Below the pieces are notes generated by a model that had not been told where the DNA came from, did not search any database, and worked only from the letters and a program-made list of their open reading frames with translations. A stretch of 64,000 bases of DNA from Pantoea vagans (lineage in GTDB: Bacteria; Pseudomonadota; Gammaproteobacteria; Enterobacterales; Enterobacteriaceae), in NCBI RefSeq assembly GCF_004792415.1, contig NZ_CP038853.1, positions 1,550,001-1,614,000 on the forward strand, written 5' to 3'. The position numbers and the translations under genes were made by a program. Position 1 is the first letter of the stretch. Each line of letters starts with the position of its first letter. Shown in pieces: positions 1 through 64,000 of this stretch.

Positions 1-1331
1 ATCCGGGCATGAAGATCCTCGACCAGGTGATTGAGCCGGTGGTTATTCACGGCACGATGACCCGCAAAGACGCGAAAGCCAAAGCGATCGGCCTGTTCCG
101 TGAGCTGGCGCTGCCCAATCCTGAGACCATTGGCGACCGGTTCCCGCACCAGGTGTCGGGCGGTCAGTTACAGCGCCTGATGACGGCGATGGCGCTGATT
201 GGCGATCCCGACGTCGTGATCCTGGATGAGCCCACGACCGCGCTGGATGTCACCACGCAGGTGGAAGTGCTGAAGGCGTTTCGCCGCGTGGTGGTGCAGC
301 GCGGCGTCACCGCGATCTACGTCAGTCACGATCTGGCCGTGGTGGCACAGATGGCTGACCGGATTCTGGTGCTGCTGCGCGGTAAAATGGCGGAGTATGG
401 CAGTACCGCGCACCTGATTGGCGCGCCGCAGGCGGAATACACGCGACTGCTGATGGAAGCGGCACGGCAGAAAGAGCGGCCCAGCAACTGGTGTCCGGCT
501 GCCGCCGATATTCAGCCGCTACTGGAAGTGCGCGATCTTAACGCCGGTTACGGCCCGCGCAACAGCGACGGCCAGCCGAAAATACGCATTCTGGAGGAGA
601 TTAACCTTAAGCTGTGGAAAGGGCAGGCGACTGGCATCATCGGCGAGTCAGGCTCGGGCAAAACGACGCTGGCTCATGCGATTGCCGGTCTCAACGCGCC
701 AAGCCACGGGCATATCCTGTTTAACGGCCACTATATTGCCGGCGATATGCAGAAACGTCCTGACAACGAGCTGCGGCGCATTCAGTATGTATTCCAGATG
801 GCAGATACCGCGCTGAATCCGGCCCACAGCGTTGAGCGTATCCTGTCGCGGCCGCTGACGCTGTTTCATGGCCTGAGTGGTGCAGCCCGGCAGCAGCGAC
901 TTTATCAGCTGCTGGATCTGGTGCAGCTGCCGCGCAGCGTGCTGTGGCGGCGTCCCTGGGCGCTCTCCGGCGGTCAGAAGCAGCGCGTCAATCTGGCGCG
1001 TGCGCTGGCAGCGGAGCCGGATCTGATTTTGTGCGATGAAGTGACCTCGGCGCTGGATACCGTGGTCGCCGCCGCCGTCCTCGACTTAATCAGCGAACTG
1101 CGTCGCGAACTGGGGCTCTCGGTGATCTTCATCAGCCACGACATGCATGCGGTGCGCGCGGTGTGCGACGAAATTGTGGTGATGAAAAGCGGTCGCATCG
1201 TCACCCAGCTGGCACGCAATGACTACGACAAGCCGACCAGCGAGCTGTATTTCGAGCGGCTGAAACGCGCGGTGCCGGAGCTGCGTCAGGGCTGGCTGGA
1301 TGAACATGAAGAGATTTTAAAAGCGGAGTGA
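1..1331 (+). CDS. Peptide/opine-type ABC transporter ATPase, two ATPase domains fused (5' partial)
   Basis: The reading frame is open from base 3, so the 5' end is missing. The visible first ATPase half lacks its Walker A but has the signature VSGGQLQR and Walker B VVILDEPTTALD. A complete second ATPase domain follows, with Walker A GESGSGKTT, signature LSGGQKQRVN and Walker B LILCDEVTSALD. This is the DppD-DppF fusion type found in peptide, nickel and opine importers, a cytoplasmic subunit that energises uptake. The permeases and binding protein should lie upstream of the window. The gene stands first in a co-directional catabolic block with an FAD oxidoreductase, an M20 amidohydrolase and an aminotransferase, which suggests import of a peptide-like or N-substituted amino acid. 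The substrate cannot be read from this subunit. Confidence 0.93.
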   Translation, partial: PGMKILDQVIEPVVIHGTMTRKDAKAKAIGLFRELALPNPETIGDRFPHQVSGGQLQRLMTAMALIGDPDVVILDEPTTALDVTTQVEVLKAFRRVVVQRGVTAIYVSHDLAVVAQMADRILVLLRGKMAEYGSTAHLIGAPQAEYTRLLMEAARQKERPSNWCPAAADIQPLLEVRDLNAGYGPRNSDGQPKIRILEEINLKLWKGQATGIIGESGSGKTTLAHAIAGLNAPSHGHILFNGHYIAGDMQKRPDNELRRIQYVFQMADTALNPAHSVERILSRPLTLFHGLSGAARQQRLYQLLDLVQLPRSVLWRRPWALSGGQKQRVNLARALAAEPDLILCDEVTSALDTVVAAAVLDLISELRRELGLSVIFISHDMHAVRAVCDEIVVMKSGRIVTQLARNDYDKPTSELYFERLKRAVPELRQGWLDEHEEILKAE

Positions 1332-1469
1332 GTGGCCGCTGAGCCTTACGGGCAACTGAATTTATCCGTCTGCGCAGTAGTGATGTGCAAGGCAGGCGGC
1401 GTGGGTCAGCGTACAGCGGCGATGTCGCCGTGCGCCAGACCCGATACTGACAACAGAGGTCATCTTGTT

Positions 1470-2801
1470 ATGCCTGCACCGATTCGTTATGTACAGGACA
1501 GTGCTGACTTTCCCGATTCCGCCGATGTGGTGGTGATTGGCGCCGGTATCGCCGGTGCCGCCGCCACCTGGGAGCTGGCGAAGCAGGGAGTGAAGGTGGT
1601 GCTGATTGAAAAAGGGCTGGTCGGCGCTGAGCAGTCGAGCCGCAACTGGGGCTGGTGCCGCCAGCAAAATCGCGATGAGCGTGAGTTGCCGCTGATTATC
1701 TATGCGCTGCAACGCTGGGGTGAGCTAAATGAAGAAACCGGTGAAGAGCTGGGTTTCCGCCGCAGCGGGCTGGTTTACGCCACCCAGGAGGAGTCGGATA
1801 TCGCAGCCTGGGATAAGTGGAACCAGATGGCGAAAGGCTATGGCATGCGCAGTTCGATTCTCACCGCAGAGCAGGCTAAAGCGATGACGCCCGGTAGCAC
1901 CACAAACTGGCTGGGCGGTCTCTCGTCGCCGACCGATGGTCATGCTGAGCCGCGCCTGGCCGCACCGGGGCTGGTGGCGGGCGCGCAGAAAAAGGGTGCA
2001 CTGCTGTTTCAGCAGTGCGCAGTCCGCGGGCTGGATATCGCCGCCGGACGGGTCAGCGGCGTCTGGACCGAGCGCGGTCTGATCAAAACCAGCCGGGTTA
2101 TCTGTGCCGCCGGGGCCTGGACCTCCATGTTCTGCCGTCGTCACGGCATCGACCTGCCGCTGGGCAACGTGATTGGCACTGCCTTCCGCACGCAGCCTAT
2201 TGAGCAGGCGATCGCTATGCCGCTCTACACGCCGGGCTTCGCCTGTCGCCCACAAATGGATGGCAGCTATACCGTCTCAGTCTCAGGCCGAGGACGTCTT
2301 GAGCCGGGCGCACAGGGGCTGCGCTATGCCCGTCAGTTCTATCCGACCTTTAAAAGCCGCCGCAAGAATCTGACCCTGAATCTCGGCCTGTCACCGTTCT
2401 TCAACGGCCCTGAGGCAATGGGCGGCTGGTCATTCGACCGCGAGTCGCCGTTTGAGCGGATGCGCATTCTCGATCCGGCTGCCGATGCAAAAATCGTAGA
2501 AGAGGGGCTGGCGGCAATGCGGCGTGAATATCCGGCGCTGGCGAATCTCCGGCTGGCGCAGTCATGGGGCGGCATGATTGACAGTACCCCGGACGCGATT
2601 CCGGTGATCTCCACCGTGGCGAAACTGCCGGGACTGGTGCTCTCGGCAGGTTACAGCGCCCACGGCTTCGGTATCGGACCGGGTGCAGGACGACTGGCGG
2701 CTGACCTGGCGACCGACGCCACACCCATCGTTGATCCTCAGCCGTACCGCTACAGCCGTCTGGTTGACGGCAGCGGACTTGACACGCCAGGCATGATGTA
2801 A
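1470..2801 (+). CDS. FAD-dependent amino acid/opine-type oxidoreductase (DadA/DAO family)
   Basis: 443 residues. The N-terminal dinucleotide fold VVVIGAGIAGAAATWELA binds FAD. A segment containing SSRNWGWCRQQ follows, typical of DAO-family oxidases and dehydrogenases acting on secondary or D-amino acids. The C-terminal SAGYSAHGFGIGPGAGRLAA closes the FAD site. I start at 1470 because an AGAGGT-like ribosome site precedes it and the family homology begins there. The same frame is open upstream to 1332, but that part has no conserved sequence. It lies 138 bases after the ABC ATPase gene and 11 bases before the acetyltransferase, so it is probably in the same operon. Expected role: oxidative deamination of an imported amine or opine-like compound. 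The substrate is unknown. Confidence 0.88.
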   Translation: MPAPIRYVQDSADFPDSADVVVIGAGIAGAAATWELAKQGVKVVLIEKGLVGAEQSSRNWGWCRQQNRDERELPLIIYALQRWGELNEETGEELGFRRSGLVYATQEESDIAAWDKWNQMAKGYGMRSSILTAEQAKAMTPGSTTNWLGGLSSPTDGHAEPRLAAPGLVAGAQKKGALLFQQCAVRGLDIAAGRVSGVWTERGLIKTSRVICAAGAWTSMFCRRHGIDLPLGNVIGTAFRTQPIEQAIAMPLYTPGFACRPQMDGSYTVSVSGRGRLEPGAQGLRYARQFYPTFKSRRKNLTLNLGLSPFFNGPEAMGGWSFDRESPFERMRILDPAADAKIVEEGLAAMRREYPALANLRLAQSWGGMIDSTPDAIPVISTVAKLPGLVLSAGYSAHGFGIGPGAGRLAADLATDATPIVDPQPYRYSRLVDGSGLDTPGMM

Positions 2802-2812
2802 GGAGAACGCGA

Positions 2813-3655
2813 ATGAGCCTGACCATACGCGCAATGACGCCAGATGATATTGAAACCTGTTTCACCTTAACGCAGCTGCTGAAATGGCCCCATCGCCGTG
2901 AAGACTGGCAGCTGGCGCTGCAGCTGGGCGAGGGCACGGTAATAGAAGAGCAGGGCAAACTGATTGGCAGCGCAGTACTCTGGCGCTGGGGTGACCATGC
3001 CGCCACGGTGGGACTGGTGATTATCGATAACCAGCAGCAGGGACGCGGCCTCGGCAAGCAGCTGATGCTGGCGCAGCTGGAAAAAGTGCCCGACGTTAAC
3101 GTGCGTCTGCATGCCACCGAAATGGGCAAAGGGCTGTATGAGAAGCTTGGGTTTGTCAGTTGTGGTGAGATCCGCCAGCACCAGACGCGTGCCGTGACCA
3201 CGCTGCCAGAGGTGGTGATACCCGCGGGGCTGAAACTGCGCCCGGCGACAGCAGCCGATCATGACACGCTGGTGACGCTGGATCAGCAGGCGCACGGCAT
3301 GCATCGCCCGGCGCTGATTGAGCATCTGCTGCGCGACTGCCAGACAGTGCTGTTGCAGGATGCGCAGCAGCGGATTCAGGGCTTTGCCAGCCTGCGCCGC
3401 TTTGGTCACGGCTGGGCGATAGGCCCGGTGATCGCAGCAGACTTTTCGATGGCTCAGGCACTGGTCGCCTCGCTAATGCAGTCGCTGCAGGGTGAATTTC
3501 TGCGCATCGACACCGACGCCGCGCTGCCGATGGCCGCCTGGCTTGACAGTCTTGGCATTCCGCAGGTCGATGCGCCCACCACCATGGTGCGCGGCACGCC
3601 CTGGACGCCGCAGGGTATGCAGGCATTTGGACTGATGACGCAGGCGATGGCCTGA
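2813..3655 (+). CDS. GNAT family N-acetyltransferase with C-terminal YitH-like domain
   Basis: 280 residues. The first half is a standard GNAT acetyl-CoA fold: the segment VGLVIIDNQQQGRGLGKQLM contains the pyrophosphate-binding Q-x-x-G-x-G loop, and EKLGF is the usual terminal motif. The second half (about residues 140-280) resembles the extra domain of YitH-type acetyltransferases. A clear ribosome site (AGGAGA) precedes the start. The stop overlaps the next start by one base (TGATG), so the two are translationally coupled. It probably acylates a small amino-group substrate in the pathway served by this cluster. The acceptor is unknown. Confidence 0.85.
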   Translation: MSLTIRAMTPDDIETCFTLTQLLKWPHRREDWQLALQLGEGTVIEEQGKLIGSAVLWRWGDHAATVGLVIIDNQQQGRGLGKQLMLAQLEKVPDVNVRLHATEMGKGLYEKLGFVSCGEIRQHQTRAVTTLPEVVIPAGLKLRPATAADHDTLVTLDQQAHGMHRPALIEHLLRDCQTVLLQDAQQRIQGFASLRRFGHGWAIGPVIAADFSMAQALVASLMQSLQGEFLRIDTDAALPMAAWLDSLGIPQVDAPTTMVRGTPWTPQGMQAFGLMTQAMA

Positions 3656-4581
3656 TGCATATCGTCTATAAATCGGAGCCGGAACGTGGGCGGATCTGGC
3701 AGCGCTGGCTGGCGGAACATGCGCCTGATATTCAGCTGCATCTCTGGCCGGAGACCGGTGATCAGGAGCAGGTTGAGGCGCTGGTCGCCTGGCAGCCACC
3801 CGAAGACATTCCGGCACTGTTTCCCCGGCTGAAACTGCTGTTCTCGGTGGGGGCGGGTGCCGACCAGTTTGATTTCAGCGCGCTGCCGCCTGACCTGCCG
3901 GTGATAAGAATGATCGAGCCGGGCCTGACGCAGGGCATGGTGGAATATGTCACCTTCGCGGTGCTCGGTCTGCATCGCGACATGCCGCGCTATTTCCATC
4001 AGCAGCGCCAGCAGCAGTGGCAGCCTCATGCAGCCATACCTGCCGGGCAGCGTCGGGTCGGCGTGATGGGGCTGGGCGAACTGGGGCAGGCTGCGTTAGC
4101 GCAGCTGGTGGCGCTGGGCTTTGACTGCGCAGGCTGGAGCCGCACACCGCGCGAGTGCCCCGGCGTGCGCTGCTGGTACGGCAACGATCAACTCGCTGAC
4201 TTCCTGGCGCACAGCGAGATTCTGGTCTGCCTGCTGCCGCTGACCGACACCACTCAGGGTTTACTGAATCAGTCGCTGTTCAGCCAGCTACCGCACGGCG
4301 CGGCGCTGGTACAGGCCGGGCGCGGCCCGCAGCTGAATGATGATGATCTGCTGAAGGCACTGGAGAGCGGTCAGCTGCGTGCCGCCGTCGTTGACGTCAC
4401 CGATCCGGAGCCGTTACCGCCGGGCCATCCCTTCTGGCACCATCCCGCCATCTGGCTGACGCCGCACATTGCCAGCCAGACGCAGAATGAGAGCGCCATT
4501 GCGGCGCTGCTGGAGAACCTGCGGCGCTACCAGCGTGGCGAGCCGCTGCACGGTGAGATTGACCGTTCGCGAGGATATTAA
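3655..4581 (+). CDS. D-2-hydroxyacid dehydrogenase (GhrA-like glyoxylate/hydroxypyruvate reductase family)
   Basis: 308 residues, the usual size of GhrA. The NAD(P)-binding Rossmann motif GVMGLGELGQAAL lies in the middle, preceded by a split substrate-binding domain (LLFSVGAGADQFD). Further on are the conserved arginine-containing VQAGRGPQL, DVTDPEPLPPGHPFW and the catalytic histidine region LTPHIASQT. It would reduce a 2-oxoacid to a D-2-hydroxyacid in the cytoplasm. In this cluster it could handle a ketoacid or glyoxylate made by the oxidoreductase or aminotransferase. It is coupled to the GNAT gene by TGATG and is followed within two bases by the M20 gene. Confidence 0.88.
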   Translation: MHIVYKSEPERGRIWQRWLAEHAPDIQLHLWPETGDQEQVEALVAWQPPEDIPALFPRLKLLFSVGAGADQFDFSALPPDLPVIRMIEPGLTQGMVEYVTFAVLGLHRDMPRYFHQQRQQQWQPHAAIPAGQRRVGVMGLGELGQAALAQLVALGFDCAGWSRTPRECPGVRCWYGNDQLADFLAHSEILVCLLPLTDTTQGLLNQSLFSQLPHGAALVQAGRGPQLNDDDLLKALESGQLRAAVVDVTDPEPLPPGHPFWHHPAIWLTPHIASQTQNESAIAALLENLRRYQRGEPLHGEIDRSRGY

Positions 4582-4582
4582 A

Positions 4583-5716
4583 ATGGAACATTTAGTGGCA
4601 CTGCGCCGCGACCTGCATACGCACCCGGAACTGGGTTTTCAGGAGCAGCGCACCAGCGACATCGTGGCGAACTTCCTGCACCAGCTGGGCATTGAGGTGC
4701 ATCGCGGCATCGGTAAAACCGGCGTGGTCGGGATACTGAAGAAGGGCAGCAGTGAACGCATGATTGGCCTGCGCGCCGACATGGATGCGCTGCCGATGCA
4801 GGACCAGAGCGGCACGGAATGGCAAAGTCAGGCAGAGCAGGTGAGTCATGCCTGTGGCCACGATGGTCATACCGTGATGCTGCTGGGTGCCGCTGAAAAA
4901 CTGGCGCGGGACGTCAGCTTTGACGGCAGCGTCTGCTTTATCTTCCAGCCAGCCGAAGAAGGACTGGCGGGTGCAAAAGCGATGATCGACGACGGTCTGT
5001 TCAGCCGCTTTCCCTGTGAGGCGGTCTACGCCATTCACAACTGGCCGGAACTGCCGCTCGGTCAGGTAGAGACCCGCCCTGGCCCGATTATGGCGGCGGC
5101 CGACCGCTTTGATATCCGGGTGCTGGGCGGTGGCGGTCACGCCGCGCAGCCTCACCTGACGCGTGACACTTTGCTGGCGACCAGTGAACTGGTGGTGCAG
5201 CTCAATACGCTGGTTTCACGCGCTTTGGATCCGTGCGAAACCGCGCTGCTTACCGTCACACGGATGCAGGGCGGCTTTTCACACAACATGATCCCGGCCG
5301 AGGCGAGTATCACCGGCACGGTGCGTACCTTCAGCCCGGCGGCCCAGGATACGATTGAAGCACGGCTGCGCCAGATGGCGGAGCACGTCACGGCGGCTCA
5401 TGGGTTGCACGCAGAGGTGAGCTATCAGCGTTACTACCCGGCGACGGTGAACAGCGCGACGGAAGCGCAGTTTTGCCTGGAAGCGCTGACGCAGGCAGAT
5501 ATCCCGGCTGACACCGCGGCCAGACCCGCGCTCACCTCGGAAGATTTCGCATTTATGCTACAGGCGCGTCCCGGTGCCTATCTGTGGCTGGGATCGGCAC
5601 CCTGTAAGCCATTGCACCATGCCGCATATGACTTCAACGATGCGCTGATCCCGCATGGCGTTAACGTTTTTGTCGCGCTGGTACGCCAGGCGCTGGCAGA
5701 GAAATTTCCCTGCTGA
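4583..5716 (+). CDS. M20 family amidohydrolase (amino-acylase / hippurate hydrolase type)
   Basis: 377 residues. Metal-binding motifs of M20D amidohydrolases are visible: RRDLHTHPELGFQE at the start, GLRADMDALPM, the HACGHDGHTVM ligand cluster, FQPAEEGLAGA and the late EDFAFM. I place the start at 4583, preceded by GAGGA and matching the family N-terminus; an upstream ATG at 4469 would add 38 unrelated residues inside the preceding gene. The family cleaves N-acyl or N-carbamoyl amino acids to the free amino acid in the cytoplasm. Next to a peptide-type importer and an aminotransferase, it probably releases an amino acid from an imported conjugate. Confidence 0.92.
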   Translation: MEHLVALRRDLHTHPELGFQEQRTSDIVANFLHQLGIEVHRGIGKTGVVGILKKGSSERMIGLRADMDALPMQDQSGTEWQSQAEQVSHACGHDGHTVMLLGAAEKLARDVSFDGSVCFIFQPAEEGLAGAKAMIDDGLFSRFPCEAVYAIHNWPELPLGQVETRPGPIMAAADRFDIRVLGGGGHAAQPHLTRDTLLATSELVVQLNTLVSRALDPCETALLTVTRMQGGFSHNMIPAEASITGTVRTFSPAAQDTIEARLRQMAEHVTAAHGLHAEVSYQRYYPATVNSATEAQFCLEALTQADIPADTAARPALTSEDFAFMLQARPGAYLWLGSAPCKPLHHAAYDFNDALIPHGVNVFVALVRQALAEKFPC

Positions 5717-5829
5717 ATGCAGCGGGATTTTGACAGGAAATGCCGCTGCCTGGGGAATTACGGCAGCGTGAGAAACCAGCGGGTTGCGATACTTGAGCCA
5801 ACCGAACGTTACGTGGATGAGGGTTTAAA

Positions 5830-7146
5830 ATGCAGAATGTCATGGCAGAGCAGCAAGCATACTCCGATAACAGCCTGTTACTGGATGCACGCGAGCAGAA
5901 CGTGCCGCGCGGTGTAGTGACCGCCCATCCGCTGGTGATTGAACGCGCCAGAGGCAGTGAAGTGTGGGACGTTGAGGGCAATCGCTATCTCGACTTTGTT
6001 GGCGGCATCGGCGTGCTGAATGTCGGCCACAATCACCCGGCGGTAGTCAATGCGGTAACCCGCCAGCTTGGTCTGGTGTCACACGCCTGTTTTCAGGTGG
6101 TGGCCTATCCGGGCTACATCGAGCTGGCGCAGCGGCTGAACAAACTGGTGGGCGGCGATGAGGCGTACAAAAGTGTCTTCTTCACCAGCGGTGCCGAAGC
6201 GGTGGAAAATGCGGTGAAGATTGCCCGCTCATACACCCAGCGCCCCGGCATTATCGCGTTTGATGGCGCGTTTCATGGCCGCACCCTGCTGGGCGTTACC
6301 CTGACCGGCATGTCCGCGCCATACAAACAGAACTTTGGCCCGTTCCCCGGCGACATCTACCGTCTGCCCTTCCCGAATCCACTGCACGGGGTGACGGAAG
6401 CGGACTGCCTGAAGGCGCTGGACCAGCTGTTCGCGGTGCAAATCCTGCCGGAGCGTGTGGCGGCGATTATCATTGAACCGGTTCAGGGCGACGGCGGCTT
6501 CCTGCCAGCCGGACCAGCCTTTATGCAGGCGCTGCGTCGCATTACCAGCCAGCACGGCATTCTGCTGATTTGTGATGAAGTGCAGTCCGGCTTCGGACGC
6601 ACCGGCACGATGTTCGCTTTCCAGCAACTGGGTATCAAACCGGATTTAATCACCCTGGCGAAAAGTCTGGGCGGCGGTCTGCCGATTTCCGGCGTGGTGG
6701 GACGGGCGGCGATCATGGATGCGCCCACGCCTGGCGGGTTAGGCGGCACCTACGGCGGCAATGCGCTGGGCTGTGCGGCAGCGCTGGCGGTGCTGGATCT
6801 GTTTGAACAGGAGAACCTGCTGCAGCGTTCCTGTCAGCTCGGCGAACAGCTCAATGCCCGTCTGCGACAGCTGGCGGATAAATATGCCTGCATCGGTGAC
6901 GTGCGCGGCGTGGGCTTTATGCAGGCGGTGGAAATTCTCGATTTCGAAACCGGACGTCCCGATGCGGCGCTGACTCAGAAGATCCTCGACAGCGCCTGTC
7001 AGGAAGGCCTGCTGCTGATCAAGTGCGGCCTGCATCGCAACACCATCCGTTTCCTGGCACCGCTGGTCACCACCGACTCACAGCTGGAAGAGGCGCTGCA
7101 TATTTTCGATATTGCGCTGGCCCGTGCCACTGGCCGGCTGGGTTAA
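5830..7146 (+). CDS. Class III PLP-dependent aminotransferase (GabT-like 4-aminobutyrate aminotransferase)
   Basis: 438 residues, standard for the family. The fold is full length: FVGGIGVLNVGHNHP, the phosphate-binding FTSGAEAVENAVKIAR, AFHGRT, the acidic LICDEVQSGFGRTG and the PLP lysine K278 in TLAKSLGGGLP. Closest by eye to GabT/PuuE enzymes that move the amino group of 4-aminobutyrate or a similar omega-amino acid to 2-oxoglutarate. It begins 113 bases after the M20 gene behind GAGGG. The true start may be this ATG or the one four codons on. Omega-amino or ornithine-like substrates remain possible. Confidence 0.92.
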   Translation: MQNVMAEQQAYSDNSLLLDAREQNVPRGVVTAHPLVIERARGSEVWDVEGNRYLDFVGGIGVLNVGHNHPAVVNAVTRQLGLVSHACFQVVAYPGYIELAQRLNKLVGGDEAYKSVFFTSGAEAVENAVKIARSYTQRPGIIAFDGAFHGRTLLGVTLTGMSAPYKQNFGPFPGDIYRLPFPNPLHGVTEADCLKALDQLFAVQILPERVAAIIIEPVQGDGGFLPAGPAFMQALRRITSQHGILLICDEVQSGFGRTGTMFAFQQLGIKPDLITLAKSLGGGLPISGVVGRAAIMDAPTPGGLGGTYGGNALGCAAALAVLDLFEQENLLQRSCQLGEQLNARLRQLADKYACIGDVRGVGFMQAVEILDFETGRPDAALTQKILDSACQEGLLLIKCGLHRNTIRFLAPLVTTDSQLEEALHIFDIALARATGRLG

Positions 7147-7311
7147 ACCGCATTCCTCATTGATTTTGTTAGAGTAATTTGAAAATCTCCCGCTGGTATA
7201 ACCACTGCGAAGCGCTGGCGCGTTTACGGTAAAGCATGTTATATCTTCGGGAGGTTCTGAACATTTGATTGAGCGCCTGGCCCAACAGGCTCTGACAATG
7301 AGGGGGGTGCT

Positions 7312-7824
7312 ATGAACGGCTTAATGAAACTCGACCGCATCGACATCAACATCCTGGTGCAACTCCAGAAAGATGGCCGTATCAGCAACGTTAACCTCGC
7401 CGACGCCGTAGGCCTCTCGCCCAGCCCCTGTCTGCAACGGGTCAAACGTCTGGAACAGGCCGGTTTTATCACCGGTTATGAAGCGCACATTAATCTCACC
7501 CGCATCACCGATTCAGTGACCGTCTTTACCGAAGTCACCCTGTCGGGCCATCGCCGCGAAGACTTTATGAAATTTGAAAGTGCGATGCGCGACGTCGATG
7601 AACTGATGGAGTGCCATCTGATCACCGGCGGCTATGACTATCTGCTGCGCTTTATTACCCGCAGCATTGAACATTACCAGGAAGTGATTGAGAAGATGCT
7701 CGACGCGCAGATCGGCATCGATAAGTACTTCAGCTATATCGTCATCAAATCCCCCATCATGAAAAGCAGCGTGCCGTTACGATCGCTCATCGGCAAACAT
7801 AACTCAGTCGAATTCGGCGTATAA
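7312..7824 (+). CDS. Lrp/AsnC family transcriptional regulator
   Basis: 170 residues. An N-terminal winged helix-turn-helix (MKLDRIDINILVQLQKDGRISNV onward, with LSPSPCLQRVKRLEQAGFI as recognition region) is followed by the RAM ligand-binding and oligomerisation domain (VTLSGHRREDFMKFE, ECHLITGGYDYLLR). It has the length of Lrp rather than AsnC. The start chosen has a strong GAGGGGGGT ribosome site; the next ATG four codons in is also possible. It lies 165 bases after the aminotransferase gene and is the obvious local regulator of the surrounding amino-acid-derivative cluster. Confidence 0.92.
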   Translation: MNGLMKLDRIDINILVQLQKDGRISNVNLADAVGLSPSPCLQRVKRLEQAGFITGYEAHINLTRITDSVTVFTEVTLSGHRREDFMKFESAMRDVDELMECHLITGGYDYLLRFITRSIEHYQEVIEKMLDAQIGIDKYFSYIVIKSPIMKSSVPLRSLIGKHNSVEFGV

Positions 7825-8075
7825 CGGGCGGTCGCCCCTCGCCACCTCCCCGGTGGAGAGGGCGGCCACACGCATTATCTCTGTCTGCTGTTCACCACAC
7901 CCGCCTTTGCTCACAGACCGGCTTCCTGTTCCTTTAACCTTTGCGATTTTTCCCTCAGCATAAAATTTTTTCCCTGCCCAAAATTCAGTCGCTCTGTCCG
8001 GTTTTGTCGCGTGCTACGGCCTCAATCGTTGAGCGAACCCTTTTACACTGAATTCAACCGATACAAGGAGTTGTC
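7825..8075 (+). other. Intergenic spacer with GC-rich hairpins after the Lrp-type gene
   Basis: The first 50 bases contain overlapping GC-rich inverted repeats (GGGCGG/CCGCCC-type arms around 7827-7875) that could end transcription of the regulator, but no T-run follows. The remainder, up to the AAGGAG site before the GNAT start, is AT-richer and should hold the promoter of the next operon. I could not settle on a specific promoter. Confidence 0.4.
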
Positions 8076-8522
8076 ATGGACTCATTACAGATTGCTGACC
8101 AGCAGTGGCAGCGCGATGCGTTCACTGTCTCTACCGATCGCCAGCGGCTCGATCTGGCCTGGATCCACATCCAGCTGGCGGAGAAATCCTACTGGGCTAA
8201 AGGCCAGCCGGAAGCGAAAACCCGGCGGGCGATTGCCGGTTCGCTGCCGTTTGGCCTCTATCACCAGCAGGAACAGATTGGCTTTGCCCGACTGATCACC
8301 GACTACACCCGCTTTGGCTGGCTGTGCGACGTGATGATTGATGAAAGCTGGCGTGGTCACGGGCTGGGCAGCTGGCTGGCGACCTGCGTCCGGGAACACC
8401 CGGAGCTGCAAACGGTGCATCGCTGGATGCTCTCGACCCAGGATGCGCATGAGGTCTACCAGCGGCTCGGCTGGCGTGTGGTGCAACATCCCGAGACGCT
8501 GATGGAATTTCCCCCTTCCTGA
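8076..8522 (+). CDS. Small GNAT family N-acetyltransferase
   Basis: 148 residues. Conserved GNAT features: FARLITDYTRFGWLCDVMIDE as the core strands, ESWRGHGLGSWL as the acetyl-CoA loop, and DAHEVYQRLGW near the end. Preceded by AAGGAG. It lies just upstream of hyuA with an 18-base gap, so it probably opens that operon. The acceptor substrate is unknown. An overlapping longer frame from 8011 is a shadow. Confidence 0.9.
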   Translation: MDSLQIADQQWQRDAFTVSTDRQRLDLAWIHIQLAEKSYWAKGQPEAKTRRAIAGSLPFGLYHQQEQIGFARLITDYTRFGWLCDVMIDESWRGHGLGSWLATCVREHPELQTVHRWMLSTQDAHEVYQRLGWRVVQHPETLMEFPPS

Positions 8523-8540
8523 CACTGGAGTTAACCCGAT

Positions 8541-10583
8541 ATGCGATACCGCGTTGGCGTGGATATTGGTGGTTCCTTTACCGATTTCGCCGTGCTCGAT
8601 CAGCAAACGAACCAGATCCACACCCTGAAGGTCCTGTCGCGACCGGACAAGCCTGGCAGCGAAATCTTAACCGGACTGGCGCAGTTTCAGCAGCAGGGCA
8701 TTGACCCCGCTGAAATTGGCTACTTCACTCACGGCACCACGGTAGGCATCAACGCGGTGATCCAGCGGCGCGGTGTGCGGCTGGCGCTGTTTGCCACCGA
8801 GGGCTTCTGCGATGTGCTGGAGCTGGCCCGGCTGAAAATCCCGCATATCCATGACCTTTTCTCACGGCGTGCAGCACCGCTGATTACCCGCGACAGGGTA
8901 TTTGCCATCCGCGAACGCAGCGACGCGCAGGGCAACATACTGCAACCCGTGGATCGCCAGAGCGTGCTCGACGCTATCGAACAGGCACGCGCCGCCGGCT
9001 GTCAGGGCATCGTGGTCTCGCTGCTGCACAGCTATCGCAACCGGCACAATGAAGCGGCGGTAAAAGCGATTATCGATGAGGTGGCGCCTGAACTGCTGAC
9101 CTCTTGTTCCGCCGACATCTGGCCGATCATCCGCGAATATGAACGCACCATTACCGCCACCATCAACGCCTACGTGCAGCCGATGGTGATCCACTACCTG
9201 GAATCCTTTGAGCAGGCGCTGAAACGGCTTGGCGTGAAGCCGCCGCCGCGCATTACCAAATCCAACGGCGGGGTAATGGGCGTTGACCAGGCGAAGCGCG
9301 AATGCGTGCAGATGGTGCTCTCCGGCACCGCCTCCGGCGTGATTGGTGCCAGCTATCTCGCCAGCGCCTGCGGTTTTGACAAAATTCTCAGCCTGGATAT
9401 CGGCGGCACCAGTGCCGACGTGGCGGTGATCATCGACGGCAAGGTGGCGCAGGGCAATGGCGAAATCATCGGGGATTTCCCAATCTTTATTCCTTCCGTC
9501 GCTGTGACCTCGGTGGGTCAGGGCGGCGGCTCGCTGGCGTGGATTGATGGGCAGGACGTATTGCAGATGGGGCCGGACAGCGCCGGTTCGCTGCCGGGTC
9601 CGGTCTGCTTCCAGCGCGGCGGCACGCAGCCGACCGCCACCGATGCCTTTGCCGCCTGCGGCATGATGGGCCACGGCGCACTGGGTTATGATGCGGTGAC
9701 GGTTGATGTCGCCGCCGCCTGTGCCGCCTGGCAGCCGCTGGCGGATGCGCTCGCTATTTCGGTCGAAGAAACCGCCGAAACCGCAATCCAGCTGGCCATC
9801 TCCAGCATGTACAGCGATACCAGCGGCCTGCTGTCGCGCTTTGGTCTCGATCCCCGTGAATTCTGGTTCCTGGCCTTTGGCGGCGCGGGGCCGATGATGG
9901 GCTGTTTTCTCGCCCGCGAACTGAACATGAAAGGGGTGATCGTGCCGCCGACGCCGGGCGTGCTCTCCGCGCTGGGCGGGCTGGTAGCGGACATCCGCAA
10001 CGACTTTATCCGCACGCTCTACGGCGATCTGACGCCTGGGCTGGCCGACACCTTAGCCAGTGAAGCCGAAGCCTTGCAGCAGCGCGCCTGCGGCTGGCTG
10101 GCGCAGGAGCACGGCAGCGACATGCCATACAGCCTGCAGTTCAGCGCGGATATGCGCTATCGCGGTCAGTCATTTGAGATCGACGTGCCGCTGGAGGCGA
10201 GCTGGCTGACGCAGGCGGACTTCGCTGCGCTGCATGACGCCTTTGATCGTCAGCATCAGCAGCTGTTTGGTCACTGTGACCCGCAGGCGCCGGTGCAGCT
10301 GATTAATCTGCGGCTGGTCATCACCTCGCCGACGCCGAAACCGGTGATCAATACACTTCCCCCCGCCACAGCACCCGTACCGGTGCTGAAACAGACCCGA
10401 GCCTGGATCGACGGCGGCTGGCATCAGGTGGACTTAGTGCTGCGTTCGGTGCTGCGCGCCGGACATCAGCTCAGTGGCCCGGTCATCATCGCCCAGGACG
10501 ATTGCACCACCTGCGTGCCGCCCGGCATGGGCGTCACGGTCGATTCATTCGGTAACCTGCTGATCACGGCGAACGAGGCATAA
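8541..10583 (+). CDS. hyuA: Hydantoinase/5-oxoprolinase subunit A (HyuA, N-methylhydantoinase A type)
   Basis: 680 residues, the usual length. It begins YRVGVDIGGSFTDFAVLD, the first phosphate loop of the ASKHA ATPase fold. FTHGTTVGINAVIQRRG and SLDIGGTSADVAVI follow, and later FLAFGGAGPMMGC. The family couples ATP hydrolysis to opening of 5-membered cyclic amides (hydantoins, 5-oxoproline, N-methylhydantoin) and works with HyuB, which starts one base after this stop. Next to an M20 hydrolase and the ABC ATPase, this suggests a salvage route for cyclic or N-carbamoyl amino acids. The exact ring substrate cannot be read from sequence. Confidence 0.93.
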   Translation: MRYRVGVDIGGSFTDFAVLDQQTNQIHTLKVLSRPDKPGSEILTGLAQFQQQGIDPAEIGYFTHGTTVGINAVIQRRGVRLALFATEGFCDVLELARLKIPHIHDLFSRRAAPLITRDRVFAIRERSDAQGNILQPVDRQSVLDAIEQARAAGCQGIVVSLLHSYRNRHNEAAVKAIIDEVAPELLTSCSADIWPIIREYERTITATINAYVQPMVIHYLESFEQALKRLGVKPPPRITKSNGGVMGVDQAKRECVQMVLSGTASGVIGASYLASACGFDKILSLDIGGTSADVAVIIDGKVAQGNGEIIGDFPIFIPSVAVTSVGQGGGSLAWIDGQDVLQMGPDSAGSLPGPVCFQRGGTQPTATDAFAACGMMGHGALGYDAVTVDVAAACAAWQPLADALAISVEETAETAIQLAISSMYSDTSGLLSRFGLDPREFWFLAFGGAGPMMGCFLARELNMKGVIVPPTPGVLSALGGLVADIRNDFIRTLYGDLTPGLADTLASEAEALQQRACGWLAQEHGSDMPYSLQFSADMRYRGQSFEIDVPLEASWLTQADFAALHDAFDRQHQQLFGHCDPQAPVQLINLRLVITSPTPKPVINTLPPATAPVPVLKQTRAWIDGGWHQVDLVLRSVLRAGHQLSGPVIIAQDDCTTCVPPGMGVTVDSFGNLLITANEA

Positions 10584-10584
10584 C

Positions 10585-12543
10585 ATGGCGATTGATGGAC
10601 GTAACTTACAGATTCTGGCGAACTACTGCGCCGCCGCTGCCGATGCGATGGCCTTTACGCTGATGCGCACCGCGCACTCCACCTTCGTCAAAGAGACGGA
10701 AGATTTCTCCTGTCAGATTGTCAGCCGCAGCGGCCTGGCGTTTGCCTCGCCGCGCAGCTTTGGCGCGCCCTGGTACAGCGGCATCGACTATGCGCCGGTG
10801 CTGGCGCTGATAGAGGAATACGCCGAGGGCGATATCTGCATCACCAACGACGCCTACGCCGGCAACGTGGCGACTCATTCGCCCGATATCCACATCTGGA
10901 AGCCGGTGTTCCATCAGGGCGAAATCGTCTGCTTCGTGGTGGGTCACATTCATAACACTGACGTCGGCGGCGCCGTGCCTGCCTCGCTGTCGCGCTCACT
11001 GACCGATATCGTGCAGGAGGGGATCCGCATCCCGCCGCTGAAGATCATGCAACAGGGGCAGCTCAATGAAGAGGTCGCCAGTATTATGCGACTCAACGTA
11101 CGGGTGCCAGACCAGAACTGGGGAGATTTCAAGGCGCAGCTGGCGTCGGTGAACGTGGGCGAGCGCAAAATCCACGACATCATTGCCCGCTTTGGCATCG
11201 ATGATTTCCTGCAGGGCATTGAGGGCATTCTCGATTATGCCGAAGCGCAGGCGCGCACGATTATCAGTACCATTCCCGACGGTGAATACTTTTATGCCGA
11301 CTACGCCGATGAAGATGGCGAGGGCGGTTATCCCTGCCGCATCGCCATTACGCTGCGGGTGCAGGGTGATCGGCTGGAGCTGGACTACACTGGCAGCGAC
11401 CCGCAGCTGGCGTCGTCGCTGAACATGCCGACCGGCGGGCGCGAGCGGCATCCGCTGGCGCTGGTGGGCGTTACCTATGTGCTCTCCACCCTTGATCGTT
11501 CACTGCTGCTCAACGCCGGTACGCTGCGGCCGACCCGGGCAATTCTGCCGCCAGGCACGGTGATGAACTGTGAAGCGCCCGCAGCGGTGGGGATGCGCTC
11601 GCTGACCTGTGCGCTGTCGCAGATTGCGACGATTGGCGTCTTCTCGCTGGCGATGCCGGACCGTCTGCCCGCGAATTCACCGGGCGGCAACTCGATCATG
11701 AACATCCGTACCCAGACGCACAACCGCAGTGTGGTCGCCTCACTGGGTCCGGTGGGCGGCGGCGCGGGCGGCACGCCGCGTCATGACGGACCCGACGGTT
11801 CCGGCGGCCTGTCTGCTTTCCTGAAAAATACCCCGATTGAGATCAACGAAGCGGAAGTGCCGATTCGTTTTCATCGCTACGGACTGGCGCAGGACAGTGC
11901 CGGAGCCGGACGCTATCGCGGCGGCTTAGCCACCGAAATGGCATTCGAGATTTTCTCGCCCAACACCACCATTACCGCGCGCAACCGTAACCGGTCGGTG
12001 TTTGCCTCGGCGGGTGTGGTGGGCGGGCAGAGCGGCGCGCTGTCGACCTTCCGTACCCGGCGCAACGGTGAAGTCATTAATCACGGTAACACCGATGTGA
12101 TCCACTGCCAGCCAGGTGATGTGGTCGACGTGCGCGGCCCCGGCGCAGGCGGATACGGCCTGCCATCGCAGCGCGATAGTGAGGCAGTCATGCAGGATGT
12201 GCGCTGTGGCTATCTCAGCGTGGCGGCGGCCAGGGCGCAGTATGGCGTGGTGGTGGTTGATAATCGCGTGGATCGGGAAGCCACAGAGCGCCTGCGCGCT
12301 GACATGCCACAGCACCCATTGCACCATTTTGAGCACGGCGAAGCACGCCAGCGCTTCGAAACGCTCTGGACGCCACAGCGTTATCAGGCACTGACCACAT
12401 TCCTGGCCAGCGCGCCGGTCAGCTGGCGTCATTTCCTGAAAACCCAGGTATTCCGGGCGGTGGAGGAGACAGGCGAAACGGCGGATATGAATCAAATATT
12501 CAGTGATTTGCGTCAGCGATACCCGGCAATGGCGAACAGTTAA
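10585..12543 (+). CDS. hyuB: Hydantoinase/5-oxoprolinase subunit B (HyuB)
   Basis: 652 residues. Typical HyuB sequence: the N-terminal ALMRTAHSTFVKETEDFSC-type segment, ITNDAYAGNVATHSPDIHIW, the histidine-rich FVVGHIHNTDVGG, and late GPGAGGYGLPSQRD. It is the partner subunit of HyuA and shares an operon with a one-base gap. The C-terminal part (about residues 560-652) is the variable end seen in the family. Nothing suggests a break or frameshift. Confidence 0.93.
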   Translation: MAIDGRNLQILANYCAAAADAMAFTLMRTAHSTFVKETEDFSCQIVSRSGLAFASPRSFGAPWYSGIDYAPVLALIEEYAEGDICITNDAYAGNVATHSPDIHIWKPVFHQGEIVCFVVGHIHNTDVGGAVPASLSRSLTDIVQEGIRIPPLKIMQQGQLNEEVASIMRLNVRVPDQNWGDFKAQLASVNVGERKIHDIIARFGIDDFLQGIEGILDYAEAQARTIISTIPDGEYFYADYADEDGEGGYPCRIAITLRVQGDRLELDYTGSDPQLASSLNMPTGGRERHPLALVGVTYVLSTLDRSLLLNAGTLRPTRAILPPGTVMNCEAPAAVGMRSLTCALSQIATIGVFSLAMPDRLPANSPGGNSIMNIRTQTHNRSVVASLGPVGGGAGGTPRHDGPDGSGGLSAFLKNTPIEINEAEVPIRFHRYGLAQDSAGAGRYRGGLATEMAFEIFSPNTTITARNRNRSVFASAGVVGGQSGALSTFRTRRNGEVINHGNTDVIHCQPGDVVDVRGPGAGGYGLPSQRDSEAVMQDVRCGYLSVAAARAQYGVVVVDNRVDREATERLRADMPQHPLHHFEHGEARQRFETLWTPQRYQALTTFLASAPVSWRHFLKTQVFRAVEETGETADMNQIFSDLRQRYPAMANS

Positions 12544-12605
12544 CGGCGATGGCTCATCGTCTACTACGCTTTAAGTCTGTAAGGACAACGAGGGGAAACG
12601 CGACG

Positions 12606-14387
12606 ATGAGCATGAAAACCAGTGATTTTTTTGTCCAGCGCCTGAAAGAGTGGGGCGTCACACGCATTTACGGCTACCCGGGCGACGGGATTAACGGCGT
12701 GCTGGGAGCGATTCAGCGCGCGAACGCTAAAGGCGACGGCATCGAATTTATTCAGGTGCGCCATGAAGAGATGGCGGCCTTTATGGCGGCCGGACACGCG
12801 AAATTTACCGGCGAGCTGGGCGTCTGCCTGTCAACTGGCGGACCGGGTGCAACCCACCTGCTGACCGGACTCTATGACGCCAAAATGGACCATGCCCCGG
12901 TGCTGGCGATTGCCGGACAGGCAGAAGCGACCGCGCGCGGTGCCAGCTACCAGCAGGAGATGAATCTGGATCGCATCTTCTCGGACGTCGCCAACTTCGT
13001 TCAGGAAGCCTCGACCACGACCCAGGTGCGCCATCTGCTGGATCGTGGCGTGCGCATCGCCAAAGCGCAAAACGGCGTGGCGGTGATCATCATCCCTAAA
13101 GATATTCAGGATGAAGAGTGGCAGCCGCCACAGCATCTGCACGGCTTTACCCATTCCGGCAGCGGCTATCAGCGTCCTAAAGTCATTCCTTACGAAGCGG
13201 ACCTGCAACGCGCCGCCGACGTGCTTAACGCCGGTAAAAAAGTGGCGATTCTGATTGGCGCAGGCGCACGCGACGCCGCCGTTGAGGTGGTGCAGGTCGC
13301 CAATGTGCTGGGTGCAGGCGTGGCAAAAGCGCTGCTTGGCAAAGATGTGCTGCCGGACGATGCGCCTTTTGTTACCGGCTCGATTGGCCTGCTCGGCACC
13401 AAACCTTCATCTGATTTAATGCAGAACTGCGACACCCTGCTGATGATCGGCAGTGGCTTCCCGTGGACGGAGTTCCTGCCGGAAGAGGGCAAGGCGCGTG
13501 CCGTGCAGATTGACATCGATCCGGCCATGCTTGGCCTGCGCTATCCCAGCGAAGTCAATCTGCATGGCGATGCGGCTGAAACGCTGCGCGCGCTGCTGCC
13601 GCTGCTGACCCACAAAGAGGATCGCAGCTGGCAGGAGGATATCGCGGTTCAGGTGCGTGACTGGTGGACGCTGATGGAAGAGCGCGCCATGGCACCTGCT
13701 AATCCGGTCAATCCGCAGCGGGTGGTGTGGGAGATGTCACCCCAGTTGCCGGACAACGCGATTGTCACGTCAGATTCCGGCTCCTGTGCCAACTGGTTTG
13801 CCCGCGACTATCGCGTGAAGCAGGGTCAGCGTGCCTCGCTCTCCGGCGGCCTGGCCTGTATGGGCGCGGCGGTGCCTTACGCGATTGCAGCAAAATTTGC
13901 CCACCCGGAAAAACCGGTGGTGGCGCTGGTGGGTGATGGCGCGATGCAGATGAACAACATGGCTGAGCTGATCACCATCCAGAAATACTGGCAGCAGTGG
14001 GCCGATCCGCGCCTGATCGTCTGCGTGTTCAACAACCAGGATCTTAATCAGGTCACCTGGGAGCAGCGCGTGATGGAGGGCAATCCACGCTTTGACGCCT
14101 CGCAGCAGCTGCCGGACGTGAAGTATGCCGAGTTTGCGCAGTCGCTGGGAATGATCGGAATTTTTGTCGATAATCCTGACGATCTGGCGGGGGCCTGGCA
14201 GCGTGCGCTCAGCGCCGATCGCCCGGTATTGCTGGAGGTGAAAACCGATCCGGAGGTCGCACCGTTACCGCCGCACATCACCTTTAAGCAGGCAAAAGCC
14301 TTTATGGCGTCGATGGTGAAGGGTGATCGCGGAGCGGCGCAGATCATCAGCGACACCGCCAGTCAGCTGTTTCATAAAAAGCATTAA
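12606..14387 (+). CDS. Thiamine-diphosphate-dependent enzyme of the pyruvate oxidase / acetolactate synthase family
   Basis: 593 residues with the three-domain plan of the family. The N-terminal pyrimidine-binding domain has GYPGDGINGV and the activating glutamate in VRHEEMAAFMA. A central domain includes LIGAGARDAAVEV. The C-terminal pyrophosphate domain carries the metal-binding VGDGAMQMNN and, about 26 residues on, FNNQDLN. I start at 12606, behind GAGGGGAAAC and matching the family N-terminus. Such enzymes decarboxylate 2-oxoacids; by look this one belongs with YdaP-like pyruvate-oxidase-type proteins. It lies 62 bases after hyuB, possibly in the same transcript. Confidence 0.9.
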   Translation: MSMKTSDFFVQRLKEWGVTRIYGYPGDGINGVLGAIQRANAKGDGIEFIQVRHEEMAAFMAAGHAKFTGELGVCLSTGGPGATHLLTGLYDAKMDHAPVLAIAGQAEATARGASYQQEMNLDRIFSDVANFVQEASTTTQVRHLLDRGVRIAKAQNGVAVIIIPKDIQDEEWQPPQHLHGFTHSGSGYQRPKVIPYEADLQRAADVLNAGKKVAILIGAGARDAAVEVVQVANVLGAGVAKALLGKDVLPDDAPFVTGSIGLLGTKPSSDLMQNCDTLLMIGSGFPWTEFLPEEGKARAVQIDIDPAMLGLRYPSEVNLHGDAAETLRALLPLLTHKEDRSWQEDIAVQVRDWWTLMEERAMAPANPVNPQRVVWEMSPQLPDNAIVTSDSGSCANWFARDYRVKQGQRASLSGGLACMGAAVPYAIAAKFAHPEKPVVALVGDGAMQMNNMAELITIQKYWQQWADPRLIVCVFNNQDLNQVTWEQRVMEGNPRFDASQQLPDVKYAEFAQSLGMIGIFVDNPDDLAGAWQRALSADRPVLLEVKTDPEVAPLPPHITFKQAKAFMASMVKGDRGAAQIISDTASQLFHKKH

Positions 14388-14393
14388 GGGCTA

Positions 14394-14447
14394 AGTGAGG
14401 CGGTCGCGCCTCGCTAACCTTGATCCCCGGATGCACTCGCGTCCGGG
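14394..14447 (+). terminator. Two stem-loops in the gap before the SDR gene
   Basis: Arm AGTGAGGCG (14394-14402) pairs with CGCCTCGCT (14407-14415). Arm CCCGGATGC (14426-14434) pairs with GCGTCCGGG (14439-14447) around a 4-base loop, followed by TCTT. They lie between the thiamine-enzyme stop and the SDR start. They could weaken read-through, but without a proper T-run I cannot call a strong intrinsic terminator. Confidence 0.45.
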
Positions 14448-14485
14448 TCTTAAACCACATCATCAAACTTATCGGGAGTCTTAAC

Positions 14486-15328
14486 ATGACTGCTCATTCC
14501 AGCCCTGTCTGGTTAATCTCGGGATGTTCGACCGGTTTTGGTCGTGAACTGGCGCAGCAGACCATCGCGCGTGGTTTTAAGGTCGTGGTGACGGCGCGTG
14601 ATACGTCGTCGATTGCCGATCTGGTTGAAGGACACGACAACGCACTGGCGGTGGCGCTGGATGTGACCCGTCAGGCGAGCATCGACCAGGCCGTCAGCGC
14701 GGCACTGGACGCGTTCGGCACCATTGATGTGCTGGTAAACAACGCCGGTTACGGCTATCAGAGTTCGGTGGAAGAGGGTGTGGAAAGTGAAATCCGCGCC
14801 CAGTTTGATGCCAACGTTTTTGGCCTGTTCGCCCTGACGCGCGCCGTGCTGCCTGCGATGCGCAAGGCGCGCAGCGGTCATGTCATCAACATTACCTCTG
14901 TGGCAGGCCTGATTGGCTTTGCCAGCTCAGGCTACTACTCTGCCAGCAAACATGCGGTGGAAGGCTGGTCCGATTCGCTGGCGCTGGAAGCGGGGCCGCT
15001 GGGCATTCACGTCACCTGCGTCGAGCCCGGTCCGTTCCGCACCGACTGGGCCGGACGCTCACTGCACCAGACGCCGAGTAAATTGCCGGAATATGCAGAG
15101 ACCGCGGCTGCGCGAATGAAAGCCACCGCCGAATACAGCGGTACTCAGAAAGGCGATCCGGCACGGGCCGCCGCGGCGATGATCGCCATCACCGAACATG
15201 ACAACCCGCCACGCCATCTGGTGATGGGGGCCTGGGGCCATGACGCCGTGACCAGCAAGCTTAAAGAGCGCCTTGCTGAGATCGAAGCGTGGAAACAGAC
15301 GTCAGTGGAGACGGATTTTCCGGAGTAG
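14486..15328 (+). CDS. Short-chain dehydrogenase/reductase (SDR)
   Basis: 280 residues. Classical SDR features: cofactor loop ISGCSTGFGREL (TGxxxGxG-like), DVTRQASID, LVNNAGYGYQ, the catalytic serine in INITSVAG, YYSASKHA for the YxxxK pair, and EPGPFRTDWAG. I start at 14486, after a GGGAG site; the upstream ATG at 14420 adds 22 residues with no family match. The substrate is unknown. The 3' 64 bases recur in altered form at 16381-16444, on the far side of two minus-strand genes. Confidence 0.92.
   Translation: MTAHSSPVWLISGCSTGFGRELAQQTIARGFKVVVTARDTSSIADLVEGHDNALAVALDVTRQASIDQAVSAALDAFGTIDVLVNNAGYGYQSSVEEGVESEIRAQFDANVFGLFALTRAVLPAMRKARSGHVINITSVAGLIGFASSGYYSASKHAVEGWSDSLALEAGPLGIHVTCVEPGPFRTDWAGRSLHQTPSKLPEYAETAAARMKATAEYSGTQKGDPARAAAAMIAITEHDNPPRHLVMGAWGHDAVTSKLKERLAEIEAWKQTSVETDFPE
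15257..15320 (+). repeat. Direct repeat copy 1: 3' end of the SDR gene
   Basis: 64 bases encoding the SDR C-terminus (KLKERLAEIEAWKQTSVETDF). Comparison with 16381-16444 gives 56 matches of 64, with the last 30 bases identical. This is the intact copy; the second lies 1.1 kb downstream, outside any gene. Confidence 0.85.
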
Positions 15329-15369
15329 AAGTGAGTGCTCTGGGGGTGGCGGGAAGCCATTAAAATACG

Positions 15370-15392
15370 AAAGGCCCGTTTATCGGGCCTTT
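15370..15392. terminator. Bidirectional intrinsic terminator between convergent genes
   Basis: Arms AAAGGCCCG (15370-15378) and CGGGCCTTT (15384-15392) are a perfect 9-base inverted repeat with a 5-base loop, A-rich on one side and T-rich on the other. It lies between the SDR stop (15328) and the stop of the minus-strand small gene (15398), so it can end transcription from both sides. Confidence 0.8.
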
Positions 15393-15397
15393 AAGCG

Positions 15398-15634
15398 CTA
15401 GTCGAGTGCCTTAGCTTCCTGCGTTTCACGCGCATTCAGCTCTTTCAGCTCTTTCAGCTTACGGCGCAACAGGGGAGATGAGGAACGTTTTCTCGCCTGA
15501 GCTAACTGGGCTTTAATGGCGGGCAGATCGGGCCGGGCCAGCCACTCAGCAATCAAAAGTGCCCTAAACTCTTTATATCGGGTTTCAACCGGAGCCAAAG
15601 GGGTTGTTTCATCGTGTGTATCATAAAACGACAT
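15398..15634 (-). CDS. Small hypothetical protein, possible partner of the adjacent 188-residue protein
   Basis: 78 residues, not recognised. It is charged, with an acidic N-terminus and a basic, helix-prone C-terminal half (KRSSSPLLRRKLKELKELNARE) that could form a short coiled coil. Upstream of the ATG is an AGGGAGAG ribosome site. Its start overlaps the end of the longer upstream gene by 14 bases, so the two are translationally coupled. No membrane segment or signal peptide is visible. The small overlapping pair with a basic helix could be a toxin-antitoxin or a phage/plasmid-derived pair, but no family motif supports either. Confidence 0.6.
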   Translation of the reverse strand: MSFYDTHDETTPLAPVETRYKEFRALLIAEWLARPDLPAIKAQLAQARKRSSSPLLRRKLKELKELNARETQEAKALD

Positions 15635-16187
15635 AGCAAGCTCTCCCTGTAGTCACTACTTTATAAGCCTGGAAACAGTCCGGGATTAAAGGTTGCGGCG
15701 CTTTCTTTGGCAACCCTGTTCGGCGATTGTAGCGTAGTTCATTTTTTAACCCAAGCATGGCGTCATAAATCTCTTCAAGGGGAGTCGGACGATTGCGTTC
15801 AGCGATCTCTCCCGACGCAGGCTGGAAAATAAAACCGCCGATAGAGAAGCTTTCATGGTGTGCCATTAACGCAAGTACTACGCTTTTTAAAACGACTGCA
15901 CTACCTAATCCGGGAATGCTGATGTGGCGAAAATCGCCCAGGCAATCCAGACCATCGAACACGTCAAAACAGACCTCAGCCAGGCCATTAACCGGAAAGG
16001 AGATACCTGTTGGCATCCGATATCCGATGCGGATAAAGGTCTTTTCATCTATCCGGTCGCCAACGATGACAGTGTAAGTTTCGCTACCGACAACAAAAAC
16101 GTAGCTGTGATAAATCTGGCGATCATAAATGAATCTTTTTCGTCTGATTTCGTAGTTTTCGAGATAAATATCTTCTTCAATGTGCAC
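15621..16187 (-). CDS. Hypothetical protein (188 residues)
   Basis: Not recognised. It starts at GTG (16187), the first possible codon of the frame, behind a GGGATGAGAA region. It has an acidic N-terminus (HIEEDIYLENYEIRRKRF), then a mixed strand-rich segment (YTVIVGDRIDEKTFIRIGYRMP, FDVFDGLDCLGDFRHISIP), suggesting a globular cytoplasmic beta-rich protein. There is no signal peptide or membrane segment. It lies in a lower-GC insert just after the SDR gene and overlaps the small 78-residue gene downstream. Both may have arrived together by transfer. Confidence 0.62.
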   Translation of the reverse strand: MHIEEDIYLENYEIRRKRFIYDRQIYHSYVFVVGSETYTVIVGDRIDEKTFIRIGYRMPTGISFPVNGLAEVCFDVFDGLDCLGDFRHISIPGLGSAVVLKSVVLALMAHHESFSIGGFIFQPASGEIAERNRPTPLEEIYDAMLGLKNELRYNRRTGLPKKAPQPLIPDCFQAYKVVTTGRACYVVL

Positions 16188-16583
16188 TTCTCATCCCTGC
16201 CGTAGCATATGAATCCCTGAAACTCGATTTTTCAGTTGCTGTTGAGATCCGTCAAATATCCATATTAAAAGTGTGGCTATGCATTCCAGCATTTCATCTG
16301 CTCTTGCTGATTAACAACATCGTTTTGTAAGCCCTGTCGCAAACTAGCTGACAGGCCCACTTTGGACGAGCGAATCCTGCAAGCTCAAAGAGTGTCTGGC
16401 GGAGATAGAAGTGAGGAAACAGACGTCAGTGGAGACGGATTTTCAGCGTAACCGACAGGGCATGGATACCTTGCATGCGGTCAGAACGAAACGTGGATCA
16501 AGCAGCGGTAAGTGTTGAATTGCAGGATGCGTATGGCTGAGACGTTCATTAGAATTCCGGGCTTTACATTTCAGAGCTTCACG
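16188..16583. other. Gene-free 396-base stretch holding a decayed SDR 3' end
   Basis: No supported gene. It carries the promoter region of the unknown gene pair on the minus strand and the degenerate SDR-end copy (16381-16444). The rest shows no recognisable motif. A minus-strand transcript from the toxin gene would run into it. Confidence 0.6.
16381..16444 (+). pseudogene. Direct repeat copy 2: remnant of an SDR gene 3' end
   Basis: Reads in frame as KLKECLAEIEVRKQTSVETDF, close to the C-terminus of the SDR at 14486-15328, but has no stop at the matching point and no SDR sequence upstream. The final 30 bases (16415-16444) are identical to the SDR copy. It marks the far side of the DNA that carries the two unknown genes, as expected if that DNA entered at the SDR 3' end or replaced a second SDR gene. 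Confidence 0.75.
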
Positions 16584-17231
16584 CTAAAACCCGGAAAGCA
16601 GAATCAGCGCCATCTCATTCGCCAGTGCGCTGAGTTCACGTTCCACATCTGCTGACTCTGAAGCGGACTGAGCATCAAGCGTAATGTCCAAATCTTCAGC
16701 ACAGATACGATCGCCAAAAAGCATTAATGCCTTATCGCCATGCTGCTTCGAAGACCACTGAATTCCCTGTGCCTCTGGGTTAGAGTGATGTATCTGCTCA
16801 GCCCATTGTCGGGTTTCCGGGTAGTGATCGGCAGTTGAACCCAGTAGCTCACCTTGCGTAATGCCATGTTTTTTCATAAAGCGTGGATTGAGATCCACCA
16901 GCTTTATCTCTTCTTTAGGGGTGAGCTGACTGTGTGCCAGCTTATTCAGCACCGTCAGGTCTACGGGCGTATTCTCACAGGGCACAGGAAGATCGTGTAA
17001 TACCGTCTCCATCAGGGCAACAGCCAGCGTTTTACCGCCATAAAGCGTCGGTATGATGCGACCCGCACGATCAGCAATTGGGCTGAAACGTCCAACGCCT
17101 TTTCCTGGATTAAACTCCGCAGCGCCATACTGCGACCAGTGAATGCGGTCAATCGTTTTACCTTTCGGCCAGGAGACCAGAGAGACCGATAAATCATCAT
17201 CTTTGCCGGGTGTTTTGATCTTTTTAGCCAT
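16584..17231 (-). CDS. RES-domain toxin (NAD+-degrading family) of a toxin-antitoxin pair
   Basis: 215 residues. The RES fold is visible: GKGVGRFSPI with R48, LYGGKTLAVALMETVLHD with E75, and GIQWSSKQHG with the conserved serine (S160 or S161). Characterised RES toxins degrade NAD+ and halt growth, so this is the likely activity. The start ATG overlaps the end of the upstream antitoxin gene by 8 bases (ATGGCTAA), giving tight coupling with the antitoxin translated first. The first 30 residues are poorly conserved. In the position where many RES proteins have an early Arg, this one has IHW, so the arginine assignment needs an alignment. Confidence 0.85.
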   Translation of the reverse strand: MAKKIKTPGKDDDLSVSLVSWPKGKTIDRIHWSQYGAAEFNPGKGVGRFSPIADRAGRIIPTLYGGKTLAVALMETVLHDLPVPCENTPVDLTVLNKLAHSQLTPKEEIKLVDLNPRFMKKHGITQGELLGSTADHYPETRQWAEQIHHSNPEAQGIQWSSKQHGDKALMLFGDRICAEDLDITLDAQSASESADVERELSALANEMALILLSGF

Positions 17232-17934
17232 GAACCGGACCGTCCTTTGCCCGCTGTGCCGCCTCCAGTACTTTTGCCGGTTCCGACGTTATCAGATTCT
17301 TAGGTTTTTCATTACCGAGCCAGCTATTTGGCGTGCCAAACCAGACGGCCAGGGTCCATGGCGTTTTTGATTCTCCAAACAGCGCGATGATCTTTTTCAT
17401 CAGCGGCAACGGTTGACCGCCAACGTCCAGCCCATAGGCCGGATAAAGATCCCTGCCTTCGGAGGAAAGTGCAAAAATCTTACCGGCTCGCTTCCACCGG
17501 TTAGGTAATCCGCTGGGATTTTTCACACTGGTACTGCTACCAGCGCGGCGTGAAACTTCCTGCGCAGGCAACCACTCGCTGTCGTCCAGAATATGCTTCC
17601 TGAGTTGTTCCAGCTTTGTAGTGTTACTCACTGTGACCGGCGGCCTGGTCTGTTCTGCTGTCGCCATCTCGCCAGCGCTGAAAGGTGACTTACCGTGACT
17701 GGCGAGCTGACTGATGCCCGATACCGCCCGGAACGCGGCATCCAGTGCGATTTTAAAGGCGGCTTCATCCACAGCGTCGGGACGCTTCACCACATAGTAT
17801 TGCGCTGGCTCATCATGGCAGTGCGGGACTGACACTGTAATCTCTGCTTGTCCATCCTGGGAGCGGGAAGAGGAAATACTGCCTGCCGGCACGGGTATGA
17901 CGTCGAAGCCAGTGGTTTTATCAGATCTGATCAT
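17224..17934 (-). CDS. Antitoxin of the RES system, MbcA/ParS/Xre-type C-terminal domain
   Basis: 236 residues. The C-terminal 55 residues (ALFGESKTPWTLAVWFGTPNSWLGNEKP and on) fit the MbcA/ParS/Xre toxin-binding domain that pairs with RES toxins. The first 100 residues are unrecognised. The middle (LDDSEWLPAQEVSRRAGSST to NRWKRAGKIFAL) looks like a winged-helix DNA-binding segment rather than the usual Xre helix-turn-helix. I start at 17934, where AGGAG lies 8 bases upstream; the frame also opens at 18006 without a ribosome site. It probably represses its own operon and blocks the toxin. It is longer than the common 130-170 residue antitoxins of this family. Confidence 0.78.
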   Translation of the reverse strand: MIRSDKTTGFDVIPVPAGSISSSRSQDGQAEITVSVPHCHDEPAQYYVVKRPDAVDEAAFKIALDAAFRAVSGISQLASHGKSPFSAGEMATAEQTRPPVTVSNTTKLEQLRKHILDDSEWLPAQEVSRRAGSSTSVKNPSGLPNRWKRAGKIFALSSEGRDLYPAYGLDVGGQPLPLMKKIIALFGESKTPWTLAVWFGTPNSWLGNEKPKNLITSEPAKVLEAAQRAKDGPVHG

Positions 17935-18094
17935 GATTTTGCTCCTGCTGGCAAAATGCAAATATCGAATATCAACAATATATCGTATATAGCGAAAGCC
18001 CTCCACGTAAACTGATCAAAAACCATCCAGCGACTGACTGAGCTTTGGCATGACAAGCGCTGAGGAACTGCTCGCCCCCTTATCGCGCAGCCCT

Positions 18095-18109
18095 GCGCCA
18101 TCTTCGTGC
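18095..18109 (+). promoter_or_regulatory. Possible NtrC enhancer site
   Basis: GCGCC-n5-CGTGC matches 8 of the 10 key bases of the NtrC consensus GCACC-n5-GGTGC. It lies about 110 bases upstream of the sigma-54 -24 element, a usual enhancer distance. One site with two mismatches is weak by itself. Confidence 0.4.
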
Positions 18110-18218
18110 TGAAAAAATAAACAGCCTCCTGCCCGCGACATCATAAGAATTCGATCTTGTATTCCAGGCCGTATTCCATCTGGCATCCCTGTCTCAGACC
18201 GCTGGCATCACGGCTATC

Positions 18219-18234
18219 TGGCACGCTTCATGCA
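18219..18234 (+). promoter_or_regulatory. Sigma-54 (RpoN) promoter of the amidase-permease-biuret hydrolase operon
   Basis: TGGCACGCTTCATGCA fits the consensus TGGCACG-n4-TTGCA with one mismatch and the correct 10-base GG-to-GC spacing. Transcription would start near 18246, leaving a short leader before the ribosome site and the ATG at 18269. Sigma-54 control with NtrC is the standard switch for nitrogen-scavenging genes, which suits the three genes downstream. Confidence 0.75.
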
Positions 18235-18268
18235 CTCGCTGACAGGTACAATTCTGGCGAGGTTACTC

Positions 18269-19705
18269 ATGTTTGATTCCTTATTAGACGAAGATGCCAC
18301 CACGATGGCCGCACTGATTCGCAGCGGGGAAGTCTCGGCCTGCGAGCTGACCGGGGCAGCACTCGCGCGGATGGAGCGGCGGGAACCGGTGATACAGGCC
18401 TTTTGTACCCCGACACCGGAACTGGCGCTGGCACAGGCCAGAGAAGTGGATGCCCGACGGGCGCGTGGAGAAACGCTGGGCGCTTTAGCAGGCGTGCCGC
18501 TGGCAGTGAAAGATTTAATCTGCACCGCAAACGTCAGAACCACCTCCGGTTCGGCGGCGTATAAAGATTTCGTACCGGAAGATGACGACATCACGGTGGA
18601 GCGATTGCTGGCCGCCGACGCCATTCTGCTGGGCAAAACCACCGCGCCGGAGTTTGGCTATAGCGGTGTCGGACACAATCCGCTGTTCCCCTCGCCGCGC
18701 AATCTCTGGGATCTGGCGATGACGCCCGGCGGTTCCAGCGCCGGATCGGGTGCGGCGGTGGCGGCGCGGCTCTGTCCGATTGCACTGGGCAGCGACGGCG
18801 GCGGCTCGGTACGCATTCCGGCGGCGCACTGCGGCATTTTTGGCTTTAAGGCGTCAATGGGCCGGGTGCCGTTGTGGCCCGGCTGTCGTGATGAACGCTA
18901 TCCCGGCGTGTCGAGCTGGGAGTCGCTGGAACACATCGGGCCGATGACGCGAAGCGTGCGTGATGCCGCCCTGATGATGTCGCTGATGGCGGGACCGGAT
19001 ATGCGTGACCGCCACTCGATCCCCTGTAGCGACGTTGACTGGCTGGGTGCACCAGAACAGCTGCCAGGCAAACTGCGCATCGCCTTCAGCGCAGATTTTG
19101 GCTATGTGGCGGTTGACCCGGAGGTGCGGGCGGTGGTCAGCGCAGCGGTGCAGCGCTTTGCCGCTGAAATCGGTGCGGAGCTGGAACTGGCCGATCCCGG
19201 CTTCCCGGACCCGGCTGCCGCCTTTGGCGCGCTGGTGGCGATGGAGAGCGATCTCACCGGCATGCGCCAGATGATGGCGGAGCAAGGCAGCGCGATGTCG
19301 CCACATCTGGTCGCCATGCTGCAGCGCGACTGGCGGGCGGAAAACTTCACCGATGCCATCGCCACCCGCAAAGCGGTCAGTAACAGCCTGTGGCGCTTTA
19401 TGCAGCGCTTTGATTTGCTGATCACGCCGACGCTGGCAGTGCCGCCATTTCCGCTGGGGATGCAGGGACCGGAGATCATCGATGGCCGTATGGTCCGCAA
19501 CGATCACTGGCTCTCGTTCTGTTACCCGTTCAACTTCACCGGACAGCCCGCCGCGTCCGTGCCCGCCGGTTTCACCGCCAGCGGCCTGCCCGTCGGGATG
19601 CAGATTGTCGGACGTCATCTTGATGATGCGTTAGTGCTGGCTGCCAGTGCCGCTTTCGAGCGCATACAGCCGTGGAATCACCTTCAACCCGGAATCGCCC
19701 AATGA
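18269..19705 (+). CDS. Amidase signature family enzyme (possible allophanate-hydrolase-like)
   Basis: 478 residues. The Ser-cisSer-Lys triad regions are intact: the lysine in VPLAVKDLIC, and the serines in the glycine-rich TPGGSSAGSGAAVAARL followed by GSDGGGSVRIPAA. I start at 18269 because the next ATG upstream is inside the sigma-54 promoter. It is coupled to the permease by ATGA. Amidases of this type include AtzE and AtzF, which hydrolyse carboxybiuret and allophanate. With a biuret-hydrolase-like enzyme two genes on, allophanate is a reasonable substrate, but the C-terminal domain of true AtzF is absent, so another amide remains possible. Confidence 0.88.
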   Translation: MFDSLLDEDATTMAALIRSGEVSACELTGAALARMERREPVIQAFCTPTPELALAQAREVDARRARGETLGALAGVPLAVKDLICTANVRTTSGSAAYKDFVPEDDDITVERLLAADAILLGKTTAPEFGYSGVGHNPLFPSPRNLWDLAMTPGGSSAGSGAAVAARLCPIALGSDGGGSVRIPAAHCGIFGFKASMGRVPLWPGCRDERYPGVSSWESLEHIGPMTRSVRDAALMMSLMAGPDMRDRHSIPCSDVDWLGAPEQLPGKLRIAFSADFGYVAVDPEVRAVVSAAVQRFAAEIGAELELADPGFPDPAAAFGALVAMESDLTGMRQMMAEQGSAMSPHLVAMLQRDWRAENFTDAIATRKAVSNSLWRFMQRFDLLITPTLAVPPFPLGMQGPEIIDGRMVRNDHWLSFCYPFNFTGQPAASVPAGFTASGLPVGMQIVGRHLDDALVLAASAAFERIQPWNHLQPGIAQ

Positions 19706-21018
19706 AAACATCTGATACACCTGCGCTGGAGCAGGAGTTTGAACATGAGCCGGTGCCGCTGTCGCATCGCCATTCCACCCGCTCCGTCTCGGCGGTCTGG
19801 TTTGGATTCCCGATGATACTCACCAACGCGCTGTTTGGCGGCATCATCACCTGGCATCTGGGCTTCTGGCCCGCGCTGATTGCTATTCTGCTGGGCAACC
19901 TGGTGCTGTTCGCCTATGTCGGCGCGCTGAGCTGGTTCGCCGGTAACACCGGGATGAACTTTGCTTTACAGGCCAGACGCACCTTTGGCAGCAAAGGCTA
20001 CATTCTGGTCTCCGGTTTTCTCTCGACGGTGGTGATCGGCTGGTATGCCTTCCAGACCGGCCTCACCGGCACGGTCATTAACCAGACCTTTGGCTGGAAT
20101 GCGCTGGCGGTGACGGCTTTTGCCATGATCCTCTATACCGGCATTACGTTCCTGGGCGTGCGGGCACTGTCGGTACTCGGGATGATTGCCGCGCCGCTGT
20201 TTGTGGTGCTGGGGATAGTGGCGCTGTGGCTGATTGGCAAACAGCACGACTTCTCCATCGTGACGCAGTGGAAGGGCAGCGCCAGCGCCGCCGGAGCGAT
20301 GAGTATGGGCACTGCCGTAACGATGGTGGTGGCTGGTTTTGCCGACTCCGGCACCATGACCGCTGACTTTACCCGCTGGTCGAAGAACGGCCGCTCGGCG
20401 GTGATCGCCGCGTTCTCCGCTTTCCCGGTCGCCAATGTGATCTCCTATCTGTTCGGCGTGGTGATTGTGGCAGTGGGTGCGGCGGTTGATCCGCTGACCA
20501 ACGGCGGGAACTTCCTGCCGATGCTGATGGGACACAGCGCCTTCCTGTCGGTGGTGGCCTGTCTGTTTGTCTTTATCAATCTGGGGTCGGTCTGCACCCA
20601 CTGTCTCTACAACGGCGCGGTGGGTTTCAGTCATCTGTTCAGCAGCAAAATGCGGCTCTGGACGCTGATCCTCGGTGCGATTGGCGGCGTGCTGGCGCTG
20701 GCGGGGGTCTGGTCTTACTTCCTGGAGTGGCTCAGCCTGCTGGGGATTGTGGTGCCACCGTTTGGTGCGGTAATGATTGTGGATTTGATTTTCATGGCGC
20801 GCATCAGCGAGCAGCGTCCGGCCCAGCGTTTCCGTGGCACCGCGTTTGCCGCCTGGGCGATTGGCAGCCTGTGTGCGGTCATCGCCCATGTGGCTTTCCC
20901 ACAGTTCGGCGAAGCGGTGATTGGTCTGGTGACCGCCGCCATCAGCTACAGCGTGATCACTAAAATGCGTATGCCGCGCCCGGTAATGGAGAACAGCAAT
21001 GCCCGATTACAGCGTTAA
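19702..21018 (+). CDS. NCS1 family permease (CodB-like)
   Basis: 438 residues with about 12 membrane helices. Typical NCS1 features: an N-terminal cytoplasmic segment ending in [16 protein letters not shown], then [19 protein letters not shown] and [15 protein letters not shown]. CodB and relatives import cytosine, allantoin, hydantoins or similar nitrogen compounds with Na+ or H+. The start overlaps the amidase stop (ATGA), and the 3' end overlaps the hydrolase start by 20 bases, so all three genes form one operon. The context suggests biuret, a ureide or a pyrimidine-derived compound as cargo. Confidence 0.9.
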
Positions 21019-21685
21019 TTCGACCCCCTACGCCTGGCCGTTTGACGGCAGCTTTACCCCGGCTGACACGGCGCTGATCGTGATTGATATGCAGACTGAT
21101 TTCTGTGGCGTTGGCGGCTATGTCGACAGCATGGGCTATGACGTGAGCCTGACCCGCGCGCCCATCGCCCCGCTGCAACAGGTGCTGGCGGCGATGCGCG
21201 CCCGGCAGTTTCCGATTATTCATACCCGCGAAGGGCACCGGCCCGACCTCAGCGATCTGCCCGCTAACAAACGCTGGCGCTCGCGACGCATGAATGCCGG
21301 GATAGGCGATGTCGGACCATGCGGCCGTATTCTGGTGCGCGGTGAACCGGGCTGGGAGATTATCCCGGAGCTGGCACCGTTGCCGGAGGAAGTGGTGATT
21401 GATAAACCGGGGAAGGGATCGTTTTATGCCACCGATCTGGAGCTGATTCTGCGCAGTCGCGGTATCCGTAACCTGATCCTCACCGGCATTACCACCGACG
21501 TCTGCGTCCACACCACGCTGCGCGAAGCCAACGATCGCGGCTTTGAATGCCTGGTGCTCTCCGATTGTTGTGCTGCAACTGAGCGGCATCATCATGAGGC
21601 GGCGCTGAGCATGATCCATATGCAGGGCGGCATCTTTGGCGCGGTCGCTACGTCGGCCGCGCTGCTGGATAGCCTGGGCGTGTAG
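20999..21685 (+). CDS. Isochorismatase-family cysteine hydrolase, biuret amidohydrolase-like
   Basis: 228 residues. The isochorismatase fold has its Asp-Lys-Cys triad: D34 in [11 protein letters not shown]139 in DKPGKGSF and C169 in TDVCVHTT. Long stretches recall the biuret amidohydrolase BiuH as I remember it (YAWPFDG near the start, [32 protein letters not shown]). BiuH converts biuret to allophanate and ammonia. RutB-type ureidoacrylate hydrolases are the main alternative, but no other rut genes are here. It is last in the sigma-54 operon. Two strong stem-loops follow its stop. Confidence 0.87.
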
Positions 21686-21713
21686 CGTTTTGCATCTCAC
21701 ATCAATAGGTGCT

Positions 21714-21772
21714 GCCCTGATTCTCAGGGCGATTCCGCATAGCCTGAGCGCCGTTATCCGCTCAGGCTATGC
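21714..21772. terminator. Two perfect stem-loops between convergent genes
   Basis: GCCCTGA/TCAGGGC (21714-21730, 3-base loop), then a perfect 14-base inverted repeat GCATAGCCTGAGCG / CGCTCAGGCTATGC (21737-21750 and 21759-21772, 8-base loop). They lie between the hydrolase stop and the stop of the minus-strand GGDEF/EAL gene. No T-run follows, so either a factor-assisted bidirectional terminator or an mRNA-stabilising hairpin. Confidence 0.65.
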
Positions 21773-21778
21773 GCAGCA

Positions 21779-23965
21779 CTATTCCCGCTGCGTCTCCTCT
21801 GGCGCAGGTAATCTCATCAGTGCCGCAAGCTGATCGGCGGGCACTGCCTGACTGAACAGATAGCCCTGTAACTGATTACAGCCTGCATCGGCCAGTGCAG
21901 ACATCTGCCCGGCGGTCTCCACGCCCTCCGCCGTCACCATCAGGCCCATGGCGTGACCCAGTTTCACCACGGATTCGACTATCGCCACGGAATTTTCCGC
22001 CACGCCCAGCGACTGGGTGAATGAGCGGTCGATTTTGATTTTGTCCACCGGGAAGGTGCTGAGGTAGTTGAGGCTGGAGTAGCCGGTACCGAAGTCATCC
22101 AGCGCGATGCGGAAACCCGCCTCACGCAGCGACACAATAATCTCACGTGCTTCGCGCTCATCCTCGATTAACACGCCTTCGGTGATCTCCAGTTCCAGCC
22201 GCTTCGGGTCACCGCCGTGCTGGCTGACAATCGTCATCACACGGTCAACAAAGCCGGTAGAGCGGAACTGCACGGGCGAGACATTGACCGCTACCAGCAA
22301 ATCGGGAAAGCGCTGCTGAGTGGCACAGGCTTCAGACAGCACCCATTCGCCCAGCGGGATAATCAGACCGGTCTCTTCGGCAATCGCGATAAATTCACCG
22401 GGTGCGATCAGGCCGCGTGTCGGGTGATGCCAGCGCAGCAGCGCCTCGATGCCGACCATCTGCTGACCGCCAACGTCCATCAGGGGCTGATACCACACCT
22501 CCAGTCCCTGACGGGTTTGCAGTGCCGTACGCAGATCGGCGGCAATGGTCTGCCGCGTCTGTACTGACTCATCCATTGCCCGTTCAAACTGACGAAACCG
22601 GCCACGTCCGCCGCTTTTGGCTTCATACAGCGCGATATCGGCTTTGCGCATCAGCTCCAGCCGATCGATGCCGTCTTTAGGTGCCAGCGCCAGTCCGATA
22701 CTGGCCCCGCTCCAGACATCGCTGCCGAACAGGGTAAACGGCTGAGCCAGCTCGTCAATCATGCGCTGCGCCAGGCTGTTCACCTGACCGATGTTATCGA
22801 CCTCCGGCATCACCACGATAAATTCATCGCCGCCGATGCGTCCCACGGTATCGCTGGCACGCACGATACGATTCAGGCGCTGTGCTACGGCGATAATCAG
22901 CTCATCGCCAGCATGATGACCATGGGTATCGTTGACGGCTTTAAAGCGGTCGAGGTCGATCAGCAGCAGCGCCACCCGCTGATCGTTGCGTGTCGCCAGG
23001 GCCAGCGCCTGGGTCAGCCGGTCTTCCACCAGCGCCCGGTTCGGCAGCCCGGTCAGCACATCATGAAACGCCAGATGCTGCGCCTGCGCTTCTGATGCGC
23101 CGAGCCTGAGCATCGATTGCGAGAGATTAACTGATGAGTTCCAGAGTCGCCGCACCATATAAAGACAAAGCAGCGATATTGCCAGCACCGCCAGCCCGGT
23201 AGACGGCCCGATGGTACGCAGCATCTGCGCGCCCGGACGGGAGGGGATCCAGTTGAGATAGCCGACCGGCTCGCCCGCCTGGGCGATCAGCAGATAGCGC
23301 GCGCTGGTGCCGGACTGAGACGAACCGTCGGAGAAGTGCAGTCCCTCCAGCTGATTGCGCTCCGCCAGGCTCGCCAGATAACCGTCATCGAGAAATTTCA
23401 GGCTCACCAGCCGGAATTGCGGCAGGCTGTCGCTATCCCGCTGGATGTTACCCACGGCAAGCGCCGCAGCACGCTGGGTAATACGGGCATAATCGGCGTT
23501 ATCCTGGCGCCTGGGATCCTGGATCAGCGTGTTTTGCAGCACATCACCAATCAGCGGGTCACTCTCTGCTGCGGAGACCGTGTGGCCCTCACGCCAGACT
23601 CTGACGATCTGGTTTTGCGCATCCAGCACCATAATCAGCTGATGGCCGAACATCTCATAGAGCCACTGCCCGATGTTCTCATCCAGCCACCTGTCGCTGT
23701 TGCCCTCTGCCAGATGCTCCTCAAAGGGACGCCAGCGTGACAGGCTATGCAACTGGCGAAGATGCTCGTTCAGACTTTGCGAAAAAGAGGCCTCAATCAT
23801 CCGCTGCTGCTGATGCCGGGCTTCAGTATTGGTCAGTGATGTGCCAATAAACAGTGCTGCACCCGCACCGGCAAATGTCAGCACCAGGATAGCCACCAGC
23901 GGCACCAGCACTTCGCGCAGGAAACTGCGGCGAAAATCAGAGGAAAGTTTAAGGGTGTTAATCAT
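21779..23965 (-). CDS. Membrane-bound diguanylate cyclase/phosphodiesterase (CHASE4-like, GGDEF, EAL)
   Basis: 728 residues. A membrane helix at about 15-38 and another near 245-265 bracket a periplasmic sensor of about 210 residues that resembles CHASE4. A GGDEF domain follows with intact GGDEF at 378-382 and an inhibitory RxxD site (RASD) five residues before it. The EAL domain has intact EALLRWHH from residue 507 and DDFGTGYSSLNYL. Both halves therefore look catalytically competent for making and breaking cyclic-di-GMP. Single gene, converging on the biuret operon. Confidence 0.93.
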   Translation of the reverse strand: MINTLKLSSDFRRSFLREVLVPLVAILVLTFAGAGAALFIGTSLTNTEARHQQQRMIEASFSQSLNEHLRQLHSLSRWRPFEEHLAEGNSDRWLDENIGQWLYEMFGHQLIMVLDAQNQIVRVWREGHTVSAAESDPLIGDVLQNTLIQDPRRQDNADYARITQRAAALAVGNIQRDSDSLPQFRLVSLKFLDDGYLASLAERNQLEGLHFSDGSSQSGTSARYLLIAQAGEPVGYLNWIPSRPGAQMLRTIGPSTGLAVLAISLLCLYMVRRLWNSSVNLSQSMLRLGASEAQAQHLAFHDVLTGLPNRALVEDRLTQALALATRNDQRVALLLIDLDRFKAVNDTHGHHAGDELIIAVAQRLNRIVRASDTVGRIGGDEFIVVMPEVDNIGQVNSLAQRMIDELAQPFTLFGSDVWSGASIGLALAPKDGIDRLELMRKADIALYEAKSGGRGRFRQFERAMDESVQTRQTIAADLRTALQTRQGLEVWYQPLMDVGGQQMVGIEALLRWHHPTRGLIAPGEFIAIAEETGLIIPLGEWVLSEACATQQRFPDLLVAVNVSPVQFRSTGFVDRVMTIVSQHGGDPKRLELEITEGVLIEDEREAREIIVSLREAGFRIALDDFGTGYSSLNYLSTFPVDKIKIDRSFTQSLGVAENSVAIVESVVKLGHAMGLMVTAEGVETAGQMSALADAGCNQLQGYLFSQAVPADQLAALMRLPAPEETQRE

Positions 23966-24374
23966 ATTGTTGTTTTTCTCTGCAGCAGGGGAACAGCTTA
24001 AAAATTAGCAGATAGCAAAAGATCGTCCATGAAAAGCGTGATGGATAGTGAGCATGCAAGCGTTTTTCTGTTAACGGGTGGCCGGGGAAGGCTGACAGTG
24101 AGGGTAAGAAAGTCAGCGCGTTTTATCAGTTATTTTAATGAGGATGGCAGTCGTGCCGGGAGCATTCAGGTCAGGATGGTACACCCTGACCTGATGCGGT
24201 AAGGCTAAGTGCCTCAGCAATCCCATCACCGCGCATTTCCTGCCAACTTTGCTGCTATGGTTCATACTCATGAGCGCTGATTGTGTTACAGACGGATAAC
24301 CGTGCAGACAACGGTTACTGAGTGGGTCACTTATCTGACAGCTTTAGCCTGTCAGCTAACAAAAAGGGAAAATA
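23966..24374. other. 409-base intergenic region with one perfect inverted repeat
   Basis: This divergent region separates the GGDEF/EAL gene from the MscS-type gene and should hold both promoters. A perfect 10-base inverted repeat TCAGGTCAGG / CCTGACCTGA lies at 24166-24175 and 24185-24194 with a 9-base spacer. It has no T-run and lies about 180 bases from the mscS-like start, so it could be an operator. Nothing else is recognisable. Confidence 0.5.
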
Positions 24375-25466
24375 ATGCCATTGTTATTCGGTGAGTTATC
24401 TGGTTTCCCGTCATGGGTGCCTGTTGTATTACTCGTCTCGCTTTCATTTGTACTGGGTTTTCTGGCTCGCCTTATCCTCCTCGCGTTTATCCGCTACTGG
24501 CAGGGCCGTGACAGAAAGCTGTTCAAATCCCTGGAAAAGCACCTTAGCGGTTCGATGTTCTTTTTCGTGCCGTTATTAATGATCAATGTCGGGATTAACT
24601 ACATCGATTTTCATCCTGAATCACTCGATCTCATCACCAATATCATCAACGTCTTTATTATTATGTCATTCTGCTCAGTCTTAATCCGGCTGACCAACGT
24701 AGCGCAGGATATGCTTTATATCCGCTATGACATTAATATTTCCAATAACCTGCGTGCGCGTAAAATCCGTACGCAGATTATCTATGTCAAGAAAGTCGTC
24801 ATTGTCATCCTGGTGCTGTTCTGCGTTTCGCTGATTCTGCTGAGTTTCCCCGGCGTGCGTAAATTCGGCACCACGATTCTGGCCGGCGCGGGTGTCGCCG
24901 GTATCATTATCGGTTTTGCTTTACAGAAGTCGCTGGTTAACCTGTTCGCCGGTATTCAGATTGCCTTTACCCAGCCGATTAAGATTGATGATGCGGTGGT
25001 GGTGGAAAAGGAGTGGGGCTGGATTGAAGAGATCAACCTGACCTACGTGGTGGTGCGCATCTGGGATCTGCGTCGTCTGGTGCTGCCGATTACCTACTTC
25101 ACCGAGAATCCGTTTCAGAACTGGACGCGCAACAACGCCCAGATTTTAGGCTCGGTGTTTCTCTATGTGGATTACTCGATGCCGCTGGAGCCGCTGCGTA
25201 AGCATTTCGACAAAATCCTGAGTGAAACCAAGCTCTGGGACCAGGAAACCTCGGTGCTTCAGGTGACCGATACCACCGAAAAAACCATGACCATCAGGAT
25301 GCTGATGACCGCCCAGAACTCGCCGATCGCCTTTGATTTACGCTGTTATGTGCGTGAGAAGATGATCGAGTTTATTCAGCAGAATTACCCGGAAAGCCTG
25401 CCACAGGTGAGGGCGTCGCTGACGGAGAGCGGGTCGGAGAAGGTTGGGAGAGCGGGGCTGGAGTAA
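24375..25466 (+). CDS. MscS-family mechanosensitive channel
   Basis: 363 residues. Four to five membrane helices occupy the N-terminal 190 residues. The last, GTTILAGAGVAGIIIGFALQKSLVNLFAGIQIAF, is the pore-lining TM3 with Gly/Ala packing and is followed by the conserved beta domain (QPIKIDDAVVVEKEWGWIEEINLTYVVVRIWDLRRLVLP) and the vestibule domain. The length suits MscS relatives with extra N-terminal helices (YnaI/YbdG type). It probably releases solutes on osmotic downshock. An A-rich ribosome site (AGGGAAA) precedes the start. Confidence 0.92.
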   Translation: MPLLFGELSGFPSWVPVVLLVSLSFVLGFLARLILLAFIRYWQGRDRKLFKSLEKHLSGSMFFFVPLLMINVGINYIDFHPESLDLITNIINVFIIMSFCSVLIRLTNVAQDMLYIRYDINISNNLRARKIRTQIIYVKKVVIVILVLFCVSLILLSFPGVRKFGTTILAGAGVAGIIIGFALQKSLVNLFAGIQIAFTQPIKIDDAVVVEKEWGWIEEINLTYVVVRIWDLRRLVLPITYFTENPFQNWTRNNAQILGSVFLYVDYSMPLEPLRKHFDKILSETKLWDQETSVLQVTDTTEKTMTIRMLMTAQNSPIAFDLRCYVREKMIEFIQQNYPESLPQVRASLTESGSEKVGRAGLE

Positions 25467-26271
25467 AAGATCTTTAGTGAAACAGAAACGGCAGTTTACG
25501 TGAGCCTGTACGTTAACTCATGGCTGTCGTTTCTCTCTCGAAGTCAGAAAGTAATCCTGCGCGTTTGTGACTTTACCGGGCCGTGCAGACGTTAACGAGC
25601 CGTATAGAGGCAACAAATGCCCAAGGATTATATTGTAAAATTAGCTGGCAAAACATTCCGCACACCGATCAGGATTACCTTCTTCAAAACATTATTCTTT
25701 CTGTTAAAGAGAGCGGGTTCCGGGCTTCCTCTTTTAAAGGCGCTAGGGTATAAAACTCGCTAAATTATTATTTTTTATTTTCTTTTGATTATCCACAGAC
25801 AGTCAGCATTTGATTTTTATTTGTGCCTTTTAAATGAATTGAACATCTCACCACGCCATTTTCATAGCGCCTGCCTTGAAATTTACCACTCAAAAATAAA
25901 AATTTTGCTCTTTTGTCAATTTATGCAAAGGCGGGGGTTGCTAAATCTCATGATGTATGTTGACTGCTAAATCAGTGGGTTAGGCGCTAATGGGTTTTTC
26001 ATATGTTAAAAATCTGGTAGGAAAGCGAAACGCTGAGAAACATAACTTTACATTGCTTTTTTTATCTGACTCTTAGAAAGCTAATAAAAGACGTGGTTTT
26101 AAACAAAATATCTTAAATCAGGAAGTGTGCGTTTATTGCAATGAGCAGATGACGAATATCGTCATATACTTTCAGCATATTCATTGAATGAATATAAACC
26201 TGCTTTATTAACGATAATTTATCGCTGCATTGCTGGCGCGAGACCGGCGTCTTAGCACAGGAGAGAGTAAA
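25467..26271. other. 805-base AT-rich gap upstream of the rhodopsin operon
   Basis: No convincing gene. Just after the mscS-like stop, arms AGAAACGGCAG (25484-25494) and CTGTCGTTTCT (25524-25534) can form a long stem with one wobble pair. From about 25750 to 26230 the DNA is much more AT-rich than its surroundings. Small inverted repeats ATGACG/CGTCAT (about 26150-26165) and TATTCAT/ATGAATA (about 26178-26200) lie within 130 bases of the rhodopsin start and could be operators. A short frame at 25785-25970 has no start signal or conserved sequence. Confidence 0.55.
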
Positions 26272-26985
26272 ATGGATCAAACCGCATTCATGATCGGGTT
26301 TTCGGTCATGGCCATCGCATCGCTGATTATCTACGCGACGGGCGACAAAAAATATCCTTTTGGTCACCATACACTGGTGCATGCATCCGTCCCGTTTATT
26401 GCGGCCACGGCCTATCTGGCCATGGCGTTTGGGTTTGGCAACCTCACGCTGGATAGTGGCACGGTAGTGTATCTGGCACGTTATGCAGACTGGTCTGTCA
26501 CCACGCCTCTCTTACTGGCCGGGCTGGTCATGCTGGCTTTCCATGAACAGGGTAAGCCGGGCGAAATGGGCGGTTTTCTGACTGCCATCATTGTGCTGGA
26601 TGTGATGATGATCGTCACCGGTCTGGTCTCTTCGCTGGCGGAAAATACTGTCGCTAAATGGGTCTGGTATCTCTGGTCATGCGCGGCATTTCTGGGCGTT
26701 GTTTATCTGCTTTGGGGACCGCTGCGTGCTATAGCCGCTACGCGGGATAGTGCGCTGGCAGGTGCATATAGCAAAAACGTGGCTTTGCTGACCATCGTAT
26801 GGTTTATCTATCCGATCGTTTTTCTGGTCGGTCCGGAAGGGCTCAGAATCATTACTGATGCGTCATCGGTCTGGGCATTCCTGATTCTGGATATTATCGC
26901 AAAAGTTTTCTATGCCATCTACGCCGCGGCTAACATGAAGAAAGCCCTTTCTCATGCCGTGCCTGTTGGTGCAGTCAGGAGATGA
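26272..26985 (+). CDS. Microbial rhodopsin, DTG-type light-driven proton pump
   Basis: 237 residues, seven membrane helices. Helix C reads RYADWSVTTPLLLAG: R70, D73 (counter-ion, bacteriorhodopsin D85), T77 (T89) and G84 in place of the cytoplasmic donor D96, giving the DTG motif. Helix F has W177, Y180 and P181. Helix G has D207 and the retinal lysine K211 (LDIIAKVF). L81 at the spectral-tuning site suggests green absorption. Rhodopsins of the DTG group, known from Pantoea and Pseudomonas, pump protons outward. I start at 26272 behind GGAGAGAG. The start of the carotenoid-cleaving enzyme gene overlaps the stop (ATGA). Confidence 0.94.
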   Translation: MDQTAFMIGFSVMAIASLIIYATGDKKYPFGHHTLVHASVPFIAATAYLAMAFGFGNLTLDSGTVVYLARYADWSVTTPLLLAGLVMLAFHEQGKPGEMGGFLTAIIVLDVMMIVTGLVSSLAENTVAKWVWYLWSCAAFLGVVYLLWGPLRAIAATRDSALAGAYSKNVALLTIVWFIYPIVFLVGPEGLRIITDASSVWAFLILDIIAKVFYAIYAAANMKKALSHAVPVGAVRR

Positions 26986-27791
26986 CAGGTCAGGTTCGGC
27001 TCGGCTGGGCAGGACTCTGGGGGGCAGCGCTGGCTGCCTCTTTCAGCCCTCTTGCCGGGCAGGTACTGTTTGCGATCGTCGCCATTGGCCTTATCGGCAT
27101 GGCGCACGGTGCCAGCGATCTTGACGTGGTCCGACGCGAACGTCAGTTCCCGTTCCTTGCCGCCTATGGGCTGGTCATTGTGATTTGTCTGTTCTGGTGG
27201 CACGGTGCGCCGGCACTGGCGCTGCCAGGTTTTTTACTGGCCTCTGCCATACACTTTGCGCTGGAGGATGCCCCTCATGGATGCAGCATTGAACGTCTGG
27301 CGCGGGGGATAAGCATGATAGCGACGCCTGCTGCTCTGCATCTGCAGGCGTTCAGTACCATTCTGCACGAGGCGGGGCTGGGATTTCCGATGCCATACTC
27401 TTTTGCTGTAGGCATTGCCTTCACAGGGGGACTTTGTGCAGCAGGCCTTATTTTTGAGGGCCTGCTTCGCCGGGACAGGCGTATTCTGGCCGGTACACTG
27501 GCATTGTTAATTCTTCCCCCTTTCGTCGGGTTTTCAATGGGCTTTCTGATTCTGCATGCGCTGCCGCAAACCCGGCAGCGTCGCGATCAACTGGGGTGCA
27601 GCAGCTATGTTCGCTATCTGCAGGCGACATGGCCGGTTTTAGCGGCGGCTATTCTGTTAGGGGCGGGAACCGTTGTGATGATGCATCCCACAGATAAAGC
27701 GGGAATTCAGTCACTCTTTGCTGCTTTGGCGGCACTGGCAATCCCGCATATGCTCATTACGCCCTGGTTTGAAACACGGCAAGAAGCGTAA
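26982..27791 (+). CDS. blh: Brp/Blh family beta-carotene 15,15'-dioxygenase (retinal-forming)
   Basis: 269 residues, about seven to eight membrane helices. Family motifs with candidate iron-ligand histidines: GMAHGASDLD (H42), SAIHFALED (H91), LILHALPQT (H192) and IPHMLIT (H256). The family splits beta-carotene into two retinal molecules. Translational coupling (ATGA) with the rhodopsin means chromophore and opsin are made together. No carotenoid biosynthesis gene is in the window, so beta-carotene must come from elsewhere in the genome, as expected for a pigmented Pantoea. Confidence 0.92.
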   Translation: MTGQVRLGWAGLWGAALAASFSPLAGQVLFAIVAIGLIGMAHGASDLDVVRRERQFPFLAAYGLVIVICLFWWHGAPALALPGFLLASAIHFALEDAPHGCSIERLARGISMIATPAALHLQAFSTILHEAGLGFPMPYSFAVGIAFTGGLCAAGLIFEGLLRRDRRILAGTLALLILPPFVGFSMGFLILHALPQTRQRRDQLGCSSYVRYLQATWPVLAAAILLGAGTVVMMHPTDKAGIQSLFAALAALAIPHMLITPWFETRQEA

Positions 27792-27908
27792 AGCCACTGT
27801 GCTGCACCCTGAAAGTGTCCCGGACAAACAGGGCAGAGGGTTTCAGGCCTGAGCGCTATTCTTATGACGCCTCTTTGTCCTTAACTGGCTTCTATCCCGA
27901 CTACCACA

Positions 27909-27946
27909 TTCACCCCACCTTCACCCCCGCGTCACCATTCTGTCAT
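27909..27946 (+). promoter_or_regulatory. Pho box array upstream of phnF (PhoB)
   Basis: Four half-sites with the core TCAC/TCAT recur at exactly 11-base intervals: TCA at 27910, 27921, 27932 and 27943. The last, CTGTCAT (27940-27946), matches the PhoB half-site perfectly. The one before, GCGTCAC (27929-27935), matches at 4 of 7. Spacing and position about 80 bases before phnF suit PhoB activation under phosphate starvation. Confidence 0.65.
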
Positions 27947-28023
27947 CTGCGTCCCTCAGGCTAACCCCATCCCGCAGCGTCTTATCACTGCGTTCCCACT
28001 CTGTAACCCGTGAGGATTTCATC

Positions 28024-28740
28024 GTGATGGAGTTATCCAGACATCCGACCACTGTCTATCAGGCTGTTGCCGCACAACTGGAGCAGGCGCTGAAAGAGCG
28101 CTACCGCTGCGGCGACTATCTTCCTTCCGAACAACAGCTGGCCGATCACTATGAGGTGAACCGCCACACGCTGCGCCGGGCCGTCGATGAGCTGGTGCAT
28201 AAAGGTCTGCTGCAGCGCCGTCATGGCGTTGGCATTCTGGTGCTGATGCGCCCGTATGACTATCCGCTGCATGCCCAGGCACGCTTCAGCCAGAACCTGA
28301 TGGAGCAGGGCAGTCACCCGACCAGCGAACGGCTGCTGGCGGTGCTGCGTCCGGCCAGCAACGACGTCGCCAGTGCGCTGGGCGTAAAAGAGGGTGACAA
28401 CGTTATTCATCTGCGCACCCTGCGCCGCGCCAACGGCGTGCCGCTCTGCCTGATCAATCACTTCCTCGCCGACCTCAGCTGGTGGCCACAGCTGCAGCAA
28501 TTTAACAGCGGGTCGCTGCACGACTTCTTAGTGGAGCACACTGGCAAGCAGCTGGTGCGCACCCAGACGCGTATCAGCACCCGCCGGGCGCAGGCCAAAG
28601 AGTGCCGTCAGCTGGATATCGCGCTGCATGCGCCACTGCTCTGCGTACGGACCCTGAACAAAACCAGTGATGGCGCACTGGCGGAATACTCCGTCAGTCT
28701 GACGCGCGGCGACATGATCGAACTGACTCTGGAGCACTAA
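28024..28740 (+). CDS. phnF: PhnF, GntR-family regulator of the phosphonate operon
   Basis: 238 residues. An N-terminal winged helix (YRCGDYLPSEQQLADHYEVNRHTLRRAVDELV) is joined to a UTRA ligand-binding domain (VIHLRTLRRANGVPLCLINHF, LCVRTLNKTSDGALAEYSVSL). First gene of phnFGHIJKLMNP and overlaps phnG by one base (TAATG). Start is the GTG at 28024 with GAGG upstream; the ATG directly after it is equally possible. It probably represses phosphonate genes when no phosphonate is present, acting beside PhoB. Confidence 0.92.
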   Translation: MMELSRHPTTVYQAVAAQLEQALKERYRCGDYLPSEQQLADHYEVNRHTLRRAVDELVHKGLLQRRHGVGILVLMRPYDYPLHAQARFSQNLMEQGSHPTSERLLAVLRPASNDVASALGVKEGDNVIHLRTLRRANGVPLCLINHFLADLSWWPQLQQFNSGSLHDFLVEHTGKQLVRTQTRISTRRAQAKECRQLDIALHAPLLCVRTLNKTSDGALAEYSVSLTRGDMIELTLEH

Positions 28741-29186
28741 TGGAACAGCAAACGGATCGTCAGCGCTGGCTGTCGGTGCTGGCGCACAGCAGCGCCGCCC
28801 TGCTTGAACACCATTGGCAGGCGCTTAACCTCCAGCCGGAATTCACCCTGATTCGTCCGGCAGAGATCGGGCTGACGCGATTACAGGCGCGGATGGGGGC
28901 CACCGGCAAACGCTTTGTGATGGGCGATGCCACGGTGACGCGTGCGGTGGTGCAGCTGGGCGACGGCACCCTGGGCTACAGCTATCTGCTGGGGCGTGAC
29001 AAAGCCCATGCCGAACGCTGCGCCCTGCTGGATGCATTGCTGCAGCAGCCGGAAACCCGGCCCCTGCTGGAAGAGAAGATTATTACCCCGCTGGCGGCGT
29101 GGCGCGATGAGCAGCGACAGCTGCGCGCCCGTGAAATCGCCAGCAGCAAAGTGGATTTTTTTACGCTGGTTCGCGGAGATAACTGA
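28740..29186 (+). CDS. phnG: PhnG, C-P lyase complex subunit
   Basis: 148 residues, standard length. Recognised from RQRWLSVLAHS near the start, VMGDATVTRAVVQLGDG and GYSYLLGRDKAHAERCALLDALLQ. It is part of the PhnGHIJ core that, with PhnI, installs the ribose triphosphate on the phosphonate. One-base overlaps on both sides tie it to phnF and phnH. Confidence 0.95.
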   Translation: MEQQTDRQRWLSVLAHSSAALLEHHWQALNLQPEFTLIRPAEIGLTRLQARMGATGKRFVMGDATVTRAVVQLGDGTLGYSYLLGRDKAHAERCALLDALLQQPETRPLLEEKIITPLAAWRDEQRQLRAREIASSKVDFFTLVRGDN

Positions 29187-29761
29187 TGACATTACTGGCA
29201 AGTTTTAACCATCCGGTCGCGGATGCACAGCGCGCGTTTCGCCGCATTCTGAAAGCGATGAGCGAGCCGGGCGTGATGGTCTCGCTGCCGCTGCAACAGG
29301 GCTGGGGCGCACTGTCACCGGCGGCCACAGCGCTGCTGCTGACGCTGGTCGATCAGGAAAGCCCGGTCTGGCTGGACGCGCAAATCGACAACGAACAGCT
29401 GCGCAACAATCTGCGCTTCCATACCGGTGCGCCCATTACCACGCAGCAGGATGCTCCGTTCGCCCTGAGCCATGCGGCGGCGCAGCCGGATCCCACGCAG
29501 TTCGCGGCGGGTGACAACATGTCGCCAGAAAAAAGCACCACGCTGATCATCGAAGTGCCGTCGCTGAATGGCGGATTAACGCTGCGTCTCTCCGGTCCCG
29601 GCCTGCGGGAAACCCGCGCCATTGCGCCACAGCTGCCGGAAAGCGTACTGCAATATCTGCGCACCCGTCCGCATCCCTTCCCGCAGGGCGTGGATCTGAT
29701 CTTCACCTGTGGCGAAGCGATCATGGCCGTGCCGCGCACCACCGTTGTGGAGGTGTGCTGA
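29186..29761 (+). CDS. phnH: PhnH, C-P lyase complex subunit
   Basis: 191 residues. Typical sequence: an early NHPVADAQRAFRRILKAMSEPG, a central LRFHTGAPI, and FPQGVDLIFTCGEAIMAVPRTT at the end. It is a structural subunit of the C-P lyase core in the cytoplasm. The stop overlaps the phnI start by one base (TGATG). Confidence 0.95.
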   Translation: MTLLASFNHPVADAQRAFRRILKAMSEPGVMVSLPLQQGWGALSPAATALLLTLVDQESPVWLDAQIDNEQLRNNLRFHTGAPITTQQDAPFALSHAAAQPDPTQFAAGDNMSPEKSTTLIIEVPSLNGGLTLRLSGPGLRETRAIAPQLPESVLQYLRTRPHPFPQGVDLIFTCGEAIMAVPRTTVVEVC

Positions 29762-30837
29762 TGTATGTCGCGGTGAAAGGGGGCGAGAAAGCGATATCAA
29801 ATGCCCACCAGCTGCAGGCCGATCTGCGACGCGGCGACAGAGCAGTCGCCGAACTCGGCTGCGACCAGGTGGCGCAGCAGCTGGGACTGGCGGTGGATCG
29901 GGTGATGACCGAAGGCGGAATATACGATCCGGAACTGGCGGCGCTGGCGATTAAACAGGCCAGCGGCGATCTGGTCGAGGCGATCTTTCTGCTGCGCGCC
30001 TATCGCACCACATTGCCACGGCTGGCGGAGAGCACGCCGCTGGCGACCGATGGCATGCGCATCGAACGCCGCATCTCGGCGGTGTACAAAGATCTGCCGG
30101 GCGGCCAGGTGCTGGGTCCAACCTATGACTACAGCCACCGTCTGCTCGACTTCACTCTGCTGGCTAACGGCGAAACGCCCGCTGCGCCGCGTGACGATCG
30201 ATCGGTGCCTGACCAGTGCCCACACATGTTCAGCATGATGAGCGAGGAAGGGCTGGCCGCGGGAGAAGTAGATGACGGCAGCGAGCCGGTTGATATCACC
30301 CGTGAACCAGTGAGCTTTCCCGCCTCACGCGCCGCGCGGCTGCAACAGCTGGTACGCGGCGACGAAGGTTTTCTGCTGGCGCTGGGCTATTCAACCCAGC
30401 GCGGCTATGGCCGTACCCATCCGTTTGCTGGCGAGATCCGCACCGGCACTCTCAGCGTCAGCATCTGCCCCGAAGAGCTGGGTTTTGAGCTGGAGATCGG
30501 GGAACTACTGCTGACCGAATGTGAAATGGTCAACGGCGTCGCCCATAGTGACGACGCCGCGCCGCAGTTTACCCGTGGCTACGGGCTGGTGTTTGGCCGC
30601 GCCGAACGCAAAGCGATGGCGATGGCGCTGGTGGACCGGGCGCTGCAAAGCCGCGAGCAGAATGAGCGCGTGACCAGCCCGGCGCAGGACGAAGAGTTTG
30701 TGCTGTCACATGCCGACAACGTCGAAGCCGCGGGCTTTGTCTCGCACCTCAAGCTGCCGCACTACGTCGATTTCCAGGCCGAGCTTGAGTTGCTGAAACA
30801 GCTGCAGCACGATTATCAGGAGCGCAACCATGGCTGA
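29761..30837 (+). CDS. phnI: PhnI, C-P lyase complex subunit (nucleosidase component)
   Basis: 358 residues. Start MYVAVKGGEKAI is the family N-terminus and overlaps the phnH stop; a GTG two codons upstream belongs to phnH. Conserved segments include MTEGGIYDPELAALAIKQASGDLVEAIFLLRAYRTTLPR and YSHRLLDFTLLANGE. In the pathway PhnI with GHL replaces the adenine of ATP by the phosphonate. It overlaps phnJ by 8 bases. Confidence 0.95.
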   Translation: MYVAVKGGEKAISNAHQLQADLRRGDRAVAELGCDQVAQQLGLAVDRVMTEGGIYDPELAALAIKQASGDLVEAIFLLRAYRTTLPRLAESTPLATDGMRIERRISAVYKDLPGGQVLGPTYDYSHRLLDFTLLANGETPAAPRDDRSVPDQCPHMFSMMSEEGLAAGEVDDGSEPVDITREPVSFPASRAARLQQLVRGDEGFLLALGYSTQRGYGRTHPFAGEIRTGTLSVSICPEELGFELEIGELLLTECEMVNGVAHSDDAAPQFTRGYGLVFGRAERKAMAMALVDRALQSREQNERVTSPAQDEEFVLSHADNVEAAGFVSHLKLPHYVDFQAELELLKQLQHDYQERNHG

Positions 30838-31678
30838 ACTCACCGGCTATAACAACGGCTATCTCGATGAGCAGACTAAACGCACCATCCGTCGCGCCAT
30901 CCTTAAAGCGGTGGCGATCCCCGGCTATCAGGTGCCGTTCGCCGGACGCGAGATGCCGATGCCTTACGGCTGGGGCACCGGCGGCATTCAGATCACCGCC
31001 AGCGTGATTGGCGATCAGGATGTGCTTAAGGTGATCGATCAGGGCGCAGATGACACCACCAATGCGGTGTCGATCCGCCAGTTCTTTAAGCGGGTCAGCG
31101 GTGCGGCGACCACCGAGCGCACCGCCGATGCCACGCTGATCCAGACCCGGCACCGCATCCCGGAAACGCCGCTGGAAGAGGATCAGATCCTGATTTTCCA
31201 GGTACCGATCCCGGAGCCGCTGCGCTTTATCGAACCACGCGAAACCGAGACCCGCACCATGCATGCGCTGGAGGAGTACGGCATCATGCAGGTGAAGCTG
31301 TATGAAGATATCGCCCGCTACGGGCATATCGCTACCACCTACGCCTATCCGGTCCGGGTCAACGATCGCTACGTGATGGATCCGTCGCCCATCCCCAAAT
31401 TCGACAACCCGAAGATGCACATGATGCCCGCACTGCAGCTGTTTGGTGCCGGGCGTGAAAAGCGCATCTACGCCTTGCCGCCATACACCCGCGTGGAGAG
31501 TCTCGACTTCGACGACCACCCGTTCACCGTGCAGCAGTGGGAAGAACCCTGCGCGCTGTGCGGCTCGCGCCACAGCTATCTCGATGAGGTGGTGATGGAC
31601 GATCAGGGAACGCGGATGTTTGTCTGTTCCGACACCGACTTTTGCCATCAGCAGCAGGAACAGCAACATGCACAGTGA
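30830..31678 (+). CDS. phnJ: PhnJ, radical SAM C-P lyase
   Basis: 282 residues. It breaks the carbon-phosphorus bond of ribose-phosphonate. The four C-terminal cysteines follow the exact family spacing C-x2-C-x21-C-x5-C (CALC near position 240, then VCSDTDFC): three hold the Fe4S4 cluster and the last is the proposed catalytic one. All four are present, so the enzyme looks active. Overlaps phnI by 8 bases and phnK by 11. Confidence 0.96.
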   Translation: MAELTGYNNGYLDEQTKRTIRRAILKAVAIPGYQVPFAGREMPMPYGWGTGGIQITASVIGDQDVLKVIDQGADDTTNAVSIRQFFKRVSGAATTERTADATLIQTRHRIPETPLEEDQILIFQVPIPEPLRFIEPRETETRTMHALEEYGIMQVKLYEDIARYGHIATTYAYPVRVNDRYVMDPSPIPKFDNPKMHMMPALQLFGAGREKRIYALPPYTRVESLDFDDHPFTVQQWEEPCALCGSRHSYLDEVVMDDQGTRMFVCSDTDFCHQQQEQQHAQ

Positions 31679-32429
31679 ACAGCCGCTGCTTGCGGTGAAC
31701 CAGCTCACCCATCTTTATGCGCCGGGCAAAGGGTTTGAGCAGGTCAGTTTTGATCTCTACCCCGGCGAGGTGCTGGGGATTGTCGGCGAGTCCGGCTCCG
31801 GTAAAACCACGCTGCTGCAGAGCCTGTCGGCGCGTCTGACGCCGCAGCAGGGCAGCATTCTCTATCAGAACCGCGACCTCTATCAGATGAGTGAAAGCGA
31901 CCGCCGCCGCCTGCTGCGCACCGAGTGGGGCGTGGTGCATCAGCATCCGATGGACGGCCTGCGTTCGCAGGTCAGCGCGGGCGGCAACATCGGCGAACGG
32001 CTGATGGCAACCGGACAGCGCCACTATGGCGACATCCGCGCTGAGGCGAGCCGCTGGCTGCAGGCGGTAGAGATAGACGCCGGGCGCATCGACGATCTGC
32101 CGACCACCTTTTCCGGCGGGATGCAGCAGCGTCTGCAGATTGCCCGCAACCTGGTGACGCAGCCGCGGCTGATGTTTATGGATGAGCCGACCGGCGGGCT
32201 GGATGTGTCGGTGCAGGCGCGACTGCTGGATCTGCTGCGGACGCTGGTGCGCGAGCTGAATCTGGCGGTGGTGATTGTCACCCACGATCTCGGCGTGGCG
32301 CGACTGCTGGCGCATCGCCTGCTGGTGATGAAACAGGGGCGGGTGGTGGAGAGCGGTCTGACCGACCGCGTGCTGGACGATCCTCATCATCCTTACACTC
32401 AACTGCTGGTCTCTTCGGTGCTTAATTAA
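31668..32429 (+). CDS. phnK: PhnK, ABC-type ATPase of the C-P lyase complex
   Basis: 253 residues. Walker A GESGSGKTTLL, signature FSGGMQQRLQIARNL and Walker B LMFMDEPTGGLD are intact. It binds the PhnGHIJ core and is not a transporter subunit. I start at 31668 (MHSEQPLLAV); the same frame is open 16 codons upstream inside phnJ. phnL follows with no gap. Confidence 0.95.
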   Translation: MHSEQPLLAVNQLTHLYAPGKGFEQVSFDLYPGEVLGIVGESGSGKTTLLQSLSARLTPQQGSILYQNRDLYQMSESDRRRLLRTEWGVVHQHPMDGLRSQVSAGGNIGERLMATGQRHYGDIRAEASRWLQAVEIDAGRIDDLPTTFSGGMQQRLQIARNLVTQPRLMFMDEPTGGLDVSVQARLLDLLRTLVRELNLAVVIVTHDLGVARLLAHRLLVMKQGRVVESGLTDRVLDDPHHPYTQLLVSSVLN

Positions 32430-33143
32430 ATGACGAATCACACTCCGCGCCTGCGGGTAGAGAATCTGTGTAAAACCTTTGTGCTGCACAACCAGAACGG
32501 CGCGGCGCTGCCAGTGCTGCACAACGCCAGTCTGACGGTAGGCGAGGGCGAATGCGTGGTGCTGCACGGTCACTCCGGCAGCGGCAAATCCACGCTGCTG
32601 CGTGCGCTTTATGGCAACTATCAGCCCGACAGCGGCCACATCCGGGTTGCCCATCAGGGCGAGTGGATCGATATGGCGCAGGCATCAGCGCGCCAGATTA
32701 TCGCCCTGCGTCGCGACACGCTGGGCTGGGTGAGCCAGTTTCTGCGGGTGATCCCGCGCGTGCCGACGCTGGAAATTGTGATGCAGCCGCTGCTGGAGCG
32801 CGGCGTGGATCGCGAAATCTGTGAAGCGCGGGCCGCTGAGCTACTGACCCGGCTGAATGTGCCGCCGCGTCTCTGGTCGCTGGCCCCGTCCACCTTTTCC
32901 GGCGGTGAGCAGCAGCGGGTGAATATCGCACGCGGCTTTATCGCCGACTATCCGGTGCTGCTGCTGGATGAACCCACCGCCTCGCTCGACAGCGTCAACA
33001 GCGCGGCGGTCGTGGACTTAATTGAACAGGCGCGCGCCCGGGGTGCCGCCATCGTCGGTATTTTTCACGATCGGGCGGTGCGCGAGCGGGTAGCCGACCG
33101 GCTGCACCTGATGCATCCGATCGACACAGGAGTGCAGGCATGA
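32430..33143 (+). CDS. phnL: PhnL, ABC-type ATPase of the C-P lyase pathway
   Basis: 237 residues. Walker [12 protein letters not shown], signature [15 protein letters not shown] and Walker [13 protein letters not shown]. It contains the PhnL-typical [22 protein letters not shown]. It takes part in the first step with PhnGHI and stacks on PhnK. Abuts phnK and overlaps phnM by ATGA. Confidence 0.95.
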
Positions 33144-34276
33144 TTATCAATAACGTCAGACTGGTGCTGGAAAACGAGGTGGTGACCGGATCACTGGAGT
33201 TTCGCGACGAGCGCATCACCAGCTTCAGCGAAACCACCAGCCAGCAGCCCGGTGCGCTGGACGGCGAAGGGGCCTGGCTGCTGCCGGGGCTGGTGGAACT
33301 GCACACCGATAACCTCGACAAGTTTTTCACCCCACGCCCGAAAGTGGACTGGCCCGCGCACTCGGCGATGAGCAGCCACGATGCACTGATGGTCTCAAGT
33401 GGGATTACCACCGTGCTGGACGCGATTGGCGTGGGTGATGTGCGCGACGGCGGGCACCGGCTGGATAACCTCAGCAAGATGATCGACGCCATCCGCGACA
33501 GCAACCGCAAAGGGCTGAACCGCGCCGAGCACCTGCTGCATCTGCGCTGTGAACTGCCGCATCCCACCACCGCGCCGCTGTTTGAAGCGCTGATGGGCAC
33601 GCCGGAACTGGCGCTGGTGTCGCTGATGGACCATTCGCCGGGCCAGCGTCAGTACGCCTCGCTGATCAAATATCGCGAATATTATCAGGGCAAATATCAG
33701 CTCAACGACGCCGAGATGGATCAGTTCGAGCATGACCAGCTCACCCTGGCGGCGGAGTGGTCGCAGCCCAATCGTCAGGCGATTGCCGGGCTGTGCCGGG
33801 AGCATGGCATCGCCATTGCCAGCCACGATGACGCCACGGCGGCGCACGTGGAGGAGTCTCACGCGGCAGGTAGCCGCATTGCGGAGTTTCCGACCACGCT
33901 GGAGGCGGCGCGTGCCTCGCGCTATCGCAACATGCAGGTACTGATGGGCGCGCCCAACATCGTGCGCGGCGGTTCGCACTCCGGCAACGTCGCCGCCTGG
34001 GAGCTGGCGTCACACGGCCTGCTGAATATTCTGTCGTCCGACTATTACCCGGCCAGCCTGCTGGATGCGGCGTTCCGGCTGGCGGCTGATGAGCGCAACA
34101 GCCTCGGCATGGCGCAGGCCATCGCGCTGGTGACCTGTAACCCGGCCCGCGCGTTAGGTCTATTCGATCGCGGCGTCATCGCCGAAGGCTGCCGCGCCGA
34201 CCTGGTGCTGGCGCACACCGCCCACGGCTACCCGCACGTGCGGCACGTCTGGAGCAAAGGCCGGCAGGTGTACTGA
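33140..34276 (+). CDS. phnM: PhnM, phosphoribosyl-triphosphonate diphosphohydrolase
   Basis: 378 residues of the amidohydrolase superfamily. It removes pyrophosphate from the ribose-triphosphate phosphonate. Metal-site sequence: [16 protein letters not shown], later [26 protein letters not shown] and [11 protein letters not shown]. Length normal. Joined to phnL by ATGA and to phnN by TGATG. Confidence 0.95.
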
Positions 34277-34812
34277 TGGCGCGGCTGATCTGGCTCACCG
34301 GTCCCTCCGGCTCCGGTAAGGATAGCCTGCTGGATGCGCTGCGGGAGGCACCGCCGCCCCGGCTGCTGATCGCCCATCGCTACATCACCCGTGCCGCCGA
34401 TGCGGGCGGTGAAAACCATGTGGCGCTGACTGAGACGGAGTTTGACCGGCGCGCAGCACTCGGTCTGTTTGCGGTGAGCTGGGAGGCGCACGGCTTCCGC
34501 TACGGTATTGGCTGCGAGACGGAACAGTGGCTGCTGCGCGGGCAGAATGTGGTGGTGAACGGGTCGCGGCTGCATCTGGCCCAGGCGCAGGCGCGGTTTG
34601 GATCGCAGCTGCTGCCGGTCTGTCTGCAGGTGACGCCTGACGTGCTGGCGGCGCGACTGCGCCAGCGCGGGCGCGAAGATGAGGCGGAGATCGCCCGGCG
34701 GCTGGCGCGCGCTGCCCAGCCACAACCCGATGGCTGCCTGATTCTTAACAACGACGGTGCGCTGGCGGAAACCGTCTGCCAGCTGCGCCAGATACTGGAG
34801 GCGCATCAATGA
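34276..34812 (+). CDS. phnN: PhnN, ribose 1,5-bisphosphokinase
   Basis: 178 residues. P-loop [13 protein letters not shown] and the guanylate-kinase-like [26 protein letters not shown]. It phosphorylates ribose 1,5-bisphosphate to PRPP, returning the ribose of the C-P lyase pathway to nucleotide synthesis. Its last five codons and stop recur exactly 60 bases later, just ahead of phnP. Confidence 0.95.
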
Positions 34813-34872
34813 TACCTGGCACCAGTGGAATCCGTCCGGCAGCGACATCCATAACCGGAGGCGCATCAATGA
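34797..34872 (+). repeat. 16-base direct repeat duplicating the phnN end / phnP start signal
   Basis: GGAGGCGCATCAATGA occurs at 34797-34812 and again at 34857-34872, exactly 60 bases apart. Each copy has a strong GGAGG ribosome site and an ATG nine bases on, in the same frame. The first ATG overlaps the phnN stop; the second opens the conserved PhnP sequence. Confidence 0.85.
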
Positions 34873-35639
34873 AACTTACTTTTCTCGGCACCGGCGGGGT
34901 GACGGCCGCGCCACTGCCGGGCTGCGACTGTCCTGCCTGCCAGCGGGCGCAGCGCAATAGCGCCCATGCGCGTGCGCCCTGCAGCGCGCTGATTGAGTTT
35001 GGCCACGAGCGCATCCTGCTGGATGCCGGTCTGCCGCTGCTGGCGTCGCGCTTTCCGCCCGGCACGCTGACGCGCATTCTGCTGACCCATTACCACATGG
35101 ATCATGTGCAGGGCCTGTTTGCGCTGCGCTGGGGAAAGGGCGCACCGATTCCGGTCTGGGGGCCGCCCGATCCGCGCGGCTGTGACGACCTCTACAAACA
35201 TCCCGGTCTGCTCGATTTCCGTCCCGCCTTAACGCCGTTTGTGGCGCACGCCTTTGGTGAACTGCAGGTCACGCCGCTGCCGCTGCAGCACTCGAAGCTG
35301 ACGCACGGCTATCTGTTCGACTGGCACGACACCCGGCTCGCCTGGCTGTGCGACACCTGCGGACTGCCGCCCGACACCGCCGACTTCCTGCGCGGCCAGC
35401 CGCTGGATCAGCTGGTGATTGACTGCAACGACCCGCCGCGTGCAGAGGCGGGCAACCACAATGATGTGACCCGGGCGCTGGCGATTGCGGCGCTGCTTCA
35501 GCCGCGTCAGACCTGGCTGACCCACCTCAGTCATGAGATGGATAACTGGTTAGCGGAAAATCCGTTGCCGGAGGGTGTGCAGCCTGCCCGTGATGGCCAG
35601 ACGCTGCTGTGCGGTGCGCACTGGCCTGTCACGGTTTGA
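34869..35639 (+). CDS. phnP: PhnP, phosphoribosyl cyclic phosphodiesterase
   Basis: 256 residues of the metallo-beta-lactamase fold. It opens the 1,2-cyclic phosphate of ribose left by PhnJ. LTHYHMDHVQG is the HxHxDH metal motif; GCDCPACQRA near the start is the structural zinc site; LTHLSHEMD supplies a later histidine. I choose 34869 because MKLTFLGTGG is the family N-terminus. An in-frame ATG at 34809 would add 20 residues of unrelated sequence. Confidence 0.95.
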   Translation: MKLTFLGTGGVTAAPLPGCDCPACQRAQRNSAHARAPCSALIEFGHERILLDAGLPLLASRFPPGTLTRILLTHYHMDHVQGLFALRWGKGAPIPVWGPPDPRGCDDLYKHPGLLDFRPALTPFVAHAFGELQVTPLPLQHSKLTHGYLFDWHDTRLAWLCDTCGLPPDTADFLRGQPLDQLVIDCNDPPRAEAGNHNDVTRALAIAALLQPRQTWLTHLSHEMDNWLAENPLPEGVQPARDGQTLLCGAHWPVTV

Positions 35640-35647
35640 TCATCTCG

Positions 35648-35665
35648 CTGTCATCCCGCGTTCAT
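35648..35665 (+). promoter_or_regulatory. Pho box upstream of phnC
   Basis: CTGTCAT-cccg-CGTTCAT: the first half-site is a perfect match to the PhoB consensus and the second matches at 5 of 7, with correct 11-base spacing. A further TCA 11 bases upstream (35640) extends the periodicity. A TTAATA-like -10 lies at about 35677-35683. phnCDEE therefore has its own phosphate-starvation promoter. Confidence 0.7.
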
Positions 35666-35717
35666 CGCGTCACGCCTTAATAACCGGCAGACGCAATCAG
35701 CGATGACGGAGAACAGC

Positions 35718-36548
35718 ATGGCACAGGCACTTCTGAAAACGGTGGTCAATAACGATGCACCACCGGCCAGCCTCAGCGGACAAAAAGTCTTGTCGGTGCA
35801 GAAACTGAGCAAAGCCTATGGCGACACCCAGGTGCTGGAACAGGTCAGTTTCGACCTGCACGCCGGTGAGCTGGTGGCGGTGATTGGCCGCTCGGGCGCG
35901 GGTAAATCAACCCTGCTGCATATGCTCAACGGCACGATTAACGCCACGTCCGGTGCGATTATCAGCCTGCATGAAGGCGAAGCCGATCGTAACGTGGTCA
36001 CGCTCAGCAGCCGCCAGATGCGCGAATGGCGCAGCCAGTGCGGCATGATCTTTCAGGACTTCTGTCTGGTGCCGCGCCTCGACGTGCTCACCAACGTGCT
36101 GCTGGGCCGTCTGAGCCAGACCGGGACGCTGAAGTCCTTCTTTAAAATCTTCTCTGACGAGGACCGGGCGCACGCCATCGAACTGCTGCAGTGGATGAAC
36201 ATGCTGCCGCAGGCGCTGCAGCGGGCGGAAAACCTCTCAGGCGGGCAGATGCAGCGCGTGGCGATCTGCCGCGCCCTGATGCAGAACCCGAAAATCCTGC
36301 TGGCCGATGAGCCGGTGGCGTCACTCGACCCTAAAAATACCAAACGCATCATGGATGTGCTGCGTCAGGTCAGCGAGCAGGGCATCAGCGTGATGGTCAA
36401 CCTGCACTCGATTGAGCTGGTGAAAAGCTACTGCACCCGGGTGATTGGCATTCAGCGCGGCGTGGTGCTGTTTGATGGTCATCCTTCCCGACTCACCGAC
36501 AGCCTGCTGCACCAGCTGTACGGCGATGAACTTAACCAAATCCATTAA
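35718..36548 (+). CDS. phnC: PhnC, phosphonate ABC transporter ATPase
   Basis: 276 residues. Walker [12 protein letters not shown], signature [15 protein letters not shown], Walker [13 protein letters not shown]. It energises phosphonate uptake through the PhnE permeases. I prefer 35718, six bases after GGAG; an ATG five codons upstream (35703) has no ribosome site. First gene of phnCDEE. Confidence 0.94.
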
Positions 36549-36574
36549 CGTCCACAGCAAGAGAATAATTCCGA

Positions 36575-37501
36575 ATGAAACTGACTTCTTTAGCACTTCT
36601 GACCCCTGTCATGGCGTTTGGTGTCAGCGCAGCGGATGCGCCGAAACAGCTTAATCTGGGGATTCTGGGTGGGCAGAACGCCACCCAGCAGATCGGCGAC
36701 AATCAGTGTGTGAAGACCTTCTTTGATAAAGAGCTGGGTGTGGATACCCAGATGCGCAACGCCTCAGATTATTCGGGCGTGATCCAGGGCCTGCTGGGCG
36801 GCAAGATCGATATGGTACTGAGCATGTCTCCGGCCTCGTTTGCCTCGGTCTACATTCAGGACCCGAAAGCGGTGGATGTGGTCGGCATCGTAGTCGATGA
36901 CAAAGATCAGTCACGCGGCTACCACTCTGTCGTCATTGTTAAAGCCGACAGCCCGTATAAAAAGCTGGAAGACCTGAAAGGCAAATCATTCGGGATGGCC
37001 GATCCTGACTCGACGTCCGGCTTCCTGATGCCCAACCAGGCGTTTAAGAAGATGTTCGGCGGCTCGGTGGATGACAAATATAACAACACCTTCTCCAGCG
37101 TCACCTTCTCCGGCGGCCATGAGCAGGACATTCTGGGCGTGCTGAACAACCAGTTTGATGGCGCCGTTACCTGGACCTCGCTGGTCGGTGACTACAACAG
37201 CGGCTACACCTCTGGCGCATTTGGCCGCCTGATCCGCATGGATCACCCGGACCTGATGAAGCAGATTCGCATCATCTGGCAGTCGCCGCTGATCCCCAAC
37301 GGCCCGCTGCTGGTCAGCAACAAGCTGCCCGCTGACTTCAAAGCGAAAGTGGTGTCGGCAATTAAAAAGCTGGATAAGGAAGATCACGCCTGCTTCGTGA
37401 AAGCGGTGGGCGGCCAGCAGCATATCGGTGAGGCGACCGTTGCTGACTATAAAAGCATTATCGATATGAAGCGTGACCTGATGAAAGGCAGCCGCGGCTA
37501 A
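36575..37501 (+). CDS. phnD: PhnD, periplasmic phosphonate-binding protein
   Basis: 308 residues. Signal peptide MKLTSLALLTPVMAFGVSA with cleavage near ADA. The mature part is the PhnD type-2 binding fold (LNLGILGGQNATQQIGDNQ, FGMADPDSTSGFLMPNQAF, VTFSGGHEQDILGVLNNQFD). It captures alkylphosphonates and passes them to PhnE. Two stem-loops after its stop may let it be expressed above the permeases. Confidence 0.95.
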   Translation: MKLTSLALLTPVMAFGVSAADAPKQLNLGILGGQNATQQIGDNQCVKTFFDKELGVDTQMRNASDYSGVIQGLLGGKIDMVLSMSPASFASVYIQDPKAVDVVGIVVDDKDQSRGYHSVVIVKADSPYKKLEDLKGKSFGMADPDSTSGFLMPNQAFKKMFGGSVDDKYNNTFSSVTFSGGHEQDILGVLNNQFDGAVTWTSLVGDYNSGYTSGAFGRLIRMDHPDLMKQIRIIWQSPLIPNGPLLVSNKLPADFKAKVVSAIKKLDKEDHACFVKAVGGQQHIGEATVADYKSIIDMKRDLMKGSRG

Positions 37502-37518
37502 GCCGACGACGCCCTGAC

Positions 37519-37571
37519 TTTCCCCGCCCAGGCGGGGAAGGCGGGACGCGGCAAACCTGCCTGCGTCCCGC
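37519..37571 (+). terminator. Paired stem-loops between phnD and phnE
   Basis: Hairpin one: TTTCCCCGCC (37519-37528) with GGCGGGGAA (37531-37539). Hairpin two: GCGGGACGC (37541-37549) with GCGTCCCGC (37563-37571), a perfect 9-base stem. No T-run follows. Such hairpins often partly end or stabilise transcripts after binding-protein genes. Confidence 0.6.
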
Positions 37572-37595
37572 TGCTTTAGCGCCGGAGATCCTCCT

Positions 37596-38456
37596 TTGAC
37601 CGACTTCGAACACTACTACCAACGTATCCGCCGCCAGCAGAAACGTGACACGCTGCTCTGGTCACTGCTGCTGGTGGCACTCTATCTGGCGGCGGGCAGG
37701 GTGGCAGAATTTAATCTGCTCACCGTCTGGCAGTCACTGCCGCACTTCTTCGACTATCTGCACGAAATCCTGCCGGTGCTGCATCTGCCGCTGCTGTTTG
37801 CCGACGGTAAGACCGAAGGCTCGCTGGCTTACTGGGGCTACCGTCTGCCGATTCAGCTGCCGCTGATCTGGGAAACGCTGCAGCTGGCGCTGGCTTCGAC
37901 GCTGGTGGCCGTCGCCCTGGCAGCGGTACTGGCCTTTTTTGCCGCCGATAATACCCAGTCGCCGGTCAGCGTGCGGATGACGATTCGCGCCTTTGTTGCC
38001 TTTCTGCGCACCATGCCGGAACTGGCGTGGGCGGTGATGTTTGTCATGGCGTTTGGCATCGGCGCGATCCCCGGCTTTCTGGCGCTGGCCCTGCACACCG
38101 TGGGCAGCCTGACCAAGCTGTTTTACGAGGCGATTGAGTCGGCATCGGATAAGCCGGTGCGTGGCCTGGCCGCCTGCGGTGCCAGTAAGCTGCAGCGGAT
38201 GCGCTTCGCCTTCTGGCCGCAGGTGAAACCGATCTTTCTCTCCTACAGCTTTATGCGGCTGGAGATTAACTTCCGCTCCTCAACCATCCTCGGGCTGGTC
38301 GGCGCGGGCGGCATCGGCCAGGAGCTGATGACCAACATCAAACTGGACCGCTACGATCAGGTCAGTATCACGCTGCTGCTGATCCTGATTGTGGTGTCAC
38401 TGCTGGACACGCTATCCGGCCAGCTTCGTCGCCGTGTCACAGGAGATCGGACATGA
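37596..38456 (+). CDS. phnE: PhnE, phosphonate ABC permease (first copy)
   Basis: 286 residues, about six membrane helices. The permease signature with the ATPase-contact loop is in AIESASDKPVRGLAACGAS, followed by FRSSTILGLVGAGGIGQELM, typical of PhnE. The first of two tandem permeases that probably form a heterodimer. Overlaps the second by ATGA. Confidence 0.94.
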   Translation: MTDFEHYYQRIRRQQKRDTLLWSLLLVALYLAAGRVAEFNLLTVWQSLPHFFDYLHEILPVLHLPLLFADGKTEGSLAYWGYRLPIQLPLIWETLQLALASTLVAVALAAVLAFFAADNTQSPVSVRMTIRAFVAFLRTMPELAWAVMFVMAFGIGAIPGFLALALHTVGSLTKLFYEAIESASDKPVRGLAACGASKLQRMRFAFWPQVKPIFLSYSFMRLEINFRSSTILGLVGAGGIGQELMTNIKLDRYDQVSITLLLILIVVSLLDTLSGQLRRRVTGDRT

Positions 38457-39337
38457 TAAGTCACGTACCGGATGTCGCACTGCTGAAGCAGCAGCATCGT
38501 GAACTGTTCGCCGCGCAGTCGCGCTATCTGCGCCGCATCGGGCTGATGGCGCTGGCCGTGCTGCTCTATTACCTCTTTTTCTTCTCGGTATTTGGCCTGG
38601 AGTGGTCGCGCCTGCTGATGGGCTGCCAGCAGCTGGGGCGCTATTTCCTGCGGATGTTTGTCTGGCACGACTTCCTGAACTGGCCGTTTGGCTACTATTT
38701 GTCTCAGGTCGGCATCACCTTAGGGATTGTGTTTGCCGGGACGCTGACGGCCTCGCTGCTGGCGTTGCCGCTGTCGTTTCTGGCGGCGCGCAATGTGATG
38801 CACGATCGCGCCGCGAAGCCGCTGGCGTTCCTTGTGCGGCGTCTGTTCGATGTGCTGCGCGGTATTGATATGGCGATCTGGGGACTGATATTCGTGCGTG
38901 CGGTGGGGATGGGGCCGCTGGCCGGCGTGCTGGCGATTATCCTGCAGGATGTGGGACTGCTCGGTAAGCTTTATGCCGAAGGGCACGAAGCGGTGGAGCG
39001 CTCACCCAGTCGCGGGCTGGGCGCGGTCGGCGCCAACAGCCTGCAGAAACACCGGTTCGGCATCTTCACCCAGTCATTCCCGCAGTTCCTGGCGCTGAGC
39101 CTTTACCAGATTGAGTCCAATACCCGCTCGGCGGCGGTGCTGGGCTTTGTCGGCGCGGGCGGCGTTGGCCTGGTCTACGCCGAGAACATGCGGCTGTGGA
39201 ACTGGGATGTGGTGATGTTTCTGACGCTTATCCTGGTGGTGGTGGTTATGGTGATGGATTTGATCTCCAGCCGCCTGCGTAAGCGCTACATCAGTGGCAA
39301 GCCGGTGCCGCTGTGGCAGCCTGCTGCGCACGATTAA
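38453..39337 (+). CDS. phnE: PhnE, phosphonate ABC permease (second copy)
   Basis: 294 residues, about six membrane helices. Contact loop GHEAVERSPSRGLGAVGANS and NTRSAAVLGFVGAGGVGLVY match PhnE. Coupled to the first permease gene by ATGA. Its last 47 bases overlap the 3' end of the minus-strand histidine kinase gene, so the two transcripts converge with no terminator between them. Confidence 0.94.
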   Translation: MISHVPDVALLKQQHRELFAAQSRYLRRIGLMALAVLLYYLFFFSVFGLEWSRLLMGCQQLGRYFLRMFVWHDFLNWPFGYYLSQVGITLGIVFAGTLTASLLALPLSFLAARNVMHDRAAKPLAFLVRRLFDVLRGIDMAIWGLIFVRAVGMGPLAGVLAIILQDVGLLGKLYAEGHEAVERSPSRGLGAVGANSLQKHRFGIFTQSFPQFLALSLYQIESNTRSAAVLGFVGAGGVGLVYAENMRLWNWDVVMFLTLILVVVVMVMDLISSRLRKRYISGKPVPLWQPAAHD

Positions 39338-41894
39338 GTCGTTCACTGCGCTGCCAGGCGCGTTGTAGCGCCTGCACCAGCTGAGCCTGCTGCCAGGGTT
39401 TTGCCAGCCGTTCGCACAGCGGCAGCGTCACCGGCTGGTGGCGCAGATCCTGACCGCTGATCAGCAGCGTCGCCAGCTGCGGCCAGTTCTGCTGCGCCTG
39501 GCGGATCACCTCCGCGCCGTTAATTTCGCCGGGCAGCATCAGGTCGCTGATCAGCAGGTCGATATCGGGCGTCTGGCGCAGCAGCGCCAGCGCCGCTTCA
39601 CCGTCACCACACTCCAGCGTCAGATACCCCAACTGGTGCAGATGCTCGCACAGCGTCTGGCGCACCGCCGGTTCATCATCCAGCACCAGTATCAGGCGGT
39701 TGTTCGCTGCCTCTGCCTCGGCGGGCTTTGGCGGTGGCGGGGCGATGACAGCAGCGGCTTCCGCTGCGCGCGGCAACAGCAGCCGCACTGTGGTGCCCTG
39801 GCCCGGCGCAGCGTCCAGTTCAATCTGCCCACCTGACTGCCGCACAAAGCCGTAAACCATCGACAGCCCCAGCCCGCTGCCGCTGCCGGTGGCTTTGGTG
39901 GTGAAGAAGGGCTCGAATACCTGCTCGCGAACGTCGGCGGACATGCCGCAGCCATGATCGATAACCTCAATTGTGACCCGGTCACGTTTTTCATTCCCTT
40001 GCGGCTGGCGCTGATTCCGGATGCGCAGCCGGATTTCGCCGCTTTGCTGATGCATCGCATCGCGCGCGTTGACCACCAGATTCATCAGCGCATTCTCCAG
40101 CTGGCTGGCATCAATCCAGGCCAGCCAGCCGGGACGCTGCGCATCAATGATCAGCTGCTGTCCCGGCAGCAGCGAGTGCTGCAGCAGCCCCTGCAGGTTA
40201 TCCACCAGCGTGACCACCGACACCGCGCGCGGATAGAGCGCCTGCTTGCGTGAAAACGCCAGCAGGCGCTGCGTCAGCTGGGCGGCGCGATCGGCGGCCT
40301 GCCGCGCCCGTTCTATCCGGGTCGCCAGCGGGCCGGGCATCAGCTGGCCTTCGGTCAGCGCCAGACTGCCGATAATCACCGCCAGCAGATTGTTGAAGTC
40401 GTGCGCCAGGCCGCCGGTCAACTGGCCAACCGCCTTCATCTTTTGGCTGTGCTGTAGCGCCTCCTCCAGCGTTTTACGTGAGGTCCGGTCCAGCACGGTA
40501 TTGACCATGCCGCGCCGCGGAATCGGACTGAAGCGCAGCTCCAGCGTACGGCCATCGGCCAGCCGGATCTCCTGCTGTTCACCGGGATCGTGCAGATCGA
40601 CCGCCAGCGGGGCCAGCAGTTGCTGATAGTGGACGCCGCGATGCAGCTCACGCGGCGCGATTCCAAGCAGCTCCGCATACTGGGCGTTCCACACCACCAG
40701 CTGGCCGTTGTTATCGAACAGGGCAAAACCGTCGCGCATCGCCAGGAACGTGGACTCCAGCTGGTTGCTCTTCTCTTTCAGCAGTCGCGAAGTGTGGGCC
40801 AGCGAGGCGGTATTGCGGGCAAAGACGTTAAACGCCCGCGCCAGCTCGCCCAGCTCATCGCGCCGTTGCAGCCCCGGCACGCTGACGTTCTGCTCGCCCT
40901 GCGCCAGCCGCGTCATGGCCCCGGCAATCGCCGTCAGGCTCGACCCGAGGTTGCGATAGATATAGATCCCGGCATAGCCGGTGATCGCCAGCGCCAGCAG
41001 CACAAACAGGGCGATAAAGCCGATGATGGAGTCGAGTTCGTGGTGGGTGGCCTGGGTGCGCGCCTCGCTCTGCAACGCGACCTGCTGCACCGACGCATTG
41101 ATATCGTCGTTCAGCATCGCCACCAGCGCTTTTATCCGGTAGGTGGCGTAGGCGATCGCCAGGTCACTCTGCTCCAGTGCCTCCGCCAGCGGCAGCAGGC
41201 GCTGCTGAGTCACCAGCAGCCGCTGTACCTGCTCGCCGGTGACACCCGTCAGCGGCACCGTGCGCCACTGCGTCATGATCTGCTGAAGCTGCTCAATCAC
41301 GGCGATGGGCGAGGGCGTACGGATGGCGATAGTGATCAGCCGTTCGGTCTGCTCGCGCAGTGCGGCATCCGGCCGCGTCCGCTGTTCCCGCTGCACCCGC
41401 TGGTCGATATGACTGAGCAGGATCTGCGTCTGCCACAGATCGCTCAGCATGTTGTTGCGCTGCAGATGCCGCTGATGGCTGTTCAGCAGCAGGCTGTTAA
41501 TCGTCTGTTCCAGCATCAGGCTGCGGGCGCGGATCCGGGCGATGCGCTCCGGCTGACGGGCCGCCAGCGGCGCACTTGCCAGCAGGCTCAGCGACTGCTG
41601 TAACGCCTGCTGATTCTGCTGCAGCCGCTGTGATTCGCTCTGATACTCCAGCGCCCCGACCACCTGCGACAGCCGCACGGCCGCCGTCGCGACGTTGGCG
41701 GTGTCGCGTGCCAGCGCCAGGCTGCCATTCATATCTGCCAGCGTCTGCGCCTGCGCCTGCTCCTGAATCGCCCCGGCATGACGAAAGCCGATGATCGCCA
41801 CCACGCTCACCATCAGCGTGACCAGCACCACCAGCAGATTGAACATCAACAGGCGGCCACGCGCCCCGGCCTGCCACGGATAACTGCGCTGCAT
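39291..41894 (-). CDS. Hybrid sensor histidine kinase (HAMP, PAS, HisKA, HATPase, receiver)
   Basis: 867 residues. Membrane helix at about 15-37, periplasmic helical sensor to about 285, second helix near 290-310, HAMP, PAS ([27 protein letters not shown]), kinase H-box [11 protein letters not shown] with H498, ATP-binding segments ([19 protein letters not shown]) and a C-terminal receiver ([18 protein letters not shown] with D784). No response regulator or phosphotransfer gene is adjacent. The closest candidate partner is the orphan OmpR-type regulator at 48.4 kb. Long coding-like frames on the opposite strand (for example 40590-41603) are shadows. Signal unknown. Confidence 0.93.
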
Positions 41895-42041
41895 CTCACG
41901 ACCTCTTCTTCACGGCAACCGTGGGCCGAGTATAGGAGCGTGACGCCGGGCGTTTATGACAAATATGAATGGCCGCTGACATTTTCCGTTTATCTGGCGT
42001 TGCTTAACTGGTGGCTATCCACAGTCCGCAGGAGCAGGGCG

Positions 42042-43556
42042 ATGACAGCCACACCGATACTGGAAATGCGGGGCATTACCCGACGCTTCGGCAATTTTTA
42101 TGCCCTGAAGGGCGTCGATCTCACGGTTTATCCCGGTGAGGTTCATGCGCTGATGGGAGAGAACGGCGCGGGTAAAAGCACACTGATGAAGATTCTGGCC
42201 GGTGCCTATACCGCCAGCAGCGGGGAAATTCTCATTGAAGGCAAGCCCTATACGATTAAGGGGCCGAAAGAGGCGCTGGCTGCCGGAATTACCCTGATTT
42301 ATCAGGAGATCAACCTGGCACCCAACCTGACGGTGGCGGAGAACATTTTTCTGGGCAGTGAAATCGCCCCCGGCGGGCTGGTGAAGCGGCGGCAGATGGC
42401 CGAAGAGGCGCAGCGGGTAATTGACCGGCTCGGCGCGCAGTTCAGCGCCTGGGATCTTGTCAGTCGTCTGAGCATCGCCGAGCAGCAGCAGGTCGAGATC
42501 GCCCGCGCACTGCAGCGCAACAGCCGCATCCTGGTGATGGATGAGCCGACCGCCGCGCTCTCTAACCGCGAAACCGAACAGCTGTTTGCGCTGATTAAAC
42601 GGCTGCGCAGCGAAGGCATGGCGATCATCTACATCAGTCACCGCATGGCGGAGGTCTATGAGCTGTCCGATCGCGTCAGCGTGCTGCGGGACGGGGAGTA
42701 TGTCGGCAGCCTGACGCGTGACCAGCTCAACGCCAGCGAACTGGTGCGGATGATGGTCGGGCGGCCGCTCAGCGATCTGTTTAACAAAGACCGGGCTATC
42801 CCGCTGGGCGATATCAGGCTGGCGGTGAATCATCTGACCGACGGCGGCAAAGTACATCCCAGCAGTCTGGCCGTGCGGGCCGGGGAAATTGTCGGGCTGG
42901 CCGGGCTGGTGGGTGCGGGGCGCAGCGAACTGGCGCAGCTGATCTTCGGCGTGCACAAGCCGAAAGAGGGCGAGATCTGGATCGATGGCGAGAAGGTCAC
43001 CATTCATTCCCCGCGTGATGCGATTGCGCGCGGCATCGGTTTCCTCACCGAGAACCGCAAAGAGCAGGGGCTGTTTCTGGAGATGGCGGCGCAGGAGAAC
43101 ATCGTGATGGCGACGCTGGAGCGCGACGCCAGTTACGGGATGCTCAACCGCCGCAAAGGACAGTCCATCGCTACGGAGGCGATCGCCTCCCTCAATATTC
43201 GTGTACCGCACGCTCAGGTCCGGGCGGGCGGCCTGTCAGGTGGCAACCAGCAGAAGCTGCTGATCTCGCGCTGGGTGGCGATTGGCCCGCGCATTCTGAT
43301 CCTTGATGAGCCGACGCGCGGTGTTGATGTCGGCGCGAAAAGCGAGATCTACCGCATGATGCAGGAGATGGCGCGGCAGGGCGTGGCGATTTTAATGATC
43401 TCCAGCGAACTGCCGGAAGTGGTCGGCATGAGCGACCGCGTTTACGTGATGCACGAAGGCACCATCGTCGGTGAACTGGAGGGCAGCCACATCAGTCAGG
43501 AAAATATTATGACGCTGGCAACCGGTGCGCACAGCACGTCAGCAGGCGAAATCTAA
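42042..43556 (+). CDS. Sugar ABC transporter ATPase (RbsA/XylG type)
   Basis: 504 residues with two ATPase halves. The first has Walker [13 protein letters not shown], signature [15 protein letters not shown] and Walker [12 protein letters not shown]. The second has the degenerate P-loop [10 protein letters not shown] usual in this family, then [14 protein letters not shown] and [13 protein letters not shown] start at 42042, behind GGAG; the frame is open to 41778 but is unconserved there. It powers import of a pentose or similar sugar with the next two genes. Confidence 0.94.
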
Positions 43557-43566
43557 GGAGACCACC

Positions 43567-44547
43567 ATGTCACAACTGGCCCGCACTAACGCGCCGACGC
43601 TGAAACGCGCCCTGATGGGCGATCTGCTGCAAACGGTAGGTATCCTGCCGATTCTGATCCTGATCGTGGCGGTGTTTGGTTTCGTTACGCCGAACTTCTT
43701 TACCGAAGCGAACCTGCTCAATATCACCCGCCAGGCGTCGATCAATATCGTGCTGGCGGCGGGCATGACCTTTGTCATTCTGACCGGCGGTATCGACCTG
43801 TCGGTAGGGTCAATGCTGGGCACCACGGCGGTAGTGGCGCTGGTGGCGTCGCTGGATCCGATGCTTGCCTCCCTGACCATTCCGATGGCGCTGGGCGCGG
43901 GGCTGGTGATGGGGCTGTTCAACGGCATCTTGGTCGCCTGGGCCGGATTGCCGCCCTTTATCGTCACGCTCGGCACCTACACCGCGCTGCGCGGAGCGGC
44001 TTATCTGCTGGCGAACGGCACCACGGTGATTAACTCCGATATTAACTTTGAGTGGATTGGTAACGGCTATCTCGGACCGGTGCCGTGGCTGATTGTGATT
44101 GCCTTTGCGGTGATCGCCATCTGCTGGTTCATCCTGCGTCGCACTACGCTGGGCGTTCATATTTACGCGGTCGGCGGCAACATCCAGGCGGCACGTCTTA
44201 CCGGCATCAAGGTTGGCGTCGTGCTGCTGTTTGTCTACGGCATGAGCGGCCTGCTGTCGGGACTGGGCGGCTTAATGAGCGCCTCGCGGCTTTACAGCGC
44301 CAACGGCAATCTTGGCGTCGGCTATGAGCTGGATGCGATTGCGGCGGTGATCCTCGGCGGCACCAGCTTTGTCGGCGGCATCGGCACCATCACCGGCACC
44401 CTGATTGGCGCACTGATTATCGCCACGCTGAACAACGGTATGACGCTGATGGGCGTCTCCTATTTCTGGCAGCTGGTGATCAAGGGCGCGGTAATCATCA
44501 TCGCGGTCCTGATCGACAAATACCGCACCCGTCATCATGTGAGCTGA
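43567..44547 (+). CDS. Sugar ABC transporter permease (RbsC type)
   Basis: 326 residues with about eight to ten membrane helices. Family features: NLLNITRQASINIVLAAGMTFVILTGGIDLSVGS near the start and AVILGGTSFVGGIGTITGTLIGAL late. The start at 43567 follows an AAGGAGACC ribosome site and is ten bases after the ATPase stop. One operon with its neighbours. Confidence 0.94.
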   Translation: MSQLARTNAPTLKRALMGDLLQTVGILPILILIVAVFGFVTPNFFTEANLLNITRQASINIVLAAGMTFVILTGGIDLSVGSMLGTTAVVALVASLDPMLASLTIPMALGAGLVMGLFNGILVAWAGLPPFIVTLGTYTALRGAAYLLANGTTVINSDINFEWIGNGYLGPVPWLIVIAFAVIAICWFILRRTTLGVHIYAVGGNIQAARLTGIKVGVVLLFVYGMSGLLSGLGGLMSASRLYSANGNLGVGYELDAIAAVILGGTSFVGGIGTITGTLIGALIIATLNNGMTLMGVSYFWQLVIKGAVIIIAVLIDKYRTRHHVS

Positions 44548-44637
44548 GGCTTAAAAGGGCGGATGCGCCGTGTCGCCGCCGCCACCCAAAAAACGCCATT
44601 AAGCGGTTGGCACCTTGAAAACAGCAGGAGAAGGTCT

Positions 44638-45576
44638 ATGCGTTTTAATCCGATTGTAACCGGGCTGCTGGCGGCAACGCTGTTCAGCACCGGCCTGGCT
44701 CAGGCAAAAGAACTTAAATCTATCGGCGTCACGGTCGGCGACCTGGCTAACCCCTTCTTCGTGCAGATCACTAAAGGCGCAGAGATGAAGGCGCGTCAGC
44801 TGGCGGGCGATAAGGTCAACGTCACGCTGGTCTCCAGCGGCTACGACCTCGGTCAGCAGGTCGGCCAGATTGATAACTTTATTGCGGCCAAAGTCGACAT
44901 GATTATCCTCAACGCCGCCGACTCCAAAGGCATCGCCCCGGCGGTGAAGCGAGCGCGTGACGCCGGTATCGTGGTGGTGGCGGTCGACGTGGCCGCCGAT
45001 GGTGCCAATGCGACCATCACCTCCGATAACACCGAGGCGGGCGCGATGGCCTGTAAATATATTTCTGACCGCCTGAAGAACAAAGGCAACGTGGTTATCA
45101 TCAACGGACCGCCGGTTTCAGCCGTACAGAACCGTGTTGAAGGCTGCATGAACGAGCTGAAAACCCATCCGGACATCAAGCTGCTCTCGTACAACCAGAA
45201 CGCCAAAGGCAGTCGTGAAGGCGGACTGGAAGTGATGACCGGTCTGCTCTCGGCTAACCCGAAAATTGACGCCGTGTTTGCCATCAACGACCCGACTGCG
45301 ATTGGCGCGGACTTAGCCGCGAAACAGGCGCAGCGCAGCGAATTCTTCATCGTGGGCGTCGATGGATCGCCGGACGGGGAAGAGGCGCTGAAGCGCAAAA
45401 ACTCACTGTTTGTCGCCACGCCCGCCCAGGACCCGCAGGTGATGGCGGCAAAAGCGGTCGAGATTGGCTATGACATCCTGCAGGGCAAACCCGCGCCGGA
45501 TAAACCGGTGCTGATCCCGGTGAAACTGATCGACCGCAATAATATCGGCAGCTATCAGGGCTGGACGGTGAAATAG
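44638..45576 (+). CDS. Periplasmic sugar-binding protein (RbsB type)
   Basis: 312 residues. Signal peptide MRFNPIVTGLLAATLFSTGLAQA, cleavage before KELKS. Mature protein of the type-1 periplasmic binding family (IGVTVGDLANPFFVQITKGAEM, NAADSKGIAPAVKRARDAGIVVVAVDV, INDPTAIGADLAAKQ). Start 44638 follows AGGAGAAGG. It should set the sugar specificity. The isomerase gene downstream suggests a pentose such as D-lyxose, or D-mannose, but the pocket residues cannot be judged here. Confidence 0.93.
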   Translation: MRFNPIVTGLLAATLFSTGLAQAKELKSIGVTVGDLANPFFVQITKGAEMKARQLAGDKVNVTLVSSGYDLGQQVGQIDNFIAAKVDMIILNAADSKGIAPAVKRARDAGIVVVAVDVAADGANATITSDNTEAGAMACKYISDRLKNKGNVVIINGPPVSAVQNRVEGCMNELKTHPDIKLLSYNQNAKGSREGGLEVMTGLLSANPKIDAVFAINDPTAIGADLAAKQAQRSEFFIVGVDGSPDGEEALKRKNSLFVATPAQDPQVMAAKAVEIGYDILQGKPAPDKPVLIPVKLIDRNNIGSYQGWTVK

Positions 45577-45584
45577 GCTTTAAT

Positions 45585-45604
45585 GCGGCACCTCCGGGTG
45601 CCGC
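45585..45604 (+). terminator. Stem-loop after the sugar-binding protein gene
   Basis: GCGGCACC (45585-45592) pairs perfectly with GGTGCCGC (45597-45604) around TCCG. No clear T-run (TTCAGACT follows). It may cut read-through to the isomerase gene or protect the mRNA end. Confidence 0.55.
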
Positions 45605-45640
45605 TTCAGACTGAATCTGCCAGCTATGCATAAATTTATC

Positions 45641-45828
45641 GCGCAGGGAACACGGGCAGAGGAGGAAAGCGTCCCGCGGCATGGACAAAAACGCCGGGAG
45701 CGTTTTTGAACAACGCACCGCGTTGGCCCGGCAACGGGCGCACCTCAGGGATGAGGTGCGTAATCGTGCGGGACGAGCGGCCAGGGATTGGCTCAAGCGA
45801 CTTTCCGATCTGACCGTGTTCCCTTCGC
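45641..45828. repeat. Structured 188-base element with 15-base terminal inverted repeats
   Basis: The ends GCGCAGGGAACACGG (45641-45655) and CCGTGTTCCCTTCGC (45814-45828) are inverted copies with 14 of 15 matches. Inside, CGTCCCGC and GCGGGACG also pair across. AAAAACGC/GCGTTTTT forms a terminator-like hairpin, and CGCACCTCA/TGAGGTGCG a 9-base stem. No open frame of note. It fills most of the 308-base gap between the binding-protein and isomerase genes. It resembles intergenic palindromic elements such as ERIC or a MITE, but I do not recognise the family. Confidence 0.65.
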
Positions 45829-45884
45829 AGGCTCCGTCTTACCGCTAACCTGGCCACACTTTGTCAGCACTTCAGGAGGCCACC

Positions 45885-46568
45885 ATGCAACGTTCAGAGG
45901 TTAATGACTACCTGCAGCATACGCGCGAGTTTTTCCGCCAGCAGGATGTGCATCTGCCGCGGTGGGCAGATTACAGCGTCAGCCAGTGGCGTGCGCAGGA
46001 TCGAGAGGTAGTACAGGAGATTCTGGCGCTGCGGCTGGGCTGGGATCTCACCAGCTTTGGCGCGGCAGATTTTATGCAGACCGGCCTGACGCTGTTTACC
46101 CTGCGCAACGGATCGCCAGGCGGACAGCCTTGGCATAAACCCTACGCCGAGAAGATCATGCACGTGCGCGAAGGGCAGCTGACGCCGATGCACTATCATC
46201 CGCGCAAGATGGAGGACATCATCAATCGCGGCGGCGGCAACCTGATTGTCGAACTGCATAACCGCGACGGCGACGGGCTGGCAGATTCGCCGGTGGTGGT
46301 GTCGCTGGATGGCCTGCGCCAGATCCATGCCGCCGGAACACAGCTGCGACTCTCTCCGGGTGAAAGCGTGACGCTGGAGGCGGGCGTCTGGCACAGTTTC
46401 TGGGGCGAAAACGGCTTCGGCGACGTGCTGGTGGGTGAGGTGTCGATGCCCAACGATGACGAAAACGACAATGTATTTCTGACGCCGCTGGCCCGTTTCA
46501 ACCCGCTGAATGAAGATGAAGCGCCGCGCTGGCTGCTGTGTAATGACTATGCGAACGGCTTTCTGTGA
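45885..46568 (+). CDS. D-lyxose ketol-isomerase family protein (cupin)
   Basis: 227 residues. The cupin metal site is visible: H103 and H105 in TPMHYHPRKMED, E110, and H170 in AGVWHSFWGENGFGDV. This is the family of E. coli O157 D-lyxose isomerase and B. subtilis YdaE, Mn-dependent enzymes that turn D-lyxose into D-xylulose and D-mannose into D-fructose. I start at 45885, behind AGGAGG. It follows a pentose-type ABC importer on the same strand, which supports a D-lyxose or D-mannose role. No kinase for the product is nearby. Confidence 0.88.
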   Translation: MQRSEVNDYLQHTREFFRQQDVHLPRWADYSVSQWRAQDREVVQEILALRLGWDLTSFGAADFMQTGLTLFTLRNGSPGGQPWHKPYAEKIMHVREGQLTPMHYHPRKMEDIINRGGGNLIVELHNRDGDGLADSPVVVSLDGLRQIHAAGTQLRLSPGESVTLEAGVWHSFWGENGFGDVLVGEVSMPNDDENDNVFLTPLARFNPLNEDEAPRWLLCNDYANGFL

Positions 46569-46620
46569 GCTGCCCTCCACTGAGCGCAGAACGGCAGGGC
46601 GCATCAGGTTCGCTTACCTG

Positions 46621-47505
46621 TCATGTTTCAGTGCCGGTCAGCCTGAGTTTTCTGATGCTGCGGGCGGGCGGCTCACCGAACAGGCGCGCATATTCCCGCG
46701 TAAACTGCGTCAGACTTTCATAGCCCACATCTGCTGCGACGGCGGCGACATTGCCGGGCCGCAGCACCAGCGCTTTGCGCGCCTCATAGAGCCGCAGATG
46801 TTTTTGATACTGCAGCGGCGAAAGTCCGGTGCTGGCCCGGAAGCCACGATGAAAGGCCGACAGACTCATGCCCGCCATTGCTGCCAGATCCTCAATGCGA
46901 AACGCGGTGGCATAGTGGGCGCGCAGCCAGACCAGCGCCTTTCTGATCTTCGCAAAATGCCCGTTTAACTCTGCTGCCTGACGCAGCAAGCCGCCCTGCG
47001 GACCCAGCAACAGCCGGTAAAGCATCTCGCGCTCCACCAGCGGTGCCATCACCGCGATCTCCTCCGGTTTTACCAGCAGGCGCACCATCCGCAGCCAGGC
47101 ATCCGCCAGTGCATCATCCACCCTGTAAACCGAAATGCCTTTCTTCGTGGCAGGAAAATCGGTAACGGGCATCTGATGCAGCAGATCGCTGATGGCGGCG
47201 AAGTCGAGCGTCAGACGCACGGCGAGATAGGGCGAGGCTTCGCTAGCTTCAGTGATGTCGCCAGTGGCGGGCAGATCGAACGACGCGGTAAACATCTCAC
47301 CTGCGGAATAGCGGATGGATTGTGCGCCCACCTGCAGCCTTTTTTCTCCCTGCAGAATCAGGCTGACGAACGGCAGATAGATTTCTGGCGGCAGAGCCAT
47401 CGGCTGGCTGACGCGATAAAGGTCCACGCGCGGAATCGTCGTCGCAGTGAGGTCATCTGCCGCGCACGCCAGCACTTCATCTCTTAATACTTCAAGGACT
47501 TTCAT
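46621..47505 (-). CDS. AraC-family transcriptional regulator
   Basis: 294 residues. N-terminal AraC_N-like sensor domain (PPEIYLPFVSLILQGEKRLQVG) and a C-terminal pair of helix-turn-helix motifs (FRIEDLAAMAGMSLSAFHRGFRASTGLSPLQYQKHLRL and NVAAVAADVGYESLTQFTREYARLFGEPPARS). It is divergent from the SDR gene at 47641 with 135 bases between, the common layout for a regulator and its target. Converges on the isomerase gene, 52 bases away. Confidence 0.93.
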   Translation of the reverse strand: MKVLEVLRDEVLACAADDLTATTIPRVDLYRVSQPMALPPEIYLPFVSLILQGEKRLQVGAQSIRYSAGEMFTASFDLPATGDITEASEASPYLAVRLTLDFAAISDLLHQMPVTDFPATKKGISVYRVDDALADAWLRMVRLLVKPEEIAVMAPLVEREMLYRLLLGPQGGLLRQAAELNGHFAKIRKALVWLRAHYATAFRIEDLAAMAGMSLSAFHRGFRASTGLSPLQYQKHLRLYEARKALVLRPGNVAAVAADVGYESLTQFTREYARLFGEPPARSIRKLRLTGTET

Positions 47506-47640
47506 ATTGCGTGACTCCGGCGGATTCAGCGCCTGACAGGAGAAAAGCAGGAATGGGCAAATTTTAGGCAGGATTGCAGCCGCCGCGCAACCAGCTGAGG
47601 ATTATTCTCGCTCTCTGGTCTTTGAGCAGGATGGTATGAA

Positions 47641-48372
47641 ATGAAAATTGAAGAAGCCGTGATCATGATTACCGGCGCATCGTCGGGGATCGGTCAGGCC
47701 ACGGCGCGTGCGGCGCTGCAGGCGGGTGCGCGGGTTATTTTACTGGCACGACGCAAAGACCGACTGGATGCTCTCGCGGAGGGATCAGGCAAAGCGCTGG
47801 CAGTAGCCTGCGATGTGACTCAGCCTGACCAGATTGCAAACGCCGTCAGACAGGGGCTGGCACGCTTTGGCCAGATTGATGTGCTCATCAACAATGCCGG
47901 GCAGGGGCTGTACGCGGCGGTTGAGGAAATAGAGACGGCGAAATTCAGGGCGCTGCTTGAGCTGAACCTGATTGCCCCGCTAATGATGATGCAGGCGGTG
48001 ATCCCACCGATGCGGCGGCAGGGCGCAGGGCGCATTATCAACGTCAGCTCCGGGGCGACGCTGGCAACGTATCCAGGGGCAGCGGCCTACACCAGCTCCA
48101 AAGCGGGGCTGAATATGCTCTCCGGCGTGGCGCGGCTGGAACTGGCTGATGCCGGGATTACGGTTTCCACGGTGTATCCGTTTATGACCGCCTCGGAATT
48201 TTATCAATCGGTGAAGTCGGGACAGGATGTGGCGATTGCGCAGGCTGAGCAGAGCGCCGCATTCGCGCACGCGCCTGAGCGCGTGGCGGAAAAGATTCTG
48301 GCAATGGTCGAAAGCGGAGAGGCGCAGGGGGATCTGGTGCCTCGTGCCTGGGGCGGAACGTGTGACGACTGA
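47641..48372 (+). CDS. Short-chain dehydrogenase/reductase (SDR)
   Basis: 243 residues. Cofactor loop ITGASSGIGQATARAA, LINNAGQGLY, catalytic serine in INVSSGATL and YTSSKAG for YxxxK. Classical cytoplasmic NAD(P)-dependent SDR of unknown substrate, probably controlled by the divergent AraC regulator. Confidence 0.92.
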   Translation: MKIEEAVIMITGASSGIGQATARAALQAGARVILLARRKDRLDALAEGSGKALAVACDVTQPDQIANAVRQGLARFGQIDVLINNAGQGLYAAVEEIETAKFRALLELNLIAPLMMMQAVIPPMRRQGAGRIINVSSGATLATYPGAAAYTSSKAGLNMLSGVARLELADAGITVSTVYPFMTASEFYQSVKSGQDVAIAQAEQSAAFAHAPERVAEKILAMVESGEAQGDLVPRAWGGTCDD

Positions 48373-48411
48373 GGTGAGCACGCCTGTTACTGGCAGGCCG
48401 CTCAGAATGAC

Positions 48412-49155
48412 TCAGGCGATCTGGCTGGCGCGCGGTGCGATTTCCGGTTTCATCACGTCAGCGGAAAAGACGTAGCCCAGCCCGCGAATAGTGCGGATCA
48501 GGTCAGGCTGATGCGGGTTGGTTTCAATTTTGCGGCGCAGTCGCATAATCAGCACGTCGATGGTGCGGTCAAACACATCGAGACTTTCACTGTGGGTCAG
48601 CTCAAGCAGCTGATCGCGGGTCAGCACCTTACGGGCGTGACGCACCAGCGCGCGCAGCAGGCTGTATTCTCCCTGAGTCAGCGGCACCAGTTCGCGCTGC
48701 GGATTAAACAGCTGGCAGCGGCCATCGTCCAGTTGCCAGCCGCCAAACCGCCAGCCCGCCTGTTCTGAATCGGCCTGTGCAATACGCCCGCTGCGGCGCA
48801 AAGCGGCACGGGCGCGGGCCACCACCACGCGGGGATTAAAAGGCTTGGCGATGTAGTCGTCTGCGCCCATCTCCAGACCCACCACCATCTCCGCTTCGGA
48901 CCCCATACCGGTCAGCATAATCACCAGCACCTCGGGTCGCTGACGCTGGAGCTGCTGCAACACCAGCAGCCCGTTGGTATCGGGCAGCATCATATCCAGC
49001 ATCACCAGCGAAATCTCCGGGTGCTCGCTGAGCATAGATAGCGCCTCGCGTCCCTGATGACAGCGGTAGACCGTTAACAGATGTTCACTTAACGCATCCT
49101 GCAGGACGTCGCAGACAGCAGGATCATCATCCACCACCAAAATCGCTGGCTTCAT
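48412..49155 (-). CDS. OmpR-family response regulator (orphan)
   Basis: 247 residues. Receiver domain with acidic pocket VVDDDPAV, phosphoacceptor D54 in VMLDMMLPDTNG and lysine in GADDYIAKPF, then a winged helix (TQGEYSLLRALVRHARKVLTRDQLLELTH, DVLIMRLRRKIETNPHQPDLIRTIRGLGYVF). GAGG precedes the start. No histidine kinase gene adjoins it. Single gene, converging on the SDR gene. Confidence 0.93.
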   Translation of the reverse strand: MKPAILVVDDDPAVCDVLQDALSEHLLTVYRCHQGREALSMLSEHPEISLVMLDMMLPDTNGLLVLQQLQRQRPEVLVIMLTGMGSEAEMVVGLEMGADDYIAKPFNPRVVVARARAALRRSGRIAQADSEQAGWRFGGWQLDDGRCQLFNPQRELVPLTQGEYSLLRALVRHARKVLTRDQLLELTHSESLDVFDRTIDVLIMRLRRKIETNPHQPDLIRTIRGLGYVFSADVMKPEIAPRASQIA

Positions 49156-49574
49156 GGCGCGGCCTCAATGTTACGAAAGAGTTAATTCTGGAGTCTACAC
49201 AGGCCAGAGAAGGTTGCTGAGGCAGCGTGCTGAAACGTGACCAGCTTCGCCTGTGAGAGTACGGAAGCGTGCGCTGGCGCAGAGTTTTTGGCGGTTGCTG
49301 ATTTGCCGCAGGAAAACGATTGCGCGGGATCGGTGCATTGCACCATAATCGCGCCTCGTTTTGGTTCGGAATCTTCTTAGGCGTGTCCGGCTCTGCCAGG
49401 TAATCGATTGCGTCGGCAGATGGCATGGCAATTGCTTTGGGCAGTGGGTAAGTCAGGGATTTCAGGCGGTTCTGGCATGCAAGTATGCAGCTGCCAGCAT
49501 CCATGTCCCGGAAACAGAATAATCAGCATACAAACCCCTTTGGCAAGAGAGACGGCTGTCTCCTGTATCGAGAG
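49156..49574. other. 419-base gap between response regulator and purine permease
   Basis: No gene. It holds both divergent promoters. A possible PurR operator lies at 49310-49325 (separate entry). No riboswitch-like fold stands out. Confidence 0.5.
49310..49325 (+). promoter_or_regulatory. Possible PurR operator
   Basis: AGGAAAACGATTGCGC agrees with the PurR consensus ANGCAANCGNTTNCNT at 9 of 11 fixed positions. It lies about 265 bases before the purine permease start, farther than usual, so it would need a distal promoter. Confidence 0.4.
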
Positions 49575-50876
49575 ATGATGATGTTAGAAAAACTATTCAA
49601 ACTCAAAGCGCATAACACCACGGTTCGTACCGAGATTATCGCCGGGATCACTACCTTCCTGGCGATGGCCTATATTCTGTTTGTGAACCCGAGCATTCTG
49701 GGCGCAACCGGCATGGATAAAGGCGCGGTGTTTGTCGCGACCTGTCTGGCGGCGGCGATTGGCTGCGTGCTGATGGGGCTGATCGCTAACTACCCGATCG
49801 CGCTGGCACCCGGCATGGGACTGAACGCCTTCTTCACCTATACCGTGGTGCTGCACATGGGCTACACGTGGCAGGTTGCGCTGGGCGCGGTGTTTCTCTC
49901 GGCGGTAATTTTCTTCGCGATGTCGCTGTTTAAAATCCGCGAGTGGATTATTGCCAGTATCCCGCTGCCGCTGCGCGCCGGGATTGGTGCAGGTATCGGG
50001 CTGTTCCTGGCGATTATTGCGCTGGAAGGGGCGGGCATTGTGGTCGATAACCCGGCGACGCTGGTGGGCATTGGCGATCTGACCAAACCGGGACCGCTGC
50101 TGGCGATGCTTGGCTTTGTGGTGATCGTGGTACTGGAAGCGCGTCGCGTGACCGGTGCGGTGCTGATCGGCATCCTGCTGGTGACCTTTATCTCGATGGG
50201 CATCGGTCTGTCGCCGTTTGCCGGTGTCTTCTCTGCGCCGCCATCCATTGCACCGACCTTCCTGCAGCTGGATATCGCCGGGGCATTTAACGTCGGCCTG
50301 ATCAGCGTGATCTTTGCCTTCCTGTTTGTCGATGTGTTTGATAACACCGGCACGCTGCTGGGCGTGACTAAACGTGCCGGTCTGGCGGATGAGCAGGGCA
50401 ATGTGCCGAAGATGGGTCGTGCGCTGATTGCCGACAGTGCGGCTGCGCTGTTTGGTTCGCTGTTGGGTACCTCGACAACCACCAGTTATGTGGAATCGGC
50501 GGCAGGCGTGAGTGCCGGTGGCCGTACCGGACTGACCGCGATCGTGGTGGGTGTGCTGTTCCTGCTGGCACTGTTCTTCTCGCCGCTGGCCTCCAGCGTG
50601 CCGGTTTACGCCACTGCGCCTGCGCTGCTGTTTGTGGCGGTATTGATGGCATCGGGACTGGCGGATATCGACTGGAAAGATATCACCACGGCCGCGCCGG
50701 TTACCGTGACTGCGCTGACCATGCCGCTGACCTATTCTATTGCTAACGGCATCGCGTTTGGTTTCATTACCTGGACGCTGGTGAAGCTGCTGAGCGGTCG
50801 CGCGAAAGAGGTGAATGCGGCGCTGGTGATTCTGTCGATTCTGTTTGTGATTAAGCTTGGGTGGTTAAGTGCCTGA
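49575..50876 (+). CDS. NCS2 family purine permease (AdeP/PbuG-like)
   Basis: 433 residues and about 13 membrane helices. Family sequence: TEIIAGITTFLAMAYILFVNPSILGATGMD, ALAPGMGLNAFFTYTVV, FLFVDVFDNTGTLLGVTKRAGL and LLGTSTTTSYVESAAGVSAGGRTGLTAI. It imports adenine or guanine/hypoxanthine with protons. Three ATG codons in a row (49575, 49578, 49581) could serve as start; the frame is also open to 49485 but is unconserved there. Which purine it takes is not decided by sequence alone. Confidence 0.92.
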   Translation: MMMLEKLFKLKAHNTTVRTEIIAGITTFLAMAYILFVNPSILGATGMDKGAVFVATCLAAAIGCVLMGLIANYPIALAPGMGLNAFFTYTVVLHMGYTWQVALGAVFLSAVIFFAMSLFKIREWIIASIPLPLRAGIGAGIGLFLAIIALEGAGIVVDNPATLVGIGDLTKPGPLLAMLGFVVIVVLEARRVTGAVLIGILLVTFISMGIGLSPFAGVFSAPPSIAPTFLQLDIAGAFNVGLISVIFAFLFVDVFDNTGTLLGVTKRAGLADEQGNVPKMGRALIADSAAALFGSLLGTSTTTSYVESAAGVSAGGRTGLTAIVVGVLFLLALFFSPLASSVPVYATAPALLFVAVLMASGLADIDWKDITTAAPVTVTALTMPLTYSIANGIAFGFITWTLVKLLSGRAKEVNAALVILSILFVIKLGWLSA

Positions 50877-50951
50877 TTGGTGCCTGACGGCGGGGTGAGT
50901 TTCGCCTCGCGGCGGGCAGGGATCGCTTTGCAGCATGCTTGCTCTGGGTGG

Positions 50952-51232
50952 GTTACGCGTTGCAGCGGGCGGGCTCTGAGCGGGTTACGCCCGCCAGGCG
51001 AGGGGGAGTTTCAGGTTGCCTGTGCAGGCGGACGCGTCAAGGGGCGGACGCCCGCCCCTTAACAATCCCGGCGTCCGGCAGCCTGCGCGCCCCGCTTTGC
51101 GGGGTGCCCTCGTCACGCCCTGCGGCCAGCGGACCGTCCGGACGCGCCATCCCTGGCGCGAACCGTCCTTTCGCCGACGTCCTGTCGGCTCATCCTGGCC
51201 TCCGGTTATTCCTCAGCGCTACGGATGCCTCT
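50952..51232 (+). repeat. Composite hairpin repeat, copy A1 (forward)
   Basis: About 280 bases made of successive GC-rich hairpins, among them CGCGCCA-tccc-TGGCGCG and GCCGAC-gtcct-GTCGGC. Highly similar to copies at 51252, 53871 (partial) and 54066, and, inverted, at 51811 and 54452. Open frames across it are by-products of base composition. Confidence 0.85.
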
Positions 51233-51251
51233 GGTGAAAACCTGCCGGTAG

Positions 51252-51536
51252 GTGCGTTTCGCTTTGCAGCGGGCTTGCTCTGAGAAGGTTTCGCCCGCCA
51301 GGCGATGGGGAGTTTCAGGTTGCCCGTGCAGGCGGACGCGTCAAGGGGCGGACGCCCGCCCCTTAACAATCCCGGCGTCCGGCTACCTGCGCGCCCCGCC
51401 GTGCGGGGTGCCCTCGTCACGCCCTGCGGCCGACGGACCGTCCGGACGCGCCATCCCTGGCGCGAACCGTCCTTTCACCGACGTCCTGTCGGCTCATCCT
51501 GGCCTCCGGTTGTTCCTCAGCGCTTCGGATGCCTCT
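51252..51536 (+). repeat. Composite hairpin repeat, copy A2 (forward)
   Basis: Second forward copy, 20 bases after A1 and close to it in sequence from the TGCAGCGGGC-like start to GATGCCTCT. A1 and A2 form a tandem pair. Confidence 0.85.
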
Positions 51537-51600
51537 ACCAAACCTCCGTCTGTAATCCCTCCTTTGTTTTTCGGATGGTGTGTTGTCTGCTGGACTTAAA

Positions 51601-51671
51601 GCCAAAGCCAAAGCCAAAGCCAAAGCCAAAGCCAAAGCCAAAGCCAAAGCCAAAGCCAAAGCCAAAGCCAA
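51601..51671 (+). repeat. (GCCAAA)n hexamer microsatellite
   Basis: Eleven perfect GCCAAA units plus a partial one. It would read Lys-Pro repeats on the plus strand and Leu-Ala or Trp-Leu on the minus, but no supported gene covers it. Such a tract changes copy number easily by slippage. Confidence 0.95.
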
Positions 51672-51810
51672 TCACGGAATCTTACCGCTACAATCTCAGT
51701 GCCCGAAGAAGACGTGATTACCGAGGATAGGGTGTAAGGCCTTTCTGACCGTTGAGCCTGAAGCCAGAGGCAATCCTGAAAACCACAGCGATAAAGTATC
51801 CAACACAATA

Positions 51811-52114
51811 AGAAGAGATAACAGCGAGGGGGCAGGGAGGCCATCTGAACCGCTGAGCGGATGAGGGATTTCAGGACGAGCGACAGGGATGTCGCGAAGA
51901 GGCGGGTTCGCGCCAGGGATGGCGCGTCCCGGCGGTCCGTGAGAAATCCTGAAGAAGCGAAGGGACCGCGAAGCGGCGGTGAAGCAGGCCGGAGCCGGGG
52001 GGCAAGGGGCGCGGCGACTGGCGCCCCTTGTCGGTCGCCTGCAGAGGCGTGTCTGAAACTGCCCAACTGCTCAGGCGAACGAAACCCCTCTCAGCGCCTG
52101 TTCGCGCAGCGGAC
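51811..52114 (-). repeat. Composite hairpin repeat, copy C1 (inverted)
   Basis: Reverse-oriented member of the same family: on the minus strand it runs CAGTTTCAG, then TGCAGGCG, then CGCGCCATCCCTGGCGCG in the same order as the A copies. It is nearly identical over about 290 bases to C2 at 54452, and ends close to the stop of the LuxR-type gene at 52177. Confidence 0.85.
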
Positions 52115-52176
52115 AAACCCTAGCCTCAGCGCCACAGCAGCCCGTTCGCGCAGCGAACAAACCCAGCCTCTGCGCC

Positions 52177-52842
52177 TCAGGTAATCATCACATATCCTTT
52201 GTTCAGGAAAAAAGGCGGGATGTAGTTATCCCACCCCTCCTGCATACAATGCTGCTTCAACGCAGCGTTGCTGGTTGCACCAGATTTGTCGTAACAGCGT
52301 ATAAGCCGGTTGCGAAGGGCCGGAGCACTGATGCCAAGAATTCCTGGCATAAGGTTCTGCTTTACCCCACAAAGCAATAGCAGAATCACTTCCCATTCTT
52401 TGTCGGTGAAGATATTCGCGGGCCGTGTAAAGACAAAGGATCTTCTGTCACGTGGCCGGAGGAACGTTGAAAAGTAAACATTGGTTATCTCAAGGTAGGT
52501 ACAGATAATACCATCGGTTCCGTCACTGAGCGTCCACGGGCGTTTCTCCACCATAAAAGATCTCAGCCTGTTTTCTCTTCCGTATTCAAAAGTCTTAAGC
52601 ACAATACTCATTTCTTTTGTATTCAGGATTTTTTTATCATCATGCAGAATATGATGGTAATAATCACTCATGTCTGGCGTCAGGTCGGTGTCAAATGTCC
52701 CCAAAATAGTGTCAGGCGTGACGTTGAAATAGCTGCATGCAAGCTTATTTGCATAAACATACCGTGAGGCACTGTTTTTTATAGCCCAGCCAAACAGCGA
52801 GTTATCAAAGTAATATTCAACAGGATTCAGCTTTCTGAGCAT
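52177..52842 (-). CDS. PAS-LuxR-type regulator, downstream paralogue
   Basis: 221 residues. An N-terminal PAS-like domain (FGWAIKNSASRYVYANKLACSYF) precedes a LuxR-like helix-turn-helix (FTDKEWEVILLLLCGV to RNRLIRCYDKSG). The C-terminus YIPPFFLNKGYVMI is shared with the upstream gene. The pair is a tandem duplication, and this gene starts 4 bases after the other ends, with its ribosome site inside that gene. It is much AT-richer than the surroundings, consistent with transfer. It probably binds DNA in response to a small ligand held by the PAS fold. Targets are unknown. Confidence 0.85.
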   Translation of the reverse strand: MLRKLNPVEYYFDNSLFGWAIKNSASRYVYANKLACSYFNVTPDTILGTFDTDLTPDMSDYYHHILHDDKKILNTKEMSIVLKTFEYGRENRLRSFMVEKRPWTLSDGTDGIICTYLEITNVYFSTFLRPRDRRSFVFTRPANIFTDKEWEVILLLLCGVKQNLMPGILGISAPALRNRLIRCYDKSGATSNAALKQHCMQEGWDNYIPPFFLNKGYVMIT

Positions 52843-52846
52843 CAGT

Positions 52847-53530
52847 TCATCCTCTTATTATAATATGGCCTTTTTTCAGGAAGAACGGTGGAATATAGTG
52901 GTCTAACTTATTTTCACGGCAATAGCCGGTCAGTGCGGAAAGCGAATTCAGACCGATCTTTCTGTAACAACTTCTGAGTCTGCCATTAACTGCGTCAGCT
53001 GAAATCGCCAGGATGCTGCTTATTTCTTTTATGTTCATGCCACAGACCAGCAGATAAACGACTTCCCACTCTTTTTCTGTGAAGACGGATGAGGGCGCTT
53101 CAAAAGTCGCATGCTGAATTATTTTGCCGTCCAGCAAGGCACCCGGTGTGATGATTCTCACATGCCTGACGCTGACAACTGTTCCTATACAGTTATGCGC
53201 GTCGTCATACAGTGGCTCCTGAACGCTGTATGCGGGCTGCATGATTTTCTCTTTGCCCTGTATATGCGTAGTAATCGCTCTTACCGCCTGGCCAGTTCTT
53301 TCTATGTCTCTTTCCTGCTGGCTGAACAGGTCAGCAAATTCTGCGACCGGAACAGGCATATCTCTGATATGACGACCTTCATAGTCAAATCCTGTTGAAA
53401 GCGTCTGCCAGCTTTTGAACGTATTATTGACATAAACAAAGCGGGACTGATTGTCCTTCACTCCCCAGCCGACAATAGGATCGTTTTCAAACATCCTGAT
53501 AAGTCTGGCAGGTAATGTAATTTCCTTCAT
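52847..53530 (-). CDS. PAS-LuxR-type regulator, upstream paralogue
   Basis: 227 residues with the same plan as its neighbour: PAS-like domain (VGWGVKDNQSRFVYVNNTFKSW), middle linker, helix-turn-helix (FTEKEWEVVYLLVCGMNIKEISSILAISADAVNGRLRSCYRKIG) and YIPPFFLKKGHIII at the end. The helix-turn-helix is better preserved here than in the downstream copy, whose recognition helix region (LMPGILGISAPALRNRL) has diverged. AAGGA precedes the start. The operon is enclosed by inverted composite repeats. Confidence 0.87.
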   Translation of the reverse strand: MKEITLPARLIRMFENDPIVGWGVKDNQSRFVYVNNTFKSWQTLSTGFDYEGRHIRDMPVPVAEFADLFSQQERDIERTGQAVRAITTHIQGKEKIMQPAYSVQEPLYDDAHNCIGTVVSVRHVRIITPGALLDGKIIQHATFEAPSSVFTEKEWEVVYLLVCGMNIKEISSILAISADAVNGRLRSCYRKIGLNSLSALTGYCRENKLDHYIPPFFLKKGHIIIRG

Positions 53531-53870
53531 GAGTGTGTCCTTACATTTTCATTACTCTACATTAAATTGACCTTGCAACTTAATAACCCTACAAAGAAAT
53601 AACACTTTATATAAAACGCCGTACTTTAATTGTACCTTTATGCAAGCAGGAATGGGTGTGAAAGTAATATCACAAGCCAACGCGCAGGGAAAGTTGTCTG
53701 TATAATAAAAAAGAAGTATGCCCATAGCCGAAAGGTTATGGGCTTTTTGTTTTAAGCGGAAGATTAATTACGGGGTTTAATTGGGGTTAATGACAGGATT
53801 TAATGGTCCGCATAAATTTCGATTTGGAGCGGGCTGATGCTGGGAGGGGTTTCGTTCATCTGGCGAGCTG
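53531..53870. other. AT-rich promoter region of the LuxR-type operon, with plus-strand terminator
   Basis: No protein gene. The AT-rich part to about 53640 should hold the promoter of the minus-strand regulators. A strong plus-strand intrinsic terminator follows at 53720-53750. After that is spacer, with a short inverted fragment (GAACGAAACCCCT on the minus strand, 53846-53860) that also recurs at the ends of the C copies. Confidence 0.6.
53720..53750 (+). terminator. Strong intrinsic terminator with no known gene upstream
   Basis: GCCCATAGCC (53720-53729), GAAA tetraloop, GGTTATGGGC (53734-53743), then TTTTTGTTTT. It is a textbook plus-strand terminator. The only plus-strand DNA before it is the leader region of the minus-strand regulators, so it may end a small RNA. 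Confidence 0.8.
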
Positions 53871-53996
53871 GGCATGCTTTACAGCGGACTGGCTTTGAGA
53901 AGGTTACGCCCGCCAGTCGATGGGGAGTTTCAGGTTGGCTGTGCAGGCGGACGCGTCAAGTTGCGTACGCCCGCTCCTTAACAATCCCGGCGGGTA
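53871..53996 (+). repeat. Composite hairpin repeat, partial copy A3 (forward)
   Basis: About 125 bases matching the left part of the A copies, up to AACAATCCCGGCG, then broken off. An inverted short fragment containing GTTCGCTGCGCGAA (54016-54029) follows before A4. Confidence 0.8.
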
Positions 53997-54065
53997 GCGG
54001 CCCGCCAGGCCTTTAGTTCGCTGCGCGAAAGGGCGCTGAGAGAGTTTCGTTCGTCTGACGAGGTG

Positions 54066-54346
54066 AGCATGCTTTGCAGCGGACTGGCTCTGAGAAGGTT
54101 ACGCCCGCCAGGCGGTCGGGAGTTTCAGGGTGCCGGTGCAGGCGGACGCGTTAAGGGGCGTACGCCCGCCCCTTAACAATCCCGGCGTCCGGCAGCCTGC
54201 GCGCCCCACTTCGCGGGGTGCCTTCGTCACGCCCTGCGGCCGACGGACCGTCCGGACGCGCCATCCCTGGCGCGAACCGTCCTTTCGCCGACGTCCTGTC
54301 GGCTCATCCTGGCCTCCGGGTGTTCCTCAGCGCTTCGGATGCCTCT
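54066..54346 (+). repeat. Composite hairpin repeat, copy A4 (forward)
   Basis: Full-length forward copy, close to A2 in sequence. With C2 downstream it mirrors the A2-C1 arrangement on the other side of the LuxR-type genes. Confidence 0.85.
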
Positions 54347-54451
54347 CCCAAACCCCCCGGCTGTGAAATTTTTATGTTTTTTTAGTGCAGCGTTGTCTGC
54401 TGCCTAAAGACCCTTCCGGAAACGTAAAGCGATAACGTGCCTAACAAAAAA

Positions 54452-54757
54452 AGAAGAGATAACAGCGAGGGGATTGGGGAGGCCATCTGAACCGCTGAGC
54501 GGATGAGGGATTTCAGGACGAGCGACAGGGATGTCGCGAAGAGGCGGGTTCGCGCCAGGGATGGCGCGTCCCGGCGGTCCGTGAGAAATCCTGAAGAAGC
54601 GAAGGGACCGCGAAGCGGCGGTGAAGCAGGCCGGAGCCCGGGGTCAAGGGGCGCGGCGACTGGCGCCCCTTGTCGGTCGCCTGCAGAGGCGTGTCTGAAA
54701 CTGCCCAACTGATCAGGCGAACGAAACCCCTCTCAGCGCCCGTTCGCGCAGCGAACA
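54452..54757 (-). repeat. Composite hairpin repeat, copy C2 (inverted)
   Basis: Nearly identical to C1 (51811-52114) from AGAAGAGATAACAGCGAGGG to the CGTTCGCGCAGCG end. The near identity suggests recent duplication or ongoing gene conversion between the two. Confidence 0.85.
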
Positions 54758-54918
54758 CCCCCAGCTTTAGCGCATGCATTCGCCAGGCGAACGAAACCCC
54801 TCTCAGAGCCCATTCGCGCAGCGAACAATCCCAGCATCAGCTCTGCTGCCAGCCCGTTCGCGCAGCGGACAAACTCTAGCCTCAGCACCACAGCAGCCCG
54901 TTCGCGCAGCGGACAAAC
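54738..54918 (+). repeat. Short repeat CCCGTTCGCGCAGCGRACAA, several copies
   Basis: The motif appears near 54740, 54809, 54853 and 54897, and at two points near 52100 and 52141. Spacing here is about 44 to 70 bases. An inverted variant lies at 54014-54030. It is the terminal piece of the composite repeat multiplied. Spacing and identity are too irregular for a CRISPR array, and there are no cas genes. Confidence 0.7.
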
Positions 54919-54942
54919 TTCCCCGAGCCAGCGGCGATACAC

Positions 54943-56397
54943 CTACCGGAAAGGTGGCTCATTAAACGTCCGCAACTTGCGTGAATGTAACTTGTCACCC
55001 TCGGCGCGCAGCAGCTCAACCGCATGGATACCAATCTGCAGATGCTCTGAAATCGCCCCTTCATAGAAGCGGTTTGCCTGACCCGGCAGTTTGATCTCGC
55101 CGTGCAGCGGCTTGTCGGAGACGCACAGCAGCGTGCCGTATGGCACCCGGAAACGATAACCCTGCGCGGCAATGGTAGCGCTCTCCATATCGACCGCTAC
55201 CGCGCGGCTCAGGTTAAAGCGCAGGGCTGACGCGGAGTAGCGCAGCTCCCAGTTGCGATCGTCGGTGGTCACCACGGTGCCGGTACGCAGGCGCTGCTTC
55301 ACCTCTTCGCCGGGCATGCCGCTTATCGATTTGGTGGCGTCGTACAGCGCGCGCTGCACTTCGGCAATGCTTGGTACCGGGATGTCTGGCGGCAGCACGC
55401 TGTCGAGTACGTGATCGTCACGCAGATAGGCGTGGGCCAGCACATAGTCGCCGATCCGCTGGCTCTCGCGCAGACCACCGCAGTGACCAATCATCAGCCA
55501 GGCGTGGGGACGCATCACCGCCAGATGGTCGCAGATGGTTTTGGCATTTGACGGCCCGACGCCGATATTAATCAGCGTGATGCCGCGACGATTAGGTGAG
55601 GTGAGATGCCAGGCTGGCATCTGGTGTTTTTTCCATGCCAGATCCGAGAGCATCGACTCGCTGTCGGCGGTGTCGGCCGTCAGTACCACGTCACCCGCAC
55701 AGGCCAGGCTGTCGTAAGGGGTGTTGGGATCGCGCACCTGCTCAATCGCCCAGCGCACGAACTCATCCACATAACGGGTGTAGTTGGTGAACAGCACAAA
55801 CGGCTGGAAATGCTCTACGCTGGTGCCGGTGTAGTGACGCAGACGGGCCAGCGAAAAGTCGGTGCGCAGCGCGTCGAAGTGTGACAGCGGGAATTTGGCG
55901 TCGGCGTGGAACAGACCGTCGGTGGTCTCATCGCCAATCTGTGACAGCTCGGTAGTCGGGAAGTGGCGCGCGATACCGGCGCTCATGGTGCGATCCAGCG
56001 ACAGATCGGAACCGTCGATCACGTAAGGATAGGGGATCTCCTGGCTGGACGGCACCACGTCGATCTCCAGCTGATACTCCTTTTCCAGCATCTGAAGCTG
56101 TTCTGAAATATAGTGGCGCAGTAACGCCGGACGGGTAACGGTGGTGCTGTAACTGCCGGTATGGGTAAAGCGGCCCCAGGCACGCGTGCGGTTCTGCTGC
56201 GGACCTTCACCGTGCCAGGTGATGCGCAGCTCCGGGTAAACAAAGAGTCCCTTTTCCCGTTCCGCGGCATCAGGCAGCGTTCCGTTTTCGGTAAACACTT
56301 TAATTGCCGCACGCAGCGCATCAACGGCACCATCGTAAAGGCGTTCGAGTTCATCCAGCGCCTGCTGGCTGGTCAGGTTTTTCCGTTGTGTCGGCAT
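54943..56397 (-). CDS. amn: AMP nucleosidase
   Basis: 484 residues, the same length as E. coli Amn, with long stretches recalled as shared: YPYVIDGSDLSLDRTMSAG, HFQPFVLFTNYTRYVDEFVRW, VGPSNAKTICDHLAV, WLMIGHCGGLRES and SRKLRTFNEPPFR at the end. It splits AMP into adenine and ribose 5-phosphate. I start at 56397, just after an AAGGAGAAACC site; the frame continues nine codons upstream. Known Pho-regulated in E. coli, but I found no Pho box here. Followed by the composite-repeat region. Confidence 0.97.
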   Translation of the reverse strand: MPTQRKNLTSQQALDELERLYDGAVDALRAAIKVFTENGTLPDAAEREKGLFVYPELRITWHGEGPQQNRTRAWGRFTHTGSYSTTVTRPALLRHYISEQLQMLEKEYQLEIDVVPSSQEIPYPYVIDGSDLSLDRTMSAGIARHFPTTELSQIGDETTDGLFHADAKFPLSHFDALRTDFSLARLRHYTGTSVEHFQPFVLFTNYTRYVDEFVRWAIEQVRDPNTPYDSLACAGDVVLTADTADSESMLSDLAWKKHQMPAWHLTSPNRRGITLINIGVGPSNAKTICDHLAVMRPHAWLMIGHCGGLRESQRIGDYVLAHAYLRDDHVLDSVLPPDIPVPSIAEVQRALYDATKSISGMPGEEVKQRLRTGTVVTTDDRNWELRYSASALRFNLSRAVAVDMESATIAAQGYRFRVPYGTLLCVSDKPLHGEIKLPGQANRFYEGAISEHLQIGIHAVELLRAEGDKLHSRKLRTFNEPPFR

Positions 56398-56859
56398 GGT
56401 TTCTCCTTCCATTTTTTTCCGCAATTTGCCCCAAGCTTAGCGGGTTTGTTGCAGAGATTGGTGAAGAATCTGTGATCGCCTTTTTTTTGCGCTAGCGACG
56501 CGCGTAATCTGACCAGTGCGGCGCTGAGCCGGAACGCACATCACGAAAATCCGTTAAGAAAATCTTTATGATTGAAACAGGCGATGTCGCTATGCCTGTT
56601 GCGCTGCAAACGATAAAAGAGCGGCAGCGCAGCCAGTGGCACCGTAATGACAGGCGATCGTAACGTCCCGGAAATAATCAGGTTTGCTACAGCGGTCAGT
56701 CTGGTGGGGCAGAATCTGCCGAATCTGAACTAAAAAGTTTGTAACCATGATTAATTTGTCCCGGAAAGACTTTGCATATTTCTCTGCCCACTATCATCAT
56801 TAGATCTCGTCAGTCTCTTCTGATTTGGTAATCCTTTGCAAAATCCCGGCGTAGCAGTG
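56398..56859. other. 462-base gap between amn and yeeO
   Basis: The divergent promoter region. In E. coli this neighbourhood contains asparagine tRNA genes; none is visible here. A small hairpin (ACAGGC/GCCTGT around 56578-56601) is the only structure seen. Confidence 0.5.
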
Positions 56860-58269
56860 ATGCAGGCGATTAAGCGCACGGCGTGGTACCCGAAACGCCG
56901 TTCTTATCGCACGCTCTACTGGCGTGAAATATCGCCATTAGCAGTGCCTATCTTCTTCGAGAACGCCTGTGTGCTGTTGATGGGCGTACTGAGCACCTTC
57001 CTGGTCAGCTGGCTGGGCAAAGAGGCGATGGCGGGCGTTGGCCTGGCCGACAGCTTCAACATGGTGATCATCTCGTTCTTTGCGGCTATCGATCTCGGTA
57101 CCACGGTGGTGGTGGCATTCAGTCTGGCAAAACGCAACGGCAAGCGCGCCCGCGCCGCCACGCGTCAGTCACTGGCGATGATGACAATACTCGCCTTTGT
57201 GCTGGTGATCGCCATTGAGTTCTGGGGGCATCTCATCGTCGATGCCATTGCCGGTGCCGCCGACCCCAAAGTTAAAGCGCTGGCGCTGAGCTATCTGCAG
57301 ACTTCTGCCTGGAGCTACCCGGCGGCGGCCATCACGCTGATCGGTAGTGGTGCGCTGCGTGGTGCGGGTAATACCAAAATCCCGATGCTGATTAACGGCG
57401 GCATGAACATCCTCAACATCATCATCAGTAGCGTGCTGATCTATGGCTGCTTCTCGTGGGATGGTTTAGGGTTTATCGGTGCCGGACTCGGGCTGACCAT
57501 CACCCGTTATATCGGGGCGATCGCGGTGATTTACGTGCTGATGATCGGCTTTAATGCCTCGCTGAAAATCACGCTGTCGAGCTATTTCCGGCGCTGGAAC
57601 AGCAGCATTCTGATGGAAGTTTTAGGTATAGGCGTGCCTGCCAGTATCGAGTCGGTGCTGTTCAACGGCGGTAAATTGCTGACGCAGGTGTTTGTGGCAG
57701 GCATGGGCACCAGTGAGATTGCGGGTAACTTCATCGCGTTCTCGGTCGCCTCGCTGATCAACCTGCCGGGCAATGCGCTGGGTTCAGCCTCAACCATCAT
57801 TACCGGCACCCGTCTGGGCAAAAATCAGGTCTTCCAGGCGGAGCGTCAGGTGCGGCATGTTTTCTGGCTGGCAACGGCGTGCCTGAGCGCGATAGCGCTG
57901 CTGACGGTGCCGCTGGCCGGGTTGCTGGCGCGGTTCTATACCAGCGACCCGGAAGTCATCAACGTAACGAAACATCTGCTCTGGCTGAATGCGCTGTTTA
58001 TGCCGCTATGGGCCGCATCATGGGTGCTGCCGGCGGGCCTTAAAGGCGCACGCGATGCGCGCTACACCATGTATGTGTCGATGTTCAGCATGTGGTGCGC
58101 GCGCGTGGTGGTCGGTTATCTGCTTGGCATCCAGCTTGGCATGGGCGTCACCGGCGTCTGGCTGGGCATGTTCCTTGACTGGACGGTGCGTGGCATCTTC
58201 TTCTGGTGGCGACTTAACAGCGGCAAGTGGCTTAACCGCTACTATAAAATGATCGCGAAAACCGGGTAG
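56860..58269 (+). CDS. yeeO: MATE family transporter YeeO
   Basis: 469 residues and 12 membrane helices. Strongly like E. coli YeeO: LAVPIFFENACVLLMGVLSTFLVSWLGK, ADSFNMVIISFFAAIDLGTTVVVAFSL, ITLIGSGALRGAGNTKIPMLING and ASWVLPAGLKGARDARY. YeeO exports flavins and a dipeptide in E. coli. I start at the ATG 56860; the frame extends to a TTG at 56836 with no ribosome site. The amn-yeeO neighbourhood is conserved with enteric bacteria. Confidence 0.94.
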   Translation: MQAIKRTAWYPKRRSYRTLYWREISPLAVPIFFENACVLLMGVLSTFLVSWLGKEAMAGVGLADSFNMVIISFFAAIDLGTTVVVAFSLAKRNGKRARAATRQSLAMMTILAFVLVIAIEFWGHLIVDAIAGAADPKVKALALSYLQTSAWSYPAAAITLIGSGALRGAGNTKIPMLINGGMNILNIIISSVLIYGCFSWDGLGFIGAGLGLTITRYIGAIAVIYVLMIGFNASLKITLSSYFRRWNSSILMEVLGIGVPASIESVLFNGGKLLTQVFVAGMGTSEIAGNFIAFSVASLINLPGNALGSASTIITGTRLGKNQVFQAERQVRHVFWLATACLSAIALLTVPLAGLLARFYTSDPEVINVTKHLLWLNALFMPLWAASWVLPAGLKGARDARYTMYVSMFSMWCARVVVGYLLGIQLGMGVTGVWLGMFLDWTVRGIFFWWRLNSGKWLNRYYKMIAKTG

Positions 58270-58281
58270 CAGCATGCATAT

Positions 58282-58307
58282 GCCTTCTCCTTTCGCCGGG
58301 GGAAGGC
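58282..58307 (+). terminator. Stem-loop after yeeO
   Basis: GCCTTCTCC (58282-58290) pairs with GGGGAAGGC (58299-58307) with one wobble pair. No T-run. Probable transcript end. Confidence 0.5.
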
Positions 58308-58465
58308 GTCACCTCTCAGACCTCACCTTTAAAAATAACATCTCCGTCACATCTCCAGGCTTTCAGGTATAATTTCAGTCAGTTGCACAAAGCCAGTCTC
58401 ATCAGACAGGGTTAGCGTAATTCCTGCTGCGCATTGACGCAGACACTACTTATCAAGGTGACCCT

Positions 58466-59578
58466 ATGATCCGTCTGAAAACGGCGCTGGCACTTCTGCC
58501 GCTGCTGTGTAGCACCCCGCTGTGGGCGACAACCTTTGTTTATGTGTCGAATGCCGAATCCGGCACGGTATCCCGCTATCAGCTCAGCGAGGCGAATGGC
58601 AGCCTGCAATGGCGGGGCGATACGCCCGCCGGGAAAAAGATTATGCCGCTCGCGGCCAGCCCGGATGGTAAACATCTCTATGGTGCGCTGCGCTCGCCGC
58701 CTTACGCAATCATCAGCTGGCGCGTCACCCGTCCACACGGTGATCTGCAGAAACTGGCGGTGACGCCGGTTACGGCCAGCTTTCCCTGGATCACCACCGA
58801 TAAGCGCGGGCGCTACCTGCTGGCCGCCTCCTATGACAGCGATATCGTCACCAGTAACCGGATTGATGACAAAGGCATTGTGACGACCCAGGTTACGGGC
58901 GAAGTGAAAACCGGGCCGCATGCCCATTCGGTGATCACCGACGTCAGTAATCATTCGCTCTACGTTGGCAACCTTGGCGCGGATCGGGTGCTGCAATATG
59001 CCTTCGCCAGTGACGGGGCCATCACGCCGCTGGGTACGGGATTTGTGCAGGGCGAGAAGAACAGCGGCGCGCGGCATTCGGTGATTTCGCCGGATAATCG
59101 CTTTCTCTATAACCTTGCAGAGATGAGCGGCACCATTACGCAGTTCCGGCGTGCGGCCGATGGCACGCTGACGCCATTGAAAACCTGGCCCAACGCGGTG
59201 GCGAAGAAATATAACCTGCAGCATGGCGAGCAGCGTCCGGCGGGCTACAGCGATCCGACGCCGCGCATCTGGGCGGCAGACATTAAAATCACGCCGGATG
59301 GGCAATTTATCTATGTGACCGAGCGCACCTCCAGCACCGTCAGCGGTTACCGGGTGGATAAACAGTCGGGTGAGTTAACACTCGTCGGCAGCTGGCCGGT
59401 TGAGAAACAGCCGCGCAGTATCGCGATGGATGCACAGGGCAAATGGCTGATCGTCAGCGGAGAGAAGAGTGCGGTGATTGGCAGCTACGCCATCGATCCC
59501 GCCAGCGGCGAACTGAAACGCGTCGCTGAAGCGCCAGCTGGTAAAGGTGCGAACTGGGTGACGCTGATAACGCAGTAA
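58466..59578 (+). CDS. Secreted beta-propeller protein of the 6-phosphogluconolactonase (YbhE-like) family
   Basis: 370 residues. Signal peptide MIRLKTALALLPLLCSTPLWA with cleavage before TTFVYV, so periplasmic. The rest is a seven-bladed propeller with repeats such as LAASPDGKHLYGALRSP, VISPDNRFLYNLAEMSGT and IKITPDGQFIYVTERTSSTVSGYRVD, as in the Pgl/lactonase family. Cytoplasmic Pgl lacks a signal peptide, so this one probably acts on an exported lactone or only binds. The conserved histidines and acidic residues are present, but the substrate is unknown. Confidence 0.88.
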   Translation: MIRLKTALALLPLLCSTPLWATTFVYVSNAESGTVSRYQLSEANGSLQWRGDTPAGKKIMPLAASPDGKHLYGALRSPPYAIISWRVTRPHGDLQKLAVTPVTASFPWITTDKRGRYLLAASYDSDIVTSNRIDDKGIVTTQVTGEVKTGPHAHSVITDVSNHSLYVGNLGADRVLQYAFASDGAITPLGTGFVQGEKNSGARHSVISPDNRFLYNLAEMSGTITQFRRAADGTLTPLKTWPNAVAKKYNLQHGEQRPAGYSDPTPRIWAADIKITPDGQFIYVTERTSSTVSGYRVDKQSGELTLVGSWPVEKQPRSIAMDAQGKWLIVSGEKSAVIGSYAIDPASGELKRVAEAPAGKGANWVTLITQ

Positions 59579-59731
59579 ATGTTTTGAGCAGCCAGTGTCT
59601 GGCGGCGACTGATGATGGGCCAGGCTAGGCGCATTATGCCATTTTCGGCATAAGCAGCGCAGAAATTTTTGGTTCTGATCGGGCGCATAAGCGGGTTTAC
59701 TCAGGGCATCAACTGATGCGGAGATCCCGAG

Positions 59732-59887
59732 ATGAAACAGAAACTGATAGCCTGGTTTGAACAGCTGCTGAGCGGCCCTGTGGCGAGTGAGCGTGTACAT
59801 GATATTAATGTCGAACTGCTGCTGCCACTGAGCCAGCTGTATGGACTGGAATATTATCCGGCAGTGCATCGCTACCATGAAAAATAA
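59732..59887 (+). CDS. Small hypothetical protein, 51 residues
   Basis: Reads MKQKLIAWFEQLLSGPVASE at the start and ends with LYGLEYYPAVHRYHEK. It has a GGAGAT ribosome site and a strong intrinsic terminator 23 bases after its stop, which supports a genuine transcript. No membrane helix or signal peptide. Function unknown. Confidence 0.65.
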   Translation: MKQKLIAWFEQLLSGPVASERVHDINVELLLPLSQLYGLEYYPAVHRYHEK

Positions 59888-59910
59888 TGGTTGTTGTGTT
59901 TTATCCGGTT

Positions 59911-59938
59911 AAAGGCCCGCTACTTTGCGGGCCTTTTT
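59911..59938 (+). terminator. Intrinsic terminator after the 51-residue gene
   Basis: AAAGGCCCGC (59911-59920) pairs perfectly with GCGGGCCTTT (59927-59936), continuing into a five-T run. Confidence 0.9.
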
Positions 59939-60295
59939 GCGTTTGGGGCAGAGTGTCATTTGAACCCTCATGTCTGATCACGAAGATATCGCCATCACTG
60001 CTTTTAAACCTGTTAATACCTACGTACTGCTATAAGAAACAACAATCCCGCGCGTATAAATATTTATGCATGCAGAACAATACTTTCATTCCCTTAACAA
60101 TCAAAAAGAGCGGCATCCTGCGAAAGTTGCAAGACAGCTGTGAATTTGATCTAAGGATTAATTATTTACCGAGAATTTCACTTTTTCTGAAATTACATCT
60201 TTTTTTCAAGTCAATAAGGAACTTCTGATTGTTAAGGTGGTAGTCTGCACGCCTGTCCTTACACAAAACTTACAATAAGTGCCGTTAATACTTCG
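59939..60295. other. AT-rich region upstream of the two-partner secretion operon
   Basis: 357 bases with no supported gene. An AATTTCA/TGAAATT hairpin followed by seven T (60174-60206) could be a weak terminator or attenuator. The tpsB promoter is probably between 60230 and 60280, where TACAAT (60271) resembles a -10 element. A 113-residue frame across the terminator is not credible. Confidence 0.5.
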
Positions 60296-61963
60296 ATGAA
60301 AATGCCTCATACAGGGAAGTGGCTGGTTTTCGGAGCCAGTTTGTTTATCAGCAATCTCATGGCTGCGCCGGTTACGCCCGGTGATCTTGACCTTATTCAG
60401 AATCAGCAGCAGCAGCGTCTGCAACAGGATCAGCAGCAGCGCGACGCGTTAACGCAGGCGCATCAGGTTGAGTTGCAACAATCAGTGCCGGTTCCTGCTC
60501 ATGGTCCCTGCTTCGATATCGGCCAGATTACCCTGCAACAGGCGACGTTAATTACGCCAGATAAGCAGGCGAAACTCGTCGCGCCTTATATCAATCAGTG
60601 TCTGAGTCTGGCGCGCATTAATCAGCTGGTACGCGTGATATCAGAATGGTACGTCCAGCGCGGCTATATCACCAGCCGGGCCTTCCTGACAGAACAGAAT
60701 CTCTCTCATGGGATTTTAACGATTACGGTGCTGGAAGGCAGGCTGGAAGAAATTCGGTTGCAGGGTGCCCGTTCACGTCAGTTGAAAATGGCATTCCCGA
60801 CCGGTGCCGGTCGCATTTTAAATTTACGCGACATTGAACAGGGTATGGAGCAGATAAACCGGCTGCGTACCACGCCGGTTCAGATTGAAATCATCCCGTC
60901 AGCTAAGCCCGGTTATTCCATTGTCAATCTGACCAGCACACCTGAATTCCCGCTGACGCTGGGGCTGAATATGGACAACAGCGGCCAGCGAACGACAGGC
61001 ACGGGTCAGCTTTCCGCCTCGCTGGTGGGTAATGACCTGCTGGGTATTGCCGATCGCTGGTTTGTCAGCGGTGGTCGCAGCAGTGCGTTCAGCGACTGGC
61101 GTGACGCGCAAAATTTCCAGGCGGGCGTCAGCGTGCCTTATGGCTATGGGCTGCTGGATTACAGCTATAGCTGGAGCAATTATCACAGCCGCTTTAACGC
61201 CAATAATTTCGACTGGTATAGCTTCGGCGATAACATCTCTAACCGCCTGAGCGGCTCATGGGTGCTGTTCCGCAACGGGCAAATCAAAACCGGCGTTCAG
61301 CTCGGGCTAAACCATTATGTCAGCCATAACTGGCTGAACCAGACGCTGTTGCAAAGCAGCAGCCGCAAACTGACCAGTCTGCAGATCGGCTTTAACCATA
61401 CACAAAAAGTCGCGGGCGGGGTGGCCACGCTTAACCCGATGCTGAGTCGCGGGATGCCCTGGTTTGATGCCGAAAGCGACAGCGGTAAAAATGACGATCT
61501 CCCCAAAGCTCAATTCCGCAAATGGAGTGTCAGCAGCAGCTATCAGCGTCCGGTGACGCAGAAAATGTGGTGGCTGAGCAGTCTGTATGCCCAGTGGTCA
61601 CCCGATCGGCTTTATGGCAGCGAACGTTTGACGATTGGTGGTGAGAACTCGGTTCGCGGCTACAAAGAGCAATATCTTTCCGGCGATGTTGGCGGCTACC
61701 TGCGCAACGAACTCAACTACACGCTGTTTACCCTGCCGGCCATTGGCGAGGTCAGTACCACGCTGGCGCTGGATGGTGGATGGCTTCAGAGCGACAAACA
61801 GGATCGCTACGCCGCTGGCACCTTGTGGGGCAGTTCGCTCGGACTGGGTTCCCGAAACGCGCACGTCTCCACTCAGCTGTCGCTGGGCATTCCTGTCAGC
61901 TATCCGGATTACCTTGCGCCTGATCGCCTCAGTGTGTACGCGCGTATTGGACTCGTTTTTTAA
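60296..61963 (+). CDS. TpsB outer-membrane transporter of a two-partner secretion system (ShlB/FhaC/CdiB family)
   Basis: 555 residues. Signal peptide of about 23 residues (MKMPHTGKWLVFGASLFISNLMA), a Gln-rich helical stretch at about 36-68, POTRA domains (CFDIGQITLQQATLITPDKQ and RVISEWYVQRGYITSRAFLTEQNL), then a 16-strand barrel ending in F, with loop-6 motif GGENSVRGYKEQ (the conserved VRGY). It exports the adjacent TpsA protein across the outer membrane. Gene order B then A, 15 bases apart, is that of the cdiBA type. The start could also be the ATG two codons in. Confidence 0.95.
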   Translation: MKMPHTGKWLVFGASLFISNLMAAPVTPGDLDLIQNQQQQRLQQDQQQRDALTQAHQVELQQSVPVPAHGPCFDIGQITLQQATLITPDKQAKLVAPYINQCLSLARINQLVRVISEWYVQRGYITSRAFLTEQNLSHGILTITVLEGRLEEIRLQGARSRQLKMAFPTGAGRILNLRDIEQGMEQINRLRTTPVQIEIIPSAKPGYSIVNLTSTPEFPLTLGLNMDNSGQRTTGTGQLSASLVGNDLLGIADRWFVSGGRSSAFSDWRDAQNFQAGVSVPYGYGLLDYSYSWSNYHSRFNANNFDWYSFGDNISNRLSGSWVLFRNGQIKTGVQLGLNHYVSHNWLNQTLLQSSSRKLTSLQIGFNHTQKVAGGVATLNPMLSRGMPWFDAESDSGKNDDLPKAQFRKWSVSSSYQRPVTQKMWWLSSLYAQWSPDRLYGSERLTIGGENSVRGYKEQYLSGDVGGYLRNELNYTLFTLPAIGEVSTTLALDGGWLQSDKQDRYAAGTLWGSSLGLGSRNAHVSTQLSLGIPVSYPDYLAPDRLSVYARIGLVF

Positions 61964-61978
61964 ATAAAGGCCCCGATT

Positions 61979-64000
61979 ATGGATGATCAATTAACGCTTT
62001 CACTGCCGCGTCGTCTGCTGAGCTATCTCATCTGCTCACTGATCGCTTTTCAGCCCCTGCTGCCTGCCTTTTCAGCCGCGATTACGCCTGCTACACCGGG
62101 TACCCAGGTCGATGCTGCCGGTAATGGCGTGCCGGTTATCAACATCGCGACGCCAAATGCGTCAGGTCTGTCGCACAACCAGTATCAGAATTACAACGTC
62201 GGCCAGGAAGGGCTGATCCTGAATAACGCGACCGACCGGTTAACGCAGACGCAACTCGGTGGACTCATCCAGAACAACCCGAATCTGAAAGCGGGGCAGG
62301 AAGCCCGGGCAATCATCAACGAAGTGGTCGGGGCCAATCGTTCGCAGCTTCAGGGCTACACCGAAGTGGCGGGTAAAGCGGCCAACGTTATGGTCGCCAA
62401 CCCCTACGGCATCACCTGCAACGGCTGCGGCTTTATTAATACGCCAAACGTGACGCTCACCACCGGTAAGCCGCAGCTGGATGCACAGGGCAATCTGCAA
62501 TCGCTGGAAGTGACCAAAGGTGCCATCAGCATTGAAGGTAAAGGGCTGGATGGCAGCCAGGCTGATGCGGTCTCGATTATCGCGCGCGCAACAGAAATCA
62601 ACGCGGGCATTCATGCCAGAGATCTCAATGTCACGCTGGGCGCAAACCGGGTTGGCGCAGATGGCAGCGTGACACCCATTGCGGGCGAGGGTGCTGCGCC
62701 CTCCGTCGCCGTCGATACCGGTGCGCTGGGCGGCATGTATGCCAACCGTATCCATCTGGTCTCCAGCGAAAACGGCGTCGGCGTCAATCTCGGCAATCTG
62801 AATGCCCGGCAGGGCGATATGGTGCTGGATGCGCAGGGTCGCTTAAGCATCAACAATAGCCTGACCAGCGGCACGCTGACGGCAAAAGGCAGCAGTATCG
62901 CCCTGCAGGGAGAACATAAAGCGGGTGGCAATGTCGCGCTGACTGCGCAGCAGGATATTGCTTTAACGGGCGCAAAACTGGGTAGCGACGCGGCGCTCGA
63001 CCTGAACAGTCAGGGGCAGATAACGCTTAAAGGCAGCAGCCTGACGGCAGGCCAGACTGCCCGTCTTAGCAGCAATTCCCTGGATATTGATAACAGCAGC
63101 AGCGGCAGTGCGGCAGACGCGATGCAGCTCTCTGCCACCGCGCAGCTACAGAATAGCGGTCAGATGACAGCGGGAAAGAAACTTGATCTTCAGGCCGCGC
63201 AGATCGTCAACAGTGGCAGCCTGATCAGTCAGGGTGACCTGCAGGTTCGCACCAGCTCGCTGCAGCAGCAGGGTATGTTACTGGCTCAGGGTAATAACAG
63301 TGTCGTTGCCGGACAGCTCAGCAATGACGGTGAGATCAGTGGCAGCAGCCTGAACATTCAAAGTGGGGCAATCAATAACGGGGGCAAGCTGTTAAGCCGC
63401 GGCGATGCGCTGATCACTGCAGACAGCATGCAGCAGCGCGGCACCCTTTCAGCCAGCAAAACTAACCAGCTTAACGTTACCGGCACGCTGAACAACAGCG
63501 GTGAAGTGAGCGGGGGCAGTCTGAATATTTACAGTGGATCGCTGCTTAACAGCGGGAATCTGCTGGGCAGTCAGCAGACAGATATTACCTCTGGCATCCT
63601 GCAGCAGGATGGAACGCTCTCATCCCAGGGCAAACTGCAGCTGAAAGTTGCCGATCGGTTAAGTAATAGCGGTGAACTGAGCGGAAACAGCCTGGATATA
63701 ACCAGCGGCACGCTCGACAACAGCGGAAAAATGATCAGCAGCGGCGATGCCCTGCTCACCGCTAATCGTCTGAATCAGGACGGCACGCTCTCCGCGCAGG
63801 GGAATGCAGCGTTTAATATCGCTGACACCTTCAGCAACAGCGGCAATATGGTCAGTCAGCGTCTGCAAATTGATGCCCCGACACTGATTAACAGCGGCGA
63901 GATGGTGAGTCATGGCGATGCTGTGATGAACGCCGATACGCTGCAGCAAAACGGCTCGCTCACGGCCCGGGGTGACGCGCAGCTGACCGCCCGTGGCTGG
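61979..64000 (+). CDS. TpsA exoprotein, filamentous haemagglutinin/CdiA-like (3' partial)
   Basis: The frame is open for 674 codons and runs off the window. Extended N-terminal signal region (about 36 residues, ending FQPLLPAFSA), then the TPS secretion domain with the hallmarks NEVVGANRSQLQGYTEVAGK and ANPYGITCNGCGFINTP, the two cysteines being the pair in the family motif. From about residue 390 exact 57-residue repeats begin. The family includes contact-dependent growth inhibition toxins, adhesins and haemolysins. The C-terminal domain that decides which is outside the window. Confidence 0.95.
   Translation, partial: MDDQLTLSLPRRLLSYLICSLIAFQPLLPAFSAAITPATPGTQVDAAGNGVPVINIATPNASGLSHNQYQNYNVGQEGLILNNATDRLTQTQLGGLIQNNPNLKAGQEARAIINEVVGANRSQLQGYTEVAGKAANVMVANPYGITCNGCGFINTPNVTLTTGKPQLDAQGNLQSLEVTKGAISIEGKGLDGSQADAVSIIARATEINAGIHARDLNVTLGANRVGADGSVTPIAGEGAAPSVAVDTGALGGMYANRIHLVSSENGVGVNLGNLNARQGDMVLDAQGRLSINNSLTSGTLTAKGSSIALQGEHKAGGNVALTAQQDIALTGAKLGSDAALDLNSQGQITLKGSSLTAGQTARLSSNSLDIDNSSSGSAADAMQLSATAQLQNSGQMTAGKKLDLQAAQIVNSGSLISQGDLQVRTSSLQQQGMLLAQGNNSVVAGQLSNDGEISGSSLNIQSGAINNGGKLLSRGDALITADSMQQRGTLSASKTNQLNVTGTLNNSGEVSGGSLNIYSGSLLNSGNLLGSQQTDITSGILQQDGTLSSQGKLQLKVADRLSNSGELSGNSLDITSGTLDNSGKMISSGDALLTANRLNQDGTLSAQGNAAFNIADTFSNSGNMVSQRLQIDAPTLINSGEMVSHGDAVMNADTLQQNGSLTARGDAQLTARGW
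63149..63832 (+). repeat. Four tandem 171-base (57-residue) repeats in the TpsA gene
   Basis: Units begin at 63149, 63320, 63491 and 63662, each exactly 171 bases, and a fifth starts at 63833 and reaches the edge. Each opens with a xNSGxxSG-type turn, then SLxIxSG, GD, LQQxGTLSAxG. They diverge in sequence but not in length, as in haemagglutinin-type beta-helix stalks. The array probably goes on past the window. Confidence 0.9.

Follow-up and report, generated by a model that had tools for sequence, protein, structure and literature searches.

Outward-facing twins of TwoAYGGAY-type repeats as candidate edges of variable-cargo sites in Pantoea vagans

Introduction

REP/REPIN sequences and the RAYT elements that go with them are extragenic palindromes which form inverted pairs and are often located at 3' ends. 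Conserved edges with exchangeable defence cargo between them are typical of defence hotspots and of integron-like cassette arrays. TwoAYGGAY (RF01731) is an RNA family listed in Rfam since 2010, for which we know of no function; each member has a pair of neighbouring hairpins whose loops resemble AYGGAY, with tandem G-A in a stem. Other enterobacterial repeats, RU-1, RU-2 and RU-3, are intergenic, multicopy and 103-168 bp long, and the part of their description at hand states no cargo-edge behaviour (PMC2759123). In the excerpt available of the RMfam work, TwoAYGGAY was linked to a CsrA-binding motif (PMC4333381).

The window analysed here, 64,000 nucleotides of the Pantoea vagans genome, carries repeats that resemble each of these systems in part. 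They share with REP/REPIN the extragenic palindromes, the inverted pairs and the frequent 3'-end location, whereas their halves are far longer, form a covarying multihelix RNA and occur in a genome without a RAYT domain. Like RU-1 to RU-3, with which they could be compared by description only, they are intergenic, multicopy and enterobacterial. They also resemble defence hotspots and integrons in having conserved edges and exchangeable defence cargo, but their edges are covarying outward RNA. Comparison between genomes points to outward structured halves, twins at many loci, concerted evolution with inversion, and cargo turnover. On balance, and by a narrow margin of belief, we favour reading the twin as bordering an intergenic site of variable cargo that is RNA-edged, recombination-driven and coupled to Csr.

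Layout of the repeats in the window

An identity search of the window gave forward copies at 50957-51243, 51261-51547 and 54071-54357 (91-93% identity to the reference copy), a shorter forward copy at 53849-54005, and two C copies at 51835-52120 and 54477-54762, which were 98% identical and 2642 bp apart. Profile search placed the A halves on the minus strand: A1 (50970..51241), an outward structured RNA with its TwoAYGGAY core at 51130-51197 (48.1 bits), A2 (51274..51553, core 51432-51501, 48.5 bits), the partial half A3 (53887..54002, 3' part only) and A4 (54082..54364, core 54242-54311, 50.8 bits). The C halves were placed on the plus strand, C1 at 51809..52111 (core 51872-51948) and C2 at 54450..54753 (core 54514-54590). 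Both searches recovered the three forward copies, the partial one and the two inverted ones listed by the first-pass annotation, together with the near-identity of C1 and C2 that it had reported. Its order of A-A-C, two AT-richer genes and a-A-C was borne out by the coordinates and by the GC content, which was 0.45 in the two cargo genes vs 0.59 in adeP and 0.60 in amn. It had also noted the opposite orientation of A and C, and these are one kind of element on opposite strands. The cores of about 68 nt were 83-86% identical when aligned alone and 74-77% over longer stretches; A and C are two diverged forms of one structured RNA of about 280 nt. With A on the minus and C on the plus strand, the two halves of every A|C unit point away from each other and form an outward-facing twin. 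Five such twins were found at four loci in the genome, and this recurrence, with the covariation described below, speaks against chance.

The centre of twin 1 (51554..51808, GC 0.48) contains AAAGCC hexamers repeated as an array (about 51598-51671), and its best sigma70 promoter was no better than chance; the centre of twin 2 (54365..54449) has a GC of 0.40. Outer GTTCGCGCAGCGAAC-type hairpins were located past C1 (two sites, 52100..52158, plus strand) and at and beyond the end of C2 (four, 54742..54914, plus strand), with an A-side one at 54016..54030 (minus strand) inverted relative to those of the C side. Genome-wide, 19 of the 21 sites of this hairpin were confined to the four twin loci, so its reading as a genome-wide REP was rejected. 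A coding role of the repeats was rejected because the ORFs through A and C track the repeats and are mirrored on both strands. A terminator-like hairpin with a T run (53720..53743, plus strand) was present between the 5' side of the cargo genes and twin 2; the count of such sites was no higher than in shuffles.

Two genes on the minus strand form the cargo. Cargo gene 1 (52177..52842) encodes a PAS_4 protein of 221 aa in which Pfam gave no LuxR HTH at E<=0.001, and cargo gene 2 (52847..53530) encodes a protein of 227 aa with PAS_4 and GerE (LuxR HTH) at the same threshold. The pair had been described as two PAS-LuxR genes; PAS_4 holds for both, and the LuxR-type HTH for the second only.

RNA family, fold and covariation

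The repeat had been thought to have no formal name, which is wrong for its core: it is TwoAYGGAY, RF01731, matched by Rfam on opposite strands for A and C. The three A cores (48.1-50.8 bits) exceed the gathering cut-off of 43, while the two C cores, at 41.0 bits, fall narrowly under it. Strong matches in the twins of this genome covered at most model positions 43-123, and the outer stem outside these positions was absent from them; full-length matches are present in some genomes of the genus and in other genera. The halves share the two adjacent AYGGAY-like-loop hairpins and the tandem G-A of the family and differ from plain TwoAYGGAY in that the core lies inside a half of about 280 nt with further hairpins, each half belonging to an outward twin. 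The available portions of the TwoAYGGAY literature contained no mention of twins or cargo.

The covariation alignment comprised 150 of 192 model matches, with 133 of the 150 rows distinct. Paired cells made up 89.5% vs 76.2% after shuffling, both sides had changed in 17 of 24 pairs, and none of 500 shuffles reached the real value on any of five measures. GGA occurred in loop region 1 of 131 and in loop region 2 of all 133 distinct rows, although the covariance model itself partly selects for GGA. The two GGA-loop hairpins with covarying stems are those that define TwoAYGGAY. In the outward-strand fold G-U outnumbered A-C by 94 to 12, a count resting on a structure predicted on that strand, so the strand test is not clean; in two near sets the G-U excess followed whichever strand was folded. 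Taken together, covariation and loop conservation point to the outward strand as the one that forms the RNA.

A mixed alignment of A and C (97 halves) gave no usable fold, and the usable folds came from separate sets and the covariance model. The idea that evolution has conserved one giant hairpin of A with C was rejected: the likeness of A to C was 0.579 within vs 0.576 between genomes, hence no greater inside a genome than across genomes, so it is the local folds that have been kept and not the long inverted repeat. The earlier suggestion of a structured RNA gained support from the Rfam match, the covariation and the loop conservation. Copies limited to a single locus, or lacking conserved ends or covarying stems, would have spoken against this suggestion and that of a mobile element; four loci were found and the stems covary.

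Evolution of the twin sites

Within one genome, copies from separate loci resembled each other more than orthologous copies did, and the halves thus evolve in concert; the trees were built without the rows from genomes G005, G044, G020 and G057 and without rows of 300 nt or less. The four twin sites of this genome are common to related species. In 3 of the 23 site-by-genome comparisons the twin lay at its usual position but in the reverse orientation. Among 21 genomes the regulator pair was present at the window's site in 5 and absent in 12, and in 4 the contig ended too soon; cargo gene 2 occupies the same site in G033, G025, G031 and G044. With these inversions and absences, genome comparison supports the proposal that the repeats are a recombination substrate. 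The cargo of the adeP-amn site differed by species, being the PAS-LuxR pair, a LysR gene with a chemotaxis receptor (MCP), or none, and both this site and the ribB site had the same flanking genes with different cargo in relatives.

Cargo and anti-phage genes in other genera

Elsewhere in the order, outward pairs in other genera enclose cargo of 1-9 kb, which often consists of anti-phage genes of the types Septu, Shedu, AbiH, KAP and DUF2971. PADLOC E-values in the cargo included 7.9e-194 (PtuA), 2.7e-229 (SduA), 8.7e-136 (PDC-M11A) and 1.2e-95 (PDC-S20), with further matches between outward pairs to PDC-S31, AbiH and others. At cut-offs picked after the fact, 14/38 scanned proteins inside pairs matched vs 1/38 outside (E<=1e-20; Fisher 0.0003), and 8/38 vs 0/38 (E<=1e-40; Fisher 0.005). 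PADLOC scanned 38 of 43 inside ORFs and 38 of 46 outside ORFs >=100 aa. Six scanned proteins (L406:4249-4977, one in L416, two in L418 and two in L420) were left out of the inside count, as they are not between two detected innermost halves, and none of the six matched. The outside control omits two transposase pieces of L390, one in L401, one ORF in L412 and, in L406, ribB plus three ORFs lying between tandem arrays; L413-L415 lie outside the analysed locus set.

Defence genes are enriched in the cargo of other genera and not in that of Pantoea, where neither the PAS-LuxR pair nor the three ORFs scanned from the LysR/MCP cargo had a PADLOC match. It counts against the edge reading that a specific defence match was lacking in 5 of 15 loaded pairs (five inside ORFs being unscanned), and that the loaded loci were partly chosen because matches to the repeat lay close to one another. 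The unpicked set contained 8 pairs with a gap >1 kb, of which 6 had a defence match. L392 and L419 are not independent because their cargo is homologous. At the ribB site the arrays and edges were kept and the cargo was unlike between loci; 5 of the 11 loci read there had no TwoAYGGAY, three of these on short contigs, which again counts against an edge role.

Orientation and genomic setting

Neighbouring halves of Pantoea less than 500 bp apart were outward in 65 cases, tandem in 26 and inward in none, and five whole genomes of other families gave 10 outward, 25 tandem and 0 inward within 10 kb. Halves below 55 bits were excluded from the neighbour count, and those below 140 bits from the alignments. 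Three observations count against the twin as a cargo edge, namely one inward neighbour, 242 bp apart, at L399, the cargo-free state of most Pantoea twins seen, and the position of the window's cargo between two twins and not within one. Phages and E. coli had no match to the repeats. A DNA pattern scan of named genomes was too loose, and its matches were mostly noise.

Of 46 units with both flanks called, 35 are flanked by convergent genes, and divergent flanking genes occurred in no case. This setting, and centres without promoter excess, would suit twins that are 3'-end insulators or terminators, with AT-rich centres as merely safe insertion spots, so that cargo would track intergenic position and not RNA. 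We consider this unlikely, though it is the best of the alternatives: no intrinsic terminator was found in the halves by the terminator scan, the conserved features are the GGA loops and local pairing, and the ribB arrays and edges persist while the cargo changes.

Possible link with CsrA

TwoAYGGAY is a predicted CsrA binder. Loop 1 of C1 contains ACAGGGATGT, which matches the CsrA SELEX consensus, as given in the excerpt available, over its ten 3'-most letters. The GGA-to-GGA spacing in the core is 30 nt, within the bridging range of 10-63 nt given in the available part of PMC7652899, and thus would fit one CsrA dimer. According to the same portion, GC-rich stems of 5-6 bp may exceed the stability CsrA prefers (PMC7652899), which counts against CsrA coupling. 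GGA in hairpin loops and a pair spacing that fits the dimer are shared with CsrA-binding RNAs of the CsrB/RsmY type, of which a standard CsrB is also present in this genome. The halves, as putative CsrA binders, differ from these in having two clear loops each.

The halves could instead be multicopy genes of CsrA-sequestering small RNAs read outward from the centre, with the cargo incidental. The RMfam match, the fit of the C loops to the consensus in the excerpt and the covariation agree with this, yet neither a promoter nor a terminator of such an RNA was found in the sigma70 scan of 64 centres (no excess, mean z -0.35 and -0.33) and the terminator scan of the halves; divergent promoters in the twin centre were rejected on that scan. 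Two clear GGA loops per half are also few, and cargo turnover and outward pairs 1-9 kb apart are left unexplained, which makes this slightly less probable still than insulation.

Mobility and the proposed explanation

The Y1/RAYT domain PF01797 was not found in the P. vagans genome by a search that was positive in 5 of 14 control genomes, and a plain REP/REPIN reading was rejected for want of it. Least credible is that the twin is MITE-like, with long terminal inverted repeats and movement in trans, and that larger forms carry cargo: the mutually inverted outward halves, the dispersed near-identical copies, the twins with and without cargo, and a stop-broken Y1-like transposase ORF (named by eye) adjoining a half in L390, with similar sequence in L401, L357 and L374, agree with it, but A and C are 58% identical within the genome and not near-identical as MITE termini are, tandem copies occur, sites are common to several species, and PF01797 is missing here.

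In the preferred reading, the A|C unit would be an outward-facing pair of TwoAYGGAY-type RNAs edging exchangeable cargo. The halves may spread, homogenise and swap cargo via homologous recombination or gene conversion, and not by a dedicated transposase. Given this outward direction, any transcript that exits the cargo across the edge half would include that half, in sense, in its 3' portion. A CsrA dimer could be bound by the two GGA loops at their spacing of 30 nt, and CsrA on the half might link the Csr system to the stability of that transcript, to its termination, or to the pool of free CsrA.

More tentatively, such twins may represent an order-wide class of exchangeable cassettes edged by CsrA-binding outward RNAs, which would supply both homology for swapping and Csr control of exiting transcripts; that the class was previously unrecognised is a similarly tentative suggestion. 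Under such control, newly gained defence or regulator genes would be expressed according to growth state. If this is true, TwoAYGGAY would gain a function after its listing since 2010 without one, mobile defence genes would be tied to a global RNA regulator, and outward TwoAYGGAY pairs would offer a sequence handle for unknown defence genes in several genera of the order.

Repeats of the window and their distribution

The repeats A and C described in the first-pass annotation were borne out by sequence comparison. With boundaries taken from a profile search (one profile per form), A1 (50970-51241), A2 (51274-51553), the partial A3 (53887-54002) and A4 (54082-54364) lie on the minus strand, and C1 (51809-52111) and C2 (54450-54753) on the plus strand. 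In an Rfam search the TwoAYGGAY core (RF01731) was found on the minus strand of A1, A2 and A4 with 48.1-50.8 bits, over the cut-off of 43, and on the plus strand of C1 and C2 with 41.0 bits, slightly under it. This makes A and C diverged versions of a single element, placed back to back and pointing away from each other; such an A|C unit is called a twin here, and its members halves. Units were flanked by short GTTCGCGCAGCGAAC-type hairpins, with the A side and the C side on opposite strands, and 19 of the 21 such sites in the genome (at most one mismatch) were at twin loci. An AAAGCC hexamer array is located in the centre of the first twin (51598-51671), and a longer one, shifting to ACAGCC-type units, in the twin of locus a (L031, about 4769-4884); these arrays are length-variable and possibly slippage-prone.

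The P. vagans genome (4.79 Mb) carried five twins at four loci, namely a (about 742.6 kb), b (1539 kb), c (1601-1604 kb, within the window) and d (1676 kb), with nine more RF01731 matches that were all weak (E 0.007-0.86). The family extends beyond the window locus, since in the genus at least 50 of 60 genomes had a match and at least 44 one above the cut-off, with up to 37 hits per genome, all lower bounds under stricter filters; the order survey gave, likewise as lower bounds, at least 86 of 295 genomes and 22 of 99 genera. The phage and E. coli collections gave no match, and 11 plasmid records had one, four of Pantoea and seven labelled Klebsiella pneumoniae. Two Klebsiella loci were opened, each with one half between convergent genes. 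CP125156.1 (L354) is a 5.37-Mb Klebsiella record filed under plasmids, and its iolB site holds an insertion-sequence-like block (by eye) that is absent from a shorter Klebsiella record.

Arrangement of the halves

Among neighbouring halves in the 84 loci searched, 65 were outward, 28 tandem and 3 inward, counts which are not independent as many loci are orthologous. The outward neighbours were spaced 59-407 bp in 64 cases, the other being overlapping fragments, and all three inward ones were the 1.75-kb step spanning the PAS-LuxR pair. One further inward neighbour (242 bp) connected two cargo-free twins in L399, so 'never inward' is valid within single twins and not between successive ones. 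Flanking genes were convergent at 35 units, co-directional at 6 and 5 and divergent at none, among the 46 of 62 units where both flanks were called by our own simple gene caller. No excess of sigma70-like promoters was found in 64 twin centres. Five complete genomes from other families gave 83 hits, and neighbours among them within 10 kb were outward in 10 cases, tandem in 25 and never inward. Another arrangement was seen in G164, from a different family, where TwoAYGGAY occurred in tandem arrays and once as a solo copy (1379-1381, 3324, 3517 and 3660-3662 kb), with no outward pairs.

Predicted RNA structure and strand

The suggestion of a structured RNA, which was to be checked by covariation, held up. 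A covariance model built on 26 cores gave 192 hits in 97 loci, and among 133 distinct rows of the best 150 of these, 89.5% of cells were paired vs 76.2% in shuffles, with changes on both sides in 17 of 24 base pairs; none of 500 shuffles reached the real alignment on any of five measures, though the alignment was fitted to the structure and kinship of rows alone can push values over shuffles. In the same rows G-U pairs (94) exceeded A-C mismatches (12), the structure itself being predicted on the outward strand. For the near halves the comparison was not decisive on strand, because the G-U excess tracked whichever strand was folded (G-U/A-C 158/49 and 220/64 in the C set, 257/94 and 269/72 in the A set). 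In 45 distant halves, the outward fold had 227 G-U vs 54 A-C cells, and in the opposite-strand fold A-C (94) exceeded G-U (65); the outward strand is therefore the more likely RNA.

GGA was present in loop region 1 of 131 and loop region 2 of all 133 rows, and GGA-loop hairpins numbered 187 on the outward strand vs 7 on the inward in 89 near halves, and 108 vs 9 in 68 distant ones. Loop 1 of C1 and C2 contains ACAGGGATGT, and the distance between the two GGA loops was 30 nt in each of the five cores. In the literature, TwoAYGGAY was entered as a probable RNA (PMC2864571) and CsrA binding by it was previously proposed (PMC4333381); the CsrA consensus is RUACARGGAUGU, mainly in six-base loops, with a bridging distance of 10-63 nt (PMC7652899). 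The proposed role of the RNA is CsrA binding.

Cargo between the halves

The adeP-amn intergenic site (site c) was surveyed in 21 genomes, in four of which the contig was too short. The PAS-LuxR pair was present in five: G000, G033 and G025 had a full twin on each side of it, G031 a twin to its right and a single half to its left, and G044 fragments of halves on both sides. Five others had a twin and no PAS-LuxR pair (G038, G016, G046, G043 and G005, the last twin divergent), and two (G053, G057) had one A half with other cargo, a LysR gene, a methyl-accepting chemotaxis protein and small ORFs. The twin was missing from the remaining five. Four of these had a single gene, coiled-coil-like by weak Pfam matches in the two that were scanned, and the fifth had a 112-bp gap. 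Relatives of the PAS-LuxR pair lie side by side on other contigs, away from amn, in two species of the genus (G030:C5:125354-126682, G022:C5:267584-268907); compared with gene 2 they are 64-65% and 26-27% identical, and the pair itself may be mobile. The amn match of G043, G026, G036 and G007 has one internal TAA, either a true lesion or possibly an effect of the start region.

Eight outward pairs longer than 1 kb were found in the five genomes of other families, and six enclosed a PADLOC match (E<=1e-20). In L386 this was a KAP NTPase, with another KAP protein in L411; L387 had a GmrSD-type protein next to a weak SIR2-like neighbour, L407 a Ppl-type PHP-ATPase, L401 Septu PtuA and its partner PDC-M01B, and L408 Shedu SduA together with AbiH. 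Of the other two, L406 held unknown genes, and L409, for which five of eight ORFs were scanned, held unknown genes alongside IS91-type transposons. In L409 (3669-8868) the IS91-type pair, a Y2_Tnp ORF with a Zn-binding domain (in the one copy scanned) and a recombinase-like ORF, occurs twice inside one outward pair. Over all 15 cargo-bearing pairs read, which include picked loci, ten had a match at E<=1e-20, and none was found in L393, L406, L409 (partly scanned), L410 and L417. At cut-offs picked post hoc, 14 of 38 proteins inside pairs vs 1 of 38 outside matched at 1e-20 (Fisher 0.0003), and 8 vs 0 at 1e-40 (Fisher 0.005); the lone outside match (2.7e-34) was to a generic ATPase model.

Eleven loci were read for the ribB site. 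TwoAYGGAY was present there in six genomes (G196, G222, G135, G209, G183, G153), with just one half at cut-off in G222 and G209, and absent over 12 kb in G255 and G275 and from the short stretches of G323, G352 and G295. Edges and arrays were about 83-92% identical among G196, G135 and G183, and 72-94%, aligning in pieces, against G209, G222 and G153. The sequence enclosed by the edges (0.98-2.7 kb), in contrast, did not align except for DUF2971 genes common to G183 and G153. In G196 (L406) successive cargo blocks were set apart by tandem arrays. A group II intron D1-D4-3 match lies near the half of G209 (L418, 8945-9118). In L390 a stop-broken Y1-like transposase ORF (59-1108, minus strand; named by eye, first piece with no Pfam match) lies 94 bp from a half, and related sequence occurs near TwoAYGGAY in L401, L357 and L374.

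Concerted evolution and inversion

Mean identity of C halves was 0.879 between loci of one genome (51 pairs) vs 0.778 at the same locus across genomes (214 pairs), and that of A halves 0.873 (80 pairs) vs 0.830 (264 pairs). On the C tree (35 rows) the genome label needed 15 changes vs a shuffled mean of 25.6 (0 of 300 as low) and the locus label 18 vs 18.8 (116 of 300); on the A tree (44 rows) the values were 20 vs 31.8 (0 of 300) and 22 vs 22.6 (128 of 300). Halves group by genome and not by locus, so by these comparisons those within one genome evolve in concert.

As to the possible mobile element of the first-pass annotation, copies are dispersed, but related species share all four loci (a to d), and this conservation speaks against frequent transposition. 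Its recombination substrate, able to invert or delete the regulator pair, found comparative support in the changing presence of the pair across species (21 genomes) and in inversion, which was of the twin in place, in 3 of the 23 comparisons where the two flanks and the two halves could all be identified (locus a of G031 and of G043, locus d of G053). Comparison shows the structure and orientation of the halves, their concerted evolution, the inversion and the turnover of cargo; homologous exchange would be the probable cause.

Proposed working

No report of twins or cargo of TwoAYGGAY was found in literature on TwoAYGGAY/RF01731, Pantoea and enterobacterial repeats, CsrA repeats and defence-edging repeats, a scope largely of open journals and without preprints as such. 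Because halves face outward, a transcript exiting cargo between them would carry the half at that edge in sense. Read-in to a cargo-free twin from either neighbour would give the near half in antisense and the far half in sense. The regulator pair of the window (52177-52842 and 52847-53530, minus strand) sits between two twins, so its leftward transcript would carry C1 in antisense first, and then A2 and A1 in sense.
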